Source of the DNA: an uncultured Bacteroidales bacterium
Lineage (GTDB): Bacteria; Bacteroidota; Bacteroidia; Bacteroidales; UBA932
Length of the DNA: 64,000 nucleotides
Direction of reading: 5' to 3'
Assembly (NCBI GenBank): GCA_947630665.1
Contig: CANRID010000001.1
Coordinates: 62,001 to 126,000, forward strand
The position numbers were made by a program, and so were the translations under genes. Each line of letters begins with the position of its first letter. The first letter of the stretch is position 1. The notes beneath the pieces are model-generated. The model had not been told where the DNA came from. It did no database searches and saw only the letters and a list, made by a program, of their open reading frames with translations. This document shows positions 1 to 64,000 of this stretch, in pieces.

Positions 1-324
1 AAGGTTTTCGCAGGTAGGTTGGAAATCCACCAATACCACGTTGCGGTATGCACGGCATAATTCTTCCGCAAGGGGAGCGTCGCCGCGCAGAATCAACGCA
101 TGGTCGAATATATTGATGATATGTTCATTAACAGTTTTTTTCAGGTCCGTAAAATCCATAAGCATTCCGTTTTTGCGGGAATTTTTATCCTGGACGGGCC
201 GGCCTTTTACCGTTACGTATAGAATATAGGAGTGGCCGTGGATATGCCTGCACTTGCCGTCGTAATCCTGCAATGCATGCGCTCCTTCGAACCTGAATTC
301 TTTGGTTATCCTGATAACAGACAT
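1..324 (-). CDS. queD: 6-carboxytetrahydropterin synthase QueD (3' end outside window)
   Basis: Partial gene; the first 108 codons are present and the C-terminus lies beyond base 1. The translation opens MSVIRITKEFRFEGAHAL and carries the QueD/PTPS signature: zinc-ligand His16 in the AHAL context, then CRHIHGH at residues 25-31 (catalytic Cys25, zinc ligands His29 and His31). Known family role: conversion of dihydroneopterin triphosphate to 6-carboxytetrahydropterin in queuosine/7-deazaguanine synthesis. The CxxxHGH spacing favours QueD over eukaryotic-type PTPS. It is monocistronic as far as visible, with its own promoter at 358-365. No other queuosine gene is in the window. Confidence 0.88.
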   Translation of the reverse strand, partial: MSVIRITKEFRFEGAHALQDYDGKCRHIHGHSYILYVTVKGRPVQDKNSRKNGMLMDFTDLKKTVNEHIINIFDHALILRGDAPLAEELCRAYRNVVLVDFQPTCENL

Positions 325-357
325 ATTTTTTATGTTTAACTATAATTACAAAATCTA

Positions 358-365
358 CAAAGATA
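358..365 (-). promoter_or_regulatory. -7 box of queD promoter
   Basis: Reads TATCTTTG on the minus strand, matching the Bacteroidota -7 consensus TAnnTTTG, about 34 nt upstream of the queD start. Confidence 0.5.
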
Positions 366-454
366 CTAAATAACAGAGATTTTTAAAGACATTGTTATGA
401 AAAAGAGATTTCGGGCGCAATCATGTCGTTTGTAATGGAACGTTCGGGTGATTG

Positions 455-492
455 AAAAAAAAGATGGCAATCATACGGAAATGACTGCCATC
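455..492 (-). terminator. Rho-independent terminator downstream of the DUF362 gene
   Basis: On the minus strand GATGGCAGTCA and TGATTGCCATC pair around a short loop (463-492) with one mismatch, followed by eight U residues (455-462). It ends the TonB receptor/DUF362 transcription unit, beyond the paralogue tail at 515-589. Confidence 0.7.
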
Positions 493-514
493 AGAAGATT
501 GATCGGCCTATTGG

Positions 515-589
515 TCAGTTAAGATTGTCCAGATCGACCAATTCATATTTCTGGCTTCCTAACCCCAACTGCTCGGCTGCTTTCAATTG
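515..589 (-). pseudogene. C-terminal tail of a second DUF362 protein (remnant)
   Basis: In another frame from the intact DUF362 gene, and partly overlapping its last codons, 24 codons read QLKAAEQLGLGSQKYELVDL... and end at a TGA (515-517). This matches the last residues of DUF362 proteins, including AEELGLGSQKYQLI in the neighbouring gene and AQEIGLGSRKYELIEV at 47974. The DNA differs clearly from the neighbouring gene's own tail, so it is the end of a diverged paralogue rather than a fresh duplication. The rest of that paralogue is gone. Confidence 0.7.
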
Positions 590-1565
590 TAATTAGCTGA
601 TATTTTTGAGAACCAAGTCCAAGTTCTTCAGCGTAAGTCAGAATATGGGTGCCTTGACGGGAATTTATGCGTTCTATAAGGGCTGCTTTACCGGAATCTT
701 CGGAGTTGAATACCATATCGACACAGGCGCGGTCCAATGCTACCGGATCAAGAGATGCAAACACACCTAAGTCTCCCATTTCCGGAGCCTCCGGATCCCC
801 ATCGCAGTCACAGTCAACTGACAGGCGATTTGCAACATTTATATAGAGTATATGGTCACCGGTAAAGTCAATCACACCCTTTGCCGCCTCTGCCATTGAT
901 TCAAGAAAGTCCTTTTGTTCTGCCATGTGTTCCCACATAGAGTCAGCAAGTTCTGTTGCTCCGGCTGAATGGATATATGCCTTGCCGTTTGATGATGCTA
1001 TTCCTATAGAGATATTCTTGAGGGCTCCCCCAAATCCTGCCATTGCATGACCTTTGAAGTGGGATAGCACTACTATAAAATCGTAGTCAGCAAAATGCTT
1101 GCCTACTATATCTTTAGTCAGATGTTTTCCACCTGTGACAGGAATTTCCATTTCACCGTCGGCATCCATGATATCAACACCGGCGAGATCTGTGAATCCA
1201 TGTTCTTTTGCCGCTTTGATATGCGCTTCAGTTGTATTGCGGTTACCTGCGTATGCTGTATTACATTCAATGAATGTCCCGTTGATAGCTCTAACGAAAT
1301 TTGATATCAGAGCAGTGTCAAGATGATTGGATTTATTCGATTCTCCTGTAGATATCTTGATCCCGATTTTTTTACCCTCAGCTTTCCGTCCGAGAGCGTT
1401 ATAGATCTTGATCAGATTCTCCGGAGTGATGTCCTTGATGAAATACACCTTGGGAAGCGGTGAGCTTTCCTCTGTTTGGGAGGTCTTTTGTGCGTTGGTG
1501 CAACCTGCACCCGCAAATATCGCGGCGGATGCCATCATGGTTGCAAAAAACTTGTTCCTAACCAT
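543..1565 (-). CDS. DUF362 domain lipoprotein
   Basis: 340 aa. The N-terminus is a lipoprotein signal (MVRNKFFATMMASAAIFAGAGC, lipobox GAGC), so the protein is probably membrane-anchored outside the cytoplasm. The body is a DUF362 domain with characteristic segments such as SHFKGHAMAGFGGALKNI and DPVALDRACVDMV. Unlike the homologue at 47974 it has no ferredoxin cysteines. The biochemical role of the family is not established. It starts 14 nt after the TonB receptor stop, so the two are likely co-transcribed. The last residues (SSRAVGVRKPEI) do not look native: they come from reading the paralogue remnant (515-589) in the wrong frame, so the C-terminus was probably altered by recombination. 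Confidence 0.8.
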   Translation of the reverse strand: MVRNKFFATMMASAAIFAGAGCTNAQKTSQTEESSPLPKVYFIKDITPENLIKIYNALGRKAEGKKIGIKISTGESNKSNHLDTALISNFVRAINGTFIECNTAYAGNRNTTEAHIKAAKEHGFTDLAGVDIMDADGEMEIPVTGGKHLTKDIVGKHFADYDFIVVLSHFKGHAMAGFGGALKNISIGIASSNGKAYIHSAGATELADSMWEHMAEQKDFLESMAEAAKGVIDFTGDHILYINVANRLSVDCDCDGDPEAPEMGDLGVFASLDPVALDRACVDMVFNSEDSGKAALIERINSRQGTHILTYAEELGLGSQKYQLITIESSRAVGVRKPEI

Positions 1566-1579
1566 AATGTCTTGAATTA

Positions 1580-3496
1580 TTAAAAGTGAATATTGACTCC
1601 GGCCATTACCGTTGCGCGAGGCATCGGATAACCGGCATTGATTTCGTAACGTTGTGCCAGCAGGTTCTCACCCCGTGCCCAAATGTCGAGCCACCTGGCG
1701 GCATGGAACGAGGTCCGCAGGTTCCACAGCGTGAAGCTCTCCTGGGTGACAGGGTCGGTAGAGGTATAAAGACCGGCAATGTATTGCACGCCTGTCGATA
1801 CGTCCCATCTGCTTTTCGAGAAACTGACTCCGGCATACAGCTTGTGTTCGGGAGCGGCAACCACGGGATTGTCCATGTACAAATAGTTGTAGTTGGCATC
1901 CGCCGTCCATTCCTTATTGATACGGCAGGCGATCTGCAGCTCCACGCCCGTGTTGTCTATCTTGCCGGAGTTCTGGTTGAGCCGCCCGCTGCCGTTGGGG
2001 TTGGGCAGTGTCATAATCAGATTCTTGCCGTCTATATAGAATACGTTCACGCCATACGACAGCTTGCCGTCCATGAGCTTTTGGCTGAAAGCAAGCTCGT
2101 AGTTCCACATCGACTCCGGTTTCAGGTCGGGGTTCTGGGGTGGGAACATGTACATCTCGCGCAGAATGGGATAACGGAATCCTTTCGAGGCCGAGAGTTT
2201 CAGTTCAATGGCACGGGGCAGGTGGAATACCAGACCGGCCTGCGGAACCCATTCCGTGCCCACGCGGGAATGGTGGTCGATGCGCACTCCGGCATTGAAG
2301 GTCAGCCATGAGCCGATATTCTGCCGGAAGTCCATATAGCCAGCCACTTCGTTCTCGTGTTTGTCCACAATGTCCTCGCGCGTCCCGGCTTTTTCGCCTT
2401 TTATGTACTCCGTCCATGCCTGGCCGCCGTAGCGGAACCAGTCAAAGCCGAAAGTGATACGGTTTCCATTGAAGAACTGTGTGCTTTGGTAAAGCGAGAT
2501 ACCCATCATGTCATCGAATGAGTTGAAACGTCCGTCCTGCGGCGTTTCGCCCGCACTCGGCGTGTAGCCGTCATTTATCCAATGATCGCCCCAGTTATAG
2601 AAGAAGCTCAATCCGCCGGATGTACGGTCGTAGTCGTTCTCGAGGGCAAAGGAAGCCATGCCACGCGTAATGCGCTGGTCTCCTTCCAGCAGCGGTGCGG
2701 ACACAGGCCCGGGATAGGTGGCATTGAAGTGTGTTACGTTCACATCGGTGTAGGTATTCCAATGACCGGTCAGTTCGTAGTTCAGTTTGGCATAGCCGCT
2801 GTATTGCTCGAAAGGCATGTTGTCGCGGTGTCCGTCTGTTCGGTTGTACGAACCGCTGACGATGCTGGAGAAACGTCCCTTACGGATGCGGTTGGTCAGT
2901 TCCGTTTCTATTGTGTTGTATGAGCCGTAGCCTGTATGCAGGTCGGTAAGGACTCCGTCCTCGTGCATTTTTCGGGTGACGATGTTGATGACACCGCCCA
3001 TCGCGTTGGAGCCGTAGAGCATGGATGCCGGGCCGCGGAGCACCTCTACCCGGTCGGCTAATGATGTCTGGTAAGCGTCTGAAATGGGATGGCCGAAGAT
3101 ACCGGCGTATTGCGGATGTCCGTCGATGAGTACCATCAGCCGGGCATTGCCTCCGCCCAACCCGCGCAGGGAGATGCCTCCCGCCGCACCGTTCGAGACA
3201 CCGTATCCCATCACGCCACGCGAGGTGGTGAACAGTCCCGGTATTTGCTCCGTCAATACGGGCAGAAGCGAGGATTGCAGACTTTTCTCTATGACAAGGC
3301 GGGGAATGACCGATACGGTTTGCGACAGGTGATGCACATTGATTTCATTCCGTGCGCCGGTAACGACCACCTCGTCCAATGCAAAATTTCTGTCGGCAAG
3401 CGAGGCGGTGTCTGGAACGGATTCTAAGTCTTGCGCTTGTGTTACAACCGGAAGCAATCCCAGAGCAAATAAAATTGTCACAAATTTTCTCTTCAT
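1580..3496 (-). CDS. TonB-dependent outer-membrane receptor
   Basis: 638 aa. Signal peptide MKRKFVTILFALGLLPVVTQAQ, then a TonB-box-like LDEVVVTGAR near residue 40, a plug domain (SLRGLGGGNARLMVLIDG, VEVLRGPASMLYGSNAMGGVINIVT) and a beta-barrel ending in an aromatic residue (VNIHF). It lacks the N-terminal carboxypeptidase-like domain of SusC proteins and resembles BtuB/siderophore-type receptors. The ligand cannot be read from the sequence. It is the first gene of a unit with the DUF362 lipoprotein, with a good promoter at 3579-3610. No riboswitch was seen upstream, unlike the second receptor at 35761. Confidence 0.88.
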   Translation of the reverse strand: MKRKFVTILFALGLLPVVTQAQDLESVPDTASLADRNFALDEVVVTGARNEINVHHLSQTVSVIPRLVIEKSLQSSLLPVLTEQIPGLFTTSRGVMGYGVSNGAAGGISLRGLGGGNARLMVLIDGHPQYAGIFGHPISDAYQTSLADRVEVLRGPASMLYGSNAMGGVINIVTRKMHEDGVLTDLHTGYGSYNTIETELTNRIRKGRFSSIVSGSYNRTDGHRDNMPFEQYSGYAKLNYELTGHWNTYTDVNVTHFNATYPGPVSAPLLEGDQRITRGMASFALENDYDRTSGGLSFFYNWGDHWINDGYTPSAGETPQDGRFNSFDDMMGISLYQSTQFFNGNRITFGFDWFRYGGQAWTEYIKGEKAGTREDIVDKHENEVAGYMDFRQNIGSWLTFNAGVRIDHHSRVGTEWVPQAGLVFHLPRAIELKLSASKGFRYPILREMYMFPPQNPDLKPESMWNYELAFSQKLMDGKLSYGVNVFYIDGKNLIMTLPNPNGSGRLNQNSGKIDNTGVELQIACRINKEWTADANYNYLYMDNPVVAAPEHKLYAGVSFSKSRWDVSTGVQYIAGLYTSTDPVTQESFTLWNLRTSFHAARWLDIWARGENLLAQRYEINAGYPMPRATVMAGVNIHF

Positions 3497-3578
3497 TTAA
3501 ATTTCTCTTCTTAATGGTCTACATTTGGATGCAGAAACTCCTGTTTTTCTTTTGACCATATAATAATTTGAGCAAGAG

Positions 3579-3610
3579 CAAAGATAGTACATAATCGCAC
3601 TAATCTCAAA
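3579..3610 (-). promoter_or_regulatory. Promoter of the TonB receptor/DUF362 unit
   Basis: Minus strand TTTG (3607-3610), 20-nt spacer, TATCTTTG (3579-3586): a full match to the Bacteroidota consensus. Predicted transcription start near 3572. Confidence 0.6.
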
Positions 3611-3646
3611 AGAAAGTACTCTCGGAAAAATTGTCGGAAGCAACAT

Positions 3647-4081
3647 TCATGCCATCGGTGGGAAGCAGGTATAGACGAAACGCTGTTCACGTTCGGCAAT
3701 CCACCAACGTCCGTCGATTTTCACATACTTGTCATAATAGCGGACTGCATGGAAAGTCATTTTGTCCTTGCCTGCCTCTTCATTTACGAGGGTAGCTATC
3801 GCGTAGCATATACCGGTTGCGTGGGTGTCATCGATAAAATCCACTACCTGCTGGCCATTCTGATGGAACGAGGCCTTGGCTGCGCCGAAAGCCTTGTACT
3901 GTGCGATCATGTCATTGACCGAGGTGATGTCCATTCCGAGGCTGTCGCCGAAATAGACTTTCAGTTTGATATCCGGGCGGAAAATCTCTGCATAATAATC
4001 CTGATTGTTCTTATCGCTCTCTGTTGCGTAACGGTCAACGAGATCCTTGAGCATCACGCGGTCTTCAATTCTGTTATCCAT
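3647..4081 (-). CDS. SnoaL-like / NTF2-fold protein
   Basis: 144 aa from the ATG at 4081 (MDNRIEDRVMLKDLVDRYA). The N-terminal helix plus the pattern ...YAEIFRPDIKLKVYFG... and ...WWIAEREQRFVYTCF match the SnoaL-like (NTF2-fold) family of small isomerases, hydrolases and binding proteins. A longer reading from a TTG at 4117 is rejected because that TTG lies inside the -7 promoter box. The gene stands divergent from the AraC regulator and shares an operator sequence with the flavodoxin promoter. Substrate unknown; the SDR and flavodoxin of the same regulon suggest redox or detoxification chemistry (inference). Confidence 0.75.
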   Translation of the reverse strand: MDNRIEDRVMLKDLVDRYATESDKNNQDYYAEIFRPDIKLKVYFGDSLGMDITSVNDMIAQYKAFGAAKASFHQNGQQVVDFIDDTHATGICYAIATLVNEEAGKDKMTFHAVRYYDKYVKIDGRWWIAEREQRFVYTCFPPMA

Positions 4082-4114
4082 AATCTTTGATTTTTTGTGT
4101 TTATTATTATAATG

Positions 4115-4122
4115 CAAAATTA
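4115..4122 (-). promoter_or_regulatory. -7 box of the SnoaL-like gene
   Basis: TAATTTTG on the minus strand. The AraC-type operator begins exactly 51 nt upstream (4173), the same spacing as at the flavodoxin promoter. Confidence 0.6.
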
Positions 4123-4137
4123 CAGTATTCTACCCGC

Positions 4138-4173
4138 ATGTGAGTTGTTAATATTACGCTAATACTTGCACAT
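4138..4173 (-). promoter_or_regulatory. Candidate AraC operator (divergent promoter region)
   Basis: Minus strand ATGTGCAAGTATTAGC followed by a partly conserved second part (AAT, AAnTCA). The same element is at 6657-6692. It lies between the SnoaL-like and araC promoters, upstream of the araC -7 box, so autoregulation is plausible. Confidence 0.55.
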
Positions 4174-4188
4174 TTTTACGGAATATAA

Positions 4189-4196
4189 TAACTTTG
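4189..4196 (+). promoter_or_regulatory. -7 box of the AraC regulator gene
   Basis: TAACTTTG ends only 4 nt before the ATG at 4201. With the usual distance to the transcription start the mRNA would begin at or next to the start codon, which suggests a leaderless message. Confidence 0.5.
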
Positions 4197-4200
4197 CATC

Positions 4201-5046
4201 ATGGCAAAGCATCTTCATGAATTGATAGTGTTCTCCGAGGATTTCAGTCTGGTCAACTCCCCGGCTTTCTATGACTGTGTGGTGCATCTGATATGTACCG
4301 GTGGAACCGGAAGATTCCTCTATAATAACCGACTCTTTGCAATGTCGAAAAACGATATTGCGGTAATATCACGCCCTCAGTTAGTAACTGACATGCAGGC
4401 GGATGATGAGTTCCGGTGCGAATACATAGCAGCGCCCGATAAATTCCTTCACAATCTTCTGCCGGCCAACAATTACGCTATTCAGGGATGCGTGAGCCTG
4501 TTTGAAAATCCTATTATCAAAGTGTCCGAGATCGATGCCGGGCGTTTCAGAACCGACCTTGCCAATATCAAGTATCGGATTGACAATACCGACCACCGAT
4601 TCTATCAGGAACTGATGGGAAGCCTGTTGCAAACAATGATCTATGACCTGTTCGACTTCCACGCCAAGACCAACGACAATATCCTTACTACTGACCGGGT
4701 TGGATATATCACAGCCCAATTCTTCACGTTGATAGAGGGAGGGAGGCCTAAGACCCGGAGAGAAGTGTCGCACTATGCGTCTCAGCTTAATGTGACTCCG
4801 AAATATCTGTCTGATACGATAAAGCGCGTGACAGGTGTAAGCGTCTCAACCCATATCAATAGTGCCGCCACAGCGATTGCACTGAAATATCTTAAGGACA
4901 ATACCATGTCAGTGACCCAGATTGCCGATGAAATGAATTTCTCATCCCTGAGCTATTTCAGCCGCTTCTGCGTGAAGCATATCGGCATGTCTCCTGTGAA
5001 ATTCCGCACGGCCGGAGTTAAAGACATTGAATATTCAGATCGTTAA
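4201..5046 (+). CDS. AraC-family transcriptional regulator
   Basis: 281 aa. Residues 1 to about 170 form a cupin-like sensor domain. The C-terminal 100 residues are a double helix-turn-helix AraC domain (second HTH region: MSVTQIADEMNFSSLSYFSRFCVKHIGMSPVKFR, given in pieces: MSVTQIADEMNF, SYFSRFCVKHIGMSP). It is divergent from the SnoaL-like gene and adjacent to the flavodoxin-SDR operon, whose promoter carries the same operator. Probable role: inducer-dependent activator of those genes and of itself. The inducer is unknown. Confidence 0.88.
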   Translation: MAKHLHELIVFSEDFSLVNSPAFYDCVVHLICTGGTGRFLYNNRLFAMSKNDIAVISRPQLVTDMQADDEFRCEYIAAPDKFLHNLLPANNYAIQGCVSLFENPIIKVSEIDAGRFRTDLANIKYRIDNTDHRFYQELMGSLLQTMIYDLFDFHAKTNDNILTTDRVGYITAQFFTLIEGGRPKTRREVSHYASQLNVTPKYLSDTIKRVTGVSVSTHINSAATAIALKYLKDNTMSVTQIADEMNFSSLSYFSRFCVKHIGMSPVKFRTAGVKDIEYSDR

Positions 5047-5054
5047 ACGGTGCC

Positions 5055-5900
5055 TTATTTCTCTTGAGGCTGTAAAGGTCCATAGAAGTACGCAGCTGTA
5101 GCGCCGCCATCGATAAGGAAATCCGCACCTGTGATGAATGCTCCTTGCGGTCGCATAAGCAGTTCGGCAACATTTGCAACTTCATCTGCTGTGCCGGGAC
5201 GTCCTGCCGGACATTTTGCAAACATGTTTTTATAAAAATCACCTCGTGGCCCGTTAAATTCATCGATTGCAAGTGGCGTAACTATTATTCCCGGAGATAT
5301 GGAGTTAAGTCGCGCACCGCGTTCACCCCACTTCACTGCCTCCGCCATTACACGCTTCACGTTGCAACGCTTCGCTATCTGATAGGCATGTAGTGTGTTT
5401 CCTATATTCTCCGGCTGAAGCATGGGAAGTGACAGCAGTTCATCGGTAGGGGTCATGGCAAGAAGCCTATCCTGTTCAGGAGTGAGAGCAGCCATCCGAT
5501 GTCCAGACTGGCTTGAGATTGTTACACCTGTTCCACCCTCGGCTATGACTTTGCCTACTTCCTCAAGTAGTACGGCAGTACCGTAAAGGTCGACTTTAAG
5601 GATAGCTTCAATGGGTGCCTGAGAAGGGGAAACTCCGGCTGCGTTGACAAGCATAGTTATTTCTCCGTATTTCTGTGCCTCGACAAGAATATTCTTGATA
5701 GATTCACGGCTCGACAGATCCATCTCATGCGCAACCGTATCAAATCCCGCCTTGTTCAGTATGTCTGAGATGTTTTTGGCGTTCTCAATGTTCTTGTCGC
5801 CGATAACGATCTTCATGCCATATCCCATTCTCCGGGCTATCGCCATTCCTATCTGACCGGCTCCGGCCAATATCATTACGTCTTTCTTCATATTCATCAT
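5055..5900 (-). CDS. SDR-family NAD(P)-dependent oxidoreductase
   Basis: 281 aa from the ATG at 5900; ATGs at 5897 and 5891 are equally possible, and the longest ORF begins at a TTG. Rossmann motif GAGQIGMA near residue 13, catalytic Ser in TISSQSGH, and the catalytic YxxxK (YQIAK) around residue 170. The C-terminal NGPRGDFYKN...FLIDGGATAA is the usual SDR end. It starts 52 nt after the flavodoxin stop with no separate promoter seen, so it is the second gene of that operon under AraC control. Substrate unknown. Confidence 0.85.
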   Translation of the reverse strand: MMNMKKDVMILAGAGQIGMAIARRMGYGMKIVIGDKNIENAKNISDILNKAGFDTVAHEMDLSSRESIKNILVEAQKYGEITMLVNAAGVSPSQAPIEAILKVDLYGTAVLLEEVGKVIAEGGTGVTISSQSGHRMAALTPEQDRLLAMTPTDELLSLPMLQPENIGNTLHAYQIAKRCNVKRVMAEAVKWGERGARLNSISPGIIVTPLAIDEFNGPRGDFYKNMFAKCPAGRPGTADEVANVAELLMRPQGAFITGADFLIDGGATAAYFYGPLQPQEK

Positions 5901-5952
5901 ATTAATTTTCAAAATATATGATACCTACGTAAAAGATTATTAGGGCTGAATT

Positions 5953-6606
5953 TTATTTATCCTTTTTCATACCGAGACCTTCAAGCCATTTTTCAACACT
6001 TTTCTTAGCCGAAGCCTGATTCTCCTGAGCCACTTTCCCCTGAATGGCAAGTCCTTTGCCTGTCAGAGTATTTGCCCCCTTACATTCGGCAGCGATTTTA
6101 CGGTCGGTCCCGCCCATGCCGCTTCCTTCGTGCGTAACGAATGGAATCACGGTCTTTCCATTCCAGTCGTGCTTCTCGATGAAGGTATATACGCACATCG
6201 GCGGTTCACCCCACCACTGGGGATAGCCGATAAAGATAACATCGTAGTCCTCGATTTTTACGTCCCCCTTGACAGCCGGACGTGCGTTCGCCTGCAATTC
6301 TTTCTTCGCAATCTCGATGCATTCATTGTAGCTCTTGGGATAACCCTTCTCAGGAACAATCTCAAAAATGTCGGCACCGGTTGCATCGGCTATCATGTCG
6401 GCAACGATATGGGTGTTTCCTTTTTCAATGTAACCTACATTGTAATTCTCACCTGTGTGCGAGAAAAATACTACTAATTTCTTTCCGTCCATATTCATTG
6501 TTTTTTCTTCCGTTTTAATTCCTTCTTCCGAAGTATTTGAAGCGTACGCAGTATTGCACAATACTGGAATAAGCGCTGAAAATATTAATGCAAGAATCTT
6601 CTTCAT
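5953..6606 (-). CDS. Exported flavodoxin
   Basis: 217 aa. Signal peptide MKKILALIFSALIPVLCNTAYA, followed by a flavodoxin fold with the FMN phosphate loop VVFFSHTGENYNVG and the aromatic segment GYPQWWGEPPMCVYTF. Family knowledge: a flavin electron carrier or NAD(P)H-dependent reductase; the signal peptide places it outside the cytoplasm, which is uncommon for classical flavodoxins but frequent in Bacteroidota. First gene of the operon with the SDR. Its promoter (6634-6641) carries the AraC operator at the same 51-nt spacing as the SnoaL-like gene. Confidence 0.87.
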   Translation of the reverse strand: MKKILALIFSALIPVLCNTAYASNTSEEGIKTEEKTMNMDGKKLVVFFSHTGENYNVGYIEKGNTHIVADMIADATGADIFEIVPEKGYPKSYNECIEIAKKELQANARPAVKGDVKIEDYDVIFIGYPQWWGEPPMCVYTFIEKHDWNGKTVIPFVTHEGSGMGGTDRKIAAECKGANTLTGKGLAIQGKVAQENQASAKKSVEKWLEGLGMKKDK

Positions 6607-6633
6607 TATAATTCGTTAATTTAATTAGCACTA

Positions 6634-6641
6634 CAAAATTA
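6634..6641 (-). promoter_or_regulatory. -7 box of the flavodoxin-SDR operon
   Basis: TAATTTTG on the minus strand, identical to the -7 box of the SnoaL-like gene and 51 nt downstream of the operator start at 6692. Confidence 0.6.
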
Positions 6642-6656
6642 ACGTTCTTCTGAGAT

Positions 6657-6692
6657 AAATGACTTTCACAAATTGGGGCAATATTTGCACAT
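6657..6692 (-). promoter_or_regulatory. Candidate AraC operator (flavodoxin promoter)
   Basis: Minus strand ATGTGCAAATATTGCC; shares ATGTGCAA-N-TATT and further scattered bases (23 of 36 aligned) with the element at 4138-4173. Confidence 0.55.
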
Positions 6693-6840
6693 AATCCGAA
6701 AAACAACTCAAAACGAGGCCGGAAGAAATTCGCTTTTTAAAAATAAACGATTTTGCTATCGGGAAGTCAAATAATTTACTAAATTTAGCCTGTTGAATTT
6801 TAATTTATTTTAAAACCATATAAAACATACCTGATATTTT

Positions 6841-9800
6841 ATGAAAAAGACATTAACCTTATTTGTGCTGGCGATGTGTCTGGCCGGATATTCATTCGCC
6901 GATACGGTCCGCGAGGCCCGTTTGCTGCGTTTTCCTGCCACCAATAATCAGCAGATCGTGTTTACGTATGCGGGCGACCTGTATTCGGTGGGAATGGCCG
7001 GAGGCGAAGCCAAAAAACTTACTTCCCATGTAGGGTTCGAGATGTTCCCGCGTTTCTCTCCCGACGGAAAGACCCTGGCTTTTACCGGCCAGTATGACGG
7101 CAATACGGAAGTTTATACCATGCCGTCCGAGGGCGGAGTTCCTCAAAGAATCACTTACACGGCAGTGGTGGACAGGGACAATATCGGGGACCGGGTGGGA
7201 CCCAATAATATTGTCATGACCTGGACTCCCGACGGCAAAGAAATCGTGTTCCGCAGCCGCAGCTGGGCGTTTAGCAGTATGCGGGGTGTTTTAATGAAGG
7301 TTTCTGCAACCGGCGGCGTTCCGCAGCAATTGCCGTTGACCGAAGGTGGTTTCTGCTCCTATTCTCCCGATGGCAAGTATCTGGCCTTAAATAGAATGTT
7401 CCGCGAATTCCGCACCTGGAAATATTATGAGGGCGGCCAGGCTGACGATATCTGGCTTGCCGATCTGAAAGACGGCAGCATTACCAACCTGACCGACAAT
7501 CCCGCTCAGGATATTTTCCCGATGTTTGTCGGGAGGGAAATATATTTCCTGTCCGCGCGGGATAAAGTCATGAATCTGTTCGTGTATAATCTCGACACCA
7601 AAAAAACGGAAAAACTGACCGATTTTACCGAGTACGATGTAAAATTCCCTTCTCATTCCGACCAGTATATCGTTTTCGAGAACGGCGGGTATATTTACAA
7701 ATATTCTATCAGAGACAAGAAATGCGATAAGGTGAATATCACGCTTCGCAACGAGGGTGCATTTGCGCGTCCGCAATGGATCGATGTTTCCGGGCGGATG
7801 TCGGCCAGCTCTTTGTCTCCCGACGGATCGCGCGTCCTGATAACGGCCCGTGGCGATGTTTTCTCTGCTCCCGCCAAAGAAGGGGCAACCATCAATATCA
7901 CCCGTACCGACAATGCCCAGGAAAGGAACGGAGCATGGTCTCCGGACGGCAATTGGATCGCCTATTTGTCGGATATTTCCGGGGAATACGAAATTTATAT
8001 CGTTCCGCAGGATATGAGCGCGGCGCCCAAACAACTGACCAATGGCGAAAAAAGCTATAAGAACGGGATGCAATGGGCTCCGGATTCCAAATCCCTTTAC
8101 TATACCAATGAAACCAAAGAACTGTACAACGTAGACCTGTCGGGAAACAAACGGTTGGTTTACCAAGGTACCGAATCCGGTCCGAGGGGGTATAATATCT
8201 CTCCCGACGGCAAATGGATCGCTTTCAGCGCGAGCGCCCCGAATAAGGTAAGCGTGGTATATCTGCTCGAAGTATCTACCGGAAAAACGGTGCCGGTTAC
8301 CGACACATGGTACGATTCGAGTTCCCCTCTGTTCTCTTCAGACGGCAAATATCTGTTTTTTACCTCGGCACGCGATCTGAACGCACGATATGCCGGAAAT
8401 GAATGGAATGCGTTGTACAATTACGGGAATTATATTTTTGCGGTTCCTCTCCAGGCGTCCGTTCCGAATCCGTTCCTGACGAAAAACGATCAGTACGAGC
8501 CGGCTGCCGGAAATGATGACAGCGTTAAAAAAGAGGCCCAAAAACCGGATTCCGGAGATATGAAAGTCGATCTCGAAGGAATTCAGGACAGAATCGTAAA
8601 CCTTCCGTTGGAGCCCGGCTATTTCCGGCTGCTCCGCTCGGTTGACGGCAAGCTGATCTATTCCAGCGGCCGGAGTATCCGGAGTTATAATATGAAAACT
8701 TTGAAGGACAGCGAGATCGGTAAAGGAAGCATTTTAGCTTTCACTCCCGACAATAAAAAGATCGTGTATCGGGATAATTCAGGAAAAAATATCAGCGTAG
8801 TGGCGTTTTCCGATAATCTCAAAGGGGGAGATCCGGTACCGACCTCCGGACTGCGAGTGTTTGTGAATTATCCGAATGAATGGAAGCAGATTTTCGATGA
8901 GACCTGGAGGGTTTACCGCGACGGATTTTATGTGAAAAACATGCTCGGTAAAGACTGGAAGGCCATCCATGACAAATATGCCGTGCTGCTCCCTTATGTA
9001 AGCCACCGTCAGGATCTGACTTATATTATCGGGGAAATGATTTCCGAACTGAGCGTAGGGCATGCTTATGTGACTACCGGAGAGACGCCGGCCGCTCCGC
9101 AGATCAAAACCGGACTATTAGGCGCAAAAGTCAGCAAGGACAAGTCGGGCTATTTCAGAATCGATAAGATATACAAGGGCGCCAACTGGTCTCCGAAATG
9201 GAGATCTCCGCTGACCGAACCGGGGATGAATATGAAGCCGGGTATGTATATTCTGGCGGTAAATAATATTCCGTGCGAGGGACTGACCGATATTCTCCAG
9301 CCGCTGGTGGGTACGGTGGGGCAGACCGTAGAGCTTCTGGTAAACGACAAGCCGTCCAAAGAGGGTGCGCGTAAAATCTACGTCAAACCGATTGCTTCGG
9401 AGGCGCAGCTCGCTTATTATGAATGGGTTCAGAATAACATCGAGAAAGTGGACAAATTGTCGGGAGGAGAAATCGGCTACATCCATATCCCGGATATGAG
9501 TACCGCCGGTCTGGATGAATTCACCCGGCTGTTCTATCCGCAATTGAATAAAAAAGCGTTGATTATAGATGACCGTATGAACGGTGGCGGAAACGTATCT
9601 CCGATTATTATCGAAAAACTTTCCCGCATCGTATATCGGATGACCATGTCCCGTAACGGAGGCTCTCCGAGTACCATTCCGGATGCTACCCATTACGGTC
9701 CCAAGGTTGTGCTGATCGACAAATACGCCAGCTCCGACGGGGACTTGTTCCCATATAGCTTCAAGCAATTGAAATTGGGTAAACTTATCGGTATGCGCAC

Positions 9801-10068
9801 TTGGGGAGGTATCGTAGGTATTTCCGGCTCCAAACCTTACCTGGACGGCCAGGATGTGCGGACTCCGTTTTTCACCTCTTATTCCGTGGATACGGGCGAC
9901 TGGATAGTGGAAAATCACGGTGTGGATCCGGATATAGTAGTGGATAACAATCCATTCGATGAATACAAAGGTATCGACAAGCAACTGGAAAAAGCCGTAG
10001 AAGTCCTCAAACAGGAAATGAAAAACTACAAACCGCTTCCAGGCGTGCCGAAGGACCCTGTCCGTTAA
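6841..10068 (+). CDS. Tricorn-like S41 family protease
   Basis: 1075 aa with signal peptide MKKTLTLFVLAMCLAGYSFA. Residues about 25-600 hold WD40/TolB-like beta-propeller repeats (SPDGK..., PRFSPDGKTLAFTG, WSPDGNWIAYLS). A tricorn core domain, a PDZ domain and a C-terminal S41 peptidase domain follow. Candidate catalytic residues sit where they do in Thermoplasma tricorn: His741 in SVGHAYV, Ser965 in ASSDGDLF, Glu1024 in IVENHG. Predicted role: processive peptidase outside the cytoplasm, probably periplasmic. It is monocistronic and ends at the hairpin at 10130. Two copies of TGTCGGGA lie in its first half and one near residue 873. Confidence 0.9.
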   Translation: MKKTLTLFVLAMCLAGYSFADTVREARLLRFPATNNQQIVFTYAGDLYSVGMAGGEAKKLTSHVGFEMFPRFSPDGKTLAFTGQYDGNTEVYTMPSEGGVPQRITYTAVVDRDNIGDRVGPNNIVMTWTPDGKEIVFRSRSWAFSSMRGVLMKVSATGGVPQQLPLTEGGFCSYSPDGKYLALNRMFREFRTWKYYEGGQADDIWLADLKDGSITNLTDNPAQDIFPMFVGREIYFLSARDKVMNLFVYNLDTKKTEKLTDFTEYDVKFPSHSDQYIVFENGGYIYKYSIRDKKCDKVNITLRNEGAFARPQWIDVSGRMSASSLSPDGSRVLITARGDVFSAPAKEGATINITRTDNAQERNGAWSPDGNWIAYLSDISGEYEIYIVPQDMSAAPKQLTNGEKSYKNGMQWAPDSKSLYYTNETKELYNVDLSGNKRLVYQGTESGPRGYNISPDGKWIAFSASAPNKVSVVYLLEVSTGKTVPVTDTWYDSSSPLFSSDGKYLFFTSARDLNARYAGNEWNALYNYGNYIFAVPLQASVPNPFLTKNDQYEPAAGNDDSVKKEAQKPDSGDMKVDLEGIQDRIVNLPLEPGYFRLLRSVDGKLIYSSGRSIRSYNMKTLKDSEIGKGSILAFTPDNKKIVYRDNSGKNISVVAFSDNLKGGDPVPTSGLRVFVNYPNEWKQIFDETWRVYRDGFYVKNMLGKDWKAIHDKYAVLLPYVSHRQDLTYIIGEMISELSVGHAYVTTGETPAAPQIKTGLLGAKVSKDKSGYFRIDKIYKGANWSPKWRSPLTEPGMNMKPGMYILAVNNIPCEGLTDILQPLVGTVGQTVELLVNDKPSKEGARKIYVKPIASEAQLAYYEWVQNNIEKVDKLSGGEIGYIHIPDMSTAGLDEFTRLFYPQLNKKALIIDDRMNGGGNVSPIIIEKLSRIVYRMTMSRNGGSPSTIPDATHYGPKVVLIDKYASSDGDLFPYSFKQLKLGKLIGMRTWGGIVGISGSKPYLDGQDVRTPFFTSYSVDTGDWIVENHGVDPDIVVDNNPFDEYKGIDKQLEKAVEVLKQEMKNYKPLPGVPKDPVR

Positions 10069-10129
10069 TTATCCTTCTATCTTTGAAGTGATTCCAAAAA
10101 TCGGACGGGTTGACAGTTATCCGTTTATA

Positions 10130-10165
10130 GAAAGAGTCCGGTATCGTATCGGGCTCTTTCCTTTT
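10130..10165 (+). terminator. Terminator between the tricorn gene and cobC
   Basis: GAAAGAGTCCG pairs with CGGGCTCTTTC (11 bp with one G-U) around a 9-nt loop, followed by CTTTT. The genes on both sides converge here, so it may act in both directions. Confidence 0.65.
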
Positions 10166-10185
10166 AAGCGGACTTTGATCCTTTG

Positions 10186-10725
10186 TCAGACGGCCGGAGC
10201 AAGCGTCATCTTGACGATTCCGCCGTAAGGTGCGAGGGCGCTGAAGGCCTCGGCCGGTTTCAGCAGGCCGGCATAGATCTGTGCGCATATAATGACTCCT
10301 CCATGCGTGAAAACGGCTGCCTGCCGGTACGGTTTTTTGCGTAGTTCGTTCAGAAAATCCGAAACCCGGGTTAACTGATCTTCGAATGATTCTCCTTCCG
10401 TAGCCCGTACATGAAAATAATCGTCATACCATTCCTGAAGGCGGGGATCTTTGAGATCGTCGTATCCTTGCATTTCCCATTCTCCGAAATTGATCTCCAT
10501 CAGCCGGGAATCGCGTACGGCATCCGGATACCCGCAGAAATCGGCCAGCCGTGTGCAGCGGGTCAAGGGACTCGTATAGACCCGGTCGAAACGGATTCCT
10601 TTAAGCTGGCTGCAGGTCGCTTCCGCTTCCTGAGGAAAAGTCTCATTCAGAGGCACATCAGTCTGGCCGTAAAACATGCCTTTAGGAACATTTACCGATG
10701 TATGGCGTATGAAATATATTTCCAT
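10186..10725 (-). CDS. cobC: Alpha-ribazole phosphatase CobC
   Basis: 179 aa histidine phosphatase. RHT at residues 7-9 holds the phospho-accepting His; TSPLTRCTRLA is the second active-site segment, GE at INFGEWEMQGYDDL the third, and TFHG-type His in VFTHGGV the last. The family also includes phosphoglycerate mutases, but the position as last gene of cobU-cobT-cobS-cobC points to alpha-ribazole-5'-phosphate (or adenosylcobalamin-5'-phosphate) dephosphorylation at the end of nucleotide loop assembly. The gap to cobS is 18 nt. Confidence 0.88.
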   Translation of the reverse strand: MEIYFIRHTSVNVPKGMFYGQTDVPLNETFPQEAEATCSQLKGIRFDRVYTSPLTRCTRLADFCGYPDAVRDSRLMEINFGEWEMQGYDDLKDPRLQEWYDDYFHVRATEGESFEDQLTRVSDFLNELRKKPYRQAAVFTHGGVIICAQIYAGLLKPAEAFSALAPYGGIVKMTLAPAV

Positions 10726-10743
10726 TGCTGAATAATTGAATTG

Positions 10744-11502
10744 TTAATTGTTTATTTGTAAAATGGTTATGGCAGTATAGAAGGATAGTTCGCAAAGCAG
10801 GAAAAGGGCTCCGCAGCAATCTCCGGTATATCCCGCGATCTTTTTCTTCATCAGCAGAACCAATAACAGAAAAATCGCCATGGGAGCGGCGGCAGCGGCC
10901 CAGTAGGGGGCCGGCAGGAACAGGATGCCCGGAAGGATGCCCGTCCCTAAGGCAAAAAGGATATTGCCCGCTTTCATACGGTTATAAACGGTTTTATTTT
11001 TGCTTTCTTCCTCTTTGCGGGCGTAAGGCAGGAAATTGATTACCTGCGAAGCGATGAATTTGCACCAGGGATCGCCGGCTGCGATGACTGCATATACAAA
11101 AGGGTGGGGCAGGGCGGATAACAGGGTATAAAGCAATCCGAAATAGAATATCAGCCCGATAACCCCGTAGGTCCCGATATGGGAATCTTTCATGATCTCC
11201 AGCGTTTTCTGTCGGGAAGTCCCTCCTCCGAACCCGTCGAAAAAGTCTGCAAGTCCGTCTTCGTGCAGGGCGCCCGTCAGCAATACCCTGGAAAGGATAG
11301 CCAGCAGAAGAGCGGCCGGCAGCGGCAGAAAATGGGAACAACCCCAATATGTCAGGATGAGGATTCCTCCGGTGAGCCATCCCGTCAGCGGCCAGTAATT
11401 GACCGTGCGGCGGAAGCTGTCTGTCGGGACCCTGAAAATCCGCCAGAAAGGGAGCCGGGTGAAGAACATGAAAGAGGCGCCTATATCGTAAAATATTTTC
11501 AT
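10744..11502 (-). CDS. cobS: Adenosylcobinamide-GDP ribazoletransferase CobS
   Basis: 252 aa integral membrane protein. Conserved start FFTRLPFW, then the CobS signature LTGALHEDGLADFFDGFGGG near residues 78-97 and SHIGTYGVIGL. Several hydrophobic helices follow. Known reaction: joins adenosylcobinamide-GDP and alpha-ribazole (phosphate) to give adenosylcobalamin (phosphate) at the inner membrane. It lies between cobT (21 nt gap) and cobC (18 nt gap). Confidence 0.93.
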   Translation of the reverse strand: MKIFYDIGASFMFFTRLPFWRIFRVPTDSFRRTVNYWPLTGWLTGGILILTYWGCSHFLPLPAALLLAILSRVLLTGALHEDGLADFFDGFGGGTSRQKTLEIMKDSHIGTYGVIGLIFYFGLLYTLLSALPHPFVYAVIAAGDPWCKFIASQVINFLPYARKEEESKNKTVYNRMKAGNILFALGTGILPGILFLPAPYWAAAAAPMAIFLLLVLLMKKKIAGYTGDCCGALFLLCELSFYTAITILQINN

Positions 11503-11523
11503 TTTTATCTTTCTCCTGACGGC

Positions 11524-12561
11524 TTAAAAATATTTGGTTATGGAAGCATGGGCGAAACTGTCCATCTCGTTTATCATGCGTATGGCGGAATCGATAATGG
11601 GGTAAGAGCAGATGGCACCGGTTCCTTCTCCTAAGCGCAGTCCCAAATTCAAAAGAGGGCGGACCCGGAGTGCGTCTAACACTAATTTATGTCCGGCTTC
11701 GTCTCCCTGATGTCCGAAAAGGGCGTAGGAAAGCACATCGGGATAAAGCCGGGAGGCGGCGAGAATGCAATTGGTCATAATGAAACCGTCTATCAGAATG
11801 ACCATTCCCAGTTCGGCCGCCTGAAGCATGGCCCCTGTCGCCATTACCATTTCATATCCTCCGAAATACCGGATAATATCTTCCGCAGAGCCGTCTCCTT
11901 TATAATTTTCTATGGATTTTTTCAGAATATCGTATTTGTGCCGGATGCCTTCATCGTCTAACCCGCTGCCGGCTCCCACGCATTGTTGAAGCGGAATGCC
12001 CGTGAAGCAATGCATCCAAATAGAAGATGAGGATGTGTTGGCGATTCCCATTTCTCCGAAGCTGATGATATTGCATCCTTCCGTATTGCTTTCCCGTACT
12101 ATCTTCGCTCCCCTTTCTATGCATTGTTCCATTTCCTGATGCGTCATAGCCGCTTCATGCAGATAGTTCCGGGTGCCTTTCCTTACTTTCATATCTATTA
12201 TCCCGCATCCCGACGGAAAATCGTAATCTACTCCGGCATCCACGACCTTCAATCTGAATCCGTGCTGGCGGCAGAAGAAATTGACGCCTGCGCCGCCTTT
12301 CAGAAAATTGGCCGATTGCTGCCAGGTAATTTCCTTGGGGGATTTGCTGACCCCTTCCTCCACAATGCCGTGGTCGGCGGCAAAAATAATGTTTTGAGGG
12401 TTTTTCAGGCGGGGCGTAAGGGTTTGCTGGATGAGTCCCACCTGCAAGGCGATTTCTTCCAGCGTGCCTAACGAACCTTTTGGTTTGACGAGATTGTTTA
12501 TTTTGTCGATCAATGCCGGGCGGATTCCCTGGTCCGGCTTTTCGATTTGAAAGATTTTCAT
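11524..12561 (-). CDS. cobT: Nicotinate-nucleotide-dimethylbenzimidazole phosphoribosyltransferase CobT
   Basis: 345 aa, the usual family length. Signature segments: [43 protein letters not shown], and a C-terminal EGTGA motif ([15 protein letters not shown]) with the catalytic Glu. Known reaction: transfer of ribose-5-phosphate from nicotinate mononucleotide to the lower-ligand base. Second gene of the cobUTSC operon. Confidence 0.94.
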
Positions 12562-12619
12562 CGTTGTATGGTAACTTTTTTAAAGTTAATGGCGGTCCGG
12601 GGCCGTGGCCGGATCGGTT

Positions 12620-13171
12620 TTACTCTTTTCCCTCCGGAGGCGGACCGAGAATGCGGCCGTCCTGTTTGATTATAACCGGGATGCCGCTTACCATCCATAT
12701 CACTTGGTCCGCACGGGAAGCGATATACTGGTTAACCCAACCTTGCAAATCCGTGAATTGCCGCTGGAGCTGGTTCCCGGCCACTCCTCCTGAGCCTATT
12801 TCATTGGTTACGAAAATGAAAACGGCATCCTGCGCGGTAAATTCATCGAATTCTTTTTTTACGGCTTCCAGCGCTTTCCGGACATCGGATCCCAGATCGA
12901 AGAAAAAATTGGTACACCATAGAGTCACGCAGTCTATCACTACGGTTCTCCCTTTTACGTCATGTCGTCCGAGTCGTTTGTCTTCTTCGATATTGGTCCA
13001 TTGGGGCCCCCTGTTCGAGCGGTGCCTTTCCACTCTTTTTCGGAATTCCTCATCCCAGATGCGGGAGGTGGCCATATAAATAGGCTGTCGGGACAGGGCA
13101 AGGGCTTTTTTTTCCGCATAGCTGCTTTTACCGGACCTCTGGCCGCCCGTAATGAGGATAATTTGTTTCAT
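12620..13171 (-). CDS. cobU: Adenosylcobinamide kinase/guanylyltransferase CobU
   Basis: 183 aa. P-loop GGQRSGKSS at residues 9-17, then the guanylylation-site region containing RHRSNRGPQW, and FVTNEIGSGGV. Known bifunctional enzyme: phosphorylates adenosylcobinamide and transfers GMP from GTP. First gene of the cobUTSC operon. Its promoter (13189-13196) leaves a very short leader, and no riboswitch is present upstream. Confidence 0.93.
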   Translation of the reverse strand: MKQIILITGGQRSGKSSYAEKKALALSRQPIYMATSRIWDEEFRKRVERHRSNRGPQWTNIEEDKRLGRHDVKGRTVVIDCVTLWCTNFFFDLGSDVRKALEAVKKEFDEFTAQDAVFIFVTNEIGSGGVAGNQLQRQFTDLQGWVNQYIASRADQVIWMVSGIPVIIKQDGRILGPPPEGKE

Positions 13172-13188
13172 AATTCGTAAATGGCATA

Positions 13189-13196
13189 CAAAAATA
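13189..13196 (-). promoter_or_regulatory. -7 box of cobUTSC promoter
   Basis: TATTTTTG on the minus strand, 18 nt from the cobU start codon. There is no room for a cobalamin riboswitch. Confidence 0.5.
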
Positions 13197-13223
13197 CGTC
13201 ATTCTTTTGTAATAAAAAACAGT

Positions 13224-13231
13224 TACCTTTG
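13224..13231 (+). promoter_or_regulatory. -7 box of serB promoter
   Basis: TACCTTTG. It lies inside the longest serB reading frame (ATG at 13181), which shows that the ATG at 13253 is the real start. Confidence 0.55.
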
Positions 13232-13252
13232 CAATCTTCAATAAAGGGAAAC

Positions 13253-14182
13253 ATGCCGGAGAGATATCGTATAGCGCTTTTGGGCCGGAGGATAACGGAT
13301 TCGCACCGGAAGGAGGTCTTCTCGGCCATACGCGCCGGCGGATTGGAAGTTATCGGAGGCGGGAACAAGGCTGAGGCAAAGGAAACCGGGTTGGAGAAAT
13401 TGGAATTCACCGCCGAAGGAAGAGATCCCCGTAAGGAGGAGATGCAAATGCAATTGCTGGGCATAGCCTCGCGCGGGGAAATAAGCATAGCGCTCCGTTC
13501 GTTCTTACCGCAATACGTATCGTCTTTTTCTCCGTGTCCCGACAATCTTCTTTCCTGCTATTTCCGTTTGATCTGTTTCGATATGGATTCCACCTTGATC
13601 CGGGCGGAGCTGATGGATGAATTGGGCGAATACTTGGGAATCGGGGAGCGAATGCGCCGGATTACCGCCAGAACCATGCGGGGCGAAATCTGTTTCCGGG
13701 AGAGCTTTACTGAACGGGTGGCTTTGTTGAAGGGATTGGAGACGGAAGTCCTGGAAAGGATTGTAAAGAGCATTCCCGCGGCTCCGGGGTTGGAAGATGC
13801 GATGGCTGCTTTACGGAAAGCCGGTATCCGGACGGCGATCGTAACCGGAGGATTTACCGTTTTCGGCCGTTATTTGCAGAAAAAATACGGCTTCGATGAT
13901 ATATTTGCCACAGACATAGAGATTTCGGAAGGAAAGCTTACGGGAAGATTCGCAGGTCCCATCTTAGATGGGGAGAGGAAGGCCCGGGCGTTGGAAGAGC
14001 TTTGTTTACGGGAGAAAATTTCTCCGCTTCGGTGCGTAGCCGCAGGAGACGGCGCCAACGATGTAGCCATGCTCTGCCGGGCCGGTCTGTCGGTCGCCTA
14101 TCATGCCGGCGGCTTGGATTTGCCTGCCGTCCTGCATGCGGCGGGAGTGTTTGAACCATATTTTTATAAGCATGCCACGTGA
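13253..14182 (+). CDS. serB: Phosphoserine phosphatase SerB (C-terminus rewritten by island junction)
   Basis: 309 aa from the ATG at 13253 (MPERYRIALLGRR). An N-terminal region of about 100 residues resembles a reduced ACT-like domain. A HAD phosphatase follows: motif I FDMDSTLI (nucleophile Asp), motif II IVTGGF, motif III/IV VAAGDGANDVAML. Known reaction: last step of serine synthesis. It is divergent from cobU. The final residues (YFYKHAT) are encoded by DNA that on the other strand is the Abi_2 remnant, so the native C-terminus seems to have been replaced when the neighbouring island arrived or decayed. Confidence 0.87.
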   Translation: MPERYRIALLGRRITDSHRKEVFSAIRAGGLEVIGGGNKAEAKETGLEKLEFTAEGRDPRKEEMQMQLLGIASRGEISIALRSFLPQYVSSFSPCPDNLLSCYFRLICFDMDSTLIRAELMDELGEYLGIGERMRRITARTMRGEICFRESFTERVALLKGLETEVLERIVKSIPAAPGLEDAMAALRKAGIRTAIVTGGFTVFGRYLQKKYGFDDIFATDIEISEGKLTGRFAGPILDGERKARALEELCLREKISPLRCVAAGDGANDVAMLCRAGLSVAYHAGGLDLPAVLHAAGVFEPYFYKHAT

Positions 14183-14242
14183 TTTGAGTATTTGAACGAT
14201 TTGTTCAGGAGAGGAATATGGCTTGGTGAAACTTGTTTTCAT
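14165..14242 (-). pseudogene. Truncated Abi_2 (AbiD/AbiF-like) gene, N-terminal remnant
   Basis: From the ATG at 14242 the minus strand reads MKTSFTKPYSSPEQIVQILK, then SRGMLI. This is the typical start of Abi_2 family HEPN proteins (pattern KxxxTKPxxxxxEQIxxLKSRGLxI). After about 26 codons the frame runs antisense into serB and family similarity stops, so the catalytic HEPN part is lost. Recognition rests on this short segment only, but the pattern is specific. Its promoter and upstream RNA are still present. Confidence 0.65.
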
Positions 14243-14253
14243 ATAGGTATAAT

Positions 14254-14303
14254 AAAAAACGACCCGCCGATTTGAGCATTGTAAAGAGGCTTGGCGGGTT
14301 CTA
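14254..14303 (-). ncRNA. Structured leader/ncRNA upstream of the Abi_2 remnant
   Basis: From the predicted start near 14303 the transcript folds with ACCCGCC (14293-14299 complement) pairing GGCGGGT (14262-14268 complement) around a loop of about 24 nt, followed by six U residues (14254-14259). It looks like a small RNA ending in a terminator, or an attenuator 12 nt before the toxin ATG. AbiF-type toxins have been reported with a co-encoded structured RNA; whether this is that RNA is inference. Confidence 0.5.
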
Positions 14304-14309
14304 ATGGTG

Positions 14310-14341
14310 CAAAGGTAGTAAAATTGTTTGGAATAGCCAAA
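14310..14341 (-). promoter_or_regulatory. Promoter of the Abi_2-associated RNA
   Basis: Minus strand TTTG (14338-14341), 20-nt spacer, TACCTTTG (14310-14317). Full consensus match, so the RNA is probably still transcribed although the gene is truncated. Confidence 0.6.
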
Positions 14342-14358
14342 TAGTTCGTGATGTAATA

Positions 14359-14390
14359 TTTGAAAAACAAGTTGAATAGCTATATTTTTG
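14359..14390 (+). promoter_or_regulatory. Promoter of the methyltransferase-helicase-nuclease operon
   Basis: TTTG (14359-14362), 20-nt spacer, TATTTTTG (14383-14390). Predicted start near 14397, giving a leader of about 80 nt that contains the XRE-tail reading frame. Confidence 0.55.
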
Positions 14391-14407
14391 CAAAACAATA
14401 TATACTT

Positions 14408-14473
14408 GTGAGAATTGCTAAACTTTTGAATATAGATCCACGCCAACTGATTAATGGTGGTAATATTGATTGA
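14408..14473 (+). pseudogene. C-terminal tail of an XRE/HTH regulator (remnant or leader ORF)
   Basis: A short frame starting at a GTG reads VRIAKLLNIDPRQLINGGNI and stops 2 nt before the methyltransferase ATG. IAKLLNIDPRQLI is the standard last helix of XRE-type HTH regulators. The frame is open upstream only to about 14372, where no HTH is encoded. Either the front of a regulator gene was deleted, or this is now a translated leader. Short, so only moderately certain. Confidence 0.5.
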
Positions 14474-14475
14474 TT

Positions 14476-17220
14476 ATGGCGAAGAAACTTAAATCATTTT
14501 CTCATGTTCAGGCAACTGAGGCATTGGAGCAACTCGGCCAGCGTGGTGCGTCCGCATCGGAATTTGTCTATGATCTTCTGCGGATCTTTGCCAATTGGGG
14601 CGACGGACAGGTAAGGCGCACCAAAGAAGGTGCGGGGAACTCGGCAAAGGATGGCGAAACTGTCCTTGTCAAGAATCTTATCGCATATCGTCCTGCAGTA
14701 GTCAATACTATTGATGACGATTGTTCGGCTATGTATGACATTATCGAGGCTATGCGAGCCGATGCCAAGATTACCAAGCACTCGCCTCGCCTTTATGTTA
14801 CAAGCAACGGCAGCCACGTTGTTGCCTATGACCCGAAAGAGAATGATTCTTACGAGAATCGCATCGAACATTTGTGGAAAGATTTTGAGTTTTTCACACC
14901 GCTTGCCGGTATAGAAAAAATTCAATATGCAGAGGAAGCCGAAGCTGATGTGAAATCAGCCGAACTTATGGCCAAACTTTTCGATGATATCCGGCGATAT
15001 AACAATGTAAGCAATCCCGATACGGTTCATGCGCTCAATGTATTCATGTCGCGTCTGCTGTTCTGCTTCTTCGCCGAAGATACCGGCCTTTTCCCCGGGC
15101 AGAACCTTTTTACCAACACGTTGGCCAATCACACCAAAGCGGACGGTTCCGATCTCGCAGAGTTTATTGACAAGGCATTTCTTGCCATGTCAACAAATGA
15201 TCCTGCCGTACTGGCAACATTACCGAGTCCATACGACAGATTTCCATACGTCAATGGAGGCTTGTTCAAAGAACGTTTCCCGATTCCGACTCTTTCGCGT
15301 CGCGCCCGCACATTGATACTGAACTGTGGAGAATATGCTTGGAAGGATATCAACCCGGATATCTTCGGCTCGATGATTCAGGCGGTCGTTACTCCTGAAC
15401 AACGTGCCGGCCTTGGCATACATTATACCTCCGTGCCTAATATCGAGAAAGTGATACGGCCTCTATTCTTCGATTCGCTTATCGAGGAATACACCGCCGC
15501 CTGTGAGGAAGCAAAGGAGAAACTGGCGAAGAAGATGCACCCCGACCGCGCAGCTCAAAGACTGCGCAATCTTCTTAGCCGGTTAGCCAACATCAAATTT
15601 TTCGACCCGGCTTGCGGCAGCGGAAATTTTCTTATCATTACCTACAAGCGGCTGCGTGAATTGGAGATAAAGATATGGCAGGCACTTCGCGACATTGCCA
15701 ATATCTCGGTGCTGCCCATAAGCAACGTATCGCTTACTCAATTCTATGGCATAGAATTGGACGAATACGCCTGCGACACTGCTACGCTGTCTCTATGGCT
15801 CGCCGAGCATCAGATGAACGTTAAGTTTGGGGAGGCTTTGGGTGTACAGCCCGATACGCTTCCTCTCAAATCCTCCGGTCATATCGTTTGCGGCAATGCC
15901 TGTCGCCTCGACTGGAATACCGTCTGCCCCCATACGTCCGAAGAGGAAGTCTATATTATGGGCAATCCGCCGTATCTTGGAAGCTCGATGCAAGATGCTG
16001 AACAGAAAAAGGACTTAGAAATAGTCTGCGGTCATTTTCCAAGTTATAAGAATCTTGATTATATAGCATCTTGGTTTTGTAAAGGCGCGAATTACATTAG
16101 TGGTTGTAATGCTAAATGTGCGTTTGTGTCCACCAATTCAATCTGCCAAGGGGATAGCGTTTCCCTATTGTGGCCAAATATCTTTGCAAAGAACGTTGAA
16201 ATTGATTTTGCGTATCAATCCTTTAAATGGAGTAATAATGCAAAATCAAAAGCTGCCGTCATTGTTGTTATTATCGGATTAGCCAACGTGTCTAAATCAA
16301 AGAAACTGCTTGTGAACGGAAGATCATCCATAAAGTGTGAACATATAAATGGATATCTCCTTACTGCGCCTGAAATTGTTATCGAACGTAGAAAGAAGCC
16401 TATATCTGACTTACCTAAGATGGTGTTCGGAAACAAGCCAACAGATGGGGGCAATTTAATACTTACTCCTAAAGAGCGAGATAAAATTCTCGATGAATAT
16501 CCAGGAAGCAAAAAATTCATACGATTTTATCAGGGTTCAGACAGTTTCATCAATGGAGAAACCCGATATTGTATTTGGATTGGTGAAGCCGAACGAGAAG
16601 AAGCAGAAAAAATACCGCCAATTAAGTATAGAATAGATGCCGTCGCTGTTTTTCGGAGCAAAAGTGTGGCAGCATCCACAGTCGAAGCCGCAGAATACCC
16701 TCATTTATTTAGGCAACGGGCGCATCGAGATGGTCTAGCTCTTTTAGTTCCTAGGGTTTCATCAGAAAGACGACAATATATTCCGATTGGATTTGTCGAT
16801 TCAAACACTATTGCATCAGATTCCCTCCAAGTTGTTTATGGCACAACATTGTTTACATTTGCAGTATTAGCAAATCGCATGCATACGATTTGGTTATCGG
16901 CTATTGGTGGAAAGCTTAAAAATGATTATAGATACTCCAATTTGGTTTATGATTCTTTTCCATTCCCGAAATTGACGACTGTCGAAAAAGAGGAATTGGA
17001 GCGTCTTGCTCAAAATGTTCTCAATATCCGCGACGAACATTTCGACATGACACTTGGCGAGATGTATAATCCCGAAACCATGCCCGACGAGCTGCTCGAA
17101 GCCCATCATCAACTCGACCTCGCCGTAGAGCGCATTTACCGCCCCGAGCCGTTCACCTCCGACGAAGAACGTCTCGAACATCTTTTTAAACTTTACGCTA
17201 AAATGACAAAAAATGAATAA
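14476..17220 (+). CDS. MmeI/DnmA-like adenine DNA methyltransferase
   Basis: 914 aa from the ATG at 14476 (MAKKLKSFSHVQATEAL). N-terminal MmeI-like region and helical spacer (VFMSRLLFCFFAEDTGLFP), then SAM motif I FFDPACGSGNFLI (residues 376 on), catalytic motif IV NPPY at 497-500 (gamma-class N6-adenine order), a target-recognition region at about 510-830, and a conserved C-terminus (MLPE-like TMPDELLEAHHQLDLAVER). I see no N-terminal PD-(D/E)xK nuclease, so it is a methyltransferase only, like B. subtilis YeeA/DnmA. The stop overlaps the next gene's start (ATGAATAA). The target-recognition part is visibly more AT-rich than the flanks. Confidence 0.85.
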   Translation: MAKKLKSFSHVQATEALEQLGQRGASASEFVYDLLRIFANWGDGQVRRTKEGAGNSAKDGETVLVKNLIAYRPAVVNTIDDDCSAMYDIIEAMRADAKITKHSPRLYVTSNGSHVVAYDPKENDSYENRIEHLWKDFEFFTPLAGIEKIQYAEEAEADVKSAELMAKLFDDIRRYNNVSNPDTVHALNVFMSRLLFCFFAEDTGLFPGQNLFTNTLANHTKADGSDLAEFIDKAFLAMSTNDPAVLATLPSPYDRFPYVNGGLFKERFPIPTLSRRARTLILNCGEYAWKDINPDIFGSMIQAVVTPEQRAGLGIHYTSVPNIEKVIRPLFFDSLIEEYTAACEEAKEKLAKKMHPDRAAQRLRNLLSRLANIKFFDPACGSGNFLIITYKRLRELEIKIWQALRDIANISVLPISNVSLTQFYGIELDEYACDTATLSLWLAEHQMNVKFGEALGVQPDTLPLKSSGHIVCGNACRLDWNTVCPHTSEEEVYIMGNPPYLGSSMQDAEQKKDLEIVCGHFPSYKNLDYIASWFCKGANYISGCNAKCAFVSTNSICQGDSVSLLWPNIFAKNVEIDFAYQSFKWSNNAKSKAAVIVVIIGLANVSKSKKLLVNGRSSIKCEHINGYLLTAPEIVIERRKKPISDLPKMVFGNKPTDGGNLILTPKERDKILDEYPGSKKFIRFYQGSDSFINGETRYCIWIGEAEREEAEKIPPIKYRIDAVAVFRSKSVAASTVEAAEYPHLFRQRAHRDGLALLVPRVSSERRQYIPIGFVDSNTIASDSLQVVYGTTLFTFAVLANRMHTIWLSAIGGKLKNDYRYSNLVYDSFPFPKLTTVEKEELERLAQNVLNIRDEHFDMTLGEMYNPETMPDELLEAHHQLDLAVERIYRPEPFTSDEERLEHLFKLYAKMTKNE

Positions 17221-17953
17221 TTTAGTAAAAGACTCTTTGACAGGAGGACTAACAGCCCTTGCAAGTACATCTGACAATCCAATAATCTCAGTAACTGTTG
17301 CGACTGGTGCGCCCATTATAGTTTCACTTACTACAGATTTTTTATCGAGGATTCTTAGTTCTTTGCAATCGTTAAGGTTGTTAAGAGGCTTACATTCTAT
17401 AGATAAGAAGATAAATAACAAACTGTTTCAAGGTAAAAAAGTACGTCATGATGGAGATATGTCCGTCGTTAATGGAAATCAAGCAAAACAAGTCCTTGAG
17501 GGAATCATACAAAATATCACCGACGAGTACGAAGAAAAGAAAATGGAAGTGCACACGAACTTTTTTACAAATCTTTGCTTTGATGAACGTATCGTATTTG
17601 AACAGGCGCTATATCTCACACGAGTTTTGAAGCAGTTAAGTTATCGGCAGCTTGTTCTCATTGCCATAAGCCATGATAAGCCATTGGAAGCTGGAGGTTG
17701 GCAATTTAAATTTAAAGATTCAGGAAACCAAAATTTGGAAAAATTTGCAGATCTATATAGTGAAATTCAGAATTTGGAACAAATGAGGATCATTGAAGAT
17801 TCTAATCGAGGAGTTACATTAGGGGGGTCATCTGCCCCATTAAGATTAAGTTTGTGGGGTAATATAATTTACGAAGAAGTTGGTCTTGCATCAATGCCCG
17901 AAGATGACAAACAGATAGTGCTACAAATGATTTCAAGTGTAAACAATGGATAA
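17213..17953 (+). CDS. Unrecognised protein between methyltransferase and helicase
   Basis: 246 aa, no family recognised. Residues about 20-50 (NPIISVTVATGAPIIVSLTT...) are hydrophobic and could be a membrane segment or hairpin. The rest is helical and charged (NITDEYEEKKMEVHTNFF, LTRVLKQLSYRQLVLIAI, FADLYSEIQNLEQMRIIE) and ends in a strand-rich part. Start and stop overlap both neighbours by 8 nt (ATGAATAA at 17213, ATGGATAA at 17946), so it is translationally coupled inside the operon. The gene is clearly more AT-rich than the helicase. It is absent from the B. subtilis yeeA-yeeB-yeeC arrangement as I know it. A membrane effector or sensor is one possibility (inference). Confidence 0.75.
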   Translation: MNNLVKDSLTGGLTALASTSDNPIISVTVATGAPIIVSLTTDFLSRILSSLQSLRLLRGLHSIDKKINNKLFQGKKVRHDGDMSVVNGNQAKQVLEGIIQNITDEYEEKKMEVHTNFFTNLCFDERIVFEQALYLTRVLKQLSYRQLVLIAISHDKPLEAGGWQFKFKDSGNQNLEKFADLYSEIQNLEQMRIIEDSNRGVTLGGSSAPLRLSLWGNIIYEEVGLASMPEDDKQIVLQMISSVNNG

Positions 17954-19919
17954 TCTTGTAAATGTTGAATATGCCCAAACGGGCAAGTCGAGCAATACCG
18001 ATGAACTCGGTATGCGCGAAATGCAGGCAATGGTTTATGCCCAGCGTCATCGTCAGCACCTGCTTGTAAAGGCCCCTCCGGCATCGGGCAAGAGCCGCGC
18101 CATGATGTTTGTGGCTCTTGACAAGCTTGCAAATCAAGGTATCAAAAAGGTAATTGTAGCCGTACCGCAGCAAAACATAGGGCGCAGCTTCAACAACACT
18201 TCACTTAAGAAATTCGGTTTCTTCGAGGATTGGAAAGTTACCCCGTATTGGAACCTTTGCATGGCTGCCGGTAGTGAAAATTCCAAGAAATCAAAACTAC
18301 GGGAGTTCTTAGACCATCCGTCAGCCAAGATCTTGATATGCACTCATGCCACCCTGCTTAACGCACTGAACGGAATCGAAGCAGAGAAACTCAACGGTGT
18401 GTTCTTTGGTATCGACGAATTTCATCATGGTTCAGCGGAAGAGAGCAACCGGCTCGGATCATTCATTCGCAGGCTGCTGAATGAGACATCAGCACATATT
18501 CTTGCAATGACGGGTTCATACTTCCGCGGCGATGCCGTGCCGGTGATGCGTCCCGAGGATGAGGCGTTATTTCAGCCAGCCATAAATTATAATTATTATC
18601 AGCAACTGAATGGCTACCGTTGGCTAAAAAGTCTTGGCATCGGGTATAGCTTCTTTCAAGGAAATTACCTCACGGCTATTCCAGATGTGCTGGATACGAC
18701 AAAGAAGACGCTTATCCATATTCCGCACCCCAACAGCAAGACCGGAGCGTTTATGGACAAGTACGACCAGGTTGCCGAAATCATCAAGTGCATCGGAGAA
18801 ATTGAATCGTGCGATTATGACAATTATATCTATAAAGTCAGAACGAACGACGGTCGCTTGTTGATAGTAGGCAATCTTGTGGAAGACAACACGGAACGCA
18901 GAAGCGCATTGCAAAATTATCTGCGAAGAATGAATCGCCGCGATTCAATGGATATTCTTATCGCGCTCGGCACTGCCAAAGAGGGCTTCGATTGGGAATG
19001 GTGTGAGCATTGTATCACTATCGGTATCCGTGCCTCGCTTACGGAGGTGGTGCAAATCATCGGCCGTTGCACCCGCGACTGTGAGGGAAAGACCCATGCT
19101 CAGTTCACAAACCTTATACCGTGTCCCGATGCCACACAAGACGATGTTTCAATGGGTGTAAATGATTTTCTGAAAGCTATTGCGGCCTCGCTGCTGATGG
19201 AACAGGTTATGGCACCTAAATGGAACTTCAAGACCAAACTGGATGATGAAAAAAAGCCGGGCAAGACAACTACGCCGGAGGAAGATCACGTTATTGAGGT
19301 GAAAGGTCTGCCTGCCCTGAATGATAAAACCAGGGCTATTGTTGAGAACGATCTCGACACTCTTGTTGCAACCACACTCTCTGATAAGAATATCCGGGAA
19401 GCCATCATTGGTGAAGGCATGACAGAAATGATTACCGAGGTTTATATCCCGAAAATCATTCGCGATACTTATCCAGACCTGAACGAGGAAGAAGTCGATG
19501 CCGTTGCAAAGCATACAATCCTGACTATCGCCACACAGGGCGAGCAGATTGTAGGGCCAGATGATTCCGGCAATAGATTCATTAAGATTGCCAACAAATT
19601 TGTCAATCTTGATGACCTTGATATCAATCTTATAGCTGAAATCAATCCTTTCCAGAGAGCCTACGAAGTAGTTTCCAAATCGCTGACTCCCGAAGTGCTG
19701 CGTACCATTCAGTATGTTATAGAGGATAAGCGTTCAGAAAAACTTACTGATGAGGAAGCAATTTTGCTTTTTACAAAATACCTCCCCAAGTGGCGTGAGG
19801 AAAACCCGGGTAAAATTAAGCCGGAGATTACCGATGGCGATCCGTTGGCTCGCCGCATTGCTCTCGCTATTGAACATCTTCGTCAATTGAAACGCAATAA
19901 ACTCGCACAGCAACAATGA
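17946..19919 (+). CDS. DEAD/DEAH-box helicase (YeeB-like)
   Basis: 657 aa superfamily 2 helicase. Walker A APPASGKSR (residues 43-51), DEFH box at 157-160 (FFGIDEFHH), motif III MTGSYF, and motif VI QIIGRCTRD (about 370-378). The C-terminal third is helical without a recognised nuclease. Together with the methyltransferase upstream and the GIY-YIG protein downstream it matches the YeeA-YeeB-YeeC gene order. Probable role: ATP-dependent DNA translocation coupled to sensing of unmethylated DNA (inference). Its stop overlaps the next start as ATGA. Confidence 0.85.
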   Translation: MDNLVNVEYAQTGKSSNTDELGMREMQAMVYAQRHRQHLLVKAPPASGKSRAMMFVALDKLANQGIKKVIVAVPQQNIGRSFNNTSLKKFGFFEDWKVTPYWNLCMAAGSENSKKSKLREFLDHPSAKILICTHATLLNALNGIEAEKLNGVFFGIDEFHHGSAEESNRLGSFIRRLLNETSAHILAMTGSYFRGDAVPVMRPEDEALFQPAINYNYYQQLNGYRWLKSLGIGYSFFQGNYLTAIPDVLDTTKKTLIHIPHPNSKTGAFMDKYDQVAEIIKCIGEIESCDYDNYIYKVRTNDGRLLIVGNLVEDNTERRSALQNYLRRMNRRDSMDILIALGTAKEGFDWEWCEHCITIGIRASLTEVVQIIGRCTRDCEGKTHAQFTNLIPCPDATQDDVSMGVNDFLKAIAASLLMEQVMAPKWNFKTKLDDEKKPGKTTTPEEDHVIEVKGLPALNDKTRAIVENDLDTLVATTLSDKNIREAIIGEGMTEMITEVYIPKIIRDTYPDLNEEEVDAVAKHTILTIATQGEQIVGPDDSGNRFIKIANKFVNLDDLDINLIAEINPFQRAYEVVSKSLTPEVLRTIQYVIEDKRSEKLTDEEAILLFTKYLPKWREENPGKIKPEITDGDPLARRIALAIEHLRQLKRNKLAQQQ

Positions 19920-21112
19920 TCAACTGGGACAAGGAACTCGAACGAATATTTGAAGATCCGCTGTTTGCGGATGTTACCGCCCCACAGAAGCGGATAACAT
20001 CAAGCGACCGCCTTATCGCAGGCTTTCAGGAGATATTGGCTTTTTATGAAACCAATGGCCGCCTTCCGGAAGATAATCCGGCTGAAACATCGCTTTATCA
20101 TAAATGGGTCGGACTGCTGAAAAGCGAGAAGAAAGTAGAGCGTTGCCGTCCGTTTGATACCTGTGGTATCCTCCCTCAACCTGTTCAGACTGTCGAAGAA
20201 CCACAGCCTGAATATCAGCCCGAGCCTACCAAGAAAGAACAACTTGAAGCAATTTTCGATGATCCTCTGCTTGCTGATATTTGGGATACTACCAACCTCG
20301 GAGGATTATTTGATATCCCCGATTATATGCGAGAGCGCCTTAATGCCCGCAAAGAAGCCGAATATGTGGGGAAACGAGTGCCTTGTGAAGATTTTGACAG
20401 ATATGAAAACAACTTCAAAGAGATCCATCAGGGATTGAAATCTGGAAAATATCGTCTTATCAAGTTCAGTGTAAAGAATCTGAAAGTAGGGAGTTATTTC
20501 ATTGAAGATGGCATGATAGGTTATCTTGCAGCCTTTGATGATGAAGGACTAAATAAATACGGAGACCGTGACGGGCGCACTCGGGTAATCTATGAGAATG
20601 GCACTGAGTCGGATATCAAATATAAGACGATAACTAAGAATCTGTCCGTAACGGGTTATTCAGTAGTAGATTGTACGGAGATTACAGATGAAGAATTGCA
20701 GCAATATTTCACAATCAGCGACAACGATATCGAGAGTGGAATTATCTATGTATTGCGTTCAAAATCTGTCAGACCGGAAATAAAGGCTATCAAAGACCTG
20801 TATAAGATAGGATTTACCGTTACCTCGGTAGAAAGTCGTATTGCAAATGCGAAGAACGAACCGACATACCTATGTGCCGATGTTGAAGTTGTTGCCACAT
20901 GGAAAGTATATAATGTCAAATCCTCAACATTCGAGGCTCTTATCCATAAACTTTTTGCAGACGTGCAATTACAGGTAACTGTAGATGGTCATCGCCCCAA
21001 AGAATGGTTCGTGGTGCCATTCAATGTAATCAAAGAAGCCATAACCGCAATTGTTGCAGGCAAATCCATTGAATATAACCCGCAACTTCAACAAATTATC
21101 TATCTTGAATGA
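19916..21112 (+). CDS. GIY-YIG (T5orf172/MUG113-type) nuclease
   Basis: 398 aa. The first 140 residues contain two copies of a short motif (EDPLFADVTAP, DDPLLADIWDT) that could be binding modules for a partner. The C-terminal half is a GIY-YIG nuclease of the T5orf172 type: IIYVLRS at 276-282, KIGFT at 297-301, SRIANAKNEPTYL, then FEALIHKLFADVQL with the catalytic Glu region. Last gene of the four-gene operon (4-nt overlap with the helicase), probably the DNA-cutting subunit of the system. Confidence 0.83.
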   Translation: MINWDKELERIFEDPLFADVTAPQKRITSSDRLIAGFQEILAFYETNGRLPEDNPAETSLYHKWVGLLKSEKKVERCRPFDTCGILPQPVQTVEEPQPEYQPEPTKKEQLEAIFDDPLLADIWDTTNLGGLFDIPDYMRERLNARKEAEYVGKRVPCEDFDRYENNFKEIHQGLKSGKYRLIKFSVKNLKVGSYFIEDGMIGYLAAFDDEGLNKYGDRDGRTRVIYENGTESDIKYKTITKNLSVTGYSVVDCTEITDEELQQYFTISDNDIESGIIYVLRSKSVRPEIKAIKDLYKIGFTVTSVESRIANAKNEPTYLCADVEVVATWKVYNVKSSTFEALIHKLFADVQLQVTVDGHRPKEWFVVPFNVIKEAITAIVAGKSIEYNPQLQQIIYLE

Positions 21113-21181
21113 CTATGAGAATTTATCATATACCAAAGTTATTACAGACAACTTATTAGATCGAGAAGAATCCCAAAGGAT

Positions 21182-21531
21182 ATGACTATTGACGACATAC
21201 AAGGGCTGATATTCTCCGACGAATCACGGATGTCGGAACTGAAAAAGACAACAGGAGAGTGACGGTAAGCACTCGGCTTGCGCGAGGCAAGATTACGAAT
21301 CATAGCTTACAACGGGAGGAATGTCTTAAAGTGTCTTATAAGGCTTTGAGAGGGGGTTTCTACAAATCCACTAAGGGATTCAAACACTGTACCTATTTCA
21401 GAAAGGACTATTTCCTCCCCGCATTAAAAGATGGCGCAATCAAGCCATTATATCCCAATCTGCCCACCAATCATCCTAAAAAATACTGTCTTACGGAGCG
21501 GGCCAAGATGTGGAAAACAACAATAAAATAG
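21182..21531 (+). pseudogene. AlbA_2/Schlafen-type ATP-binding protein, both ends only
   Basis: From the ATG at 21182 the reading is MTIDDIQGLIFSDESRMSEL, then KKTTGE and a stop. This is the standard start of AlbA_2-domain ATP-binding proteins (ELKKTTGEL). Directly after, in another frame (21259-21531), comes the typical end of the same family: a winged-helix segment with GFKHCTYFRKDYFLPALKDG and KKYCLTERAK. The middle, several hundred residues in intact members, is deleted and the frame is broken. A decayed defence or regulatory gene. Confidence 0.65.
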
Positions 21532-21681
21532 ATCGATTATGCATTTTCCAAAACGAGAAATAGATATAGTTGCTTATACGAAGCTCTTCTTTTCTCTTTT
21601 ATTAATGAAGATTATGAAATTTTCATTGATACGAATATTAGCAACAGTCATCTATTGAACAGTAAGTTGTGTCGGTATGAA

Positions 21682-21702
21682 ATATGTCTGCCACGTCCAT
21701 AT
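21682..21702 (+). promoter_or_regulatory. Possible controller (C-box) operator
   Basis: Inverted repeat ATATG-N11-CATAT about 21 nt upstream of the controller gene's -7 box. The position fits autoregulation of type II R-M controllers; no experiment or family alignment supports it. Confidence 0.3.
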
Positions 21703-21722
21703 CATTATCCCATTAAAATCAT

Positions 21723-21730
21723 TATATTTG
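21723..21730 (+). promoter_or_regulatory. -7 box of the R-M controller gene
   Basis: TATATTTG, 7 nt before the ATG at 21738. The message is probably leaderless, as known for several R-M C proteins. Confidence 0.5.
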
Positions 21731-21737
21731 CCAAATA

Positions 21738-21983
21738 ATGACAAATCAATTCGAGATATTATTTGGAGATAAGATAAAAAAACTGCGAGAGAGCCGCCGA
21801 TTACTGCAACGCCAAATGGCGATGTCATTGGGCATTGATGTGTCTATGTATAGCCGTATCGAGCGTGGAGAACGTCGGGCAAAGCGAGAACAAGTAATAA
21901 TTCTCTCTCAGATTCTTGATGTTGAAACCGAATACTTGTTGTGTCTATGGTTAGCCGACAGGAGAATCCGATTTGGCGGATAA
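21738..21983 (+). CDS. XRE-family controller protein of the R-M system
   Basis: 81 aa. A single HTH_3 domain covers nearly the whole protein (IKKLRESRRLLQRQMAMSLG, then DVSMYSRIERGERRAKREQV). Size, fold and position directly upstream of a methyltransferase and endonuclease match C proteins, which delay endonuclease expression. Likely autoregulated from a leaderless promoter. Confidence 0.8.
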   Translation: MTNQFEILFGDKIKKLRESRRLLQRQMAMSLGIDVSMYSRIERGERRAKREQVIILSQILDVETEYLLCLWLADRRIRFGG

Positions 21984-22025
21984 AACATTGCAAATGGTAA
22001 TAGAAACTCGTAATACGACAGGTTC

Positions 22026-23303
22026 ATGAAAACGATGCATAGATTGATACAGGGAGATAGTCGCAACTTGTCTCGTATAAAAGATAAATCCGTCCATCTT
22101 ATAATCACATCGCCTCCATATTGGCAATTGAAGGATTATGGGAACGACAGGCAAATAGGCTTTCATGACAGTTACGAAAATTATATAAACAATCTGAATG
22201 TAGTTTGGGCGGAATGTTTTCGAGTGCTGCATGACGGTTGTCGCTTATGCATAAATATCGGCGATCAGTTCGCCCGCTCGGTTTATTATGGCAGGTATAA
22301 GGTCATCCCTATCAGAACGGAAATAATACGCTTTTGCGAGATGCTCGGAATGGATTATATGGGGGCTATAATATGGCAAAAGCAAACTACGATGAATACG
22401 ACCGGCGGGGGCGCCGTCATGGGGAGTTTCCCCTATCCGCGTAACGGAATTCTGAAAATCGACTATGAATTTATACTTATCTTCAAGAAACAAGGTAAAG
22501 CCCCGATTCCGACAGTTGAACAGAAGAAACTTTCGGAGATGTCGAAAAAAGAATGGAATACCTATTTTTCATCGCATTGGAATTTCGGCGGAGCAAAACA
22601 GGATGGACACATCGCTGTATTTCCCGAAGAACTCCCACATCGTTTGATAAAGATGTTTTCTTTTGTCGGAGAGACTGTCTTCGATCCGTTTATGGGTAGC
22701 GGAACAACGGCATTGGCTGCTCGTAATCTGCAAAGAAATTCTGTCGGATATGAAATCAACCCTGACTTCAACCGGTATTATGAGGAGAAACTCTTTTCAT
22801 CATTATCGTTTAGTGAAGCTGAATATTCATTTGAGCAAGACGATTCGAAGTTCGAGATCAATGATAAAATGAGAGCTCTACCCTATATGTTCAACGACCC
22901 GCATAAGATGAACAGCAAGATAGATATCAAGCAGTTACAATTCGGTTCCAAAATAGATAAAAGCAGCAAGGATCGTGAGGAATATTTCTCGATAAAGACG
23001 ATTTTATCGCCCAATACCGCGATACTGAACAATGGCCTTACGATAAGACTTCTCGGCATCAAAGAAAAACCGTCAGTGAACGGAAATGCTACGAAGTTCT
23101 TGATGGAAAAAACGAGAGGTCGCAAAGTCTTTCTTCGATACGATTCGGTAAAATACGATGAACATAATATATTATTGTGTTACTTGTATTTAGATAATAA
23201 AACCTTTATCAATGCGCATATGTTGAAAAACGGATTAGTGGATGTGGACTACTCTTTCGATTTCAAATATAAAAACAAGTTTGAAAAATTGATAAACGTT
23301 TAA
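22026..23303 (+). CDS. Type II DNA methyltransferase (N4-cytosine type) with C-terminal SNase-like domain
   Basis: 425 aa. Catalytic motif IV TSPPYW at residues 28-33 and SAM motif I FDPFMGSG at 219-226: beta-class order. SPPY favours N4-cytosine over N6-adenine. Residues about 330-425 look like a staphylococcal-nuclease OB fold (LTIRLLGIKEKP, VFLRYD, LLCYLYLDNKTFINAHMLKNGLVDV), but the catalytic Arg of the family's DGR position is replaced (DEHN), so nuclease activity is doubtful. The endonuclease gene begins 3 nt downstream. Confidence 0.85.
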   Translation: MKTMHRLIQGDSRNLSRIKDKSVHLIITSPPYWQLKDYGNDRQIGFHDSYENYINNLNVVWAECFRVLHDGCRLCINIGDQFARSVYYGRYKVIPIRTEIIRFCEMLGMDYMGAIIWQKQTTMNTTGGGAVMGSFPYPRNGILKIDYEFILIFKKQGKAPIPTVEQKKLSEMSKKEWNTYFSSHWNFGGAKQDGHIAVFPEELPHRLIKMFSFVGETVFDPFMGSGTTALAARNLQRNSVGYEINPDFNRYYEEKLFSSLSFSEAEYSFEQDDSKFEINDKMRALPYMFNDPHKMNSKIDIKQLQFGSKIDKSSKDREEYFSIKTILSPNTAILNNGLTIRLLGIKEKPSVNGNATKFLMEKTRGRKVFLRYDSVKYDEHNILLCYLYLDNKTFINAHMLKNGLVDVDYSFDFKYKNKFEKLINV

Positions 23304-23306
23304 TAT

Positions 23307-23990
23307 ATGGAAAGATACTCGATGAACTTCGGCAAGAAAGAACGCGTACTGAACTACGCTTGCCAAACATACCAACTCTCTCGACCGAACAAGGTCGGTG
23401 CCGTTATGGCGCTTATTCGCGATTGCCAGCCGACATCATTTGAAGAGTGGAGGATATGGTATTTTGAGAATGCGCATACAGCTGGCAAGAATCCTACGAA
23501 AATTACTGTCGAGAGTCTGAAAGAGTTGGGTGAAAGATTGTATGTTAAAATTATGGAAGTCGTTATTCCCGAATGGGAAACAGCATTCAGAGAATTGACG
23601 GAACAGGATTGTATCGATTACATCTATAATCTGACTATCAATCGCACTTATGACGGATATCTGCGAGAGAAATCGGTTATCAATGATGGCTTGGCAAAAA
23701 TATTTCCCGACATAGTGTTCGAAGAAAGCGATCCGGAATTAGACCACGCCGGAGATATTGATTACATCGCAAAGGTTGGAGACAAATGTATCGGGATACA
23801 AATCAAACCAATAACGGCGAGTACCAATTTCGGCAGCTATTCGTTGACTGAACGAATGAAAGCGAGCTTCGCGTCGTTCAAAGGACAGTTTGGAGGCGAG
23901 GTATTCATTGTATTTAGTTTAGACGGCGAAATTGCCAACAAAGATGTCGTCGAACAAATACGCGAAGAAATAATGCGTCTATCCGAATAA
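23307..23990 (+). CDS. MjaI-family type II restriction endonuclease
   Basis: 227 aa; an ATG at 23322 is an alternative start. A PD-(D/E)xK-like active site is visible: DHAGDIDYI (Asp150/Asp152) followed by IGIQIKP (Gln165, Lys167). The overall pattern (SDPELDHAGDIDYIAKVG..., ASTNFGSYSLTERMKASF) matches what I know of the MjaI family, whose prototype cuts at CTAG. The specificity here is inferred only. It is the third gene of the controller-methyltransferase-endonuclease set. Confidence 0.75.
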   Translation: MERYSMNFGKKERVLNYACQTYQLSRPNKVGAVMALIRDCQPTSFEEWRIWYFENAHTAGKNPTKITVESLKELGERLYVKIMEVVIPEWETAFRELTEQDCIDYIYNLTINRTYDGYLREKSVINDGLAKIFPDIVFEESDPELDHAGDIDYIAKVGDKCIGIQIKPITASTNFGSYSLTERMKASFASFKGQFGGEVFIVFSLDGEIANKDVVEQIREEIMRLSE

Positions 23991-24004
23991 CTATCTTAAA
24001 TGTC

Positions 24005-24148
24005 GTGAAGAGAACGCCGGCGAAAGTTTGTAGGAAGATTCCTAAAATAGAGGTTATAGACTTATTTTGCGATATTGCTGGACTTAGTTTCGGAATGAAA
24101 AGCAAAGGCTTCAATAATATCAGTTTTAGTGCGAGGGGTGACTATGAT
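24005..24148 (+). pseudogene. N-terminal remnant of a C5-cytosine methyltransferase
   Basis: From a possible GTG at 24005 the plus strand reads ...IPKIEVIDLFCDIAGLSFGM followed by KSKGF. This is motif I of m5C methyltransferases (xxIDLFCGxGGLSxGMxxxGF) with two of the conserved glycines lost. After 24112 the similarity ends and the frame stops at 24146-24148. The segment is antisense to the last codons of cobI. It marks the right edge of the defence island. Confidence 0.65.
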
Positions 24149-24922
24149 TAAAGAAAAATAAGGGAACCGCCTTTGTAAGATCGATTCGACGGAGTCTGTA
24201 TAAAATTCCCGTTCAGTCCCTATATTCTCGAAATAATGCCAGTGATGCCAGGGGGCGAGGCGCATGCACTCTTTGATTTGCGCTTCCGACTGGGAAAGTT
24301 TCATAATGACCGCATGCGTTCCCTGTTCCAGCGATTGCAGCAGGACGTTGCAATCCGCTATTCCCGGAAGCACTGACAACGGCTCTTCTTGTTTGACGAT
24401 ATGGATACCTGCGAGCGCTCCGGCGGCAATAAATGCCGGTACGCCGGCCGTACGTTCTACGGGAATGCCGTTTTCGATAAACCGGTCGTATATATATTGG
24501 ACGGAAGAATAAAATCCCGCATCTCCTTCGGCAACGATGACGGCCTTTTTTGATTCCCGACAGGCTTGTGCGGCCTGTTCATATACCCGGTCGTAGGTCC
24601 TCAGTGCGGCATCCCGGTCTTTGCTCATGGGGAGAGGAAAAAGACAAACCCGTCGGGAATCTATTTCCAAGGCTTCCAGTATCCTGGCGGCCCGGGATGT
24701 ATTTCCTGATTTTTCTTTTTTCTCCGTCTCCGTATTCACCGGGATTTCCGATCCTGCCGTTTTCCTCCGGCCTTTTTCGGAAATGACGGAAGCTGGACAA
24801 TAAATGATATCCGCTTCCCGCAGGAGCCTGAGTCCTTTCAAGGTGATAAGTTCCGGGTCTCCCGGTCCTAAGGATACGAATGAAACGGGATAAATCGGGG
24901 TATTGGAAGATGGTACGCTCAT
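24062..24922 (-). CDS. cobI: Precorrin-2/cobalt-factor II C20-methyltransferase CobI/CbiL
   Basis: 286 aa tetrapyrrole methylase. N-terminal SLGPGDPELITLKGLRLLREAD is the SAM-binding signature; AEGDAGFYSSVQYIYDR and GVPAFIAAGALAG are family segments. Known reaction: C-20 methylation early in corrin ring synthesis. It is separated from the other cbi genes by btuFCD and has its own promoter. The last 18 or so residues (IIEAFAFHSETKSSNIAK) come from island DNA antisense to the C5 methyltransferase remnant and look non-native. Confidence 0.92.
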   Translation of the reverse strand: MSVPSSNTPIYPVSFVSLGPGDPELITLKGLRLLREADIIYCPASVISEKGRRKTAGSEIPVNTETEKKEKSGNTSRAARILEALEIDSRRVCLFPLPMSKDRDAALRTYDRVYEQAAQACRESKKAVIVAEGDAGFYSSVQYIYDRFIENGIPVERTAGVPAFIAAGALAGIHIVKQEEPLSVLPGIADCNVLLQSLEQGTHAVIMKLSQSEAQIKECMRLAPWHHWHYFENIGTEREFYTDSVESILQRRFPYFSLIIVTPRTKTDIIEAFAFHSETKSSNIAK

Positions 24923-24985
24923 AGGGTAATTTCATTACAAGTTGTAAAGATAATGTTCATATTCTTTACAAGAATAATTTCTTTG

Positions 24986-24993
24986 CAAAAATA
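24986..24993 (-). promoter_or_regulatory. -7 box of cobI promoter
   Basis: TATTTTTG on the minus strand about 64 nt upstream of the cobI start. No cobalamin riboswitch is present in the 155-nt cobI-btuF intergenic region. Confidence 0.45.
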
Positions 24994-25077
24994 TATCTCC
25001 ATATTAATAATCATCGTTTTCGTATTTCACTCAACTCTTAAATATTTTCCGTAATTTCGCACGTTTATCGAGAACTT

Positions 25078-26235
25078 ATGAAAAGGAATTTAAAAACTGT
25101 TTTATACGGATTCGTTTTGCTGGCTGTGGCGTCCTGCCATGGGGGAAACAATACCTCTTCGGGAAATGGCGGAAGGAGAGCCGTTTCCATTTCGGAGGAT
25201 TCCGTAAAGATAAAGCCGGTGTATGCCAAGGGATTCGAAGTTACCTATCGGGACGGGTATAAGTTAGTGGATGTACATGATCCGTTGAATGAGGAAGTTG
25301 CAGCGGCTCATTTTGCATTAGTGCCGCGCGGGGGCCGGGTAGAGGATCTTCCCGACGGTTACCGGGTGGTAGAGGTTCCGGTGGAGAATGTGATATGTAT
25401 GACGACGCTTCAATTGTCGGGATTTATAAAATTGGACGAACTGGACAGGGTAGTGGGGATAACCAGCACCCGGCACCTTCATAATGAAGCCATGAACCGG
25501 AGAATCGAAGAGGGCCTGACCCGGAAAATCGGGATCGAGGGGAACTTCGATAACGAGGTGATTATGAGTATGGACCCCGATGTCATATTTATTTCGCCTT
25601 TCAAACGGGGCGGATACGATGCCATCCGGGAGGTGGATATTCCGTTAGTGCCGCATTTCGGGTATAAGGAACTGACACCGCTCGGGCAGGCGGAATGGAT
25701 CAAATTCATCGCGCTGTTCATAGGGGAAGAAGAAAAGGCCGACCGGATATTTGCCTCCATTGAGGAAAAATATATCGCGTTGAAGAATCTGGCTGCGGAA
25801 GCGAAGAAACGGCCGGTGGTATTCAGCGGCGAGATACGCGGAGGGGTATGGTATGCAGTGGGAGGGGAGAGTTTCCTGGCCCAGTTGTTCCGGGATGCCG
25901 GAGCGGATTATTTTCTAAAGGATGACAAACGTTCCGGAGGCGTGAATCTGGATTTCGAAACGGTATATGCACGGGCGCACGAGGCGGAGTATTGGCGTAT
26001 TTTGAACAGTTTCGACGGAACGTATGGTTACGATGTGCTTCGGGACAGCGATCCCCGCTATGCGGATTTCAGGGCTTTTAAGGATAAGGGCGTGATTTAT
26101 TGCAATCTGAGGGAAAAACCGTTTTATGAGGACAGCCCTATGGCGCCCGAATTGGTGCTGGCCGATTTTATTAAGGTTTTCCATCCGGAATTGTTGCCCG
26201 ATTATACGCCGGTGTTTTATGAACTGCTAAAATAG
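25078..26235 (+). CDS. btuF: Cobalamin/metal-chelate ABC transporter substrate-binding lipoprotein (BtuF-like)
   Basis: 385 aa. Lipoprotein signal with lipobox AVASC (Cys20). A periplasmic binding domain of the TroA/BtuF type follows (VICMTTLQLSGFIKLDELDRVVGI, DPDVIFISPFKRGGYDA, VFSGEIRGGVWYAVGGESFL). Family members bind vitamin B12 or ferric siderophores. Location inside the cobalamin cluster and before btuC/btuD supports B12 or cobinamide. The btuC start is 6 nt downstream. Confidence 0.85.
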   Translation: MKRNLKTVLYGFVLLAVASCHGGNNTSSGNGGRRAVSISEDSVKIKPVYAKGFEVTYRDGYKLVDVHDPLNEEVAAAHFALVPRGGRVEDLPDGYRVVEVPVENVICMTTLQLSGFIKLDELDRVVGITSTRHLHNEAMNRRIEEGLTRKIGIEGNFDNEVIMSMDPDVIFISPFKRGGYDAIREVDIPLVPHFGYKELTPLGQAEWIKFIALFIGEEEKADRIFASIEEKYIALKNLAAEAKKRPVVFSGEIRGGVWYAVGGESFLAQLFRDAGADYFLKDDKRSGGVNLDFETVYARAHEAEYWRILNSFDGTYGYDVLRDSDPRYADFRAFKDKGVIYCNLREKPFYEDSPMAPELVLADFIKVFHPELLPDYTPVFYELLK

Positions 26236-26241
26236 AAGGAG

Positions 26242-27276
26242 ATGAAGCGTCCCGTATTTTTATTGATGGCATGTGTGGTAGTCTCCATTTTCGTATTCGC
26301 TTTCCTGAATATTCTGCTGGGGTCCGTATCCATTCCTGCGGGTGCGGCATTGAAGATATTGTTCGGATCGGCGGACCAGCCGCAGGTATGGCAGAACATT
26401 ATCTGGAAATCGAGGATTCCCCAGACTTTGACTGCACTGGCGGCCGGCGCCGGATTGTCCGTGAGCGGTCTGATGATGCAGACGGTGTTCCGGAACCCTT
26501 TAGCCGGGCCGTCCGTATTGGGAATCAGTTCCGGGGCGAGCATGGGCGTGGCATTCGTGATTCTGCTCTCGAGTATCGGGGGGCATGCGCTTAGTAAAAT
26601 GGGGTTTGCGGGGGAAATCGCCCTCACGGTGGCGGCCATTGCCGGCTCGTTGTCGGTCATGGCGCTGATTGTGTTCGTGTCGCAAAAAGTCCGGGGGAAT
26701 GTGACGCTTCTGATAATAGGCGTGATGATAGGATATGTAGCCAATGCGGTGATCGGAGTGCTGAAATTTTTCAGTGTGGAAGAGGATATCCGGGCGTATG
26801 TGATCTGGGGACTCGGAAGCTTTTCCAGAGTGTCGGGCGACCAGATAGTATTGTTCGTGTGTCTGACGGCGATTTTGCTGCCGCTGACGTTTTTATTGAT
26901 AAAGACATTGAATCTGATGCTGCTCGGGGACGGGTACGCGCGGAACTTAGGGCTGAATATCAAAAGGTCCCGTATGTTAGTCATTGCGGCTTCGGGTGTA
27001 TTGGTGGCTGTGGTAACGGCGTATTGCGGTCCCATTACCTTCTTAGGATTAGCCGTGCCGCATCTTTGCCGGGCGATTTTCCGTTCATCGGATCACCGGA
27101 TTCTAATGCCTGCCTCTTTATTCGTAGGAGCTTCCATGGCCTTGGCATGCAATTTAGTGGCGCGGGCGCCCGGTTTCGAGGGGGCTCTCCCGGTCAATGC
27201 GGTAACTTCGCTGATCGGCGCACCGGTGGTCGTGTCGGTATTGTTCAGGAAACGGAAAACGGAATTGGCCGAATAA
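26242..27276 (+). CDS. btuC: FecCD-type ABC permease (BtuC-like)
   Basis: 344 aa with about ten hydrophobic helices. FecCD family segments: RIPQTLTALAAGAGLSVSGL, QTVFRNPLAGPSVLGISSGA, and near the C-terminus GPITFLGLAVPHLCRAIF plus the coupling-helix region. Forms the inner-membrane channel of the importer with BtuD. The ATPase gene follows after 12 nt. Confidence 0.9.
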   Translation: MKRPVFLLMACVVVSIFVFAFLNILLGSVSIPAGAALKILFGSADQPQVWQNIIWKSRIPQTLTALAAGAGLSVSGLMMQTVFRNPLAGPSVLGISSGASMGVAFVILLSSIGGHALSKMGFAGEIALTVAAIAGSLSVMALIVFVSQKVRGNVTLLIIGVMIGYVANAVIGVLKFFSVEEDIRAYVIWGLGSFSRVSGDQIVLFVCLTAILLPLTFLLIKTLNLMLLGDGYARNLGLNIKRSRMLVIAASGVLVAVVTAYCGPITFLGLAVPHLCRAIFRSSDHRILMPASLFVGASMALACNLVARAPGFEGALPVNAVTSLIGAPVVVSVLFRKRKTELAE

Positions 27277-27288
27277 GGAGGATGAAAG

Positions 27289-28383
27289 ATGGGTAAAGAG
27301 ACCATACGTTTAGAGAATCTTTCGATAGGGTACCGCGAAAAGAATCATACCAAGCTCGTGGCGGGTCCGATAGATGCTTCCATCAACAGCGGAGAGCTGA
27401 CCTGCCTGCTGGGCGCGAATGGCGTGGGAAAATCCACCCTGCTCAGGACCCTGTCCTTGTTTTTGCCCAAGTTGGAGGGCAAGATATTTCTGTTGGGAAA
27501 AGAGATCTCCGAATATACGGAAAAGCAATTGGCCACGGTGGTGGGAGTGGTGCTGACCGACAAATGCGAGATCCGGAACATGAGCGCGGAGGATTTGGTG
27601 GGAATGGGGCGAAGTCCTTATACGGGTTTCTGGGGTTCGCTGGGAAAGAAGGACCGGGAAATCGTACGCGAGTCCATAGAAATGGTTAATATAACGCATC
27701 TGGCAGGACGTATGGTGCATACGCTGAGCGATGGAGAGAGACAGAAAGTAATGATCGCCAAGGCGCTGGCGCAACAGACCCCGGTGATTTTCTTAGATGA
27801 ACCCACCGCGTTCTTAGATTTTCCGAGCAAAGTGGAAATCATGCAATTGCTGCATGGCCTGACCCGGCGGACGGGAAAGACCGTCTTTCTTTCCACCCAT
27901 GACTTGGAACTCGCCTTGCAGATCGCCGATAAAATCTGGCTAATGGATAAAACGCACGGGTTTTCCGTCGGGACGCCCGAAGATCTGGCATTAAGCGGAA
28001 CCCTGAGCGGCTTTTTTGCCCGCAAAGGCATTGTATTCGATAAGGAGACCGGTCTTTTCCGTATTGAGGGCGAATATGCCCGGAGAATTTCCTTAGCCGG
28101 TCATAATGTACGGTATGCGATGGTGCGCAAAGCCTTGCAGCGCAACGGAATTTTAGCCGGGAGGTCGGTGGAATCGGATTGGCTGATCGAGATTACCCGG
28201 GACGAATTCGTTTTCCGCCGGAAACGGCCGGGAGAGCGGATCGGCGGTCCGGATTCTCCGGTGTTGACTCCCGAAGATTTATCGGCATCGTCCGGTCCCG
28301 AAAAAGAAATCCGGGTAACTACCATCGAGCGTTTGTTGGAGGTAATCGGTTCAACGGTTTGTTATTCAGGCCCCTGCCGGTAA
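27289..28383 (+). CDS. btuD: ABC transporter ATPase (BtuD-like) with C-terminal extension
   Basis: 364 aa. Walker A GANGVGKST (residues 42-50), signature LSDGERQKV, Walker B VIFLDEPTAFLD, switch His in STHD. Usual BtuD/FecE ATPases are about 250-270 aa. Here about 100 extra residues follow (from roughly 255), with no recognised domain. Its last 22 nt overlap the 3' end of cobK-cbiD on the other strand. Confidence 0.88.
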   Translation: MGKETIRLENLSIGYREKNHTKLVAGPIDASINSGELTCLLGANGVGKSTLLRTLSLFLPKLEGKIFLLGKEISEYTEKQLATVVGVVLTDKCEIRNMSAEDLVGMGRSPYTGFWGSLGKKDREIVRESIEMVNITHLAGRMVHTLSDGERQKVMIAKALAQQTPVIFLDEPTAFLDFPSKVEIMQLLHGLTRRTGKTVFLSTHDLELALQIADKIWLMDKTHGFSVGTPEDLALSGTLSGFFARKGIVFDKETGLFRIEGEYARRISLAGHNVRYAMVRKALQRNGILAGRSVESDWLIEITRDEFVFRRKRPGERIGGPDSPVLTPEDLSASSGPEKEIRVTTIERLLEVIGSTVCYSGPCR

Positions 28384-30359
28384 GGAATTTCCCCGTCTTC
28401 CGTTATGAGCAGGATTTCTATAGTTCCCTGCGGCAGCAACGGAGCGCACCGGCGGTAGCAGAGCTTGAGCAGAAACGGGAAAAATTTGTCTTGTTCTTCT
28501 TTGGGAAGCAGGGTCCATAGTTCTTTTGCCATCGTGATGCCCGAGATCGTCTCCCCGGTGCGGGGACTGCATCCTGCCTGTCGGGATACCGATTGCAGAA
28601 ATTCTTTATCCATCGCGGTCTTTTTGCTGTGAGTGTCCAAATGGCCGCATGCTAACTTGACCGCTTTTCCGATCATAATGCCCATCGCCACTTTTTTCAT
28701 GCCTTCTTCCGATGCGGCCGAAATGGTTTCGCCGATAAAATTGCCGTAATGTATGAATGCCTGCGGAGGCAATTGCGGAAATTCTTTTTTTACATACTGT
28801 TCGCTTTTGGCTCCCGAATTGATGACGATCATTTCATTTCCCAAGGCTTTGGCTACCTGGATTTCTTTCCGGATGGAGGCGGTGAACGCTTCGCTGGAAA
28901 ACGGGCGCACGATTCCCGAGGTGCCTATAATGGAAATTCCGTCTGTGATGCCTAATTTGGGATTGAAAGTCTTTCGGGCGAGTTCCCTGCCCCCGGCTAC
29001 CGAAATGGTTACGTCCGCCCCGCAGGGAGTGATTCTGCGGAATTCCTCCGCGATCATTTTTCGAGGCGTGGGGTTTATGGCAGGTTCCCCTATGGGGATT
29101 CCCAATCCGGGCAGTGTAACGATGCCTACGCCTTCCCCCCGGATAAAACGGATTTCGGTCGAATCGTTCAGGCGGACGGTAGAGATGACCGCGCTTCCGT
29201 CGGTAATGTCGGGGTCGTCACCGGCGTCTTTGATGACCGTGCAGGATACGGCGACGATTCCGGGCCGGGCTTTTTCCCCGCTCCCGTCTGGTTGCTGCAG
29301 ATCCGGGCGGTCCGCCGGACTTTTTGAGCCGTTTGCATCCGGGTTCCGATCCGCGTAATGAAACTCCGTGCGGGCAACGGGCAGGGTTATATCTTCTCCG
29401 GAAGGCAGACGTATTTCTACTGAAAACAATTCGTTTCCCGACAGCAAAGCCAATAAGGCCGCTTTGGCGGCTGCCGTAGCGCATGTGCCGGTAGTAAAGC
29501 CGCAATGAAGCGGAAAAAAGTCAGGCAGGATTTTTTCTATTTTCTTCCGCAACCCTGCTTCTCCGGATACCGTTTCGAAAAAAGCGGGAAGGGGAGGCCG
29601 TTTAACGGCGAATACGGGAATACCCAAAGCACGGGCGGCGGCGACTTTTTCCGGAAAGTACCCGCTTTCTCCGCTTTCCTTCGTAAGTACGGCCTCCGGC
29701 CGGAGCCGTTTCATCAGATCGGTCTCCATCTGTAAAATCGTTTCATTCAAAGGTATGTCCGTGAAATCTGCCGGCGGAAAGCCTGCAAGGTAACCGGCGG
29801 AGCCGGACGTATTTTCCTCTCTGGCCGTATGGGTCGGGAAAAATACCAGCTGCTCGGAAGGAAACCCTTGTACCAAAGCCTTTTGGACGGAGTCTTCCCT
29901 GTCTAATACCCGGAAGTAGCATGTGTTTTTCTCCCAGAAGTTCCGGAGCCGGGAAATGGTCTGCACTCCGGTAAGGGCCAGCAGGGTGCGGATGCCGGAT
30001 TTTTCCAATTGACGTATGGCATCTTCGTAATCTTCGCACCATGTAATGCCGGGATCGCGCGGAGGAAATTTCCTTTCGTAGCGGATTACCGGAATGTTTT
30101 CCCGGAGACTGGTCCGGGCAATGGCGTCATGTAATCGGCAGGCAAACGGGTGGGCGGCATCCACGATCAGGCGGATTCCGTTTTTCCGGCAAAAATCCGA
30201 CATGCTTCCGGCATCCAGCGCCCCGGAGATTTCCGTGCCGTGGAGGCAGCGGACTTTCTGCCATCCCGAGAGGGTGGAATAAAAATAGGGAGAACCGGAC
30301 TCGTCCAATACCCGGATCGTCTTTCTTCCTTCCGTCGTGCCTCCGAATACCAATATCAT
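28362..30359 (-). CDS. Fused precorrin-6A reductase (CobK) and cobalt-precorrin-5B C1-methyltransferase (CbiD)
   Basis: 665 aa from the ATG at 30359 (MILVFGGTTEGRK). The longest ORF extends upstream but only over cbiG-cobM, and the ATG overlaps that gene's stop as ATGA. Residues 1 to about 250 are CobK/CbiJ (NADPH motif GGTTEGRK). From about 282 CbiD begins (LHCGFTTGTCATAAAKAA). Known roles: C-1 methylation and ring reduction in the anaerobic corrin pathway. Last gene of the riboswitch-controlled operon. Confidence 0.9.
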   Translation of the reverse strand: MILVFGGTTEGRKTIRVLDESGSPYFYSTLSGWQKVRCLHGTEISGALDAGSMSDFCRKNGIRLIVDAAHPFACRLHDAIARTSLRENIPVIRYERKFPPRDPGITWCEDYEDAIRQLEKSGIRTLLALTGVQTISRLRNFWEKNTCYFRVLDREDSVQKALVQGFPSEQLVFFPTHTAREENTSGSAGYLAGFPPADFTDIPLNETILQMETDLMKRLRPEAVLTKESGESGYFPEKVAAARALGIPVFAVKRPPLPAFFETVSGEAGLRKKIEKILPDFFPLHCGFTTGTCATAAAKAALLALLSGNELFSVEIRLPSGEDITLPVARTEFHYADRNPDANGSKSPADRPDLQQPDGSGEKARPGIVAVSCTVIKDAGDDPDITDGSAVISTVRLNDSTEIRFIRGEGVGIVTLPGLGIPIGEPAINPTPRKMIAEEFRRITPCGADVTISVAGGRELARKTFNPKLGITDGISIIGTSGIVRPFSSEAFTASIRKEIQVAKALGNEMIVINSGAKSEQYVKKEFPQLPPQAFIHYGNFIGETISAASEEGMKKVAMGIMIGKAVKLACGHLDTHSKKTAMDKEFLQSVSRQAGCSPRTGETISGITMAKELWTLLPKEEQDKFFPFLLKLCYRRCAPLLPQGTIEILLITEDGEIPYRQGPE

Positions 30360-32146
30360 GGTCTGAAAAGGTGTTTGAATTCGTGCGAGTAGAGACGGGA
30401 CAACCCTTGGCGGTTGCCGATGGCTTCCCCTACCACGATCAGGGTAGTAAGAGTAAGGTTGTTTTCCTTGATGATCGCCGCCAGGTTCCGCAATTCTCCC
30501 CGGTAGATCCGTTGGTCTTTCCAGGTAAGTTTGTAGCAGGCGGCTACCGGGGTCTCGGGCGGATAATGCTTCAGCAGTTCCGTCTGTACCTGTTCCGCTA
30601 CGCCTGCACTCAGGAAAATGCACATGGTGCTTTGCGAGCGGGCCAGCAAATGCAGTTTTTCTTTTTCGGGTACGGGAGTGCGCCCTTCTCCCCGGGTAAG
30701 GATGATGCTTTGCACCTTTTCCGGTATGGTGAACTGGGAGCGGAGTTCGGCCGCGGCCGCCTGGAAAGAAGATATTCCCGGAGTGATATGGTATTCCATG
30801 CCGTACCGGTCGAAAAAGGCCATTTGTTCCTGAATGGCTCCGTAGATGCAGGGGTCGCCCGTATGCAGACGCACCGTGAGCAATCCTTTGTCGTAAAACT
30901 CCTTCATCAGTGCGAACTGTTCTTCCAAGGTCATGGAAGCGGAGCTTCTTACCACGGCTCCTTCTTTGGCGCAGAAAGTCAGCTCCCGCGGCACTAAGCT
31001 GCCCGCATACAGGATCAGGTCCGCCTCTTTGAGCATCTGGCGGCCTTTTACGGAAATCAGGTCCGGATCTCCGGGACCCGCCCCCACGATTTCTATATGC
31101 CCCCCGCGCAAAGCATCCCGCTGCAAAGCGGCCGCAAAAGTGAATTCGTTTCCCGGACTCAAAGCCCCTTTTTGTTTTTCTATCAGCAGCGGACCGCCTC
31201 CGGCGCTTTTCCGGGCGCAGGTTTCCGCCACTCCATATACTCCGGTCGTTTCAAAAACCTTTTCGGACGGGTTGGGAATAGATATCCCTTCCAATTCCTC
31301 CGGGGTATAGATGTTCAGATCGGCATCCGGGAACCGCTCCCGCAGTTTTTCCATTAGCCGTTCATCTTTTTTTAGTTCTATGGTGGATATGGAGCCGACA
31401 CTGTCGGGATTCAAATGATTCTCGCGCAATGTCTTTTCGATATATTCGGGTATTCCCTCGGGCGAGCAATTTTTCCGGCAGCCGGTTCCTATATGCACTA
31501 CGGACGGAGCATACAGCACGAGCGGCTTTTCGATAGAATATATGTAAGGCGTAACCGCCAGAATCAGATCGTATTTATCTTGCGGGATATCTTCCCAATG
31601 ATAAAAGATATCTACGTGGGGAGGCCGGGTTTGTTCCAGATGGCGGGTTCCCCGGTCCTTTATTTCTAACAGCAGAGCCGTAGGCCGGCCGTTTACGAAC
31701 CGGAAAACGGCTTCGTTCAGACCGGCGGTATTATGGCTTTCTTTCCAGCCCCAGGTTCCGGCCATCGTATCGAGCGCCCATAGTCCGGCGTTGTCGCTCT
31801 GGGTAGTGATGACGGCCGTACCCCCCGTTATGGAAGCGATGTGCCGCGCCAGGTCATTGGCTCCCCCGACATGTCCCGACAATACGGGGATGATGAATTT
31901 TCCGGTACTGTCTATATTCACTACCGCAGGATCTTTATATTTGTTCTTGATGCAGGGGGCTATGCTGCGGATGCAGATTCCCAAGGCCCCGATGAATACG
32001 AAAGCATCGTACCGGACGAAGTTTTCCTTAATGAACATCCCGACAGAGGAGATGGAAAATATTTCGGAGCCGGGGAGTTCGCGGGCAAGGGTATGGGCGA
32101 TAGGCAGTCCGGCCGGGGAAATGGGAAGGATGGCTATATCTTTCAT
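30356..32146 (-). CDS. Fused CbiG (cobalt-precorrin-5A hydrolase) and CobM/CbiF (precorrin-4 C11-methyltransferase)
   Basis: 596 aa. Residues 1 to about 335 are CbiG (FVRYDAFVFIGALGICIRSIAP, VLSGHVGGANDLA, and a C-terminal lobe with IGTGCRKNCSPEGI). From about 345 a tetrapyrrole methylase follows (IEIVGAGPGDPDLISVKGRQ, LRLHTGDPCIYGAIQEQ), characteristic of CobM/CbiF. CbiG opens the delta-lactone ring, a step specific to the oxygen-independent pathway, directly after C-11 methylation, so the fusion joins consecutive steps. Confidence 0.92.
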   Translation of the reverse strand: MKDIAILPISPAGLPIAHTLARELPGSEIFSISSVGMFIKENFVRYDAFVFIGALGICIRSIAPCIKNKYKDPAVVNIDSTGKFIIPVLSGHVGGANDLARHIASITGGTAVITTQSDNAGLWALDTMAGTWGWKESHNTAGLNEAVFRFVNGRPTALLLEIKDRGTRHLEQTRPPHVDIFYHWEDIPQDKYDLILAVTPYIYSIEKPLVLYAPSVVHIGTGCRKNCSPEGIPEYIEKTLRENHLNPDSVGSISTIELKKDERLMEKLRERFPDADLNIYTPEELEGISIPNPSEKVFETTGVYGVAETCARKSAGGGPLLIEKQKGALSPGNEFTFAAALQRDALRGGHIEIVGAGPGDPDLISVKGRQMLKEADLILYAGSLVPRELTFCAKEGAVVRSSASMTLEEQFALMKEFYDKGLLTVRLHTGDPCIYGAIQEQMAFFDRYGMEYHITPGISSFQAAAAELRSQFTIPEKVQSIILTRGEGRTPVPEKEKLHLLARSQSTMCIFLSAGVAEQVQTELLKHYPPETPVAACYKLTWKDQRIYRGELRNLAAIIKENNLTLTTLIVVGEAIGNRQGLSRLYSHEFKHLFRP

Positions 32147-32158
32147 GGAATAATTCGT

Positions 32159-33358
32159 TTATTTTTTCATGGCTTTCAGCACCTCTATCGTGTTATGGTC
32201 ATCTACTGTTATGGTTGTGCTTCCCGACAGTTCCATACCGGCATTTTCCGCACTCTGGATGAACTGCCGCCGGCTTTCCGGCGAGACGGAATTGAAAACC
32301 GCTATGCCGCCGGATACAAGCGCCCGGGCGACTTTCCGTATCATTTCTTCCATCCGGCCGCCGTGACCTCCGATAAATATGGCATCCGGGGCGGGCAGGG
32401 AGGATATATCGGTTTCCAAGAAATCTTCCGTACGGCATTCTATGCCGGGTGTGCCGAAACGGCGGGAATTGATCTCCATCAATAATTTCCCTTGCGGACG
32501 GATCTCGAATGCTGTTATATGCAGATGAGGGAACTGCATTTTGGCTTCGATGGATACGGACCCGGTGCAGGATCCGATGTCCCAGAACACCTTGCGCCCG
32601 GGAAGATCGAGCATGCTCAGGGTCAGAAGGCGTACAGGCATTTTCGTAATCATGTTGATGCGGCCGTCCAAGGGTTCGAACAGATGTTCCGGAATACCCA
32701 GATATTTTTTCGGATTCTCTCCCTTCTGTTCCAGTATAATGCAATTGGGGTGTTCGAAAACCTCATTTACAGCCTCCGTCACCGGGAGTGTGGAGATCTT
32801 TTCCTTGTCGGGATGCCCTAAATGTATGCCTACATGCATGATGTACCCCGTGTATCCGTATTCGGCCATCCGGCGGGCAATGGCGGCGGGAGTGTGTTCC
32901 CGGTCGGTGAGAATGCCTATTTTGGCCGCTCCGTCTATCAATGCCCGGTCGAATTCGTGCCACGGGCGTCCGGTCAGAGAGACGATCCGCATATCGTGGT
33001 AGGGCAGCAGGATTTTATGCGCGAGCCGCTGCAATGAATTGAAAGCGGGATAGACTTCGATCAGACTGTCGGGAAATTTATTTTGCAGGGTAACGGCAAA
33101 TCCGAAAAAGAGCGGATCTCCGGAGGCGAAAACCACTATCTCCGGGTAGGAACCGTATTGGCGGAAAACCTCCTCTAACGGAACGGCGATATCTATCCAA
33201 AGCGCACCGGAAGGCAAGAGGCCGGATACTAATTCCCGGTGCCGCTTCCCTCCGGAAAATACTTTGCCGGCGCTGATTTTCCGCAGGATTTCCCCGGAGA
33301 AGTCCTGATGGGGATTGTCCTCGGTACCTATTACGATAAAATGCTGCCTGCCTGTCAT
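32159..33358 (-). CDS. cobL: Precorrin-6Y C5,15-methyltransferase (decarboxylating), CbiE-CbiT fusion
   Basis: 399 aa. The N-terminal half is a CbiE-type tetrapyrrole methylase (FASGDPLFFGFAVTLQ). The C-terminal half (from about 205) is a CbiT-type class I methyltransferase with the SAM motif FWDIGSCTGSVSIEA. Known roles: C-5 and C-15 methylation with decarboxylation of the C-12 acetate. It lies 41 nt after cobJ-cobH and 12 nt before cbiG-cobM. Confidence 0.92.
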   Translation of the reverse strand: MTGRQHFIVIGTEDNPHQDFSGEILRKISAGKVFSGGKRHRELVSGLLPSGALWIDIAVPLEEVFRQYGSYPEIVVFASGDPLFFGFAVTLQNKFPDSLIEVYPAFNSLQRLAHKILLPYHDMRIVSLTGRPWHEFDRALIDGAAKIGILTDREHTPAAIARRMAEYGYTGYIMHVGIHLGHPDKEKISTLPVTEAVNEVFEHPNCIILEQKGENPKKYLGIPEHLFEPLDGRINMITKMPVRLLTLSMLDLPGRKVFWDIGSCTGSVSIEAKMQFPHLHITAFEIRPQGKLLMEINSRRFGTPGIECRTEDFLETDISSLPAPDAIFIGGHGGRMEEMIRKVARALVSGGIAVFNSVSPESRRQFIQSAENAGMELSGSTTITVDDHNTIEVLKAMKK

Positions 33359-33399
33359 ATACTGAATGTTTGTCTGATTGTTCCCGTTTTGCCGGCGGT

Positions 33400-34806
33400 T
33401 TATACGTCCCGTCCCGGACGGAGTTGCTGCGCATCATCGAAACACAGTATCGAGTTGACTAACGTAGCCGCCAGATTGCTGCCGCCTTTGCGTCCTTCCA
33501 CGATCAGTTTGGGAATGGCGGTGAACGGTTTTACCATGTGCTTGGATTCCTCTACATGCACAAATCCCACCGGGGCGGCTATGATTCCCTGCGGACGGGC
33601 TTTCTTTTTGCGGATCAGATCGCATAATTCCATCAGGGCCGTAGGAGCGTTTCCGAAGACGTACAGGGCATCGGGATGTTCTTCTGCCGCTAACCGGATA
33701 CCGGCCTGGGTGCGGGTGATCCCCAAAGAGGATGCCATTCCGGGAACACGCTCATCCGTCAGATAGCATTTTACCTCGGCCCCCAACCTTTGCAGGGCGC
33801 CTTTCCGGATGCCGGAAGAGGCCATGGTTACATCCGTTATAATCGTTTTGCACGCTCCGGAACGGAATTTTTCATACAGGTTTTCTACTGCGTCCGGGTC
33901 GGTGTAAAGCAGTTTTTCCATCTCGAAATCGCCCGTGGTATGGATCGCGTGGAGCAAGGCCCATTTCCGTCCGAGCTGGATTTCTTTATTTTTGAGTTCT
34001 TTTTCTATGGTCCGGAAGCTCCGGATCATAATATCCTGACCGATAGAGGTTCCCGTGTTGTCTGTGCGGCGGTAGTAACCTCGCGGAGTTATGATTTTCC
34101 CTTCGAATCCGTATGAGTGGGAGTTCCCGATAATCAGTACCGTAAACATATCGATCCGTTCCGGATCCAGTTTTTCCAAGGAGGTAACCGTTACTTCCTG
34201 ATCTTCCCGTCCCGCTTGCCGGACATATCCTACCGGGGTGGACGGAGAGCGTTTCTGAAGGAACAATTCTTTCAGACGGTACAGTTGCCAGTATCTGCCG
34301 GAGCTTTTGGGATTATAAACCGCGGTAACGAAATCCGCACCTGCGGCGGCTTCTATCCGTTTTTCGATCACCTTCCACGGAGTCATCAGGTCGGACAAGG
34401 AAATGACGCAGAAATCGTGTCCTATGGGGGCCCCTAACAGGGAAGCGGCTTTTTGGAAGGCGCTGATTCCGGGAAGTACTTCTATTTGCAAGTCCGATTC
34501 CCGCTCTTTTTTCATCTCCCATATCAGGGGGGCCATGCCGTATATGCCGGCATCCCCGGAACTGATTACGCAAACGGTTTTCCCCTGCGAGGCATGGCGG
34601 AACGCTTCCTCGGCCCGTTCACGCTCTTCTCTCATGCCGCTGTCGATGCAGATGCTGTCGGGACGCCTGAATTTATCGATAAAGCGGAAATAGTATTTAT
34701 ATCCTATAATGATATCCGACCGGCCCAGGGCCTGCACTACGGCGGGAGTGATGTCCTCTTCTCCGCCCGGTCCTATGCCTGCCACGATGATTTCGGGTGA
34801 TTTCAT
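33400..34806 (-). CDS. Fused precorrin-3B C17-methyltransferase (CobJ/CbiH) and precorrin-8X methylmutase (CobH/CbiC)
   Basis: 468 aa. Residues 1-250: CobJ (VAGIGPGGEEDITPAVVQAL, VISSGDAGIYGMAPLIWE, FVTAVYNPKSSGR). Residues from about 275: CobH (HAIHTTGDFEMEKLLY, ITDVTMASSGI, FGNAPTALMEL, APVGFVHVEESK), where the conserved His near 287 is the mutase acid/base. Known roles: ring contraction/C-17 methylation and the final methyl migration giving hydrogenobyrinate or cobyrinate. Confidence 0.92.
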   Translation of the reverse strand: MKSPEIIVAGIGPGGEEDITPAVVQALGRSDIIIGYKYYFRFIDKFRRPDSICIDSGMREERERAEEAFRHASQGKTVCVISSGDAGIYGMAPLIWEMKKERESDLQIEVLPGISAFQKAASLLGAPIGHDFCVISLSDLMTPWKVIEKRIEAAAGADFVTAVYNPKSSGRYWQLYRLKELFLQKRSPSTPVGYVRQAGREDQEVTVTSLEKLDPERIDMFTVLIIGNSHSYGFEGKIITPRGYYRRTDNTGTSIGQDIMIRSFRTIEKELKNKEIQLGRKWALLHAIHTTGDFEMEKLLYTDPDAVENLYEKFRSGACKTIITDVTMASSGIRKGALQRLGAEVKCYLTDERVPGMASSLGITRTQAGIRLAAEEHPDALYVFGNAPTALMELCDLIRKKKARPQGIIAAPVGFVHVEESKHMVKPFTAIPKLIVEGRKGGSNLAATLVNSILCFDDAQQLRPGRDV

Positions 34807-34816
34807 ATCATCTCTT

Positions 34817-35740
34817 TTATGGTTTGCAAAAATACATATTTTTCTTTTCCATAATGTCTTTCATTTTATGTTTGAGCATGAAACGGGCATGATCGATGAA
34901 CATATCCTGGATGTCGGGATTCTGCCCCAATCCTTCCATACGGACGGATACTTTGTAGCCTTGTCTTTCGATGGCTTCTTTCCAGTCTGCGGCTATGTCG
35001 TTGCGGGCATGGTCGCCGGCTACGAACATGAAAGGGATCAGCGTGACCTCTTCGGATCCGGTCCCGTCGGTTTTGAGCCGTGCCATCATCTCTTCGAAAG
35101 CGGGGTATCCTTCTATGGTCCCCACGCAGAAATTTTTCATTCCCTTGGATTGCAGCATATAGTCCAGCATTGCGTAAGAGGCGGTAGCGGGCGTGTAAGT
35201 GCCGTGTCCTACTAAAACGGCGTTACCCCGGAACTCGGTCTTTTTCAGAATATCCGCCACACGGGCGTAATCCTCGACCGAATACAGTAAGGGAGCGCCC
35301 ACACGTATCTCTTTGAACCCGGGAGCGGCGGCTTCCGCTTCGCGCCGGATGGATTCCATTTCCACGCCCTCTATAATGTTGGTGGATTGAATCAGGATAT
35401 GGGTATATCCTTCTTTCCGGAGTTGTTCCAGCATTTGGCCGGGAGTGGATTTGACGATTCCGTCCCTGGCTTTGAGACGGCGGATGATGATCCGGGAAGT
35501 CCACGCCTCTTTCACGTCGATTCCGGGGAAAGTTTTCTTTATTTTATCATTGATGATATCGATGGTCGCTTTGCGGGTATCTTCGTAGGTGGTGCCGAAA
35601 TGCACCATCAGGATGGCCGCCTTGTCTCCCGGCTTCATGGAAGCCAGCATATCGGATTCGATAAAATTTCCATCTCCGCTGGCTGTCGCCGGCCGGGACG
35701 ACAGCAGCAGAAATATGAATAGTAAAATGAATGTTCTCAT
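34817..35740 (-). CDS. cbiK: Exported sirohydrochlorin cobaltochelatase CbiK
   Basis: 307 aa. An N-terminal signal peptide (MRTFILLFIFLLLSSRPATA) with no lipobox Cys predicts a periplasmic protein. The chelatase body has the two metal/tetrapyrrole His segments ILMVHFGTTYEDTRKATI and VLVGHGTYTPATASY. Periplasmic CbiK is known from Desulfovibrio, and a CbiK-like protein in Porphyromonas binds haem, so export does not settle the substrate. Position 20 nt after btuB and 10 nt before cobJ-cobH, behind a cobalamin riboswitch, supports cobalt insertion. Confidence 0.87.
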   Translation of the reverse strand: MRTFILLFIFLLLSSRPATASGDGNFIESDMLASMKPGDKAAILMVHFGTTYEDTRKATIDIINDKIKKTFPGIDVKEAWTSRIIIRRLKARDGIVKSTPGQMLEQLRKEGYTHILIQSTNIIEGVEMESIRREAEAAAPGFKEIRVGAPLLYSVEDYARVADILKKTEFRGNAVLVGHGTYTPATASYAMLDYMLQSKGMKNFCVGTIEGYPAFEEMMARLKTDGTGSEEVTLIPFMFVAGDHARNDIAADWKEAIERQGYKVSVRMEGLGQNPDIQDMFIDHARFMLKHKMKDIMEKKNMYFCKP

Positions 35741-35760
35741 GCGTATGCGGTTGCGTAGCG

Positions 35761-37971
35761 TTATTTGCTGAATTTGATAAGCACGCTGATGAAAAATACG
35801 CGTCCCGGAGAGGTGGTTCCGTAGTAATATCCGTAGTACCGGTCATCTTTGTAATTGAACAGATTCTCTATCCCGACGGTCGGCTCTATGATGAAGCGGC
35901 CCAGATTATTGAAGGTATTCCGGACGGTAAAATTCCACAGGGAATGTCCCGGGGCGGCTTCCTGACTGTCCTCATATCGGTTGCTCTGGATATGTCCTGC
36001 AAGATTCACATTCAGATCGTACCGGCCCCATGTATGGTTCCAGTTGGCGTTTACATTGCCGGAATGCCTGATGGAGCGTAGCAGGGGCTGTTTGGTATCG
36101 GTATCCGTCGCATGGGTATAGCTGTACCCTCCGCCGATCAGAAAGCCGGCTCCCAAATAGCTCCTCAGATTCACATCCATTCCTTTTACTTCTGCATTGG
36201 CTACGTTCCAGTACATTTTATAGGTGTATTTATCGTCATAGTCCGGAATGACGGTTTCCGGATCTTTCAGGGACTGGAGATCGATCAGATCTTTCACCCG
36301 GTTGATATAACCCGTAACTCCCATCGTAAAATAAGGATTCACATATTCAACGTTGAGGGAATAATAATTGCTTTTTTCAGGTTCCAGATCGGGATTTCCG
36401 AGCGACATGGTGGAACCTTTTTCTTTGATGTAATACAGTTCCTTAAGGGTCGGGGTGCGGAATCCGGAGGCATAGGAGGCTCTGAAATTTACGGGACCCC
36501 AGGTGTACATCAGGGATGCTTTGGGCGTGGCCCGGCTGCCGAATTTCTCATTGTAAACATACCGCACTCCCACTACGGCCTGTAATTTTTTCAGTATTTT
36601 AAGTTCGTCCTGGGCATAGGCCGCCAGGGTATAGACCGATTTTTTAGTGGTAAGGGAGGCATCCGGGTTGAGCAGGTTCTCATCCACGAATTCCGTACCT
36701 GCCGAAAGCTTGTTGTATTGTCCTATCTTGAATACCCCGCGCAGATTGGCCGAGTAATAATGTTGTTTCTGATTAAGTTCTTTGTCCCCTTTTTTGTCGG
36801 ATTTGGTATCGGCTATATATTGATTGTCCGTTTCGAAATTATCGTTGTACAAATCTAAACTGAGGTAATTTTTATTGCCCAGCAGATATTTGGCCCCGAA
36901 TCCGAAGTTATAGCTTTTATTGAGAACGTCATAATCGTATCCCGTATCGTCTATCTCTGAGGACGGCCTTTGGGTGGCTTTATTGTAATAACTTCCGTTG
37001 GCGTAGAAAGAAAGCGTTTTGGTGGGATTGTAGATGAATTTCTGGTTGAATATATTCGAGAAGAATTGCTCGGATGCCTGCCGGACCGTAGGCTTGGGTT
37101 CCCCGGGAGTTCCGTTCTTGATGGTTACGGCTTCCGGATTCAATTGCCAGCCGTCCGCCTGCCTGCGGTTGTAGGAAGTGAAGGATCCGAATTTCTTGGT
37201 GTTGAAATCCGCGTTCACCGCCTCTTCGAACTGGTTATGCTGCGCGTAGCGGGTCAGGGAGCTTATGTTGATGTTATTCTTGGTCTGGTCCGTAATGATG
37301 TTGATCACTCCGCCTAACGCATCCGAACCGTACAGGGAGGATGCCGCTCCTTTGAGGATTTCGATCCGTTTGACGTTATTCATATTGATCCGGGAAATAT
37401 CCGTGGCTCCGGAAACGTTTCCGGCCATTTTCTGGCCATCTACCAATATCAGCAGGTGATTGTTCCCCAATCCGCTCATGGTAGTATAGTTGGCCATCGG
37501 GGTGGAGGAAAAGGAAAATGAAGGAGCCAGCATGGTAACGGCATCCCGGAAATTGGTGATGCCCGCGTTTTTCAGTTCTTTGCCGCTGATCACTTCTACG
37601 GGTACCGGCGTATCTTTCATGCGGTGGTGGGTACCCGTTCCGGTCACTACTATCTGGTTCAGGTCGAGGGGAGCTTCTTCCAAACGGATGACCATCCCTT
37701 CCCTGCTGGAAGAAACGCTTTGTTCTTGCGAGGTAAAGTTCACGGCGCTTGCCCTCATGGTATATTGGCCCTGGGGAACGTTTTTGAGTATGAATTCCCC
37801 TCCGGCATCGGTAGCGGTACCGATATTGGTTTGCAATAATCTGATATTGACGTCTTGGACAGGTTTGCCGGTTTTGGCGTTAATGACTTTGCCACTCAGG
37901 GTGATTTGCGCGTGAGCGCCGGTAACGAAACAACCTAAAATGAAGGCTGTCAGAAAAAATCTTAGTTTCAT
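35761..37971 (-). CDS. btuB: TonB-dependent cobalamin receptor (BtuB-like)
   Basis: 736 aa from the ATG at 37971 (MKLRFFLTAFILGCFVTGAHA signal peptide); an in-frame ATG at 38037 directly follows the riboswitch and would add 22 non-signal residues. An N-terminal carboxypeptidase-like domain (TLSGKVINAKTGKPVQDVNI), TonB-box-like DLNQIVVTGTGT, plug (LILVDGQKMAG, ILKGAASSLYGSDALGGVI) and barrel ending VLIKFSK follow. The cobalamin riboswitch in its leader makes vitamin B12 or a corrinoid the likely ligand. First gene of the operon running to cobK-cbiD. Confidence 0.92.
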   Translation of the reverse strand: MKLRFFLTAFILGCFVTGAHAQITLSGKVINAKTGKPVQDVNIRLLQTNIGTATDAGGEFILKNVPQGQYTMRASAVNFTSQEQSVSSSREGMVIRLEEAPLDLNQIVVTGTGTHHRMKDTPVPVEVISGKELKNAGITNFRDAVTMLAPSFSFSSTPMANYTTMSGLGNNHLLILVDGQKMAGNVSGATDISRINMNNVKRIEILKGAASSLYGSDALGGVINIITDQTKNNINISSLTRYAQHNQFEEAVNADFNTKKFGSFTSYNRRQADGWQLNPEAVTIKNGTPGEPKPTVRQASEQFFSNIFNQKFIYNPTKTLSFYANGSYYNKATQRPSSEIDDTGYDYDVLNKSYNFGFGAKYLLGNKNYLSLDLYNDNFETDNQYIADTKSDKKGDKELNQKQHYYSANLRGVFKIGQYNKLSAGTEFVDENLLNPDASLTTKKSVYTLAAYAQDELKILKKLQAVVGVRYVYNEKFGSRATPKASLMYTWGPVNFRASYASGFRTPTLKELYYIKEKGSTMSLGNPDLEPEKSNYYSLNVEYVNPYFTMGVTGYINRVKDLIDLQSLKDPETVIPDYDDKYTYKMYWNVANAEVKGMDVNLRSYLGAGFLIGGGYSYTHATDTDTKQPLLRSIRHSGNVNANWNHTWGRYDLNVNLAGHIQSNRYEDSQEAAPGHSLWNFTVRNTFNNLGRFIIEPTVGIENLFNYKDDRYYGYYYGTTSPGRVFFISVLIKFSK

Positions 37972-38037
37972 AAGATTAGATAAGTTTATGCATACGTGAG
38001 CATTGTCCCCGATGCGCCGTATTGTTAATAAATTCAT

Positions 38038-38205
38038 CTGGCAGGTTTCCTGACTCGGCTCGGAGAATTTACCTTCCCGTTTCGCGTTGGAAACAGTGGT
38101 GAGAATGAATTCTCCTTTAGAGAGGCCTTACAGTAGCGGGCACTGTTCCGGTTTTCCACCGGATTCCCTTTTATGCCGGACTGAACGTCCGGGCATCACC
38201 AGATG
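38038..38205 (-). promoter_or_regulatory. Cobalamin (AdoCbl) riboswitch
   Basis: On the minus strand the conserved blocks appear in order: AAAAGGGAATCCGGTG, CCCGCTACTGTAA, CCACTG with GGGAAGG, and the B12-box end GAGTCAGGAAACCTGCC. CTGG near the 5' end and CCAG at the 3' end can close P1. It lies between its own promoter and btuB and should shut off the btuB-cbiK-cobJH-cbiET-cbiG/cobM-cobK/cbiD operon when cobalamin is plentiful. Confidence 0.93.
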
Positions 38206-38210
38206 CTGGG

Positions 38211-38218
38211 CAAATGTA
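38211..38218 (-). promoter_or_regulatory. -7 box of the riboswitch/btuB operon
   Basis: TACATTTG on the minus strand, placing the transcription start near 38204 at the 5' edge of the riboswitch. Confidence 0.55.
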
Positions 38219-38281
38219 TAAATAATTTTTTATCCGGATATATTTTCCGCAAATTTTCCGTAAATCTTTTTTCGAATAAAT

Positions 38282-38289
38282 TATCTTTG
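38282..38289 (+). promoter_or_regulatory. -7 box of the cobB operon
   Basis: TATCTTTG, about 54 nt upstream of cobB. No riboswitch between it and the start codon. Confidence 0.5.
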
Positions 38290-38342
38290 CAAAGTTTGCC
38301 GGACTCTTTTTTCGGGAACGGATCATTAAAAAATCGGATGAC

Positions 38343-39647
38343 ATGACCGTAAAACCACAGATTCTCATAGGCGCGGCTTCTTCCGGCAGCGGCAAGACCA
38401 CTTTTACGACGGGGCTGTTGCGGATCCTGAAAAAAAAAGGATTGTCCGTACAACCGTTCAAGTGCGGTCCAGATTATATAGATCCGCAATATCATGCCAT
38501 TGCCTGCGGGGAAACCTCTGTGAATCTGGATTCTTTCATGGCTTCCCGCAAACATTTGGAATATCTCTACGGACATTACGGAGACGGCAAAGACGTTTGC
38601 GTGACGGAAGGGGTGATGGGGCTTTTAGACGGTTATCGGGGTCCGGAAGGCAGCAGCGGGCAAATCGCTTCTCTGTTGGGAATCCCGGTGGTCTTATTGC
38701 TGAACGCACGTTCGACGGCTTATTCGGTGGCTCCGGTCTTATATGGATTCCGGCATTTCTGCAAAGATCTGCGCATCGCGGGAGCGGTGTTCAATATGGT
38801 CGGATCCGGTTCGCATTTGGAATATCTGAAACAGGCCTGCAAGGATGCGGGAGTGGAATATTTGGGGTATATACCTAAAAGCGGAGACATCTCGGTCCCT
38901 TCCCGCCATCTGGGGCTTACCTTGGAGGAAAAATACCGGTTCGGGGATTTTGCGGACCGGGTTGCGGATTTGGTAGAAAAATATGTGGATATAGACCGGC
39001 TGATAGAGGTCTGCCGCGCACCTTTTAAGGCGTCTGCCGGTTCCGGAAAAACGGGCGGCGGAGCCGTGAAGATTGCAGTGGCCCGCGACCGGGCATTTAA
39101 TTTTACGTACAGGGAAAATCTCGCCTGTCTGGAAAGGATAGGAACTGTAACGTATTTCAGCCCGTTGGAGGATGTCCGGCTTCCCGACAGCGACCTGCTG
39201 TATCTGCCGGGGGGATATCCCGAGTTCTTTCTCGAGGAATTATCCGCCAATATTTCCATGCGGGAACAGGTGGCTGCATTTGCGCAGGGTGGAGGAAAGG
39301 TATTGGCCGAGTGCGGGGGAATGATGTATCTTTGCCGGGCGATCGTCTCGGAAAGAGGCCTTCGGTATCCGATGTGCGGCGTATTGGACCAGGAGGCTAC
39401 CATGGAGGGAATGAAATTGAAGTTGGGCTATCGGGAAATGGATTATAACGGCCGGCACTGGCGGGGACATGAATTCCATTATTCCCGGGTGCTGAATCCG
39501 CTGCCTTCGGCCGCATTTGTCGGGAATGCCTCGGGAGAAAGGTGCGATACCTCTCTTTGGAGATATAAAAACGTAGTGGCCGGTTATACTCACCTGTATT
39601 GGGGGGAATCCGATCCGATGGATTTGTTCGGCTTCCGGCAGCCGTAA
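38343..39647 (+). CDS. cobB: Cobyrinate a,c-diamide synthase CobB/CbiA
   Basis: 434 aa. N-terminal dethiobiotin-synthetase-like ATPase with P-loop AASSGSGKTT (residues 11-20), KCGPDYIDPQYH, EGVMGLLDGYRG; C-terminal class I glutamine amidotransferase-like domain with the catalytic Cys in VLAECGGMMYL. Known reaction: amidation of the a and c side chains. First gene of a five-gene plus-strand operon with pduO, cobQ, cobD and cbiB. Confidence 0.93.
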   Translation: MTVKPQILIGAASSGSGKTTFTTGLLRILKKKGLSVQPFKCGPDYIDPQYHAIACGETSVNLDSFMASRKHLEYLYGHYGDGKDVCVTEGVMGLLDGYRGPEGSSGQIASLLGIPVVLLLNARSTAYSVAPVLYGFRHFCKDLRIAGAVFNMVGSGSHLEYLKQACKDAGVEYLGYIPKSGDISVPSRHLGLTLEEKYRFGDFADRVADLVEKYVDIDRLIEVCRAPFKASAGSGKTGGGAVKIAVARDRAFNFTYRENLACLERIGTVTYFSPLEDVRLPDSDLLYLPGGYPEFFLEELSANISMREQVAAFAQGGGKVLAECGGMMYLCRAIVSERGLRYPMCGVLDQEATMEGMKLKLGYREMDYNGRHWRGHEFHYSRVLNPLPSAAFVGNASGERCDTSLWRYKNVVAGYTHLYWGESDPMDLFGFRQP

Positions 39648-39708
39648 GAAAACGGTAATATTCGTAATGGCGACGGGCAATGGCAGCCTGCATATAAAAG
39701 AAAAAATT

Positions 39709-40293
39709 ATGGGAAAGATATATACCAGAAGCGGGGACAAGGGGACCACGGGTATTCATTCGGGAATCCGGGTTCCCAAAGACGATATCCGCATAGAAGC
39801 CAACGGAACTTTGGATGAATTGAATGCGGTCATAGGCGTGGTCAGATCCCAGCTGCCGGCGGAGCATCCCTGGCAAGAGGACCTGCTTTTGATCCAGCGG
39901 GAAATGATGACCTTGATGAGCCTGGTCGCCACACCGCACCAACGGCGGGAGAATAACCCCAACCGATTGGATGACAACCTTATCGGGTGGTGCGAGGAAA
40001 AAATAGACAAGATTTGCGCAAAGACGACGGACAATGGGTATTTCGTTTTGCCGGGAGGAACCCCTGCGGCCGCTTTCCTGCATTTAGCCAGAACCGTGGC
40101 CCGCAGAGCCGAGCGGCGTCTGTGGAGCCTGCACAAGTCGGATCAGCTGCCGGAGCAGGCGTTGGCATTTGTCAACAGACTTTCGGATCTGTTCTTTGTC
40201 ATGGCCCGGTTAGAGTCGCAAGGACAGGGCTGTCCGGAAGAACGTTGGAAGTCATTTGCATATAAAAGCAAGAGAAAGAAAGATGGAGAATAG
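39709..40293 (+). CDS. PduO-type cob(I)alamin adenosyltransferase
   Basis: 194 aa from the ATG at 39709 (MGKIYTRSGDKGTTGIHSG). A longer reading adds 14 unrelated residues. The N-terminal YTRSGDKGTT motif binds ATP; RRAERRLWSL and the C-terminal NRLSDLFFVMAR are hallmark segments. Known reaction: transfer of the adenosyl group of ATP to cob(I)alamin/corrinoids. The end overlaps the cobQ start by 11 nt. Confidence 0.92.
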   Translation: MGKIYTRSGDKGTTGIHSGIRVPKDDIRIEANGTLDELNAVIGVVRSQLPAEHPWQEDLLLIQREMMTLMSLVATPHQRRENNPNRLDDNLIGWCEEKIDKICAKTTDNGYFVLPGGTPAAAFLHLARTVARRAERRLWSLHKSDQLPEQALAFVNRLSDLFFVMARLESQGQGCPEERWKSFAYKSKRKKDGE

Positions 40294-41776
40294 GAAAAAA
40301 CTCTCTCCCGTGATGTTGGCGGGAACGGGCAGCGATGTAGGAAAGAGCGTGGTGGCGGCGGCATTGTGCCGTATATTTTTGCAGGACGGCTACCGACCGG
40401 CTCCTTTTAAGGCGCAGAACATGGCGCTGAATTCCTATGCTACTCCCGACGGGCTGGAAATAGGCCGGGCTCAAGCCGTACAGGCTGAGGCGGCCGGTTT
40501 GGAGCCATGTACGGATATGAATCCGCTGCTTCTCAAACCGGGTTCCGATCATACCTCCCAGGTGGTGCTGAACGGAAAACCCTGCGGCAATTGCGGGGCG
40601 TACGATTATTTCCGCGCTGAAGGACGGGATAAGCTCCGTCGGGAAGTTTGTGCGGCATACGACCGGCTGGCCTTGCAGTATAACCCTATTGTGATGGAGG
40701 GGGCGGGAAGCATTTCCGAAATAAATCTGAGGGAAACCGATATAGTAAATATGCCTATGGCCATTTATGCGGGGGCGGCGGTGCTGTTGGTGGCGGATAT
40801 CGACCGGGGAGGGGTGTTCGCCAGTGTCTATGGGTCTATCATGTTGCTTCCTCCCCAGGAAAGAAAATATATCAAAGGCGTTATTATCAATAAATTCCGG
40901 GGAGATATCCGGCTGTTCGAGCCGGGTGTCCGGATGCTGGAGGATTTGTGTAAAGTGCCGGTGTTGGGAGTGATTCCTTATTTTAAGGATATCCATATAG
41001 AGGAGGAAGATTCCGTGGCGTTGAAAAACAAGCATTCCGAGGCTTCCCGGGGGAAAATCAACGTAGCGGTCGTATTGTTGAAGCATTTGTCGAATTTTAC
41101 CGATTTCAATGTCCTGGAACGCGATCCCCGCGTGCATCTGTATTATACCTGCGATACGGAAGAGATAGGGAAAGCGGATGTGATAATCCTTCCGGGCAGC
41201 AAAAGCACGCTATCGGATTTGTACGAGCTGCGCATGAACGGTGCGGCCCAGGCGATTGTCCGTGCGCGGAAGAAAGGCGCATCGGTATTGGGCATTTGCG
41301 GAGGATATCAAATGATGGGAGAGGAGGTCTGCGATCCGCATCATGTGGAAGGCACCCTCGAGCGGCTGCCGGGGTTGGGCCTGCTGCCTGTTTCTACGCA
41401 AATGTACGGCGAGAAAATAACCCGTCAGGTTTCTTTCCGCTTCAAAGGCGGCCGGCAACTATGCAGGGGATACGAAATTCACATGGGAGAAACCTTCCCC
41501 GTGGAAGGAGGAAAAAAATCTCCCCTGAACCTGCTGGAAGAAGGGAGGGAAGACGGATATTGGGCGGACGATAAATGTATGGGTACCTATATCCACGGAA
41601 TATTGGATAATGCTCCGTTTATAGATTATCTTCTGGCTCCTTATGCCGGAGAATCCCGACGGACCGAATTCGATTACCGGGAGTTCAAGCGGCGGCAGTA
41701 CGACCTGCTGGCCGACCATGTACGTAAATACGTGGATATTCCGGCCATATATAAGATATTGGAAGAAAAAATCTGA
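40283..41776 (+). CDS. cobQ: Cobyric acid synthase CobQ/CbiP
   Basis: 497 aa from the ATG at 40283. P-loop GTGSDVGKSV, FKAQNMALNSYAT, then PGSKSTLSDL and catalytic Cys in VLGICGGYQMMG of the amidotransferase domain. Known reaction: amidation of side chains b, d, e and g of adenosylcobyrinate diamide. In the longest ORF nine further codons lie inside pduO, so the internal ATG is preferred. Confidence 0.93.
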   Translation: MENRKKLSPVMLAGTGSDVGKSVVAAALCRIFLQDGYRPAPFKAQNMALNSYATPDGLEIGRAQAVQAEAAGLEPCTDMNPLLLKPGSDHTSQVVLNGKPCGNCGAYDYFRAEGRDKLRREVCAAYDRLALQYNPIVMEGAGSISEINLRETDIVNMPMAIYAGAAVLLVADIDRGGVFASVYGSIMLLPPQERKYIKGVIINKFRGDIRLFEPGVRMLEDLCKVPVLGVIPYFKDIHIEEEDSVALKNKHSEASRGKINVAVVLLKHLSNFTDFNVLERDPRVHLYYTCDTEEIGKADVIILPGSKSTLSDLYELRMNGAAQAIVRARKKGASVLGICGGYQMMGEEVCDPHHVEGTLERLPGLGLLPVSTQMYGEKITRQVSFRFKGGRQLCRGYEIHMGETFPVEGGKKSPLNLLEEGREDGYWADDKCMGTYIHGILDNAPFIDYLLAPYAGESRRTEFDYREFKRRQYDLLADHVRKYVDIPAIYKILEEKI

Positions 41777-41806
41777 GATAGGTATAACTGATTTTAACGA
41801 GACGGA

Positions 41807-42874
41807 ATGATTGAAGGACACGGAGACGATTCGTATAAATATAAAGGCGGAATAAAGGCGAATTTCAGTTCCAATGTGTATAATGCGGTGGATCACACCG
41901 GATTGAAAAAATATTTATCCCGACGGATGAACGTAGTGGCTTCCTATCCCGAGCCAGGGCCGTATTCCTTGGAACGGTTGTTGGGATGCCGGCTCGACAT
42001 TCCGTCCGAATGCGTCTGCGCGACCAACGGAGCCACGGAAGCCATCTATCTTATCGCCCAGACTTTCCGCGACAGCCGCACCGCCGTGCTTGTTCCCACA
42101 TTCAGCGAATATGCGGATGCCTGCCGCATACACGGTCACAAGGTGGAGTATATCCGCAGTTTGAGGAAAATTCCCCGGGGAATCCGTACCGTATGGCTAT
42201 GCAATCCGAATAATCCTACCGGAACCGTAACGGATAAGGATTTTTTAAAAGAGGTCGTATCGTCCTGTCCGGATACATATTTCATTATAGATCAGTCTTA
42301 TGAGGATTTTACCTTACAACCGGTGTTTTCCGCCCGGGAGGCGGCCGGCTATCCCAATCTGATTCTGCTCCATTCCATGACCAAGCATTATGCCATCCCC
42401 GGATTGCGTTTGGGATATTTTACCGCTTGCGGGCCTTTGGCATATAAAATACGCGGGAACCGGATGCCCTGGTCCGTAAATGCACTGGCGGCGGAAGCGG
42501 GCCGGTATCTGCTCGAAAACGGTTTGCCGGATTTGCCGGATTTGGCGGTTTATCTCTCGGAAAGGGAACGTCTGGCCCGTAGGATCGAAGGACTCGGCGC
42601 TTTTTGCCCGCTTCCTTCCGACACCCATTTCATGCTGGTGCGTATCGGACGGAGGTCCGGGAGCCGTCGGGAAAAAGAATGGCGGACGGCTGCCGTTCTG
42701 AAAGAGTATCTGGCAACGGAGGAGGGGATCCTTATCCGGGATGCTTCCAATTTTTACGGATTGGATGAACGCTTCTTCCGGATAGCTGCGCAAACGCCGC
42801 AGGAAAACGATTATTTGGTAGAGGGTTTGGCACGCTGGCTCGAAAAACATAAAAAAACGCGGAGAAGGATATGA
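41807..42874 (+). CDS. cobD: Threonine-phosphate decarboxylase CobD (PLP-dependent)
   Basis: 355 aa class I/II aminotransferase fold. Substrate-anchor segment FSSNVYN, CATNGATEAIYLIAQ, NPNNPTG, Asp in IIDQSYEDF, and the PLP lysine Lys193 in HSMTKHYAIPGLRLGY. Histidinol-phosphate aminotransferases share the fold, but placement between cobQ and cbiB makes L-threonine-O-3-phosphate decarboxylase (giving aminopropanol phosphate) the better call. Its stop overlaps cbiB as ATGA. Confidence 0.88.
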   Translation: MIEGHGDDSYKYKGGIKANFSSNVYNAVDHTGLKKYLSRRMNVVASYPEPGPYSLERLLGCRLDIPSECVCATNGATEAIYLIAQTFRDSRTAVLVPTFSEYADACRIHGHKVEYIRSLRKIPRGIRTVWLCNPNNPTGTVTDKDFLKEVVSSCPDTYFIIDQSYEDFTLQPVFSAREAAGYPNLILLHSMTKHYAIPGLRLGYFTACGPLAYKIRGNRMPWSVNALAAEAGRYLLENGLPDLPDLAVYLSERERLARRIEGLGAFCPLPSDTHFMLVRIGRRSGSRREKEWRTAAVLKEYLATEEGILIRDASNFYGLDERFFRIAAQTPQENDYLVEGLARWLEKHKKTRRRI

Positions 42875-43848
42875 TAGCTGTTACATGCGGATTCGGATTG
42901 CCGGCGCTGCTGCTGCCGCTTGTATCGGGGTGGATATTGGACAGAATATTCGGAGATCCGCCGGGGTTGCCGCATCCGGTGGTTTGGTTCGGCCGGATGA
43001 TAGGCGGGGGAGAGAAGCGGTGGAATAGGGGAAGCCGCCGCGTTTTAAAGGGCGGAATTTTGTCGGTGAGCCTCATTATAGGCGTGTTCCTGACGGCTGC
43101 CCTAATTATCAGGATGTTCGGCCATGCGGATTTTTATGTTTCTTCCGTACTGTATTTTTTATTCGCTACCGTGTGTGTTTTTTATTGTCTGGCGGGGACT
43201 ACTCTTATTTCCGAAGTGAGAGATGTTTTCTTGGCTGCGGACCGTTCTTTGGAAGAGGGACGGCGCCGGGTGGCGCGGATCGTGGGACGTGATACTTCGG
43301 ATCTGTCTTTGCAGGAGGTGCGCACGGCCGCTCTTGAAACTCTGGCGGAGAATCTCAGCGACGGAGTGATCGCGCCCCTGTTCTGGTATATGATTTTGGG
43401 AGTGCCGGGAATGCTGGCCTATAAAATGGTCAATACGCTGGATTCGATGATTGGCTATAAAAACGAGCGGTACGGGCAGTTCGGCAGGGTGGCGGCGAAA
43501 ATAGATGATGTGGCCAATTATATTCCGGCGCGGCTTACGGCTTTTTTAATGCTGGTTGCCGCCGGAAAATTAAAGTCCTTTCGTTTTGTGATCCGGTACG
43601 GACGGCAACATGCCAGTCCCAATTCGGGTTATCCCGAATCCGCCCTGGCGGGAATTTTAGACTGCCGGTTCGGCGGTACCCATCGTTATTTCGGGAAAGA
43701 AGTATATAAACCGTATATAGGAGAGAATCCCAGGCCGATCGTTGCGGCGGATATGGAGCGGGCGGTGAAAATCAATTCCCGTTCCGAGATGCTGATGATA
43801 GTGCTGGTCCTGGCCGTACAAACCTTTTGCCTGTTTTATTTCAAGTAG
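42871..43848 (+). CDS. cbiB: Adenosylcobinamide-phosphate synthase CbiB
   Basis: 325 aa membrane protein. Signature DRIFGDPPGLPHPVVWFGRMI at the N-terminus (in pieces: DRIFGDPPGLPHPV, WFGRMI), AETLSDG-type ALETLAENLSDGVIAPLFWY, KMVNTLDSMIGYKNERYG and SPNSGYPESALAG. Known reaction: attaches aminopropanol (phosphate) to adenosylcobyric acid. Last gene of the cobB operon. Confidence 0.92.
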   Translation: MIAVTCGFGLPALLLPLVSGWILDRIFGDPPGLPHPVVWFGRMIGGGEKRWNRGSRRVLKGGILSVSLIIGVFLTAALIIRMFGHADFYVSSVLYFLFATVCVFYCLAGTTLISEVRDVFLAADRSLEEGRRRVARIVGRDTSDLSLQEVRTAALETLAENLSDGVIAPLFWYMILGVPGMLAYKMVNTLDSMIGYKNERYGQFGRVAAKIDDVANYIPARLTAFLMLVAAGKLKSFRFVIRYGRQHASPNSGYPESALAGILDCRFGGTHRYFGKEVYKPYIGENPRPIVAADMERAVKINSRSEMLMIVLVLAVQTFCLFYFK

Positions 43849-43883
43849 GCTTCTTTTCCTATGCCCGACAGGCGGCTCCGCAG

Positions 43884-45068
43884 TTAAAACAGTTCGCTGA
43901 TATTCCACTGCAAAAACTCTTCGACAGGCACCCCGCCCGAGCCTACGACAAACGAGTGCTTCGGGTGAAAACGCTCAACGAACTCCGGCAGACCGGCATT
44001 CACGGTGCGGCCGCCGCTCTTGACCTCGATGGCAACGCACTGCCGGTTGCTCTCGATCACGAAATCCACCTCCTTGTTCCCAGCGCGCCAGTAATAAACC
44101 CTATAATCTTGTTCTTCGGCGTAGTTAAGGAGATGCGCTCCCACAGCACTTTCCACCCAGCGACCCCACTCGGCAGGTGCGGTATATACCTTTTCGAAAG
44201 TAACTCCCGACAATGCGCTCAACAGCGAAGTATTATAGACGCATAGTTTGGGTATGGAATTGTATTTGCGCGCATTGTCATTGGCATATTTTTGCAGGCC
44301 GCACAGCAGTTGCGACTCATCGAGGGTTGTCAGATAGTTTGCCAACGTAGTGACATTACCTGCATCCTGCAATTGTCCGAGCAACTTTGTCAACGAAATT
44401 TCCTCGCCCGAATAGGTACAGCCCAACATGAAGAGTTGTTTCATCAGTTCGGGTTTATAGACGGTCTTCGTCATCAGTATATCGCGCTCGATAGCCGGTG
44501 CGATGATGCTGTCCCTGATGTATTTCCGCCAACGGGTCTGGTTGCCCGTCAGCTGCGCGCCGCCCGGATAGCCGCCGAAGAAAATATAATGCTCGACATC
44601 CAGACCGAAAGCATCATGCATCTCCCGATAACTCCAATGGGGCATCCGTATCAATTCATAGCGTCCCGACAGCGATTCCGTAAGACCGTCTTTGAGCAGC
44701 AGACGCGATGAGCCGAGCAGGACGACTTTCAGGTTCACCTCATAGAAAGTGTCGGCGTCCCATTGTTTCTTGACCTCCTCGCTCCAGTTGTCTATCTTGT
44801 GTACCTCGTCGATGACGAGCAGATACTCGGTATGTCTGCCGATACGCATACGTGTCCGTGCCGTTTCCCATGCCTCTCCAATCCAGGCCGTATTGTCTTT
44901 GGAAATACCGTCAGCCGAGACGAGCATATAGGGAATAGACGTTTCCTGCAATACCTGTTTGACCATGGTGGATTTTCCTACCTGACGCGGACCGGTGACA
45001 ACCTGAATCATGCCGCGCGGCTCTGCCAGTCGTGCTGTCAATTCATCGTATTGCGATCTTCTGTACAT
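43884..45068 (-). CDS. AAA ATPase with DUF4143 domain
   Basis: 394 aa from the ATG at 45068 (MYRRSQYDEL). The longer start at 45092 is a TTG inside the -7 box and is rejected. Walker A GPRQVGKST at residues 26-34, Walker B YLLVIDEVHKI; C-terminal DUF4143 with a PD-(D/E)xK-like pattern (KEVDFVIE...AIEVKSG). Function of the family is unclear; some are discussed as defence or toxin-related. Upstream are three 22-nt-spaced direct repeats. Two TGTCGGGA copies are in the gene, which suggests long residence in this genome. Confidence 0.82.
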   Translation of the reverse strand: MYRRSQYDELTARLAEPRGMIQVVTGPRQVGKSTMVKQVLQETSIPYMLVSADGISKDNTAWIGEAWETARTRMRIGRHTEYLLVIDEVHKIDNWSEEVKKQWDADTFYEVNLKVVLLGSSRLLLKDGLTESLSGRYELIRMPHWSYREMHDAFGLDVEHYIFFGGYPGGAQLTGNQTRWRKYIRDSIIAPAIERDILMTKTVYKPELMKQLFMLGCTYSGEEISLTKLLGQLQDAGNVTTLANYLTTLDESQLLCGLQKYANDNARKYNSIPKLCVYNTSLLSALSGVTFEKVYTAPAEWGRWVESAVGAHLLNYAEEQDYRVYYWRAGNKEVDFVIESNRQCVAIEVKSGGRTVNAGLPEFVERFHPKHSFVVGSGGVPVEEFLQWNISELF

Positions 45069-45089
45069 AACTCGCTTATCTATTTGCGG

Positions 45090-45097
45090 CAAATATA
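45090..45097 (-). promoter_or_regulatory. -7 box of the DUF4143 ATPase gene
   Basis: TATATTTG on the minus strand; fixes the start codon at 45068 rather than 45092. Confidence 0.5.
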
Positions 45098-45124
45098 TTA
45101 AAAATGTTCAAATCTTATAAATAT

Positions 45125-45184
45125 TTTACTCAAATTATATTTAAAATTTACTCAAATTATATCTGAAATTTACTCAATTTTATT
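45125..45184 (-). repeat. Three direct repeats with 22-nt period
   Basis: TTTACTCAAATTATAT at 45125-45140 and 45147-45162, and TTTACTCAATTTTATT at 45169-45184. The period of 22 nt is about two helical turns, so bound proteins would sit on one face. They lie directly upstream of the DUF4143 ATPase promoter: operator-like iterons (inference). Confidence 0.6.
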
Positions 45185-45512
45185 TAGCCTTAACATCTTT
45201 TTCAATGGATCAAGTATGTTTTGACACTCGTCAATTTAGAATTACTCCACAACAGTTTGAGATCTTGAATGAAGGTGTGGAAAAAATACGTTTGTCTATG
45301 ATTCTTATGAGATGTGTTTTGCCGATTCCCGTTGCAATCGAAAATACCAGCGACAGACCCTCGACAATTTCTGACCATATTCCGAGTGCTTCAGGTCTGA
45401 TGCTTACGCTACAACAGAGGAGAAATAATATGTAAAAAGACGTGCTGACCCTTTATCTGACAGGTACTTGGAAAACCATGTCTGCTTTTTCGAGCCGGTA
45501 CAGGTTTCGGCA
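45185..45512. other. Unassigned stretch between repeats and EcoRII-like nuclease
   Basis: About 330 nt with no gene I can support. Plus-strand frames give protein-like pieces (MDQVCFDTRQFRITPQQFEI at 45205 and DRYLENHVCFFEPVQVSALY near 45460) in different phases, which could be the debris of an inactivated gene, but I recognise no family. Confidence 0.35.
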
Positions 45513-46685
45513 TTATACTATGTGCTGCTTTACTTTGACCATGTTAATAAACTCGCCCAAGGAGAGCAAATCTCGCTTAAATGCAGGATCGAAGCATGTT
45601 TTATTTGCCGCAGGTACAACAAGAATCAAATTAGATTGCTTCATTTCGCGTAGCTGGGCAGAAGAAACACCCTGCTGAAGCGTAAACAGGTACTTTGTTT
45701 CAATTCTGTCTGCTTCCGTCAAGACCTGACGCCAACGATCTTTGCACGTAGTTTTTGCTCCAAGAAAGACAAGATCATCGGCTGGAAACAAAAAATCATG
45801 GTATTCAGTGATGCCCGGAAAAATGAAGTCTGGTTTCTTCTTCCCCTCGGTCACTTTCTGTTCATCAAAGCGTAAGTGGACAGTAGTAAAGATTTTGGAA
45901 AGGTGATGCTCTAGAGATTTACCAGCACGTGATTTTCTGCGATTCAAAATCTCATTTGAAAAGTCTATGAGTGATTGACAATCCTTGAAAGGAGAGGAAT
46001 AAATCGGCTTATAAAAACGTTCCTCGAAGTAATGAAAAAGCTTATACTCGGTGTCAATCCATCGAAGTAATAACTTATCCGGTTCCTGATTAATATCAGC
46101 ATCAGAAATCACATAGTTATCATTGAATAGGTCTCGAGCAAGCTTGGACATCGTGACCGTATCTGGGAAATCCTTACTCATATCAACGACTTGCCGGAAT
46201 AAACTGTCCAAACGCTCATCGGGAGTGGCAAGAACATTCTTATTAATCAGATGGTTAGTCTTGTCTGTCGGAAGATTATATATAGAAAAAAACTCATCGA
46301 TATCTTCATCATGTTCTAGAACAATGCCACTATACTCAGTGTCTCCCATTTTGCATATTATGAGGAGACTGCCAACATATTCTTCTGTCAGGAACGGGAA
46401 CCCATGCCCAAATCGAGTAATACGATACTCATTCCTCGTTCCGGTTCCATAATAGATAAAACGGCTGCTGGTTTCGAAGTCGTCTTGCCATCTGATCTTG
46501 ACAAACTTATCCTTGTTGCTACCCCTTATTCCGGGTTTTTCGAATAAGAGCTTTTGGGCCTCTTTGGGAACATAGAACCCACATTGGTGCGATGTGAGAT
46601 TGACATCATTGGCAGTGATGAAACGACAAAAAGCCATTTCCGCACTCTTCACCTGAGAAACTGCGAGATCGAAATACTGTGTCAT
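45513..46685 (-). CDS. EcoRII-family type II restriction endonuclease
   Basis: 390 aa. An N-terminal effector-DNA-binding region is followed by the EcoRII catalytic domain: NRRKSRAGKSLEHHL, KKPDF (Pro285-Asp286), and LGAKTTCKDRWRQVL (Lys311) with YLFTLQQGVSSAQL after it. The prototype recognises CCWGG; the specificity here is inferred from family only. The start overlaps the methyltransferase stop by 4 nt (ATGA), so methyltransferase and nuclease are co-translated in that order. Confidence 0.87.
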   Translation of the reverse strand: MTQYFDLAVSQVKSAEMAFCRFITANDVNLTSHQCGFYVPKEAQKLLFEKPGIRGSNKDKFVKIRWQDDFETSSRFIYYGTGTRNEYRITRFGHGFPFLTEEYVGSLLIICKMGDTEYSGIVLEHDEDIDEFFSIYNLPTDKTNHLINKNVLATPDERLDSLFRQVVDMSKDFPDTVTMSKLARDLFNDNYVISDADINQEPDKLLLRWIDTEYKLFHYFEERFYKPIYSSPFKDCQSLIDFSNEILNRRKSRAGKSLEHHLSKIFTTVHLRFDEQKVTEGKKKPDFIFPGITEYHDFLFPADDLVFLGAKTTCKDRWRQVLTEADRIETKYLFTLQQGVSSAQLREMKQSNLILVVPAANKTCFDPAFKRDLLSLGEFINMVKVKQHIV

Positions 46686-47920
46686 ACTTTCTTTTTCATG
46701 GTTTTTACAAGCTGTTCAGCAACGGCTGTAACCAGAGGAACAATCACCGAATTGCCACATTGACGATAGGCTTGGATCTCTGACACAGCATTGATAATGT
46801 ACTCATCTGGATACCCCATCAGACGCGCACATTCCCGAGGCGTAAGCCGACGAGGATTCACACCTTCACCCTGTGGAATTAGGATTTCAGAACCATCTTT
46901 GTAGTAGCGGGCACTTAGGGTCCGGGTAATTCCGTTAAGATCCACCAGACCATAGCCGAATCCATTTCCCTTTTCCTTGTGCCTCTGTGCGTAATCTTGG
47001 AGATACCCCCACAACTTATCGGAAAGTGTATACTTATCCGGCACATTGTTTTCAAGAATATCCCCGATACAATTTACCGGCTCTCCTAATAGAGGAAATT
47101 CAAACGTTTCTTTCCCGCCATAGATCTTCCGGTCGTACCCAACAATCATTATCCTTTCCCTATGTTGCGGTACGTAAGATTTGCCATCAAGAACCTTGTA
47201 GTGGATGTTATAATTCAATTCCTCAAGAGTCTCGGTGATTACTTTGAACGTACGTCCTTTATCATGAGACACCAAATTCTTCACGTTTTCAAGATAGAAA
47301 GCTTTTGGCCTATGACGACTGATAATGTCAGCGACATCAAAGAATAGCGTACCTTGTGTCTTATCTTTGAAACCGGTCTCGCGACCAAGACTATTCTTTT
47401 TGGACACACCGGCTATGGAGAAAGGCTGGCAAGGGAAACCAGCACAAAGAACATCAAAATGATCAGGAATATACGACTTTGTCTTCTCTTGTGTTATGTC
47501 ACCAAATGGCATATCACCGAAGTTCGCGAGATATGTCTTTTGCGCATACTTATTCCATTCGGACGAGAAAACGCACTTGCCGCCATGGGCTTGCATGGCT
47601 AAGCGGAATCCCCCCATTCCTGCAAACAAATCAATGAAAGTGAATTTGGGCTTCTCTGGCTCCGGAAAAGGGACATCAAAGAACTCCTTGAAGAATAATT
47701 CAAGAGGTTCATCTCGAAGATCGGATTTTTCTGTATTAAAGAAAGACTGTGTAATATAGTCTAAAGCAGATTTTTTTGTCTCTTTTGAAGCATACTTTGA
47801 GTTGTGAAGATATTGTGTCAAAATGGACAGGGAGTCCATAGTCCCCGCCTTTTCGCATTCATCATACAAAGCTTGTGCGTCAATCGCTCTCAAATATGTG
47901 TACTTTTTGCTATCAAGCAT
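46682..47920 (-). CDS. DNA cytosine-5 methyltransferase (Dcm/M.EcoRII-like)
   Basis: 412 aa. About 95 residues precede motif I FTFIDLFAGMGGFR, as in Dcm-type enzymes. Motif IV FPCQPFS holds catalytic Cys164; motif VI YLENVKNL, motif VIII QHRERIMIVG, motif X near the C-terminus (YRQCGNSVIVPLVTAVAEQL). It protects DNA against the EcoRII-like nuclease downstream. No controller gene is attached. Confidence 0.92.
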   Translation of the reverse strand: MLDSKKYTYLRAIDAQALYDECEKAGTMDSLSILTQYLHNSKYASKETKKSALDYITQSFFNTEKSDLRDEPLELFFKEFFDVPFPEPEKPKFTFIDLFAGMGGFRLAMQAHGGKCVFSSEWNKYAQKTYLANFGDMPFGDITQEKTKSYIPDHFDVLCAGFPCQPFSIAGVSKKNSLGRETGFKDKTQGTLFFDVADIISRHRPKAFYLENVKNLVSHDKGRTFKVITETLEELNYNIHYKVLDGKSYVPQHRERIMIVGYDRKIYGGKETFEFPLLGEPVNCIGDILENNVPDKYTLSDKLWGYLQDYAQRHKEKGNGFGYGLVDLNGITRTLSARYYKDGSEILIPQGEGVNPRRLTPRECARLMGYPDEYIINAVSEIQAYRQCGNSVIVPLVTAVAEQLVKTMKKKV

Positions 47921-47973
47921 TCTCTGGATGTCCGAATGTTGTTTTTAATATACGACAAATCGACAGGCGGATT

Positions 47974-49137
47974 TTATACTTCGATCAGTTCGTATTTTCT
48001 GCTTCCCAAGCCGATTTCTTGGGCATAGCGGAGTCCGGCTTCCCAATTGGTGTCCGGATGGGAATAAGTGAATTTGTCTTCTCCCACGTGCATCGGACAG
48101 TCGTGGTCTGCCGTTTCATTGCCGTTTTCCGCTGCCCTGAGGTCCAAATCGCGGATCCGGTTGTTCGAGCGGAGTACCGGTGTCGCCATGACCATATCCA
48201 CGCAGGCCTGATCTAAAGCTACGGGATCGAATGAGGCCAGGATGCCCAAGTCCGGTACGATAGCGGCATCGTTATGCCCCCAGCAGTCGCATTCCGGAGA
48301 AACGTTCATGATGAAACTGATATGGAAATTAGGTTTGCCTTGCAGTACCGCTTTCGAGTATTCGTCTATTTTGTAATTCAATTCTTCGGAGGTGTTATAA
48401 TCGGCCAGCACCGCACCCTCGAACTGGCATAATGCCACGCATTGTCCGCATCCCACGCAGAGGGAATAATCGATGACCGCTTTTCTGTCGGGACCCATAC
48501 TGATCGCCCCGTGATTGCAATTCCGGACGCAGATATTGCAGCCCCGGCAATTTTCTTTTTCGATTTTGGGCTGGGAAGAAGAATGCAATTCCAGCTTTCC
48601 GCCGATACTGGCCGACCCCATGCCGATATTTTTTAAGGCTCCGCCGAATCCGGCTTGCTCATGCCCTTTGAAATGGCTCATAGTGATAATGATATCCGCA
48701 TCCGCTATGGCCCTTCCTATTTTGGGAGCGGGACAATACTTCGCGCCCTCTATGGGGATGGCCATATAATCGGTTCCTTTCAGACCGTCCGCTATAATGA
48801 CATTGCATTTGACCTGCAGCGGATTGAACCCGTTTTCCGTAGCGCTTTTCAGATGATCCACGGCATTGGACCTGAGACCTTTGTATAGGGTATTGCTATC
48901 CGTAAGAAACACTTGCGCCCCTTTTCCCTGTAAAAATTCCGTTACGGCTCCGGCATAATTGGGGCGGATATATGCCATATTGCCCGGTTCCCCGAAATGT
49001 ATTTTTATGGCGGTGAATTTTCCGTTGAAATCGATTTGTCCGATTCCGGCTCTTTCAATCAGGATTCTAAGCTTTTTCAGCAGACTTTTGCCGGGAGAAG
49101 TTCGCAGATTCGTAAAAAAAACTTTTGCCGTTTCCAT
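47974..49137 (-). CDS. DUF362 protein with two [4Fe-4S] ferredoxin motifs
   Basis: 387 aa from the ATG at 49137 (METAKVFFTNLRTSPG); 17 further codons upstream lie in the intergenic region. DUF362 core (SHFKGHEQAGFGGALKNIGMG, DPVALDQACVDMVMAT) interrupted by two ferredoxin motifs, CRGCNICVRNC and CVGCGQCVALC. No signal peptide, so cytoplasmic. Family function is not settled; an electron-transfer or maturation role is suggested by the clusters. It lies 57 nt after the DUF1460 gene, same strand, possibly co-transcribed. Confidence 0.87.
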   Translation of the reverse strand: METAKVFFTNLRTSPGKSLLKKLRILIERAGIGQIDFNGKFTAIKIHFGEPGNMAYIRPNYAGAVTEFLQGKGAQVFLTDSNTLYKGLRSNAVDHLKSATENGFNPLQVKCNVIIADGLKGTDYMAIPIEGAKYCPAPKIGRAIADADIIITMSHFKGHEQAGFGGALKNIGMGSASIGGKLELHSSSQPKIEKENCRGCNICVRNCNHGAISMGPDRKAVIDYSLCVGCGQCVALCQFEGAVLADYNTSEELNYKIDEYSKAVLQGKPNFHISFIMNVSPECDCWGHNDAAIVPDLGILASFDPVALDQACVDMVMATPVLRSNNRIRDLDLRAAENGNETADHDCPMHVGEDKFTYSHPDTNWEAGLRYAQEIGLGSRKYELIEV

Positions 49138-49194
49138 ATCCGATAGTTTGATTATATGAAATTTATGATGATTGATTGTAATATTCACAAAAAA

Positions 49195-50094
49195 TTAAAT
49201 AGGACGCACGACTCTGATCCCATTGTTGGAAGAGATGTCGTTCAAATATTCCTGCAGGGTCCGGGGTTCAATGATAACCCGCCCTTTATCCATGGAGGCG
49301 TGAATGAAATGAAGGCTTCCGTTTTCGATGTATGCAAGTCCGACATGGGCAATGTCCAAGCCGGGAACCGTCGAATTGAATCCGATTATATCGCCGCTGC
49401 GGATAAGTCCGGCACATCGCGGAACTTCATCCTTGGGAATAAAATAATATTCGTATCGGTCGAGATTCTTCTCAATTTCCCGTATTTTCCCGACAGTCTC
49501 TTCATCTCCCTTCAATTGTTTGTAGCGGTCCGCATGGGTAGTCATAAAGAAAAATTTCTGATGTACGTTCCGGCCTTCTAATTCCCGGCTGATTTCTTTT
49601 ACCAATCCCCGGCTTTCTGCCTGTCGGATCCATTCGCTCGTATAGTGTATCCGGCTGGCGTATCCATCTACTTTGCCATTCCGGTATCTGAGCTGGCGGA
49701 CATTGTCGCAAAATTTCTTGAAAACGGGAGAGTCGCTTTTTGCCGTCTGGGCCAAGGCGAGACAGGTTTCCACGAACAGTATGCAGTCGGTTTCATGTAA
49801 ATTGATGATCAGACGCTCGGGCTCCTGCTCCAGGGTTCCCGCCGTATAGGGAGTACCCAGAAGCTGTTTTGCCGCTACGATCATCAGTTCCGCCGTGGAA
49901 AGCTGTTTGTCCCGGACCAATGCCGGCATGATCCGGTCGAAAATATCCCGGTCGGTTTGGGTATAAACGCAGGAGGAAGTATCCTGGATGCCGGTCAAGG
50001 CAGACAGGGAAGAATTTGCGGCACAATTCCGGCCGGAGCCCGGGTAAAACCAAAGAATAAGGACAGGCAGAATTATGTAAAAATACTTTGTCAT
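49195..50094 (-). CDS. DUF1460 N-acetylmuramoyl-L-alanine amidase-like protein
   Basis: 299 aa from the ATG at 50094 (MTKYFYIILPVLILWFYPGS, a signal sequence). The longer start at 50127 precedes the predicted transcription start. DUF1460 (NlpC/P60-like fold) segments: LLGTPYTAGTLEQEPERL, HETDCILFVETCLA with the likely catalytic Cys, and LDIAHVGLAYIENG with the likely His. Structural work on a Bacteroides homologue supports amidase activity on peptidoglycan fragments (family knowledge). Cell-envelope recycling is the probable role. Confidence 0.85.
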   Translation of the reverse strand: MTKYFYIILPVLILWFYPGSGRNCAANSSLSALTGIQDTSSCVYTQTDRDIFDRIMPALVRDKQLSTAELMIVAAKQLLGTPYTAGTLEQEPERLIINLHETDCILFVETCLALAQTAKSDSPVFKKFCDNVRQLRYRNGKVDGYASRIHYTSEWIRQAESRGLVKEISRELEGRNVHQKFFFMTTHADRYKQLKGDEETVGKIREIEKNLDRYEYYFIPKDEVPRCAGLIRSGDIIGFNSTVPGLDIAHVGLAYIENGSLHFIHASMDKGRVIIEPRTLQEYLNDISSNNGIRVVRPI

Positions 50095-50116
50095 AATAAA
50101 TTGTCGTTTTATCAGG

Positions 50117-50124
50117 TAAAGATA
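50117..50124 (-). promoter_or_regulatory. -7 box of the DUF1460 gene
   Basis: TATCTTTA on the minus strand (one mismatch to TAnnTTTG). It supports the start at 50094. Confidence 0.4.
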
Positions 50125-50181
50125 CAAAGAATTTCGGATAAAACAGGCGATTTACGGCATATACTCTCCTGGAATTTTATA

Positions 50182-50189
50182 TAATTTTG
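50182..50189 (+). promoter_or_regulatory. -7 box of the EamA transporter gene
   Basis: TAATTTTG, 26 nt before the ATG at 50216. Confidence 0.5.
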
Positions 50190-50215
50190 CGCCTTGATCG
50201 ATTTTTGTACACGGA

Positions 50216-51106
50216 ATGAAGACTCTCAGCAAAAATGCCATTATCGGTTATCCGGCCGGTATCATCACCGGTATCACGTATGGACTGAATCCCCTGTTTG
50301 CCGTTCCTCTGATGAAGAAAGGAGCCTCGATCGAATCGATTCTGTTCTTCCGGTATGCCATTGCGGTGGTGTTTTTGGGAGCATTCCTTCTGTTATGCCG
50401 GCATAATTTCCGGGTTTCGTGGAAACAGGCGGGTGTGTTGCTCGTACTGGGGGTGCTCTATACGGCCAGTAGCCTCACCCTGTTCGAGGCGTACAAATAC
50501 ATCGCTTCGGGTTTGGCTACTACTATCGTATTTCTCTATCCGGTTTTAGTGGCCATCATTATGGTTTTCCTGCGGGTGGTTCCCTCGTGGCCGGTATGGC
50601 TTTCCATAGGCTTGACATTCGCGGGGGTCGTCATCATGACACAAAGCGATTCATCTGGGACGGTTGACCCGACAGGACTTCTGCTCTCTTTCGCTTCGGC
50701 CTTGGCGTATGCACTGTTCATTGTCATCATCAACCGGAGCAAGGTCATCGGCAGCATTTCAAACAGCCTCCTCACTTTTTATGCCCTTTCGGCAGGTACT
50801 TTTGTCTTTTTGGGCAAAATTGTCATGTCGGATGCGGGGGTAATGACCGGACTGACGGGCCATATGGCCTGGCTGAATATAGTGGGGCTCGCCGTGCTGC
50901 CCACCATCGTGTCCACCTCCATGCTGGCTGTCGCCACCCGCAATATCGGTGCGACCAAGGCTTCCGTGCTCGGCGTCTTTGAGCCCGTGACAGCTATTCT
51001 GGTAGGGACATTCGTCTTCGGCGAAGCGCTTACGGCGAATGTCATTGCAGGCATTCTTATCTCAATGGCGGCCATCACGTTCATGATAGCCAAGACCAAG
51101 CGATAG
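50216..51106 (+). CDS. EamA/DMT-family transporter
   Basis: 296 aa with about ten hydrophobic helices arranged as two EamA repeats (FFRYAIAVVFLGAFLLL in the first; SLTLFEAYKYIASGLATTIVF typical EamA end of repeat one; MLAVATRNIGATKASVLGVFEPVTA, in pieces: ATRNIGATKASVLGVFEPV, second repeat). Likely a metabolite or amino-acid exporter; substrate unknown. It converges on ilvE with 2 nt between the stops. Confidence 0.85.
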   Translation: MKTLSKNAIIGYPAGIITGITYGLNPLFAVPLMKKGASIESILFFRYAIAVVFLGAFLLLCRHNFRVSWKQAGVLLVLGVLYTASSLTLFEAYKYIASGLATTIVFLYPVLVAIIMVFLRVVPSWPVWLSIGLTFAGVVIMTQSDSSGTVDPTGLLLSFASALAYALFIVIINRSKVIGSISNSLLTFYALSAGTFVFLGKIVMSDAGVMTGLTGHMAWLNIVGLAVLPTIVSTSMLAVATRNIGATKASVLGVFEPVTAILVGTFVFGEALTANVIAGILISMAAITFMIAKTKR

Positions 51107-51108
51107 GA

Positions 51109-52140
51109 TCAATATACCGTACACCATCCGAAGATATCGGGTTCTTCGCCGTATTGTATGCCGGTGATTTTGTCATACAGCTTCCGGGATTTCGTACCCG
51201 GCGCACCTGCGTTTTTATATGAGTAGACGACGGTCGGTGCGGCCTGTATGGACGGTTTGTCCTCGATAACGGAAACCGGAGTGATGACTACTGCCGTCCC
51301 GCATTCTCCCGTTTCATCGAATGAGGCCAGCTCTTCCGTCGGGATGGCCCTGCGTTCTACTTTCATGCCCAGATATTCAGCCAGTTGGCACAATGATTTG
51401 TTCGTAATGGAAGGCAGTATCGTTTCCGAATAGGGAGTAATATATGTGTTGCCTTTGACGGCGAAAAAGTTGGAGGAAGAAAATTCGTCTATGTATTTGT
51501 GTTCTTTGGGGTCCAGATACAGAACCGCCTGGTAACCCGCTTTGCCCGCCTGCATGCCTGCGTACAGGGAGGCCGCATAATTTCCACCTACTTTATAGGA
51601 GCCGCTGCCATGAGGTGCGGCCCGGTCGTATTCCCGGGCGATTACCGCTCTGGCGGGATCATCTATTCCGCCCGCATAGGCGCCTACGGGATTTACCAGT
51701 ACCGAGAAGAAAGTTTCGGAAGAGGGTTTCACTCCGAGCTGCGGCCCGACACCGATCAATAGAGGCCGTATGTAAAGGGAAGCGCGGCTGCCGTAAGGGG
51801 GAATAAAGTCCTTGTTTTCCGACACGGCCCGCAATACCATTCCCAGGAACATTTCCTCGGAAGGCGCCTCGATCCCCAGATAAGCGGCGGAACGGATCAG
51901 CCTTCTGGCGTTTTCCTCCGGACGGAAAATTCTTATCTTCCCGTCTTTTCCATAAAACGCCTTCAACCCTTCGAAACATTCCACGCCGTAATGAAGGCTG
52001 GCGGAAAGGGAATCCAGGGTAATGCGGTCATCGGTGCAGCTCTCCACCGGACTCCAACGGCCCTCTTTGTATCTGCTGCACACCATGGTATTTGTTTTTA
52101 TATAGGAGAATCCGAGTTTGCTCCAGTCGATGTTGTTCAT
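51109..52140 (-). CDS. ilvE: Branched-chain amino-acid aminotransferase IlvE
   Basis: 343 aa, class IV PLP aminotransferase. LHYGVECFEGLKAF, RLIRSAAYLGIE, GSYKVGGNYAASLYAG with the PLP lysine, EFSSSNFFAVKG. The second-half residues TGTAAVI-type ECGTAVVITPV fit branched-chain specificity. Last gene of the ilvD-B-N-C-A-E operon (25 nt after ilvA). Confidence 0.92.
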   Translation of the reverse strand: MNNIDWSKLGFSYIKTNTMVCSRYKEGRWSPVESCTDDRITLDSLSASLHYGVECFEGLKAFYGKDGKIRIFRPEENARRLIRSAAYLGIEAPSEEMFLGMVLRAVSENKDFIPPYGSRASLYIRPLLIGVGPQLGVKPSSETFFSVLVNPVGAYAGGIDDPARAVIAREYDRAAPHGSGSYKVGGNYAASLYAGMQAGKAGYQAVLYLDPKEHKYIDEFSSSNFFAVKGNTYITPYSETILPSITNKSLCQLAEYLGMKVERRAIPTEELASFDETGECGTAVVITPVSVIEDKPSIQAAPTVVYSYKNAGAPGTKSRKLYDKITGIQYGEEPDIFGWCTVY

Positions 52141-52165
52141 TGTTTATAAATTTTTAATGATTTGA

Positions 52166-53431
52166 CTATATCAGAAATTCGAACAGGTCTTTCTTGTCAT
52201 TCAGGTATTCATAGATAATTCCGTGTTCCTCCATGCGCCGCACTAAGGCTTCGAAGTTCTCTTTGCAGGATACTTCTATCCCGATAATGGCCGGGCCCTG
52301 ATCCTTGTTGGTCTTTTTCGCATAGGAAAAATGGGTGATATCATCGTCGGGACCCATTACATCCCGGATAAAAGCCAGCAATGCGCCGGAGCGTTGCGGA
52401 AACCGGATGATAAAATAATGTTTGAGACCTTCGTACAAAAGGGATTTTTCCCGTATTTCCTCGGTGCGGGTAATATCGTTGTTGCTCCCGCTGACGATAC
52501 ACACTATGTTTTTCCCCTTTATCCTCTCCGGACAAAAGCGGAGGGCGGTTATCGAAAGGGCTCCTGCCGGTTCCACTACGATGGCGTTTTTATTATACAA
52601 TTCCAGGATGGTGGTGCAAACGGCTCCCTCGGGTACGGTAATGATATCGTCCAGCACTTCCTTGCAGATGTCGAATGTATATTGCCCCACCTTTTTCACC
52701 GCGGCTCCGTCCACGAATTTATCCACTTTTTCCAGCTCTGTCACTTCCCCTTTTTCTAACGATGCCTTCATTCCGGCAGCACCTGCAGGTTCTACGCCTA
52801 TGATTTTCGTTTCGGGGCTGATTTGCTTGAAATACGCTCCTATGCCCGAGGCGAGGCCGCCTCCGCCTATCGGGACGAAAATATAGTCTATCGTCTGGGT
52901 GCTGTCCTGCATGATTTCCTGTCCGATGGTAGCCTGGCCCTCTATGATTTTGGGATCATCGAAAGGGGGAATGAACGTCTTGCCCGTTTCTTTACAAAAC
53001 TCCATGGCGCTTGCATTGGAAGCATCGAAAGTATCCCCTGTAAGTACGATTTCTATAAATCCGTCCCCGAACATCCTGACCTGTTCGATTTTTTGTTTGG
53101 GGGTGGTAGTGGGCATATAAATGGACCCTTTAATTCCCAAATGCTTGCAGGAAAAGGCGACGCCCTGGGCGTGATTCCCTGCGCTGGCGCATACCACTCC
53201 GTTTGCCAGTTGCTGCGGAGAGAGGCTCCTGATTTTATTATAGGCGCCCCTGATCTTGTAGGAACGCACTATTTGGAGGTCTTCCCTTTTCAGGAGGACA
53301 TTGGCCCCGTATTCCTTGGATAAGTGCATATTGGGCATCAGCGGGGTAGGGGCCAGTATTTCACTTAAGGTCAGTTTCGCTTTGGAAATGTCCTGCAGGG
53401 AGGGAAAGTAACGATTCATCTTCGAACTCAT
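52166..53431 (-). CDS. ilvA: Threonine dehydratase IlvA
   Basis: 421 aa. PLP lysine in VRSYKIRGAYN, substrate loop CASAGNHAQGVAFSC, glycine-rich PLP-phosphate loop IGGGGLASGIGAY. One C-terminal ACT-like regulatory region (residues about 330-421) rather than two, so shorter than E. coli IlvA. Known reaction: threonine to 2-oxobutanoate, the committed isoleucine step. It starts 1 nt after ilvC ends. Confidence 0.92.
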   Translation of the reverse strand: MSSKMNRYFPSLQDISKAKLTLSEILAPTPLMPNMHLSKEYGANVLLKREDLQIVRSYKIRGAYNKIRSLSPQQLANGVVCASAGNHAQGVAFSCKHLGIKGSIYMPTTTPKQKIEQVRMFGDGFIEIVLTGDTFDASNASAMEFCKETGKTFIPPFDDPKIIEGQATIGQEIMQDSTQTIDYIFVPIGGGGLASGIGAYFKQISPETKIIGVEPAGAAGMKASLEKGEVTELEKVDKFVDGAAVKKVGQYTFDICKEVLDDIITVPEGAVCTTILELYNKNAIVVEPAGALSITALRFCPERIKGKNIVCIVSGSNNDITRTEEIREKSLLYEGLKHYFIIRFPQRSGALLAFIRDVMGPDDDITHFSYAKKTNKDQGPAIIGIEVSCKENFEALVRRMEEHGIIYEYLNDKKDLFEFLI

Positions 53432-53432
53432 T

Positions 53433-54482
53433 TTATTTGCTTCTTTCGGGCCGCAATCCGCGTACGGTTTCTCCTGCGCGCCACATTTCGCTTTCGCGAA
53501 GTTCTTTAAGTTCTTTTTCCAGTTTTTCGCGATAATCCGGCTTGCTGTTGGAATCGATGGAAATCTGCGCTTCGCGTCCGGTCTTTACCTCTTCATATAA
53601 TTCCTTGAATACCGGAAGCGCCGCGTCCCTGAATCTTTTCCACCAGTCGAGCGCTCCTCTCTGTGCGGTGGTTGAACAGTTGGCATACATCCAATCCATA
53701 CCGTTTTCGGCAATCAGCGGCATCAGGCTCTGGCTGAGTTCCTCGACCGTCTCGTTGAAAGCTTCGGACGGAGTATGGCCGTTCTCGCGCAAGGTCTGGT
53801 ACTGCGCCGCAAAGATTCCCTGGATGGCTCCCATCAGGGTACCCCTTTCTCCGGTCAGGTCGGAATAAACCTCTTTTTTGAAAGTGGTTTCGAACAGATA
53901 CCCCGAACCTATTCCCACGCCTAAAGCGATCACCCGTTCATAGGCTCTGCCGGTGGCATCCTGATAAATGGCATAAGAGGAATTCAATCCCCTGCCTTCC
54001 AAGAACAAACGGCGAAGGGAAGTTCCGGATCCCTTAGGCGCTACTAAAATAACATCCGTGTCCGCAGGGGGTACGATGCCGGTACGGTCGTTATAGGTGA
54101 TTCCGAAACCGTGGGAAAAATAAAGGGCCTTGCCCGGAGTCAAATGTTTTTTCACGACCGGCCATACGGCAATCTGTCCCGCATCGGAAAGCAGGTATTG
54201 GATAATGGTGCCTTTTTGGCAGGCCTCTTCTATTTCGAACAGCGTTTTGCCCGGAACCCATCCGTCCGCTACCGCCTTGTCCCAGGTTTTGGAATTTTTC
54301 CTCTGTCCCACGATGACATTGAATCCGTTGTCTTTTAAATTCAGGGCCTGTCCGGGACCTTGCACTCCGTACCCGATGACCGCTATCGTTTCGTCTTTCA
54401 AAACTTCCTTCGCTTTTCTCAGCGGAAATTCGGCGCGGGTAACCACTTGCTCCTCTACGCCTCCAAAATTCATTGTTGCCAT
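53433..54482 (-). CDS. ilvC: Ketol-acid reductoisomerase IlvC
   Basis: 349 aa. NADPH-binding GYGVQGPGQALNLKDNG, FSHGFGITY, PKGSGTSLRRLF, and the metal-binding DLTGERGTLMGAIQG plus a C-terminal Glu-rich region. Known reaction: isomerisation and reduction of acetohydroxy acids. Central gene of the ilv operon. Confidence 0.92.
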   Translation of the reverse strand: MATMNFGGVEEQVVTRAEFPLRKAKEVLKDETIAVIGYGVQGPGQALNLKDNGFNVIVGQRKNSKTWDKAVADGWVPGKTLFEIEEACQKGTIIQYLLSDAGQIAVWPVVKKHLTPGKALYFSHGFGITYNDRTGIVPPADTDVILVAPKGSGTSLRRLFLEGRGLNSSYAIYQDATGRAYERVIALGVGIGSGYLFETTFKKEVYSDLTGERGTLMGAIQGIFAAQYQTLRENGHTPSEAFNETVEELSQSLMPLIAENGMDWMYANCSTTAQRGALDWWKRFRDAALPVFKELYEEVKTGREAQISIDSNSKPDYREKLEKELKELRESEMWRAGETVRGLRPERSK

Positions 54483-54522
54483 AATTTTCGAATATTTAAT
54501 TTTATCGGTTTTATCAATTTTT

Positions 54523-54762
54523 TCAGATGCTGTAATCCACTTTGGAAATGTCCACGATGTTATTGATCTGATTCACGATCTTTATAATAGAGGACTCGGG
54601 CGCCTGGGCGCAGATTTTATACCGGCTGTTCCCATCCCGGTCTTTGGACAGTATGAAACTTTCCACCGGAATATTCCTTTGTAAATACAACGAGGCGATG
54701 CGGTTCAATATTTCCAACCGGTTTTTCCCGACAGCTGTAACTACGAATTTCTGTGTTTCCAT
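54523..54762 (-). CDS. ilvN: Short acetolactate synthase regulatory subunit (ACT domain)
   Basis: 79 aa, only one ACT domain (FVVTAVGKNRLEILNRIASL, then PVESFILSKD). Usual IlvN/IlvH proteins have about 160-190 aa with a second C-terminal domain; this is IlvM-sized. It lies between ilvB and ilvC, so it probably supports or regulates the IlvB catalytic subunit. The first TGTCGGGA copies of the ilv region are in this gene and in the gap before it. Confidence 0.82.
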   Translation of the reverse strand: METQKFVVTAVGKNRLEILNRIASLYLQRNIPVESFILSKDRDGNSRYKICAQAPESSIIKIVNQINNIVDISKVDYSI

Positions 54763-54798
54763 GATAGTGTTACATTTATTTTTTTAATTCCCGACAGT

Positions 54799-56526
54799 TT
54801 ATTTGTCGTATTTATCGTAAATTATATCGTCTAACGTGGCGCCTGCCGGAATCATGGGAAATACGTTTTCCTCCTCCAGCACCGCTGCTTCTAAAAAGGC
54901 GGGACCGTCCGTGGAAAAAAGCCACGATACCGCTTCTTCCAGCTCCTGCGGGTCGGTAACCTTGCGGGCGGGGATACGGTATGCCGCCAGGATTTGCTGA
55001 AAATCAGGATTGTCTAAATGAGTAAAAGAATAACGTTTCCCGAAAAACAATTCCTGCCATTGCCGGACCATTCCCAAGTACGTGTTATTCAGCAGGACGA
55101 TTTTCACGCCGATTCCGGATTGCATGACGGTACCCAGTTCCTGGATGTTCATCTGGAACCCGCCGTCGCCCAGAATGGCCACTACATTTCGGTCCGGATT
55201 GCCCGTTTTGGCGCCGATAGCCGCCGGCAGCCCGAATCCCATGGTGCCGAGCCCTCCGGAAGTGATCCAACTCCTTTTATTCTTGAATCTCGCGTATCTG
55301 GCGGCGAACATCTGGTTTTGCCCTACATCCGTAACGATAATGGCTTCATCGCAGGCCGCTTTCGTAATCCGGTCGATTACCTGCCCCATGCGGATTCGTT
55401 TTCCGCCGCCGGATAATTCCGGAGCTATGATCCGCTCATATTCGGCCTCCGCCTCTTTCCGGGCGAATCCGAACCATTCTTCCCGCGGGCGGGATTCTAT
55501 TCCGGCCCGGTTCAGCCTTGCGAGTATATTCTTGGCATCCCCGATAAGCGGAAGATCCGCCCGGATATTTTTATTCACTTCGGCCCGGTCTATCTCTATA
55601 TGTATGATCCGGGCCTTGGGCGCGTATCCGTGCGTTTCTCCGGTTACTCGGTCGCTGAACCTCATCCCCGCCGCGATAATCAGATCGGCTTCCTGGGTCA
55701 TTTTATTGGGCGCTATATTTCCGTGCATCCCCACTTTCCCCACATACAGCGGATCTGCGGAAGGAATGCAGGAAATTCCTAAAAGGGTGGTGGCTACCGG
55801 GATATTGCCACGGCGGGCCAGCTCCGCCAATTCGTTTTCGGCTCCGGAAATGGTAACTCCCTGTCCTGCGATTATCAACGGCCTTTCTGCAGCGTTGATG
55901 GCGGAGGCCGCCCGGGCTATCTCTTCCTCCGAAGCCCCGTCCGCTGCAGCTCTTTTATCTTTCGATACGAGATCTTTCAGCAATTCCGCCTGATCGTATG
56001 CGAAATCGGTCGTTTCCACCTGGGCGTTTTTGGCTACGCTGATTACCACGGGGCCCGGACGGCCGCTGCGGGCGATGTAAAATGCTTTGGCCATTACCTG
56101 CGGAATTTCGTCCGCGCCGGTAATCTGATAACTCCATTTGGTGATGGGAAGCGTGATTCCGATCGTGTCGGCTTCCTGGAAAAAATTGGTTCCCAATTTG
56201 TCCGCATTCACCTGGGCGGTTATGCAGATCAAAGGCGTGGAATCCAGCATGGCGTCCGCAATTCCGGTAACGAAATTCGTCGCCCCCGGCCCGGCCGTGG
56301 CGATACATACGCCCGCTTTTCCCGTGCTGCGGGCATAACCTTCCGCCGCATGTACGGCTCCCTGTTCGTGCCGTACGAGAATATGGTTTATTTGATCGGA
56401 ATAATGATAGAGATCATCGTAAAACGGCATGATCGTACCGCCTGGATAACCGAAAATCGTGTCCGTCCCCTCTGCTATAAGGGAAAGCAACAATGCTTCC
56501 GTTCCTCTTACTTTTTTGCGTATCAT
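54799..56526 (-). CDS. ilvB: Acetolactate synthase large subunit IlvB
   Basis: 575 aa ThDP enzyme. Catalytic Glu in VRHEQGAVHAAEGYARSTG (residues about 50), FAD-binding middle domain, ThDP/Mg motif ILGDGGFQMNIQELGTV and LLNNTYLGMVRQWQELFF. Known reaction: condensation of two pyruvates, or pyruvate with 2-oxobutanoate. It follows ilvD by 50 nt. Confidence 0.93.
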   Translation of the reverse strand: MIRKKVRGTEALLLSLIAEGTDTIFGYPGGTIMPFYDDLYHYSDQINHILVRHEQGAVHAAEGYARSTGKAGVCIATAGPGATNFVTGIADAMLDSTPLICITAQVNADKLGTNFFQEADTIGITLPITKWSYQITGADEIPQVMAKAFYIARSGRPGPVVISVAKNAQVETTDFAYDQAELLKDLVSKDKRAAADGASEEEIARAASAINAAERPLIIAGQGVTISGAENELAELARRGNIPVATTLLGISCIPSADPLYVGKVGMHGNIAPNKMTQEADLIIAAGMRFSDRVTGETHGYAPKARIIHIEIDRAEVNKNIRADLPLIGDAKNILARLNRAGIESRPREEWFGFARKEAEAEYERIIAPELSGGGKRIRMGQVIDRITKAACDEAIIVTDVGQNQMFAARYARFKNKRSWITSGGLGTMGFGLPAAIGAKTGNPDRNVVAILGDGGFQMNIQELGTVMQSGIGVKIVLLNNTYLGMVRQWQELFFGKRYSFTHLDNPDFQQILAAYRIPARKVTDPQELEEAVSWLFSTDGPAFLEAAVLEEENVFPMIPAGATLDDIIYDKYDK

Positions 56527-56576
56527 GGTAAAAATCTCTTTCTGTTAAATGGTTTTTAATGAATTTGAAAGTGTTT

Positions 56577-58400
56577 TTACACGATGACTCGGACGGCTCC
56601 CTTGTCGGCCGAAGAAACGGCGGCCGCATACGCCTGCAAGGCCCGGCTCACTTCCCGCTGCCGGTTGAGGGGCCGGAAAGCGTCTTTTCCCCGGGCTTCC
56701 ATTTCCTGCCGCCTGCGGGCCAGTTCGGAAGCCGGAACACAAATATTTATTTTTCTGTCGGGTATATCTATTTCCACCGGGTCCCCGTTCTCTATCAGCG
56801 CTATATTGCCTCCCGAAGCGGCTTCCGGAGAAACATGTCCGATGGAAAGCCCCGAAGTGCCTCCCGAAAAGCGGCCGTCGGTAACCAAGGCGCATGCCTT
56901 ATCTAACCGGACGCTTTTCAGATAGGAGGTAGGATAAAGCATTTCCTGCATTCCCGGCCCTCCTTTAGGACCTTCGTACCGGATGATCACTACATTTCCG
57001 GCCTTTACCTTTCCGCCTAAAATCCCCTCCGCTGCCTCTTCCTGGGATTCGAATACCACGGCTTCTCCGCGGAACCGGAGAATCTTTTCATCTACGCCTG
57101 CTGTCTTGACAATACATCCGTCGGGAGCCAGATTACCATACAGAACGGCCAATCCGCCATCCTTCGAGTAGGCATGCGCGACATCCCGGATACATCCTCC
57201 GGCCCGGTCGCGGTCCGTTTCGCCGTAATACCGATTATTGCTTCCCAATACCGTATTATATTGATTGCAGGGTCCCGACAAGTATTTCCGTTCATTCTCC
57301 GCCGTGCGGTTAACCATAATATCGTTCCGGGCGATCGCGTCCGCCAAAGAAGGATAATCCACCCGGGAAACGGAAGTGTCTAAAAATCCTCCGCGGGACA
57401 ATTCTCCCATGATGCCCATGATTCCGCCGGCGCGGTTTACATCCTGTATATGGTATTTGCTGTTCGGCGAAACTTTGCACAGTACGGGAATCCGGCGCGA
57501 AAGGCGGTCTATATCCTGCATGGTGAAATCCACTCCCGCTTCTCCTGCCACTGCCAGCAGGTGCAGCACGGTATTGGTTGAACCTCCCATGGCGATATCC
57601 AGGGCCATGGCATTCGTAAATGCGGCTTTTGTGGCGATGGAGCGGGGAAGCACCTTGTCGTTATCCCCGAAGTAATAGGCCCGGGTATTTTCCACTATCA
57701 GGCGGGCTCCTTTCCGGAACAGCTCTTTCCGGTTTTCATGAGTGGCCAGGATCGTGCCGTTACCCACGAGAGACAGACCGAGCGCTTCCGTAAGGCAATT
57801 CATGGAGTTGGCCGTAAACATACCCGAACAGCATCCGCAGGTCGGACATCCTTCCCTCTCGTAAACTTCCAATTCTTTTTCTGTCAGGGACGGATCCGCT
57901 CCTTTGACCATAATGTCCACCAGATCATATTCTTGTCCGTCTATCCGACCGGCCTCCATAGGACCTCCGGAAACGAAAACAGCCGGAATGTTCAACCGCA
58001 TGGCTGCCATAAGCATTCCGGGGGTTATCTTGTCGCAATTGGAGATGCAGATCATTCCGTCTGCCCTGTGCGCATTGCACATATATTCTACACTGTCCGC
58101 TATCAGATCGCGGGAAGGGAGCGAATAAAGCATTCCCTCATGTCCCATGGCGATTCCGTCGTCTATGGCAATCGTATTGAATTCGGCTGCAAAACAACCC
58201 GATCTTTCGATTTCTTTTTTAATCTCCTGTCCTATTTCATGCAAATGAGTGTGTCCCGGTACGAATTGGGTAAAAGAATTGACTATGGCGATTACCGGCT
58301 GTCCGAAATGTTCGTCCTTCATTCCGTTGGCTCTCCAGAGCGCCCTGGCTCCGGCCATTTTTCTTCCTTTGGTGGAAGTATCGCTTTTTAACGGTTTCAT
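56577..58400 (-). CDS. ilvD: Dihydroxy-acid dehydratase IlvD
   Basis: 607 aa. Fe-S cysteines in [14 protein letters not shown] and [18 protein letters not shown]; catalytic C-terminal part [23 protein letters not shown] (in pieces: [20 protein letters not shown]). Known reaction: dehydration to the 2-oxo acids of valine and isoleucine. First structural gene of the operon, directly behind the leader peptide and attenuator at 58448-58636. Confidence 0.93.
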
Positions 58401-58447
58401 TTTATTAGTTTCCTCTATTTTGCTTCCTGTAGATAATTCTATTCTAT

Positions 58448-58490
58448 AAAAAAATTGCCCGCTTTTTGGAATCCACCATTAAGCGAGCAA
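58448..58490 (-). terminator. ilv attenuator terminator
   Basis: Minus strand TTGCTCGCTT (58481-58490) pairs with AAGCGGGCAA (58455-58464), one wobble pair, followed by seven U residues (58448-58454). It sits between the leader peptide and ilvD. An alternative hairpin (GGAATCCA at 58505-58512 with TGGATTCC at 58468-58475) would exclude it. Confidence 0.8.
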
Positions 58491-58512
58491 CTTTATACTT
58501 AAAATGGATTCC
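58468..58512 (-). promoter_or_regulatory. ilv antiterminator arms
   Basis: Perfect 8-bp inverted repeat GGAATCCA/TGGATTCC. Its formation encloses the 5' arm of the terminator stem in the loop, so the two structures cannot coexist. A ribosome at the leader stop (58517-58519) would cover the upstream arm and favour termination. Confidence 0.7.
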
Positions 58513-58516
58513 CAGA

Positions 58517-58636
58517 TCATTGCCTGATAATAGAAATGACCAGCACCACCAGAATAATGACCACGGGATGATTGCAAATGCTGTTGAGCAAATGCCCCCA
58601 TCGGCGGTTGTTCTGTATGGAAAGTTTTCTATCCAT
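58517..58636 (-). CDS. ilvL: ilv operon leader peptide
   Basis: 39 aa, start ATG at 58636. The second half is almost pure regulated amino acids: PVVIILVVLVISII followed by RQ and stop, 12 Val/Ile/Leu in a row around codons 25-37. E. coli's ilv leader has a comparable run. Position about 42 nt from the transcription start and directly before the terminator/antiterminator pair supports attenuation by Val, Ile and Leu supply. A small membrane protein is the alternative reading, but less likely given the context. Confidence 0.8.
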   Translation of the reverse strand: MDRKLSIQNNRRWGHLLNSICNHPVVIILVVLVISIIRQ

Positions 58637-58684
58637 CTGCAAATGATTTTCGGAATTCCTTTTTCGTTTTCAGTTTCCGAGGGG

Positions 58685-58692
58685 CAAATGTA
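58685..58692 (-). promoter_or_regulatory. -7 box of the ilv operon
   Basis: TACATTTG on the minus strand with a TTTGTT about 24 nt further upstream. Predicted start near 58678. Confidence 0.5.
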
Positions 58693-58949
58693 AAAAGTTT
58701 TTTTGATTCATGCTAACAAATCGTAAGTTTTTTTTTATTTTTTTAGATGCCGACAAAATAATCCCTGACGCTTATTTGAGGGATGTTTTTTGATAAAATA
58801 TAATTGATTTTTTAATTTTTCTGCCAAATTTGGATCTGATTTTAAAAATATGATTACGATTTGTAACTATTATGAAGGAATATATTACAAAACGAATTGC
58901 CCTTTTTGAAGAATTTTAAATTTTTTATTTGTCGTAGGGAGCTTTTTTG
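58693..58949. other. AT-rich intergenic spacer between ilv and GNAT promoters
   Basis: About 250 nt, strongly AT-rich with several T and A runs, between two divergent promoters. I see no gene, RNA or hairpin in it beyond the promoter elements at its edges. Confidence 0.5.
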
Positions 58950-58957
58950 TATTTTTG
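58928..58957 (+). promoter_or_regulatory. Promoter of the GNAT-DUF47-Pit unit
   Basis: TTTG (58928-58931), 18-nt spacer, TATTTTTG (58950-58957); the GNAT gene starts at 58982. Confidence 0.5.
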
Positions 58958-58981
58958 CACTTTCTTTAAAAAAACTTAAAC

Positions 58982-59485
58982 GTGATTCCTGTTATTTCCG
59001 AAGTCGCCTCGCAAGAAGAGATCGATTTGGTTTCCGCTCTGGCCGATGAAATATGGCACGAGCATTATTCCCATATTTTGGATAAGGGGCAGATCGATTA
59101 TATGATCGGAAAGTTCCAGTCTCCCCGCGCCATTGCCTCTCAGATAAAAAACGGTTACCGGTATTATTTTATAAAGCTCGCCGGAGAACCTGTCGGGTAT
59201 ATGGGAGTCAAAAAGGAAGACCGGTCGTTGTTTTTAAGCAAGTTGTATATTTTGGATAAATTCAGGGGAAAAGGCTATGCGGGCGCCGCTTTTTCATTTT
59301 TGGAAAAATACGCCGCCGACAACGGTCTCTCCTCTATTTGGCTGACGGTAAACCGTCATAATGAAAAAAGTATCGCCGTATATAAAGCCAGAGGCTTTTC
59401 CGCCGTACGCGAAGAGGTTTCGGATATAGGGAACGGCTATGTAATGGATGACTTTATTATGGAAAAGAAAATATTGACAGTATGA
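58982..59485 (+). CDS. GNAT-family N-acetyltransferase
   Basis: 167 aa from a GTG at 58982. Acetyl-CoA motif LYILDKFRGKGYAGAAFSFL (motif A, RGKGYAG) and SIWLTVNRHNEKSIAVYKARGF (in pieces: WLTVNRHNEKSIAVY, KARGF) of motif B. The substrate is unknown. It overlaps the DUF47 gene by 4 nt (ATGA). Confidence 0.85.
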   Translation: MIPVISEVASQEEIDLVSALADEIWHEHYSHILDKGQIDYMIGKFQSPRAIASQIKNGYRYYFIKLAGEPVGYMGVKKEDRSLFLSKLYILDKFRGKGYAGAAFSFLEKYAADNGLSSIWLTVNRHNEKSIAVYKARGFSAVREEVSDIGNGYVMDDFIMEKKILTV

Positions 59486-60135
59486 AGGCATTAGACAGAT
59501 TCTTTCAGTTATTTGTCGTTAAAGAGAAAAAATTCTATCCTCTTTATATAGAACAGGCGGAGATTACGGAAAAAGCGGCGGGACTCTTAGTGGAATTGCT
59601 TAAGGAAGATTCTTATGAAAAGCGCAAAGAGTTAGGTAAGGAAATCAAGAAGAACGAAAGCGAGGGCGATAAAGTGGCGCATACCATATTCGACGAGCTG
59701 TATAAAACGTTCGTAACCCCTTTCGACCGGGCGGATATACAGCAATTGGCGTCCCGGGTGGAAACCTTTCTGGATTTTATCCACGATGCGGCAAAGAAGA
59801 TAGTCATTTATCATCCCCGCAGTATAGACAAGGTGTGGGTCGAGATAGGGGAGTCCATCCTGGAAGATGCGAAAATCCTGTCGGGAATCATGAAAGAATT
59901 GGAATTCCTGTCGGGAAAATCCAAATTCCTTATGCAGAAATGCGAGCGGATCAAGGAAATAGAGCATGAAGTCGATGATCTGTACGAATGTTATATGAGC
60001 AACCTGTTTGAGGTGGAAAAGAACGCCATCGAGTTGATAAAATATAAAAATATCGTTCAGAATCTGGAGGATGCGACCGATAAGGCCAAGGAAATAGGCG
60101 ACTGCGTTAAAACCATTATCGTGAAAATAGGATAG
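59482..60135 (+). CDS. DUF47 (PhoU-like) accessory protein
   Basis: 217 aa, all-helical DUF47/PhoU_div family: LGKEIKKNESEGDKVAHTIF, FVTPFDRADIQQLASRVETF, CERIKEIEHEVDDLYE. Members are encoded next to Pit transporters and are thought to regulate phosphate uptake. The Pit gene follows after 37 nt. Two TGTCGGGA copies lie only 30 nt apart in this gene. Confidence 0.9.
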   Translation: MKALDRFFQLFVVKEKKFYPLYIEQAEITEKAAGLLVELLKEDSYEKRKELGKEIKKNESEGDKVAHTIFDELYKTFVTPFDRADIQQLASRVETFLDFIHDAAKKIVIYHPRSIDKVWVEIGESILEDAKILSGIMKELEFLSGKSKFLMQKCERIKEIEHEVDDLYECYMSNLFEVEKNAIELIKYKNIVQNLEDATDKAKEIGDCVKTIIVKIG

Positions 60136-60172
60136 AGGAGACCGGAAAATTCAATTAAAGATCATTAAGGAT

Positions 60173-61201
60173 ATGCTCGCATTGGTTCTGATAATCGTGG
60201 TCATAGCGCATTTATTCAATTTCCTTAACGGAATGAACGATGCCGCCAATTCCATCGCCACCATTGTTTCCACTAAAGTCCTGTCTCCTTTTGCGGCGGT
60301 ATGCTGGGCTGCTTTCTGGAATTTTGCCGCTGTCTTTATTTTCGGGGTGAAAGTCGCCAATACCATGGGTGAAGGTATCGCGGATCCGGGTGTAATCAAT
60401 GAATGGGTGATTCTGGCGGCCTTGCTGGGTTCGGTGGTCTGGGTATGGTTGTGTACTCATTTCGGAATGCCTATCAGCGTATCCCACGCCCTGATCGGCG
60501 GATTGATAGGCCCCGTATGGTTCGTTTACGGAAGCGGCTATCTGATAGGTTCGGGAATTTTTAAAATAGCCGTGTTCATCGTGCTTTCCCCTCTTATCGG
60601 CCTGTTCTTGGGATTTTTCCTGATGTGTCTGATGATGTTTGTTCTCAAACGGAGGTCTCAGTCGTTTGTGGACGGCATTTTCAAACGCGCACAATTGTTT
60701 TCTTCCGCTATTTTCAGTTTGGGACACGGAGCGAATGATGCCCAGAAAACCATGGGACTGATTGCCGTACTGTTGTTCAGTGCCGCCGGCTCCCAGGAAT
60801 TTATCGCGGAATATCTTTATAATCCCGACAGAGGATTTTATGTCCCCACCTGGCTCATTATCACGTCTTATTCGGTAATCTCTTTGGGAACTGTCACCGG
60901 AGGCTGGAAAGTGATCCGCACCTTGGGAGACGGATTGGCCAGACTTAAACCGGTACAGGGATTTTGCGCCGAGACGGCCGGAGCGCTGACCTTGATCGGA
61001 ACCGCCATAAGCGGAATCCCCGTAAGCACCACTCATACGGTTACCGGTTCCATCATCGGCGTAGGAATTACCAAAGGAATCGCATCGGTCAGATGGGCCA
61101 CCGCCCAGAACATCGTCGTAGCATGGGTGCTGACTATTCCCGCCACCATCCTGATGTCGGGCCTGATGTATCTGCCCATGTATTTCCTGTTCGTCAAATA
61201 A
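60173..61201 (+). CDS. Inorganic phosphate transporter, Pit family
   Basis: 342 aa with about ten membrane helices and two inverted Pit signatures: NGMNDAANSIATIVSTKVL at the N-terminus and GANDAQKTMG near residue 185, plus PVSTTHTVTGSIIGVG near the end. Known role: proton- or sodium-coupled phosphate uptake. It ends 1 nt before the convergent D-cysteine desulfhydrase gene. Confidence 0.93.
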   Translation: MLALVLIIVVIAHLFNFLNGMNDAANSIATIVSTKVLSPFAAVCWAAFWNFAAVFIFGVKVANTMGEGIADPGVINEWVILAALLGSVVWVWLCTHFGMPISVSHALIGGLIGPVWFVYGSGYLIGSGIFKIAVFIVLSPLIGLFLGFFLMCLMMFVLKRRSQSFVDGIFKRAQLFSSAIFSLGHGANDAQKTMGLIAVLLFSAAGSQEFIAEYLYNPDRGFYVPTWLIITSYSVISLGTVTGGWKVIRTLGDGLARLKPVQGFCAETAGALTLIGTAISGIPVSTTHTVTGSIIGVGITKGIASVRWATAQNIVVAWVLTIPATILMSGLMYLPMYFLFVK

Positions 61202-61202
61202 A

Positions 61203-62186
61203 TTACCAGGTAAACGATTCGCTGATCGGGAACAGTCCGTAAAGACCTCCGGTATGGATAAACAGAATATTGTTCCGGTGGCTGAGGTTCCCGCCTTTCT
61301 GTAATTCGTTAAATACTCCGTACATGGCTTTTCCCGTATATACGGGGTCCAGTACCAACCCTTCCAGTCGGGCTGTTTTCTTAATGAATTCGAGTTCTTC
61401 CGGACGGCTGAGCGCATATCCGATGCCTACGTATTTATCGTTGATTTCGATATGGGTCTTGTCTATACGCGCTCCTGCATGCTCCGGCAGATATTCCAAA
61501 GCGCCGGTCGCTATATCGTATGCGATTTCGGTAAAATATTCCGTATTGTCGCATACGGCCATGCCTATAATCCTTTTGCCGGTCTTTTTCAGCTCGTTGG
61601 CCAGATACAGGCCCGCGTAGGTTCCGCCCGATCCGGTGGCGACAACGATAGTGTCGAAGGTAATGCCGGTTTCCTTTTCCTGGCGGAGAATCTCGTCCAT
61701 ACAATTATAATACCCCATGACCCCGATGGCATTGGATGCCCCTTCGGGGATGACATAAGGCTTGTACCCTTGCTGCCGGTACTCCCGTGCCATTTCCTCC
61801 ATAATCTCATTCCGGTGATGACGGTATTCGTCCTGCGTGCAGAATTTGACGTCCGCTCCCATGAGTTTGTCCAAGAAATAATTTCCCCGCACCGGCGGAT
61901 TGTCGCTGATGCGCAGCAATACGGCCGATTTAAGACCTAAGTATGCAGCTACGGAAACGGTGGCCCTGCAATGGTTCGACTGGATTCCTCCGCAGGTAAT
62001 CAGCAGATTGCATCCTTTGTCGAGAGCATCTTTAACCACATATTCCAATTTCCGGATTTTATTTCCGGAAAACTCAGAACCGGTCTGGTCGTCCCGTTTA
62101 ATATAGATATTGGCATCGAGTTCCCGGGAAAGACGCCCGAGTTTATAGATTTTGGTAGGAAGGTTGGCAAGGGTCAGTTTATCCAT
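61203..62186 (-). CDS. D-cysteine desulfhydrase / ACC deaminase-like PLP enzyme
   Basis: 327 aa fold-type II PLP protein. PLP lysine in GSEFSGNKIRKLEY, ITCGGIQSNHCRAT, ATGSGGTYAGL phosphate loop, and C-terminal FIHTGGLYGLF. The family includes D-cysteine desulfhydrase and 1-aminocyclopropane-1-carboxylate deaminase, which differ at few residues; the former is commoner in gut Bacteroidota. Single gene with its own promoter. Confidence 0.88.
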   Translation of the reverse strand: MDKLTLANLPTKIYKLGRLSRELDANIYIKRDDQTGSEFSGNKIRKLEYVVKDALDKGCNLLITCGGIQSNHCRATVSVAAYLGLKSAVLLRISDNPPVRGNYFLDKLMGADVKFCTQDEYRHHRNEIMEEMAREYRQQGYKPYVIPEGASNAIGVMGYYNCMDEILRQEKETGITFDTIVVATGSGGTYAGLYLANELKKTGKRIIGMAVCDNTEYFTEIAYDIATGALEYLPEHAGARIDKTHIEINDKYVGIGYALSRPEELEFIKKTARLEGLVLDPVYTGKAMYGVFNELQKGGNLSHRNNILFIHTGGLYGLFPISESFTW

Positions 62187-62208
62187 ATCAGTGCAGCTTG
62201 AAGTGTCG

Positions 62209-62216
62209 CAAATTTA
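62209..62216 (-). promoter_or_regulatory. -7 box of the D-cysteine desulfhydrase-like gene
   Basis: TAAATTTG on the minus strand, 23 nt before the start codon. Confidence 0.5.
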
Positions 62217-62227
62217 ATTCTTTTTCG

Positions 62228-62235
62228 TACTTTTG
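62228..62235 (+). promoter_or_regulatory. -7 box of the golvesin-like gene
   Basis: TACTTTTG, 22 nt before the ATG at 62257. Confidence 0.5.
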
Positions 62236-62256
62236 TCAAAAAATAAAAGCTAAAAA

Positions 62257-64000
62257 ATGTCTCTTAAAAAATTTTTCAGTATTTGGGCGGGAATTTTTCT
62301 TTTTTCCCAGTATGCCTTTTCCCAGGACGTGAAAATCGTACAACCTTCCGGATTCGCTCCTATGGCGGATTCGATTGCGGCCTATTTAAAACCCCTTGCC
62401 TCCGTCTATGCGAGAGTAAGGGTGGATTCGGTAGAAAGCAGGAAAGGAGATCTGCTTATTTATCTTTCGAATTCCGTATCGGATTATTCGCTCCGGCGGA
62501 ACAACGTGGCCGACATATACGGGATCGCTTCCCGGTTGTTGCCTGAGGAATTTAAAGGCAAAAAACTGTCGATCCGCGCAAACGGATCTTCTTTAGAAGA
62601 GTTGACATCCGAATATTATACGGCACTCGAATCCCGGACGCAGAAAGCCAACGGGAAATCCATAAAAAAGACGCGCAAGGCCAAAGCGGAAGAGGGCGGA
62701 AAATTAGTGGAAAACCTCTCCCGTCCCTATGCCGTAACGGAGGGCTTGCAGGATAAGCATATCGCTTTGTGGCAGAGCCACGGATATTATTACGAGCAGT
62801 CGCTTCAGCGGTGGGAGTGGCAGCGGGCCCGGATTTTCCAGACCGTGGAGGACCTTTATACCCAAAGCTATGTGCTCCCGTTCCTGGTGCCTATGCTGGA
62901 AAATGCCGGAGCGAATGTTTTGCTGCCCCGCGAAAGAGATGTGCAGATAAACGAGGTGATTGTGGATAACGATGCCTCGGAGAGCGGGTATTCGGAAAAT
63001 TCGGGCGATTTTGCCTGGACTCGCGGGGATTCCGCAGGATTCGCCTCTCCGAAAGCCTTTTACCTGTCGGGAGAAAATCCTTTCCGGATGGGTACCTATA
63101 AAAAGATACGGACCGTAAAGGCTTCCTCCCTGAACCGGAAAAACGCTCCTGCGGCCAGCAGTGCGTCCTGGTTGCCTTCTATTCCTCAGGAAGGGGAATA
63201 TGCCGTGTATGTATCTTACTGGACGGAGCCCGACAGCGCGGAGGATGCCGTTTATACCGTAAGGCATAAAGGCGGGGAAACCGTATATAAAGTGGACCAG
63301 CGGATGGGAGGCGGAACCTGGATTTATTTGGGAACGTTTTTGTTCGACCGCGGGCGGACTTCCCAGGGAGTCTATCTTTCGAATGCCACCGGAACCGGAA
63401 AAGGCGTTGTTACGGCGGATGCGGTGAAATTCGGCGGAGGAATGGGCAATATAGCCCGCTGTCCGTCGCCGGAAATCCAAAGCAACCGTAAGAGTTCATC
63501 GGATGAACCGCTTTCCGTAGAAAAGATAGAATTTGAAACGGAACCGGAAATCAGCGGATATCCCCGGTTTACCGAGGGCTCACGCTACTGGCTGCAATGG
63601 GCCGGATTCGCGGATACGGTGTACACCTATTCCAACAATACCAATGATTATAACGACGATTATATGTCCCGCGGCCGCTGGGTGAATGTCCTTGCCGGCG
63701 GATCCAAGGTCAATCCCGATTATAAAGGGCTGAATATTCCGGTGGATATGTCATTCGCCTTTCATTCGGATGCCGGCACTTTTCTCGATGATTCCATTGT
63801 CGGGACCTTGGCCATTTATACGCGCTATTCCAACGGATCGGACAAGTATCCTTCCGGTAAATCCCGGATGGCCGGCCGCGAGCTGGCGGATCTGATACAA
63901 ACCCAGATCGTAGAGGATGTGCGCCGCCAGTTCGAACCGAAGTGGAGCCGCCGCAATCTTTGGGACCGTTCTTATGCGGAATCCCGTACACCCAATGTGC
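62257..64000 (+). CDS. Golvesin/xanthan-lyase-like secreted protein (3' end outside window)
   Basis: 581 codons present, open at the window end. Signal peptide MSLKKFFSIWAGIFLFSQYAFS. Residues about 190-260 contain an amidase-like start (SHGYYYEQSLQRWEWQR, LENAGANVLLPRERD), then a golvesin C-terminal-like beta domain (PQEGEYAVYVSYWTEPDSAE, MGGGTWIYLGTFLFDRG, GVVTADAVKFGGG), then an N-acetylmuramoyl-L-alanine amidase-like catalytic part (VDMSFAFHSDAGTF, SRMAGRELADLIQTQIVED, in pieces). In Bacteroidota such proteins are annotated as xanthan lyase or amidase; peptidoglycan or polysaccharide processing is likely. Two TGTCGGGA copies are present. Confidence 0.8.
   Translation, partial: MSLKKFFSIWAGIFLFSQYAFSQDVKIVQPSGFAPMADSIAAYLKPLASVYARVRVDSVESRKGDLLIYLSNSVSDYSLRRNNVADIYGIASRLLPEEFKGKKLSIRANGSSLEELTSEYYTALESRTQKANGKSIKKTRKAKAEEGGKLVENLSRPYAVTEGLQDKHIALWQSHGYYYEQSLQRWEWQRARIFQTVEDLYTQSYVLPFLVPMLENAGANVLLPRERDVQINEVIVDNDASESGYSENSGDFAWTRGDSAGFASPKAFYLSGENPFRMGTYKKIRTVKASSLNRKNAPAASSASWLPSIPQEGEYAVYVSYWTEPDSAEDAVYTVRHKGGETVYKVDQRMGGGTWIYLGTFLFDRGRTSQGVYLSNATGTGKGVVTADAVKFGGGMGNIARCPSPEIQSNRKSSSDEPLSVEKIEFETEPEISGYPRFTEGSRYWLQWAGFADTVYTYSNNTNDYNDDYMSRGRWVNVLAGGSKVNPDYKGLNIPVDMSFAFHSDAGTFLDDSIVGTLAIYTRYSNGSDKYPSGKSRMAGRELADLIQTQIVEDVRRQFEPKWSRRNLWDRSYAESRTPNV

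Follow-up and report, generated by a model that had tools for sequence, protein, structure and literature searches.

A putative socket for exchangeable defence genes in a YeeABC-type restriction-modification operon of an uncultured Bacteroidales bacterium

An operon of the DnmA-YeeB-YeeC (YeeABC) type carries an additional gene, here called X, between its methylase and helicase genes, and at the same position of a sister locus X is replaced by an unrelated gene. We put at roughly 0.55 the probability that this operon is a restriction-modification (R-M) system whose methylase-helicase junction forms a socket for exchangeable defence genes, with X probably being an abortive cargo that provides a second layer of defence. 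The YeeABC core and the embedding of genes in other systems were already known.

Operon organization

ORF calling in the window, i.e. the whole stretch of 64,000 nucleotides that was analysed, gave four ORFs for this operon on the same strand (+) with successive overlaps of 8, 8 and 4 nt. Together with the family assignments, this agreed with the original prediction of a DnmA-YeeB-YeeC-type operon with one extra gene. The annotated features are:

14359..14390, + strand: Bacteroidota-type promoter-like site TTTG-N20-TANNTTTG, 85 nt upstream of the methylase ATG
14476..17220, + strand: MmeI/DnmA(YeeA)-type adenine methyltransferase (ORF calls, family searches, alignment)
17213..17953, + strand: X, 246 aa, embedded accessory gene overlapping each neighbour by 8 nt
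17234..17347, + strand: hydrophobic N-terminal stretch of X, about residues 8-45 (hydropathy and alignment)
17946..19919, + strand: YeeB-type superfamily-2 helicase (DEAD/ResIII; motifs PPASGKS, DEFH and QIIGRCTR)
19916..21112, + strand: YeeC-type GIY-YIG / T5orf172 (MUG113) nuclease (family match)

The YeeABC gene order (methylase, SF2 helicase, T5orf172/GIY-YIG nuclease) is kept on one strand, but the usual adjacency of helicase to methylase is broken by X, and the operon was classified as a YeeABC variant because X separates these two genes. Restriction is its predicted activity, and the overlaps point to translational coupling of its genes. The promoter-like pattern, which follows the Bacteroidota promoter consensus, had seven matches across the window versus 1.42 expected, none of the seven being located in the operon interior.

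The methylase ORF starts with a TTG at 14470, has an ATG at 14476 and ends at 17220 (916 aa). It matched the Pfam domains of the MmeI group (methyltransferase, TRD, helicase-spacer and C-terminal), with the TRD at residues 633-835 and an NPPY motif, and it aligned to MmeI 5hr4 with an E-value of 2.2e-170; the search of its N-terminal part against solved structures gave no match to MmeI. Among 27 aligned homologues, no lysine was conserved (at 80% or more) in residues 1-180, and therefore no D..[DE]xK nuclease motif is shared. This alignment covered 27 of the 37 loci surveyed, as partial and broken methylases were excluded, L007 was represented by its first piece, and MmeI was not included. The accessible part of a previous report likewise describes the methylase group of DnmA-YeeB-YeeC as devoid of the PD-ExK nuclease motif of MmeI (PMC7261158).

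Distribution and diversity of junction cargo

Extra genes were present at the methylase-helicase junction in 19 of 34 scorable YeeABC loci and the junction was empty in 15, loci L020 and L057, whose sequences contained no methylase, and L027, with a methylase fragment, having been excluded from the 37. Occupancy reached 15 of 16 scorable loci in the window's phylum versus 4 of 18 plasmids from elsewhere, which were hand-picked for diverse hosts out of 261 records with the helicase. Since the window, L002 and L003 had been found via X itself, a separate count was restricted to loci from helicase searches (12 of 13 occupied in the phylum). Compared with the plasmids, this count gave a Fisher p of 1.7e-4 with loci treated as independent despite their relatedness, L024-L026 belonging to one genus and L015-L017 likewise to one. 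Two partial phage records with the helicase were left out of the survey. The helicase-nuclease junction was closed in 35 of 37 loci, with an inserted ORF in one or two.

Junction cargo included RhuM, Shedu (SduA), PD-T4-9 (PD-T4-9_A), ParDE, RelB-YafQ together with DarTG (DarT and macro-domain genes in L055), AlbA_2 ATPases and unknowns. Known toxin or defence families are among them (RhuM, SduA, PD-T4-9_A, ParE, YafQ, DarT with a macro domain), in favour of reading the cargo as accessory defence genes. Regulators may also be slot cargo, given the AlbA_2/HATPase proteins in the slot of L002, L018, L022 and L051, of which that of L002 displayed weak C-terminal winged-helix matches just under cut-off. 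A neighbourhood survey scoring homologues of X between the first two genes did not bear out the original view of X as a subunit, if a fixed one is meant: X was found in 4 loci, and among the phylum's 16 scorable loci 11 had genes other than X there.

The nearest locus by helicase was L014, the sister of the window in the helicase tree (support 98/96), whose helicase is 92% identical to the window's and in which a DUF2971 gene replaces X. Successive 50-nt segments were 92, 98, 96 and 78% identical across the final 200 nt of the methylase and 82-98% identical across the initial 250 nt of the helicase, the genes in between being unrelated. This clean swap left the methylase, helicase and nuclease ORFs of L014 intact, and X as a fixed subunit was dropped after this comparison. 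The three other members of the helicase clade carry X, which is thus present in 4 of 5, and a second cargo swap was observed within one genus (L024 versus L025/L026). X is flanked by core genes of a different defence operon on the same strand, and related operons lack it or carry other cargo (L014 and the 15 empty loci), as is looked for in embedded accessory genes of the PrrC, TgvAB or DarTG2 kind.

Protein X and its relatives

X matched no family in Pfam, PADLOC, NCBIfam or PHROGs, as the original prediction of an unrecognised protein had stated. Selection and conservation mark its ORF as a genuine, functional gene: pN/pS values for the three pairs among the window, L002 and L003 were 0.206/0.728, 0.206/0.699 and 0.129/0.634, the gene is under purifying selection (dN/dS about 0.1), and homologues occupy the equivalent slot in L002, L003 and L007. 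The proposal of a working subunit therefore stood as regards a functional gene, but not as regards a fixed subunit, owing to the DUF2971 gene of L014 and the other genes at 11 of 16 loci of the phylum. The predicted hydrophobic N-terminal stretch is real, but its best 19-residue Kyte-Doolittle mean (1.58) is borderline for a membrane span, of which such values are no proof. Gly-rich hydrophobic stretches were observed at this position in 4 of 5 aligned distant relatives; membrane anchoring is possible but weak. The AlphaFold model from three sequences was unusable (mean pLDDT 41.8, pTM 0.28), and a helical fold is probable from this low-confidence model. A search against solved structures returned one match (E 0.086), judged to be due to chance, and family searches found no DNA-binding domain.

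All four close copies of X, including the window's, were inside YeeABC operons at the methylase-helicase slot, and none of the six distant homologues was beside YeeABC genes. The condition that the gene occur mostly outside such operons thus applied to the distant homologues but not to the close ones. These counts leave out the weak matches G378, G436 and G457 (E 8e-4 to 9e-3). Because its close homologues are few and all in the operon, X looks rather stable within its own clade. Profile comparison (hhalign probability 99.7, E 1.8e-25, 220 columns) groups X with a broader, uncharacterised family of proteins whose N-terminus is hydrophobic. HEPN genes lie next to two distant relatives, one of which also adjoins ABC-3C genes.

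Kinship of this wider family with Abi-alpha is suggestive but unproven. The family matched Abi_alpha in colinear blocks with a profile probability of 30 and a score of 32.9, versus at most 21.5 in 150 column shuffles, at most 19.95 in 120 others and 17.7 for the reversed profile. A merged 9-sequence profile was exceeded by 1 of 150 shuffles, an outlier with an anomalous score of 133 seen in one of three null runs only, and by 0 of 120 in the repeat. X alone gave a probability of 3 (P 0.015) and a score of 23.1 versus at most 22.0 in 150 shuffles. The Pfam model of Abi_alpha (PF14337) matched neither X nor P0002-P0005, and none of the relatives scanned matched Pfam above cut-off; a gene neighbouring a distant relative (L028, 5831-6562) matched Abi_alpha below cut-off (E 0.015). 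Abi-alpha (PF14337, DUF4393) of Enterococcus faecalis prophage 6, with 272 aa close in size to X, causes premature lysis of infected cells, and its homologues are mostly on prophages according to the accessible text (PMC6356687), whereas searches of phage records and of viral contigs did not turn up X. Viral contigs also yielded neither a distant relative of X nor Abi_alpha in short-peptide-pattern scans, which can miss relatives.

Discussion

In the proposed model, the methylase would label self DNA, and the helicase and nuclease would attack DNA without the mark. X would be co-produced from the same message through translational coupling and form a second layer, most likely halting the infected cell, possibly through an effect on the membrane, once the first layer is overcome.

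Another possible, though rather unlikely, explanation is that X is an independent defence gene sharing the promoter, its embedding aiding spread and expression with no functional link to the methylase, helicase and nuclease. The 0 of 6 distant homologues adjoining YeeABC would fit, as would the presence in the same slot of Shedu and DarTG, which are self-contained systems elsewhere. Vibrio cholerae TgvAB, encoded in a type I operon, also blocks Tevenvirinae without HsdR restriction activity, but the same partly accessible report found tgvAB alone to be 10- to 100-fold less protective against several phages than the whole cluster (PMC11411939). Furthermore, the tight overlaps on both sides of X, as well as those of 4 nt between the junction gene and each neighbour in L024-L026, suggest tuned co-production, and the available accounts of PrrC, a well-studied precedent, describe functional coupling (PMC3710099, PMC3506569).

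An obligate role for X within a four-protein variant, as a subunit that serves the helicase-nuclease as anchor or sensor, is very unlikely. Coupling on both sides, presence in 4 of 5 clade members and strong purifying selection are compatible with such a role, but L014 lacks X with its other three ORFs intact, the slot is empty in 15 of 34 loci, and distant homologues exist without YeeABC. A regulator or antidote tuning expression or activity of the three core proteins seems equally improbable: AlbA_2/HATPase proteins in the slot, with the weak winged-helix matches in L002, give this idea some basis, but X has no detected DNA-binding domain, its N-terminus is hydrophobic, and its distant relatives by HEPN and ABC-3C genes give no sign of a regulator.

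The core genes and their order match those of DnmA-YeeB-YeeC in Bacillus subtilis and of its homologues in Vibrio crassostreae. The accessible parts of these reports describe three genes side by side, whereas the window has a fourth between the first two (PMC9973331, PMC7261158). An 'Uncharacterized' family up- or downstream of dnmA was noted as a possible extra member in some bacteria (PMC9973331, in part). Accessory genes embedded in type I R-M, BREX and Hma systems are already known; no report of embedding in YeeABC was found in the literature searched, most subscription papers and preprints being outside the search. PrrC is nested in the EcoprrI type Ic R-M operon as X is in a restriction operon; the R-M enzyme keeps it inactive and a phage anti-restriction peptide frees it (PMC3710099, PMC3506569, PMC12707154, as far as accessible). 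PrrC is an ABC-ATPase/HEPN anticodon nuclease in another R-M type, whereas the searches with X detected neither domain, and guarding is only proposed for it. TgvAB and DarTG2 are second systems located, like X, between the genes of a first one ('guilt-by-embedding'), but their host operon is a type I R-M or Hma cluster in the accessible descriptions (PMC11411939, PMC12255303). X belongs to neither family; embedded DarTG2 and the slot of L055 have DarT and macro-domain genes in common.

A general guard socket, in which a plugged toxin or abortive effector would be restrained by the methylase, helicase and nuclease and freed upon phage interference with, or escape from, restriction, with X as a membrane-acting relative of Abi-alpha, is a doubtful extension of the socket model. 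The cargo named for such guarding comprises X, RhuM, Shedu, DarTG, ParDE and PD-T4-9.

The original statement that no clear restriction function is known for this locus was incomplete: deletion of the dnmA and yeeB homologues of V. crassostreae increases sensitivity to some phages, versus no phage protection from the dnmA-yeeB-yeeC locus of B. subtilis (PMC9973331, accessible part). Judging from this literature, cargo as well as core might explain the protection in V. crassostreae versus none from the three-gene B. subtilis locus. Looking for genes between an MmeI-like methylase and a YeeB helicase provides a search rule, which yielded several proteins without a Pfam family. Exchange of cargo in one background makes the guard idea testable, and X would, if this idea is true, found a new family of membrane-acting effectors.

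Organization of the operon

Four plus-strand open reading frames, overlapping by 8, 8 and 4 nt, were assigned by family search:

14470/14476-17220, +: MmeI-type methylase, carrying its own target-recognition domain (TRD)
17213-17953, +: X, 246 aa, no family match
17946-19919, +: DEAD/ResIII helicase
19916-21112, +: MUG113/T5orf172 (GIY-YIG) nuclease

Alignment of the methylase with MmeI (5hr4) begins at residue 125. No lysine within residues 1-180 is kept in at least 80% of 27 aligned homologues, which therefore have no D..[DE]xK nuclease motif in common; the NPPY/F motif is kept in 27/27. A promoter-like site of Bacteroidota type lies at 14359-14390, and its consensus has seven matches in the window, none inside the operon. 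The opening codons of X (17213) and of the helicase (17946) are similar (ATGAATAATTTAGTAAAA vs ATGGATAATCTTGTAAAT), possibly a trace of microhomology insertion, or chance.

Directly after the nuclease lies an AlbA_2/HATPase-like gene remnant (21259-21531, +), of which a compared locus, L014, carries a longer homologue (503 aa; 69% over 52 aa), also after its nuclease. A second restriction-modification (R-M) cassette follows immediately downstream of the operon (21738-23990, +), with an HTH control-protein-like gene, an N6/N4 methylase whose C-terminus bears an SNase-like domain, and an MjaI-type restriction enzyme.

A variable slot between methylase and helicase genes

Among 37 loci read around the helicase gene, the methylase-helicase junction (the slot) was scorable in 34, with at least one extra gene in 19 and none in 15; this slot is variable. 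It was filled in 15/16 loci of the window's phylum (12/13 for loci found through the helicase alone) and in 4/18 plasmid loci of other groups, hand-picked from 261 records (Fisher test of 12/13 against 4/18, 1.7e-4, for loci that are not independent). The window's phylum is probably Bacteroidota, judging from the named relatives L002 and L003. The helicase-nuclease junction was closed in 35/37 loci, L022 having a 72-aa ORF there and L011 an ORF resembling a split-off piece of the nuclease. With L011 counted as closed, 16/31 methylase-helicase junctions were filled vs 1/31 helicase-nuclease junctions (Fisher test, 2.6e-5, again for non-independent loci).

Slot contents other than X, by locus

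L015, L016: RhuM
L021: RhuM and a Bro-N protein (RhuM of L016 and L021 assigned by identity to L015)
L018: SduA (Shedu), a 179-aa protein and an AlbA_2/HATPase protein
L002 (after X), L022, L051: AlbA_2/HATPase proteins
L014: DUF2971
L023: PD-T4-9_A, a SecB-like protein and an 81-aa protein
L053: ParDE
L055: RelB-YafQ, DarT and a macro-domain protein
L017: 216-aa protein with hydrophobic N-terminal stretches, no family above cut-off
L024: 282-aa protein, no family above cut-off
L025/L026: 257-260 aa proteins, no family above cut-off
L054: 337-aa protein, no family above cut-off

At least one Pfam- or PADLOC-matched gene read as toxin, defence or regulator was present in 10 of the 15 filled loci lacking X. 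The L054 protein, which had no Pfam match, looks by its motif like a phospholipase-D type nuclease. The L024 protein has a homologue (42%) in L051, on a plasmid from a different phylum. RhuM has earlier been proposed as a toxin in R-M neighbourhoods (PMC3710099).

DUF2971 proteins were found inside the slot in L014 (5710-6606) and after the nuclease in L003 (8049-8864) and L007 (15837-16652), as though either place were open to this type of cargo. L020 (635-9080) carries YeeB and YeeC genes on a stretch without MmeI methylase, preceded by an AlbA_2 protein and by what we take to be a SIR2-like protein and a HerA-like ATPase. In L019 (1268-5604) the MmeI-like methylase match begins at residue 257, the slot is empty, and two overlapping genes, presumably cytosine methylases, precede the methylase.

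Exchange of cargo

The helicase tree, which has 35 rows, pairs the window with L014 as sisters (98/96) within a five-row clade whose three remaining members have X. Scored in 50-nt steps, the ends of the two methylase genes (final 200 nt) agree at 92, 98, 96 and 78%, and the starts of the helicase genes (250 nt) at 82-98%; between these matching flanks stands X in the window and the DUF2971 gene in L014, a clean cargo swap. The methylase genes had no blastn match at relative positions 1808-2483, which include most of the TRD, and thus target specificity and cargo both appear exchangeable. A second swap separates L024 from L025/L026, with unrelated cargo and closely similar helicases.

Homologues and relatives of X

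Close homologues occur in L002 (Paramuribaculum) and L003 (Muribaculaceae Isolate-037), both at 66% identity, and in L006/L007 (genome G062) at 36-37%; all four close copies, the window's included, lie between methylase and helicase. In a family-level search of 299 genomes, X was present in two, the window's own and G062. Silent substitutions predominate among the window, L002 and L003 copies (dN 0.142 and dS 1.40 for L002/L003; dN 0.241 and near-saturated dS for the window against either), and X is a real gene under selection. L002 and L003 share 76% identity in X, and each 66% with the window, whereas by helicase L003 is nearer to the window.

Distant relatives (23-31% identity where measured) were found on Listeria seeligeri pLIS4, on Shewanella baltica pS19501, where the gene adjoins ABC-three-component genes, on a Hymenobacter plasmid and in genomes G445, G497 and G508; a HEPN-domain gene is next downstream on both pLIS4 and pS19501. 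YeeABC genes adjoin none of these six, a count that leaves three weaker matches aside. Profile comparison joined X to five of them (probability 99.7, 220 columns), four of which have Gly-rich hydrophobic N-termini; the N-terminal part of X is hydrophobic and borderline as a membrane span (1.58).

Profile scores make a resemblance of this wider family to Abi_alpha (PF14337, abortive infection) suggestive: the score was 32.9, whereas column shuffles reached at most 21.5 (n=150) and 19.95 (n=120), and reversing the profile gave 17.7. The comparison probability was 30 for the wider family and 3 for X alone, and one anomalous shuffle of the merged profile scored 133. Because the AlphaFold model of X reached a pLDDT of 41.8, a structural claim is withheld. 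At L028 (4857-6562), the gene after a distant X relative encodes 243 aa and matches Abi_alpha weakly (E 0.015, below cut-off).

Relation to known systems and possible functioning

The YeeABC operon is already known. Embedding of extra genes is known in type I R-M and Hma systems (PMC3710099, PMC3506569, PMC12707154, PMC11411939, PMC12255303) and in BREX (PMC12839542, in whose consulted passages YeeB, MmeI and DnmA do not appear). X matched no family in any library searched, and our literature search found no report of a cargo socket in YeeABC; the present operon is therefore taken as a variant of YeeABC.

By family membership, the methylase would tag self DNA and the helicase and nuclease would attack unmarked DNA. 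Vibrio crassostreae homologues protect against some phages, but those of B. subtilis did not (PMC9973331). X probably forms a second layer, produced from the same message. Precedents of embedded genes are PrrC in EcoprrI (PMC3710099, PMC3506569, PMC12707154), TgvAB (PMC11411939) and DarTG2 (PMC12255303); by analogy with these, such genes may be guards freed when restriction is blocked, or separate systems sharing a message. Owing to the company found in the slot and to the Abi_alpha resemblance, X is likelier an effector than a regulator.
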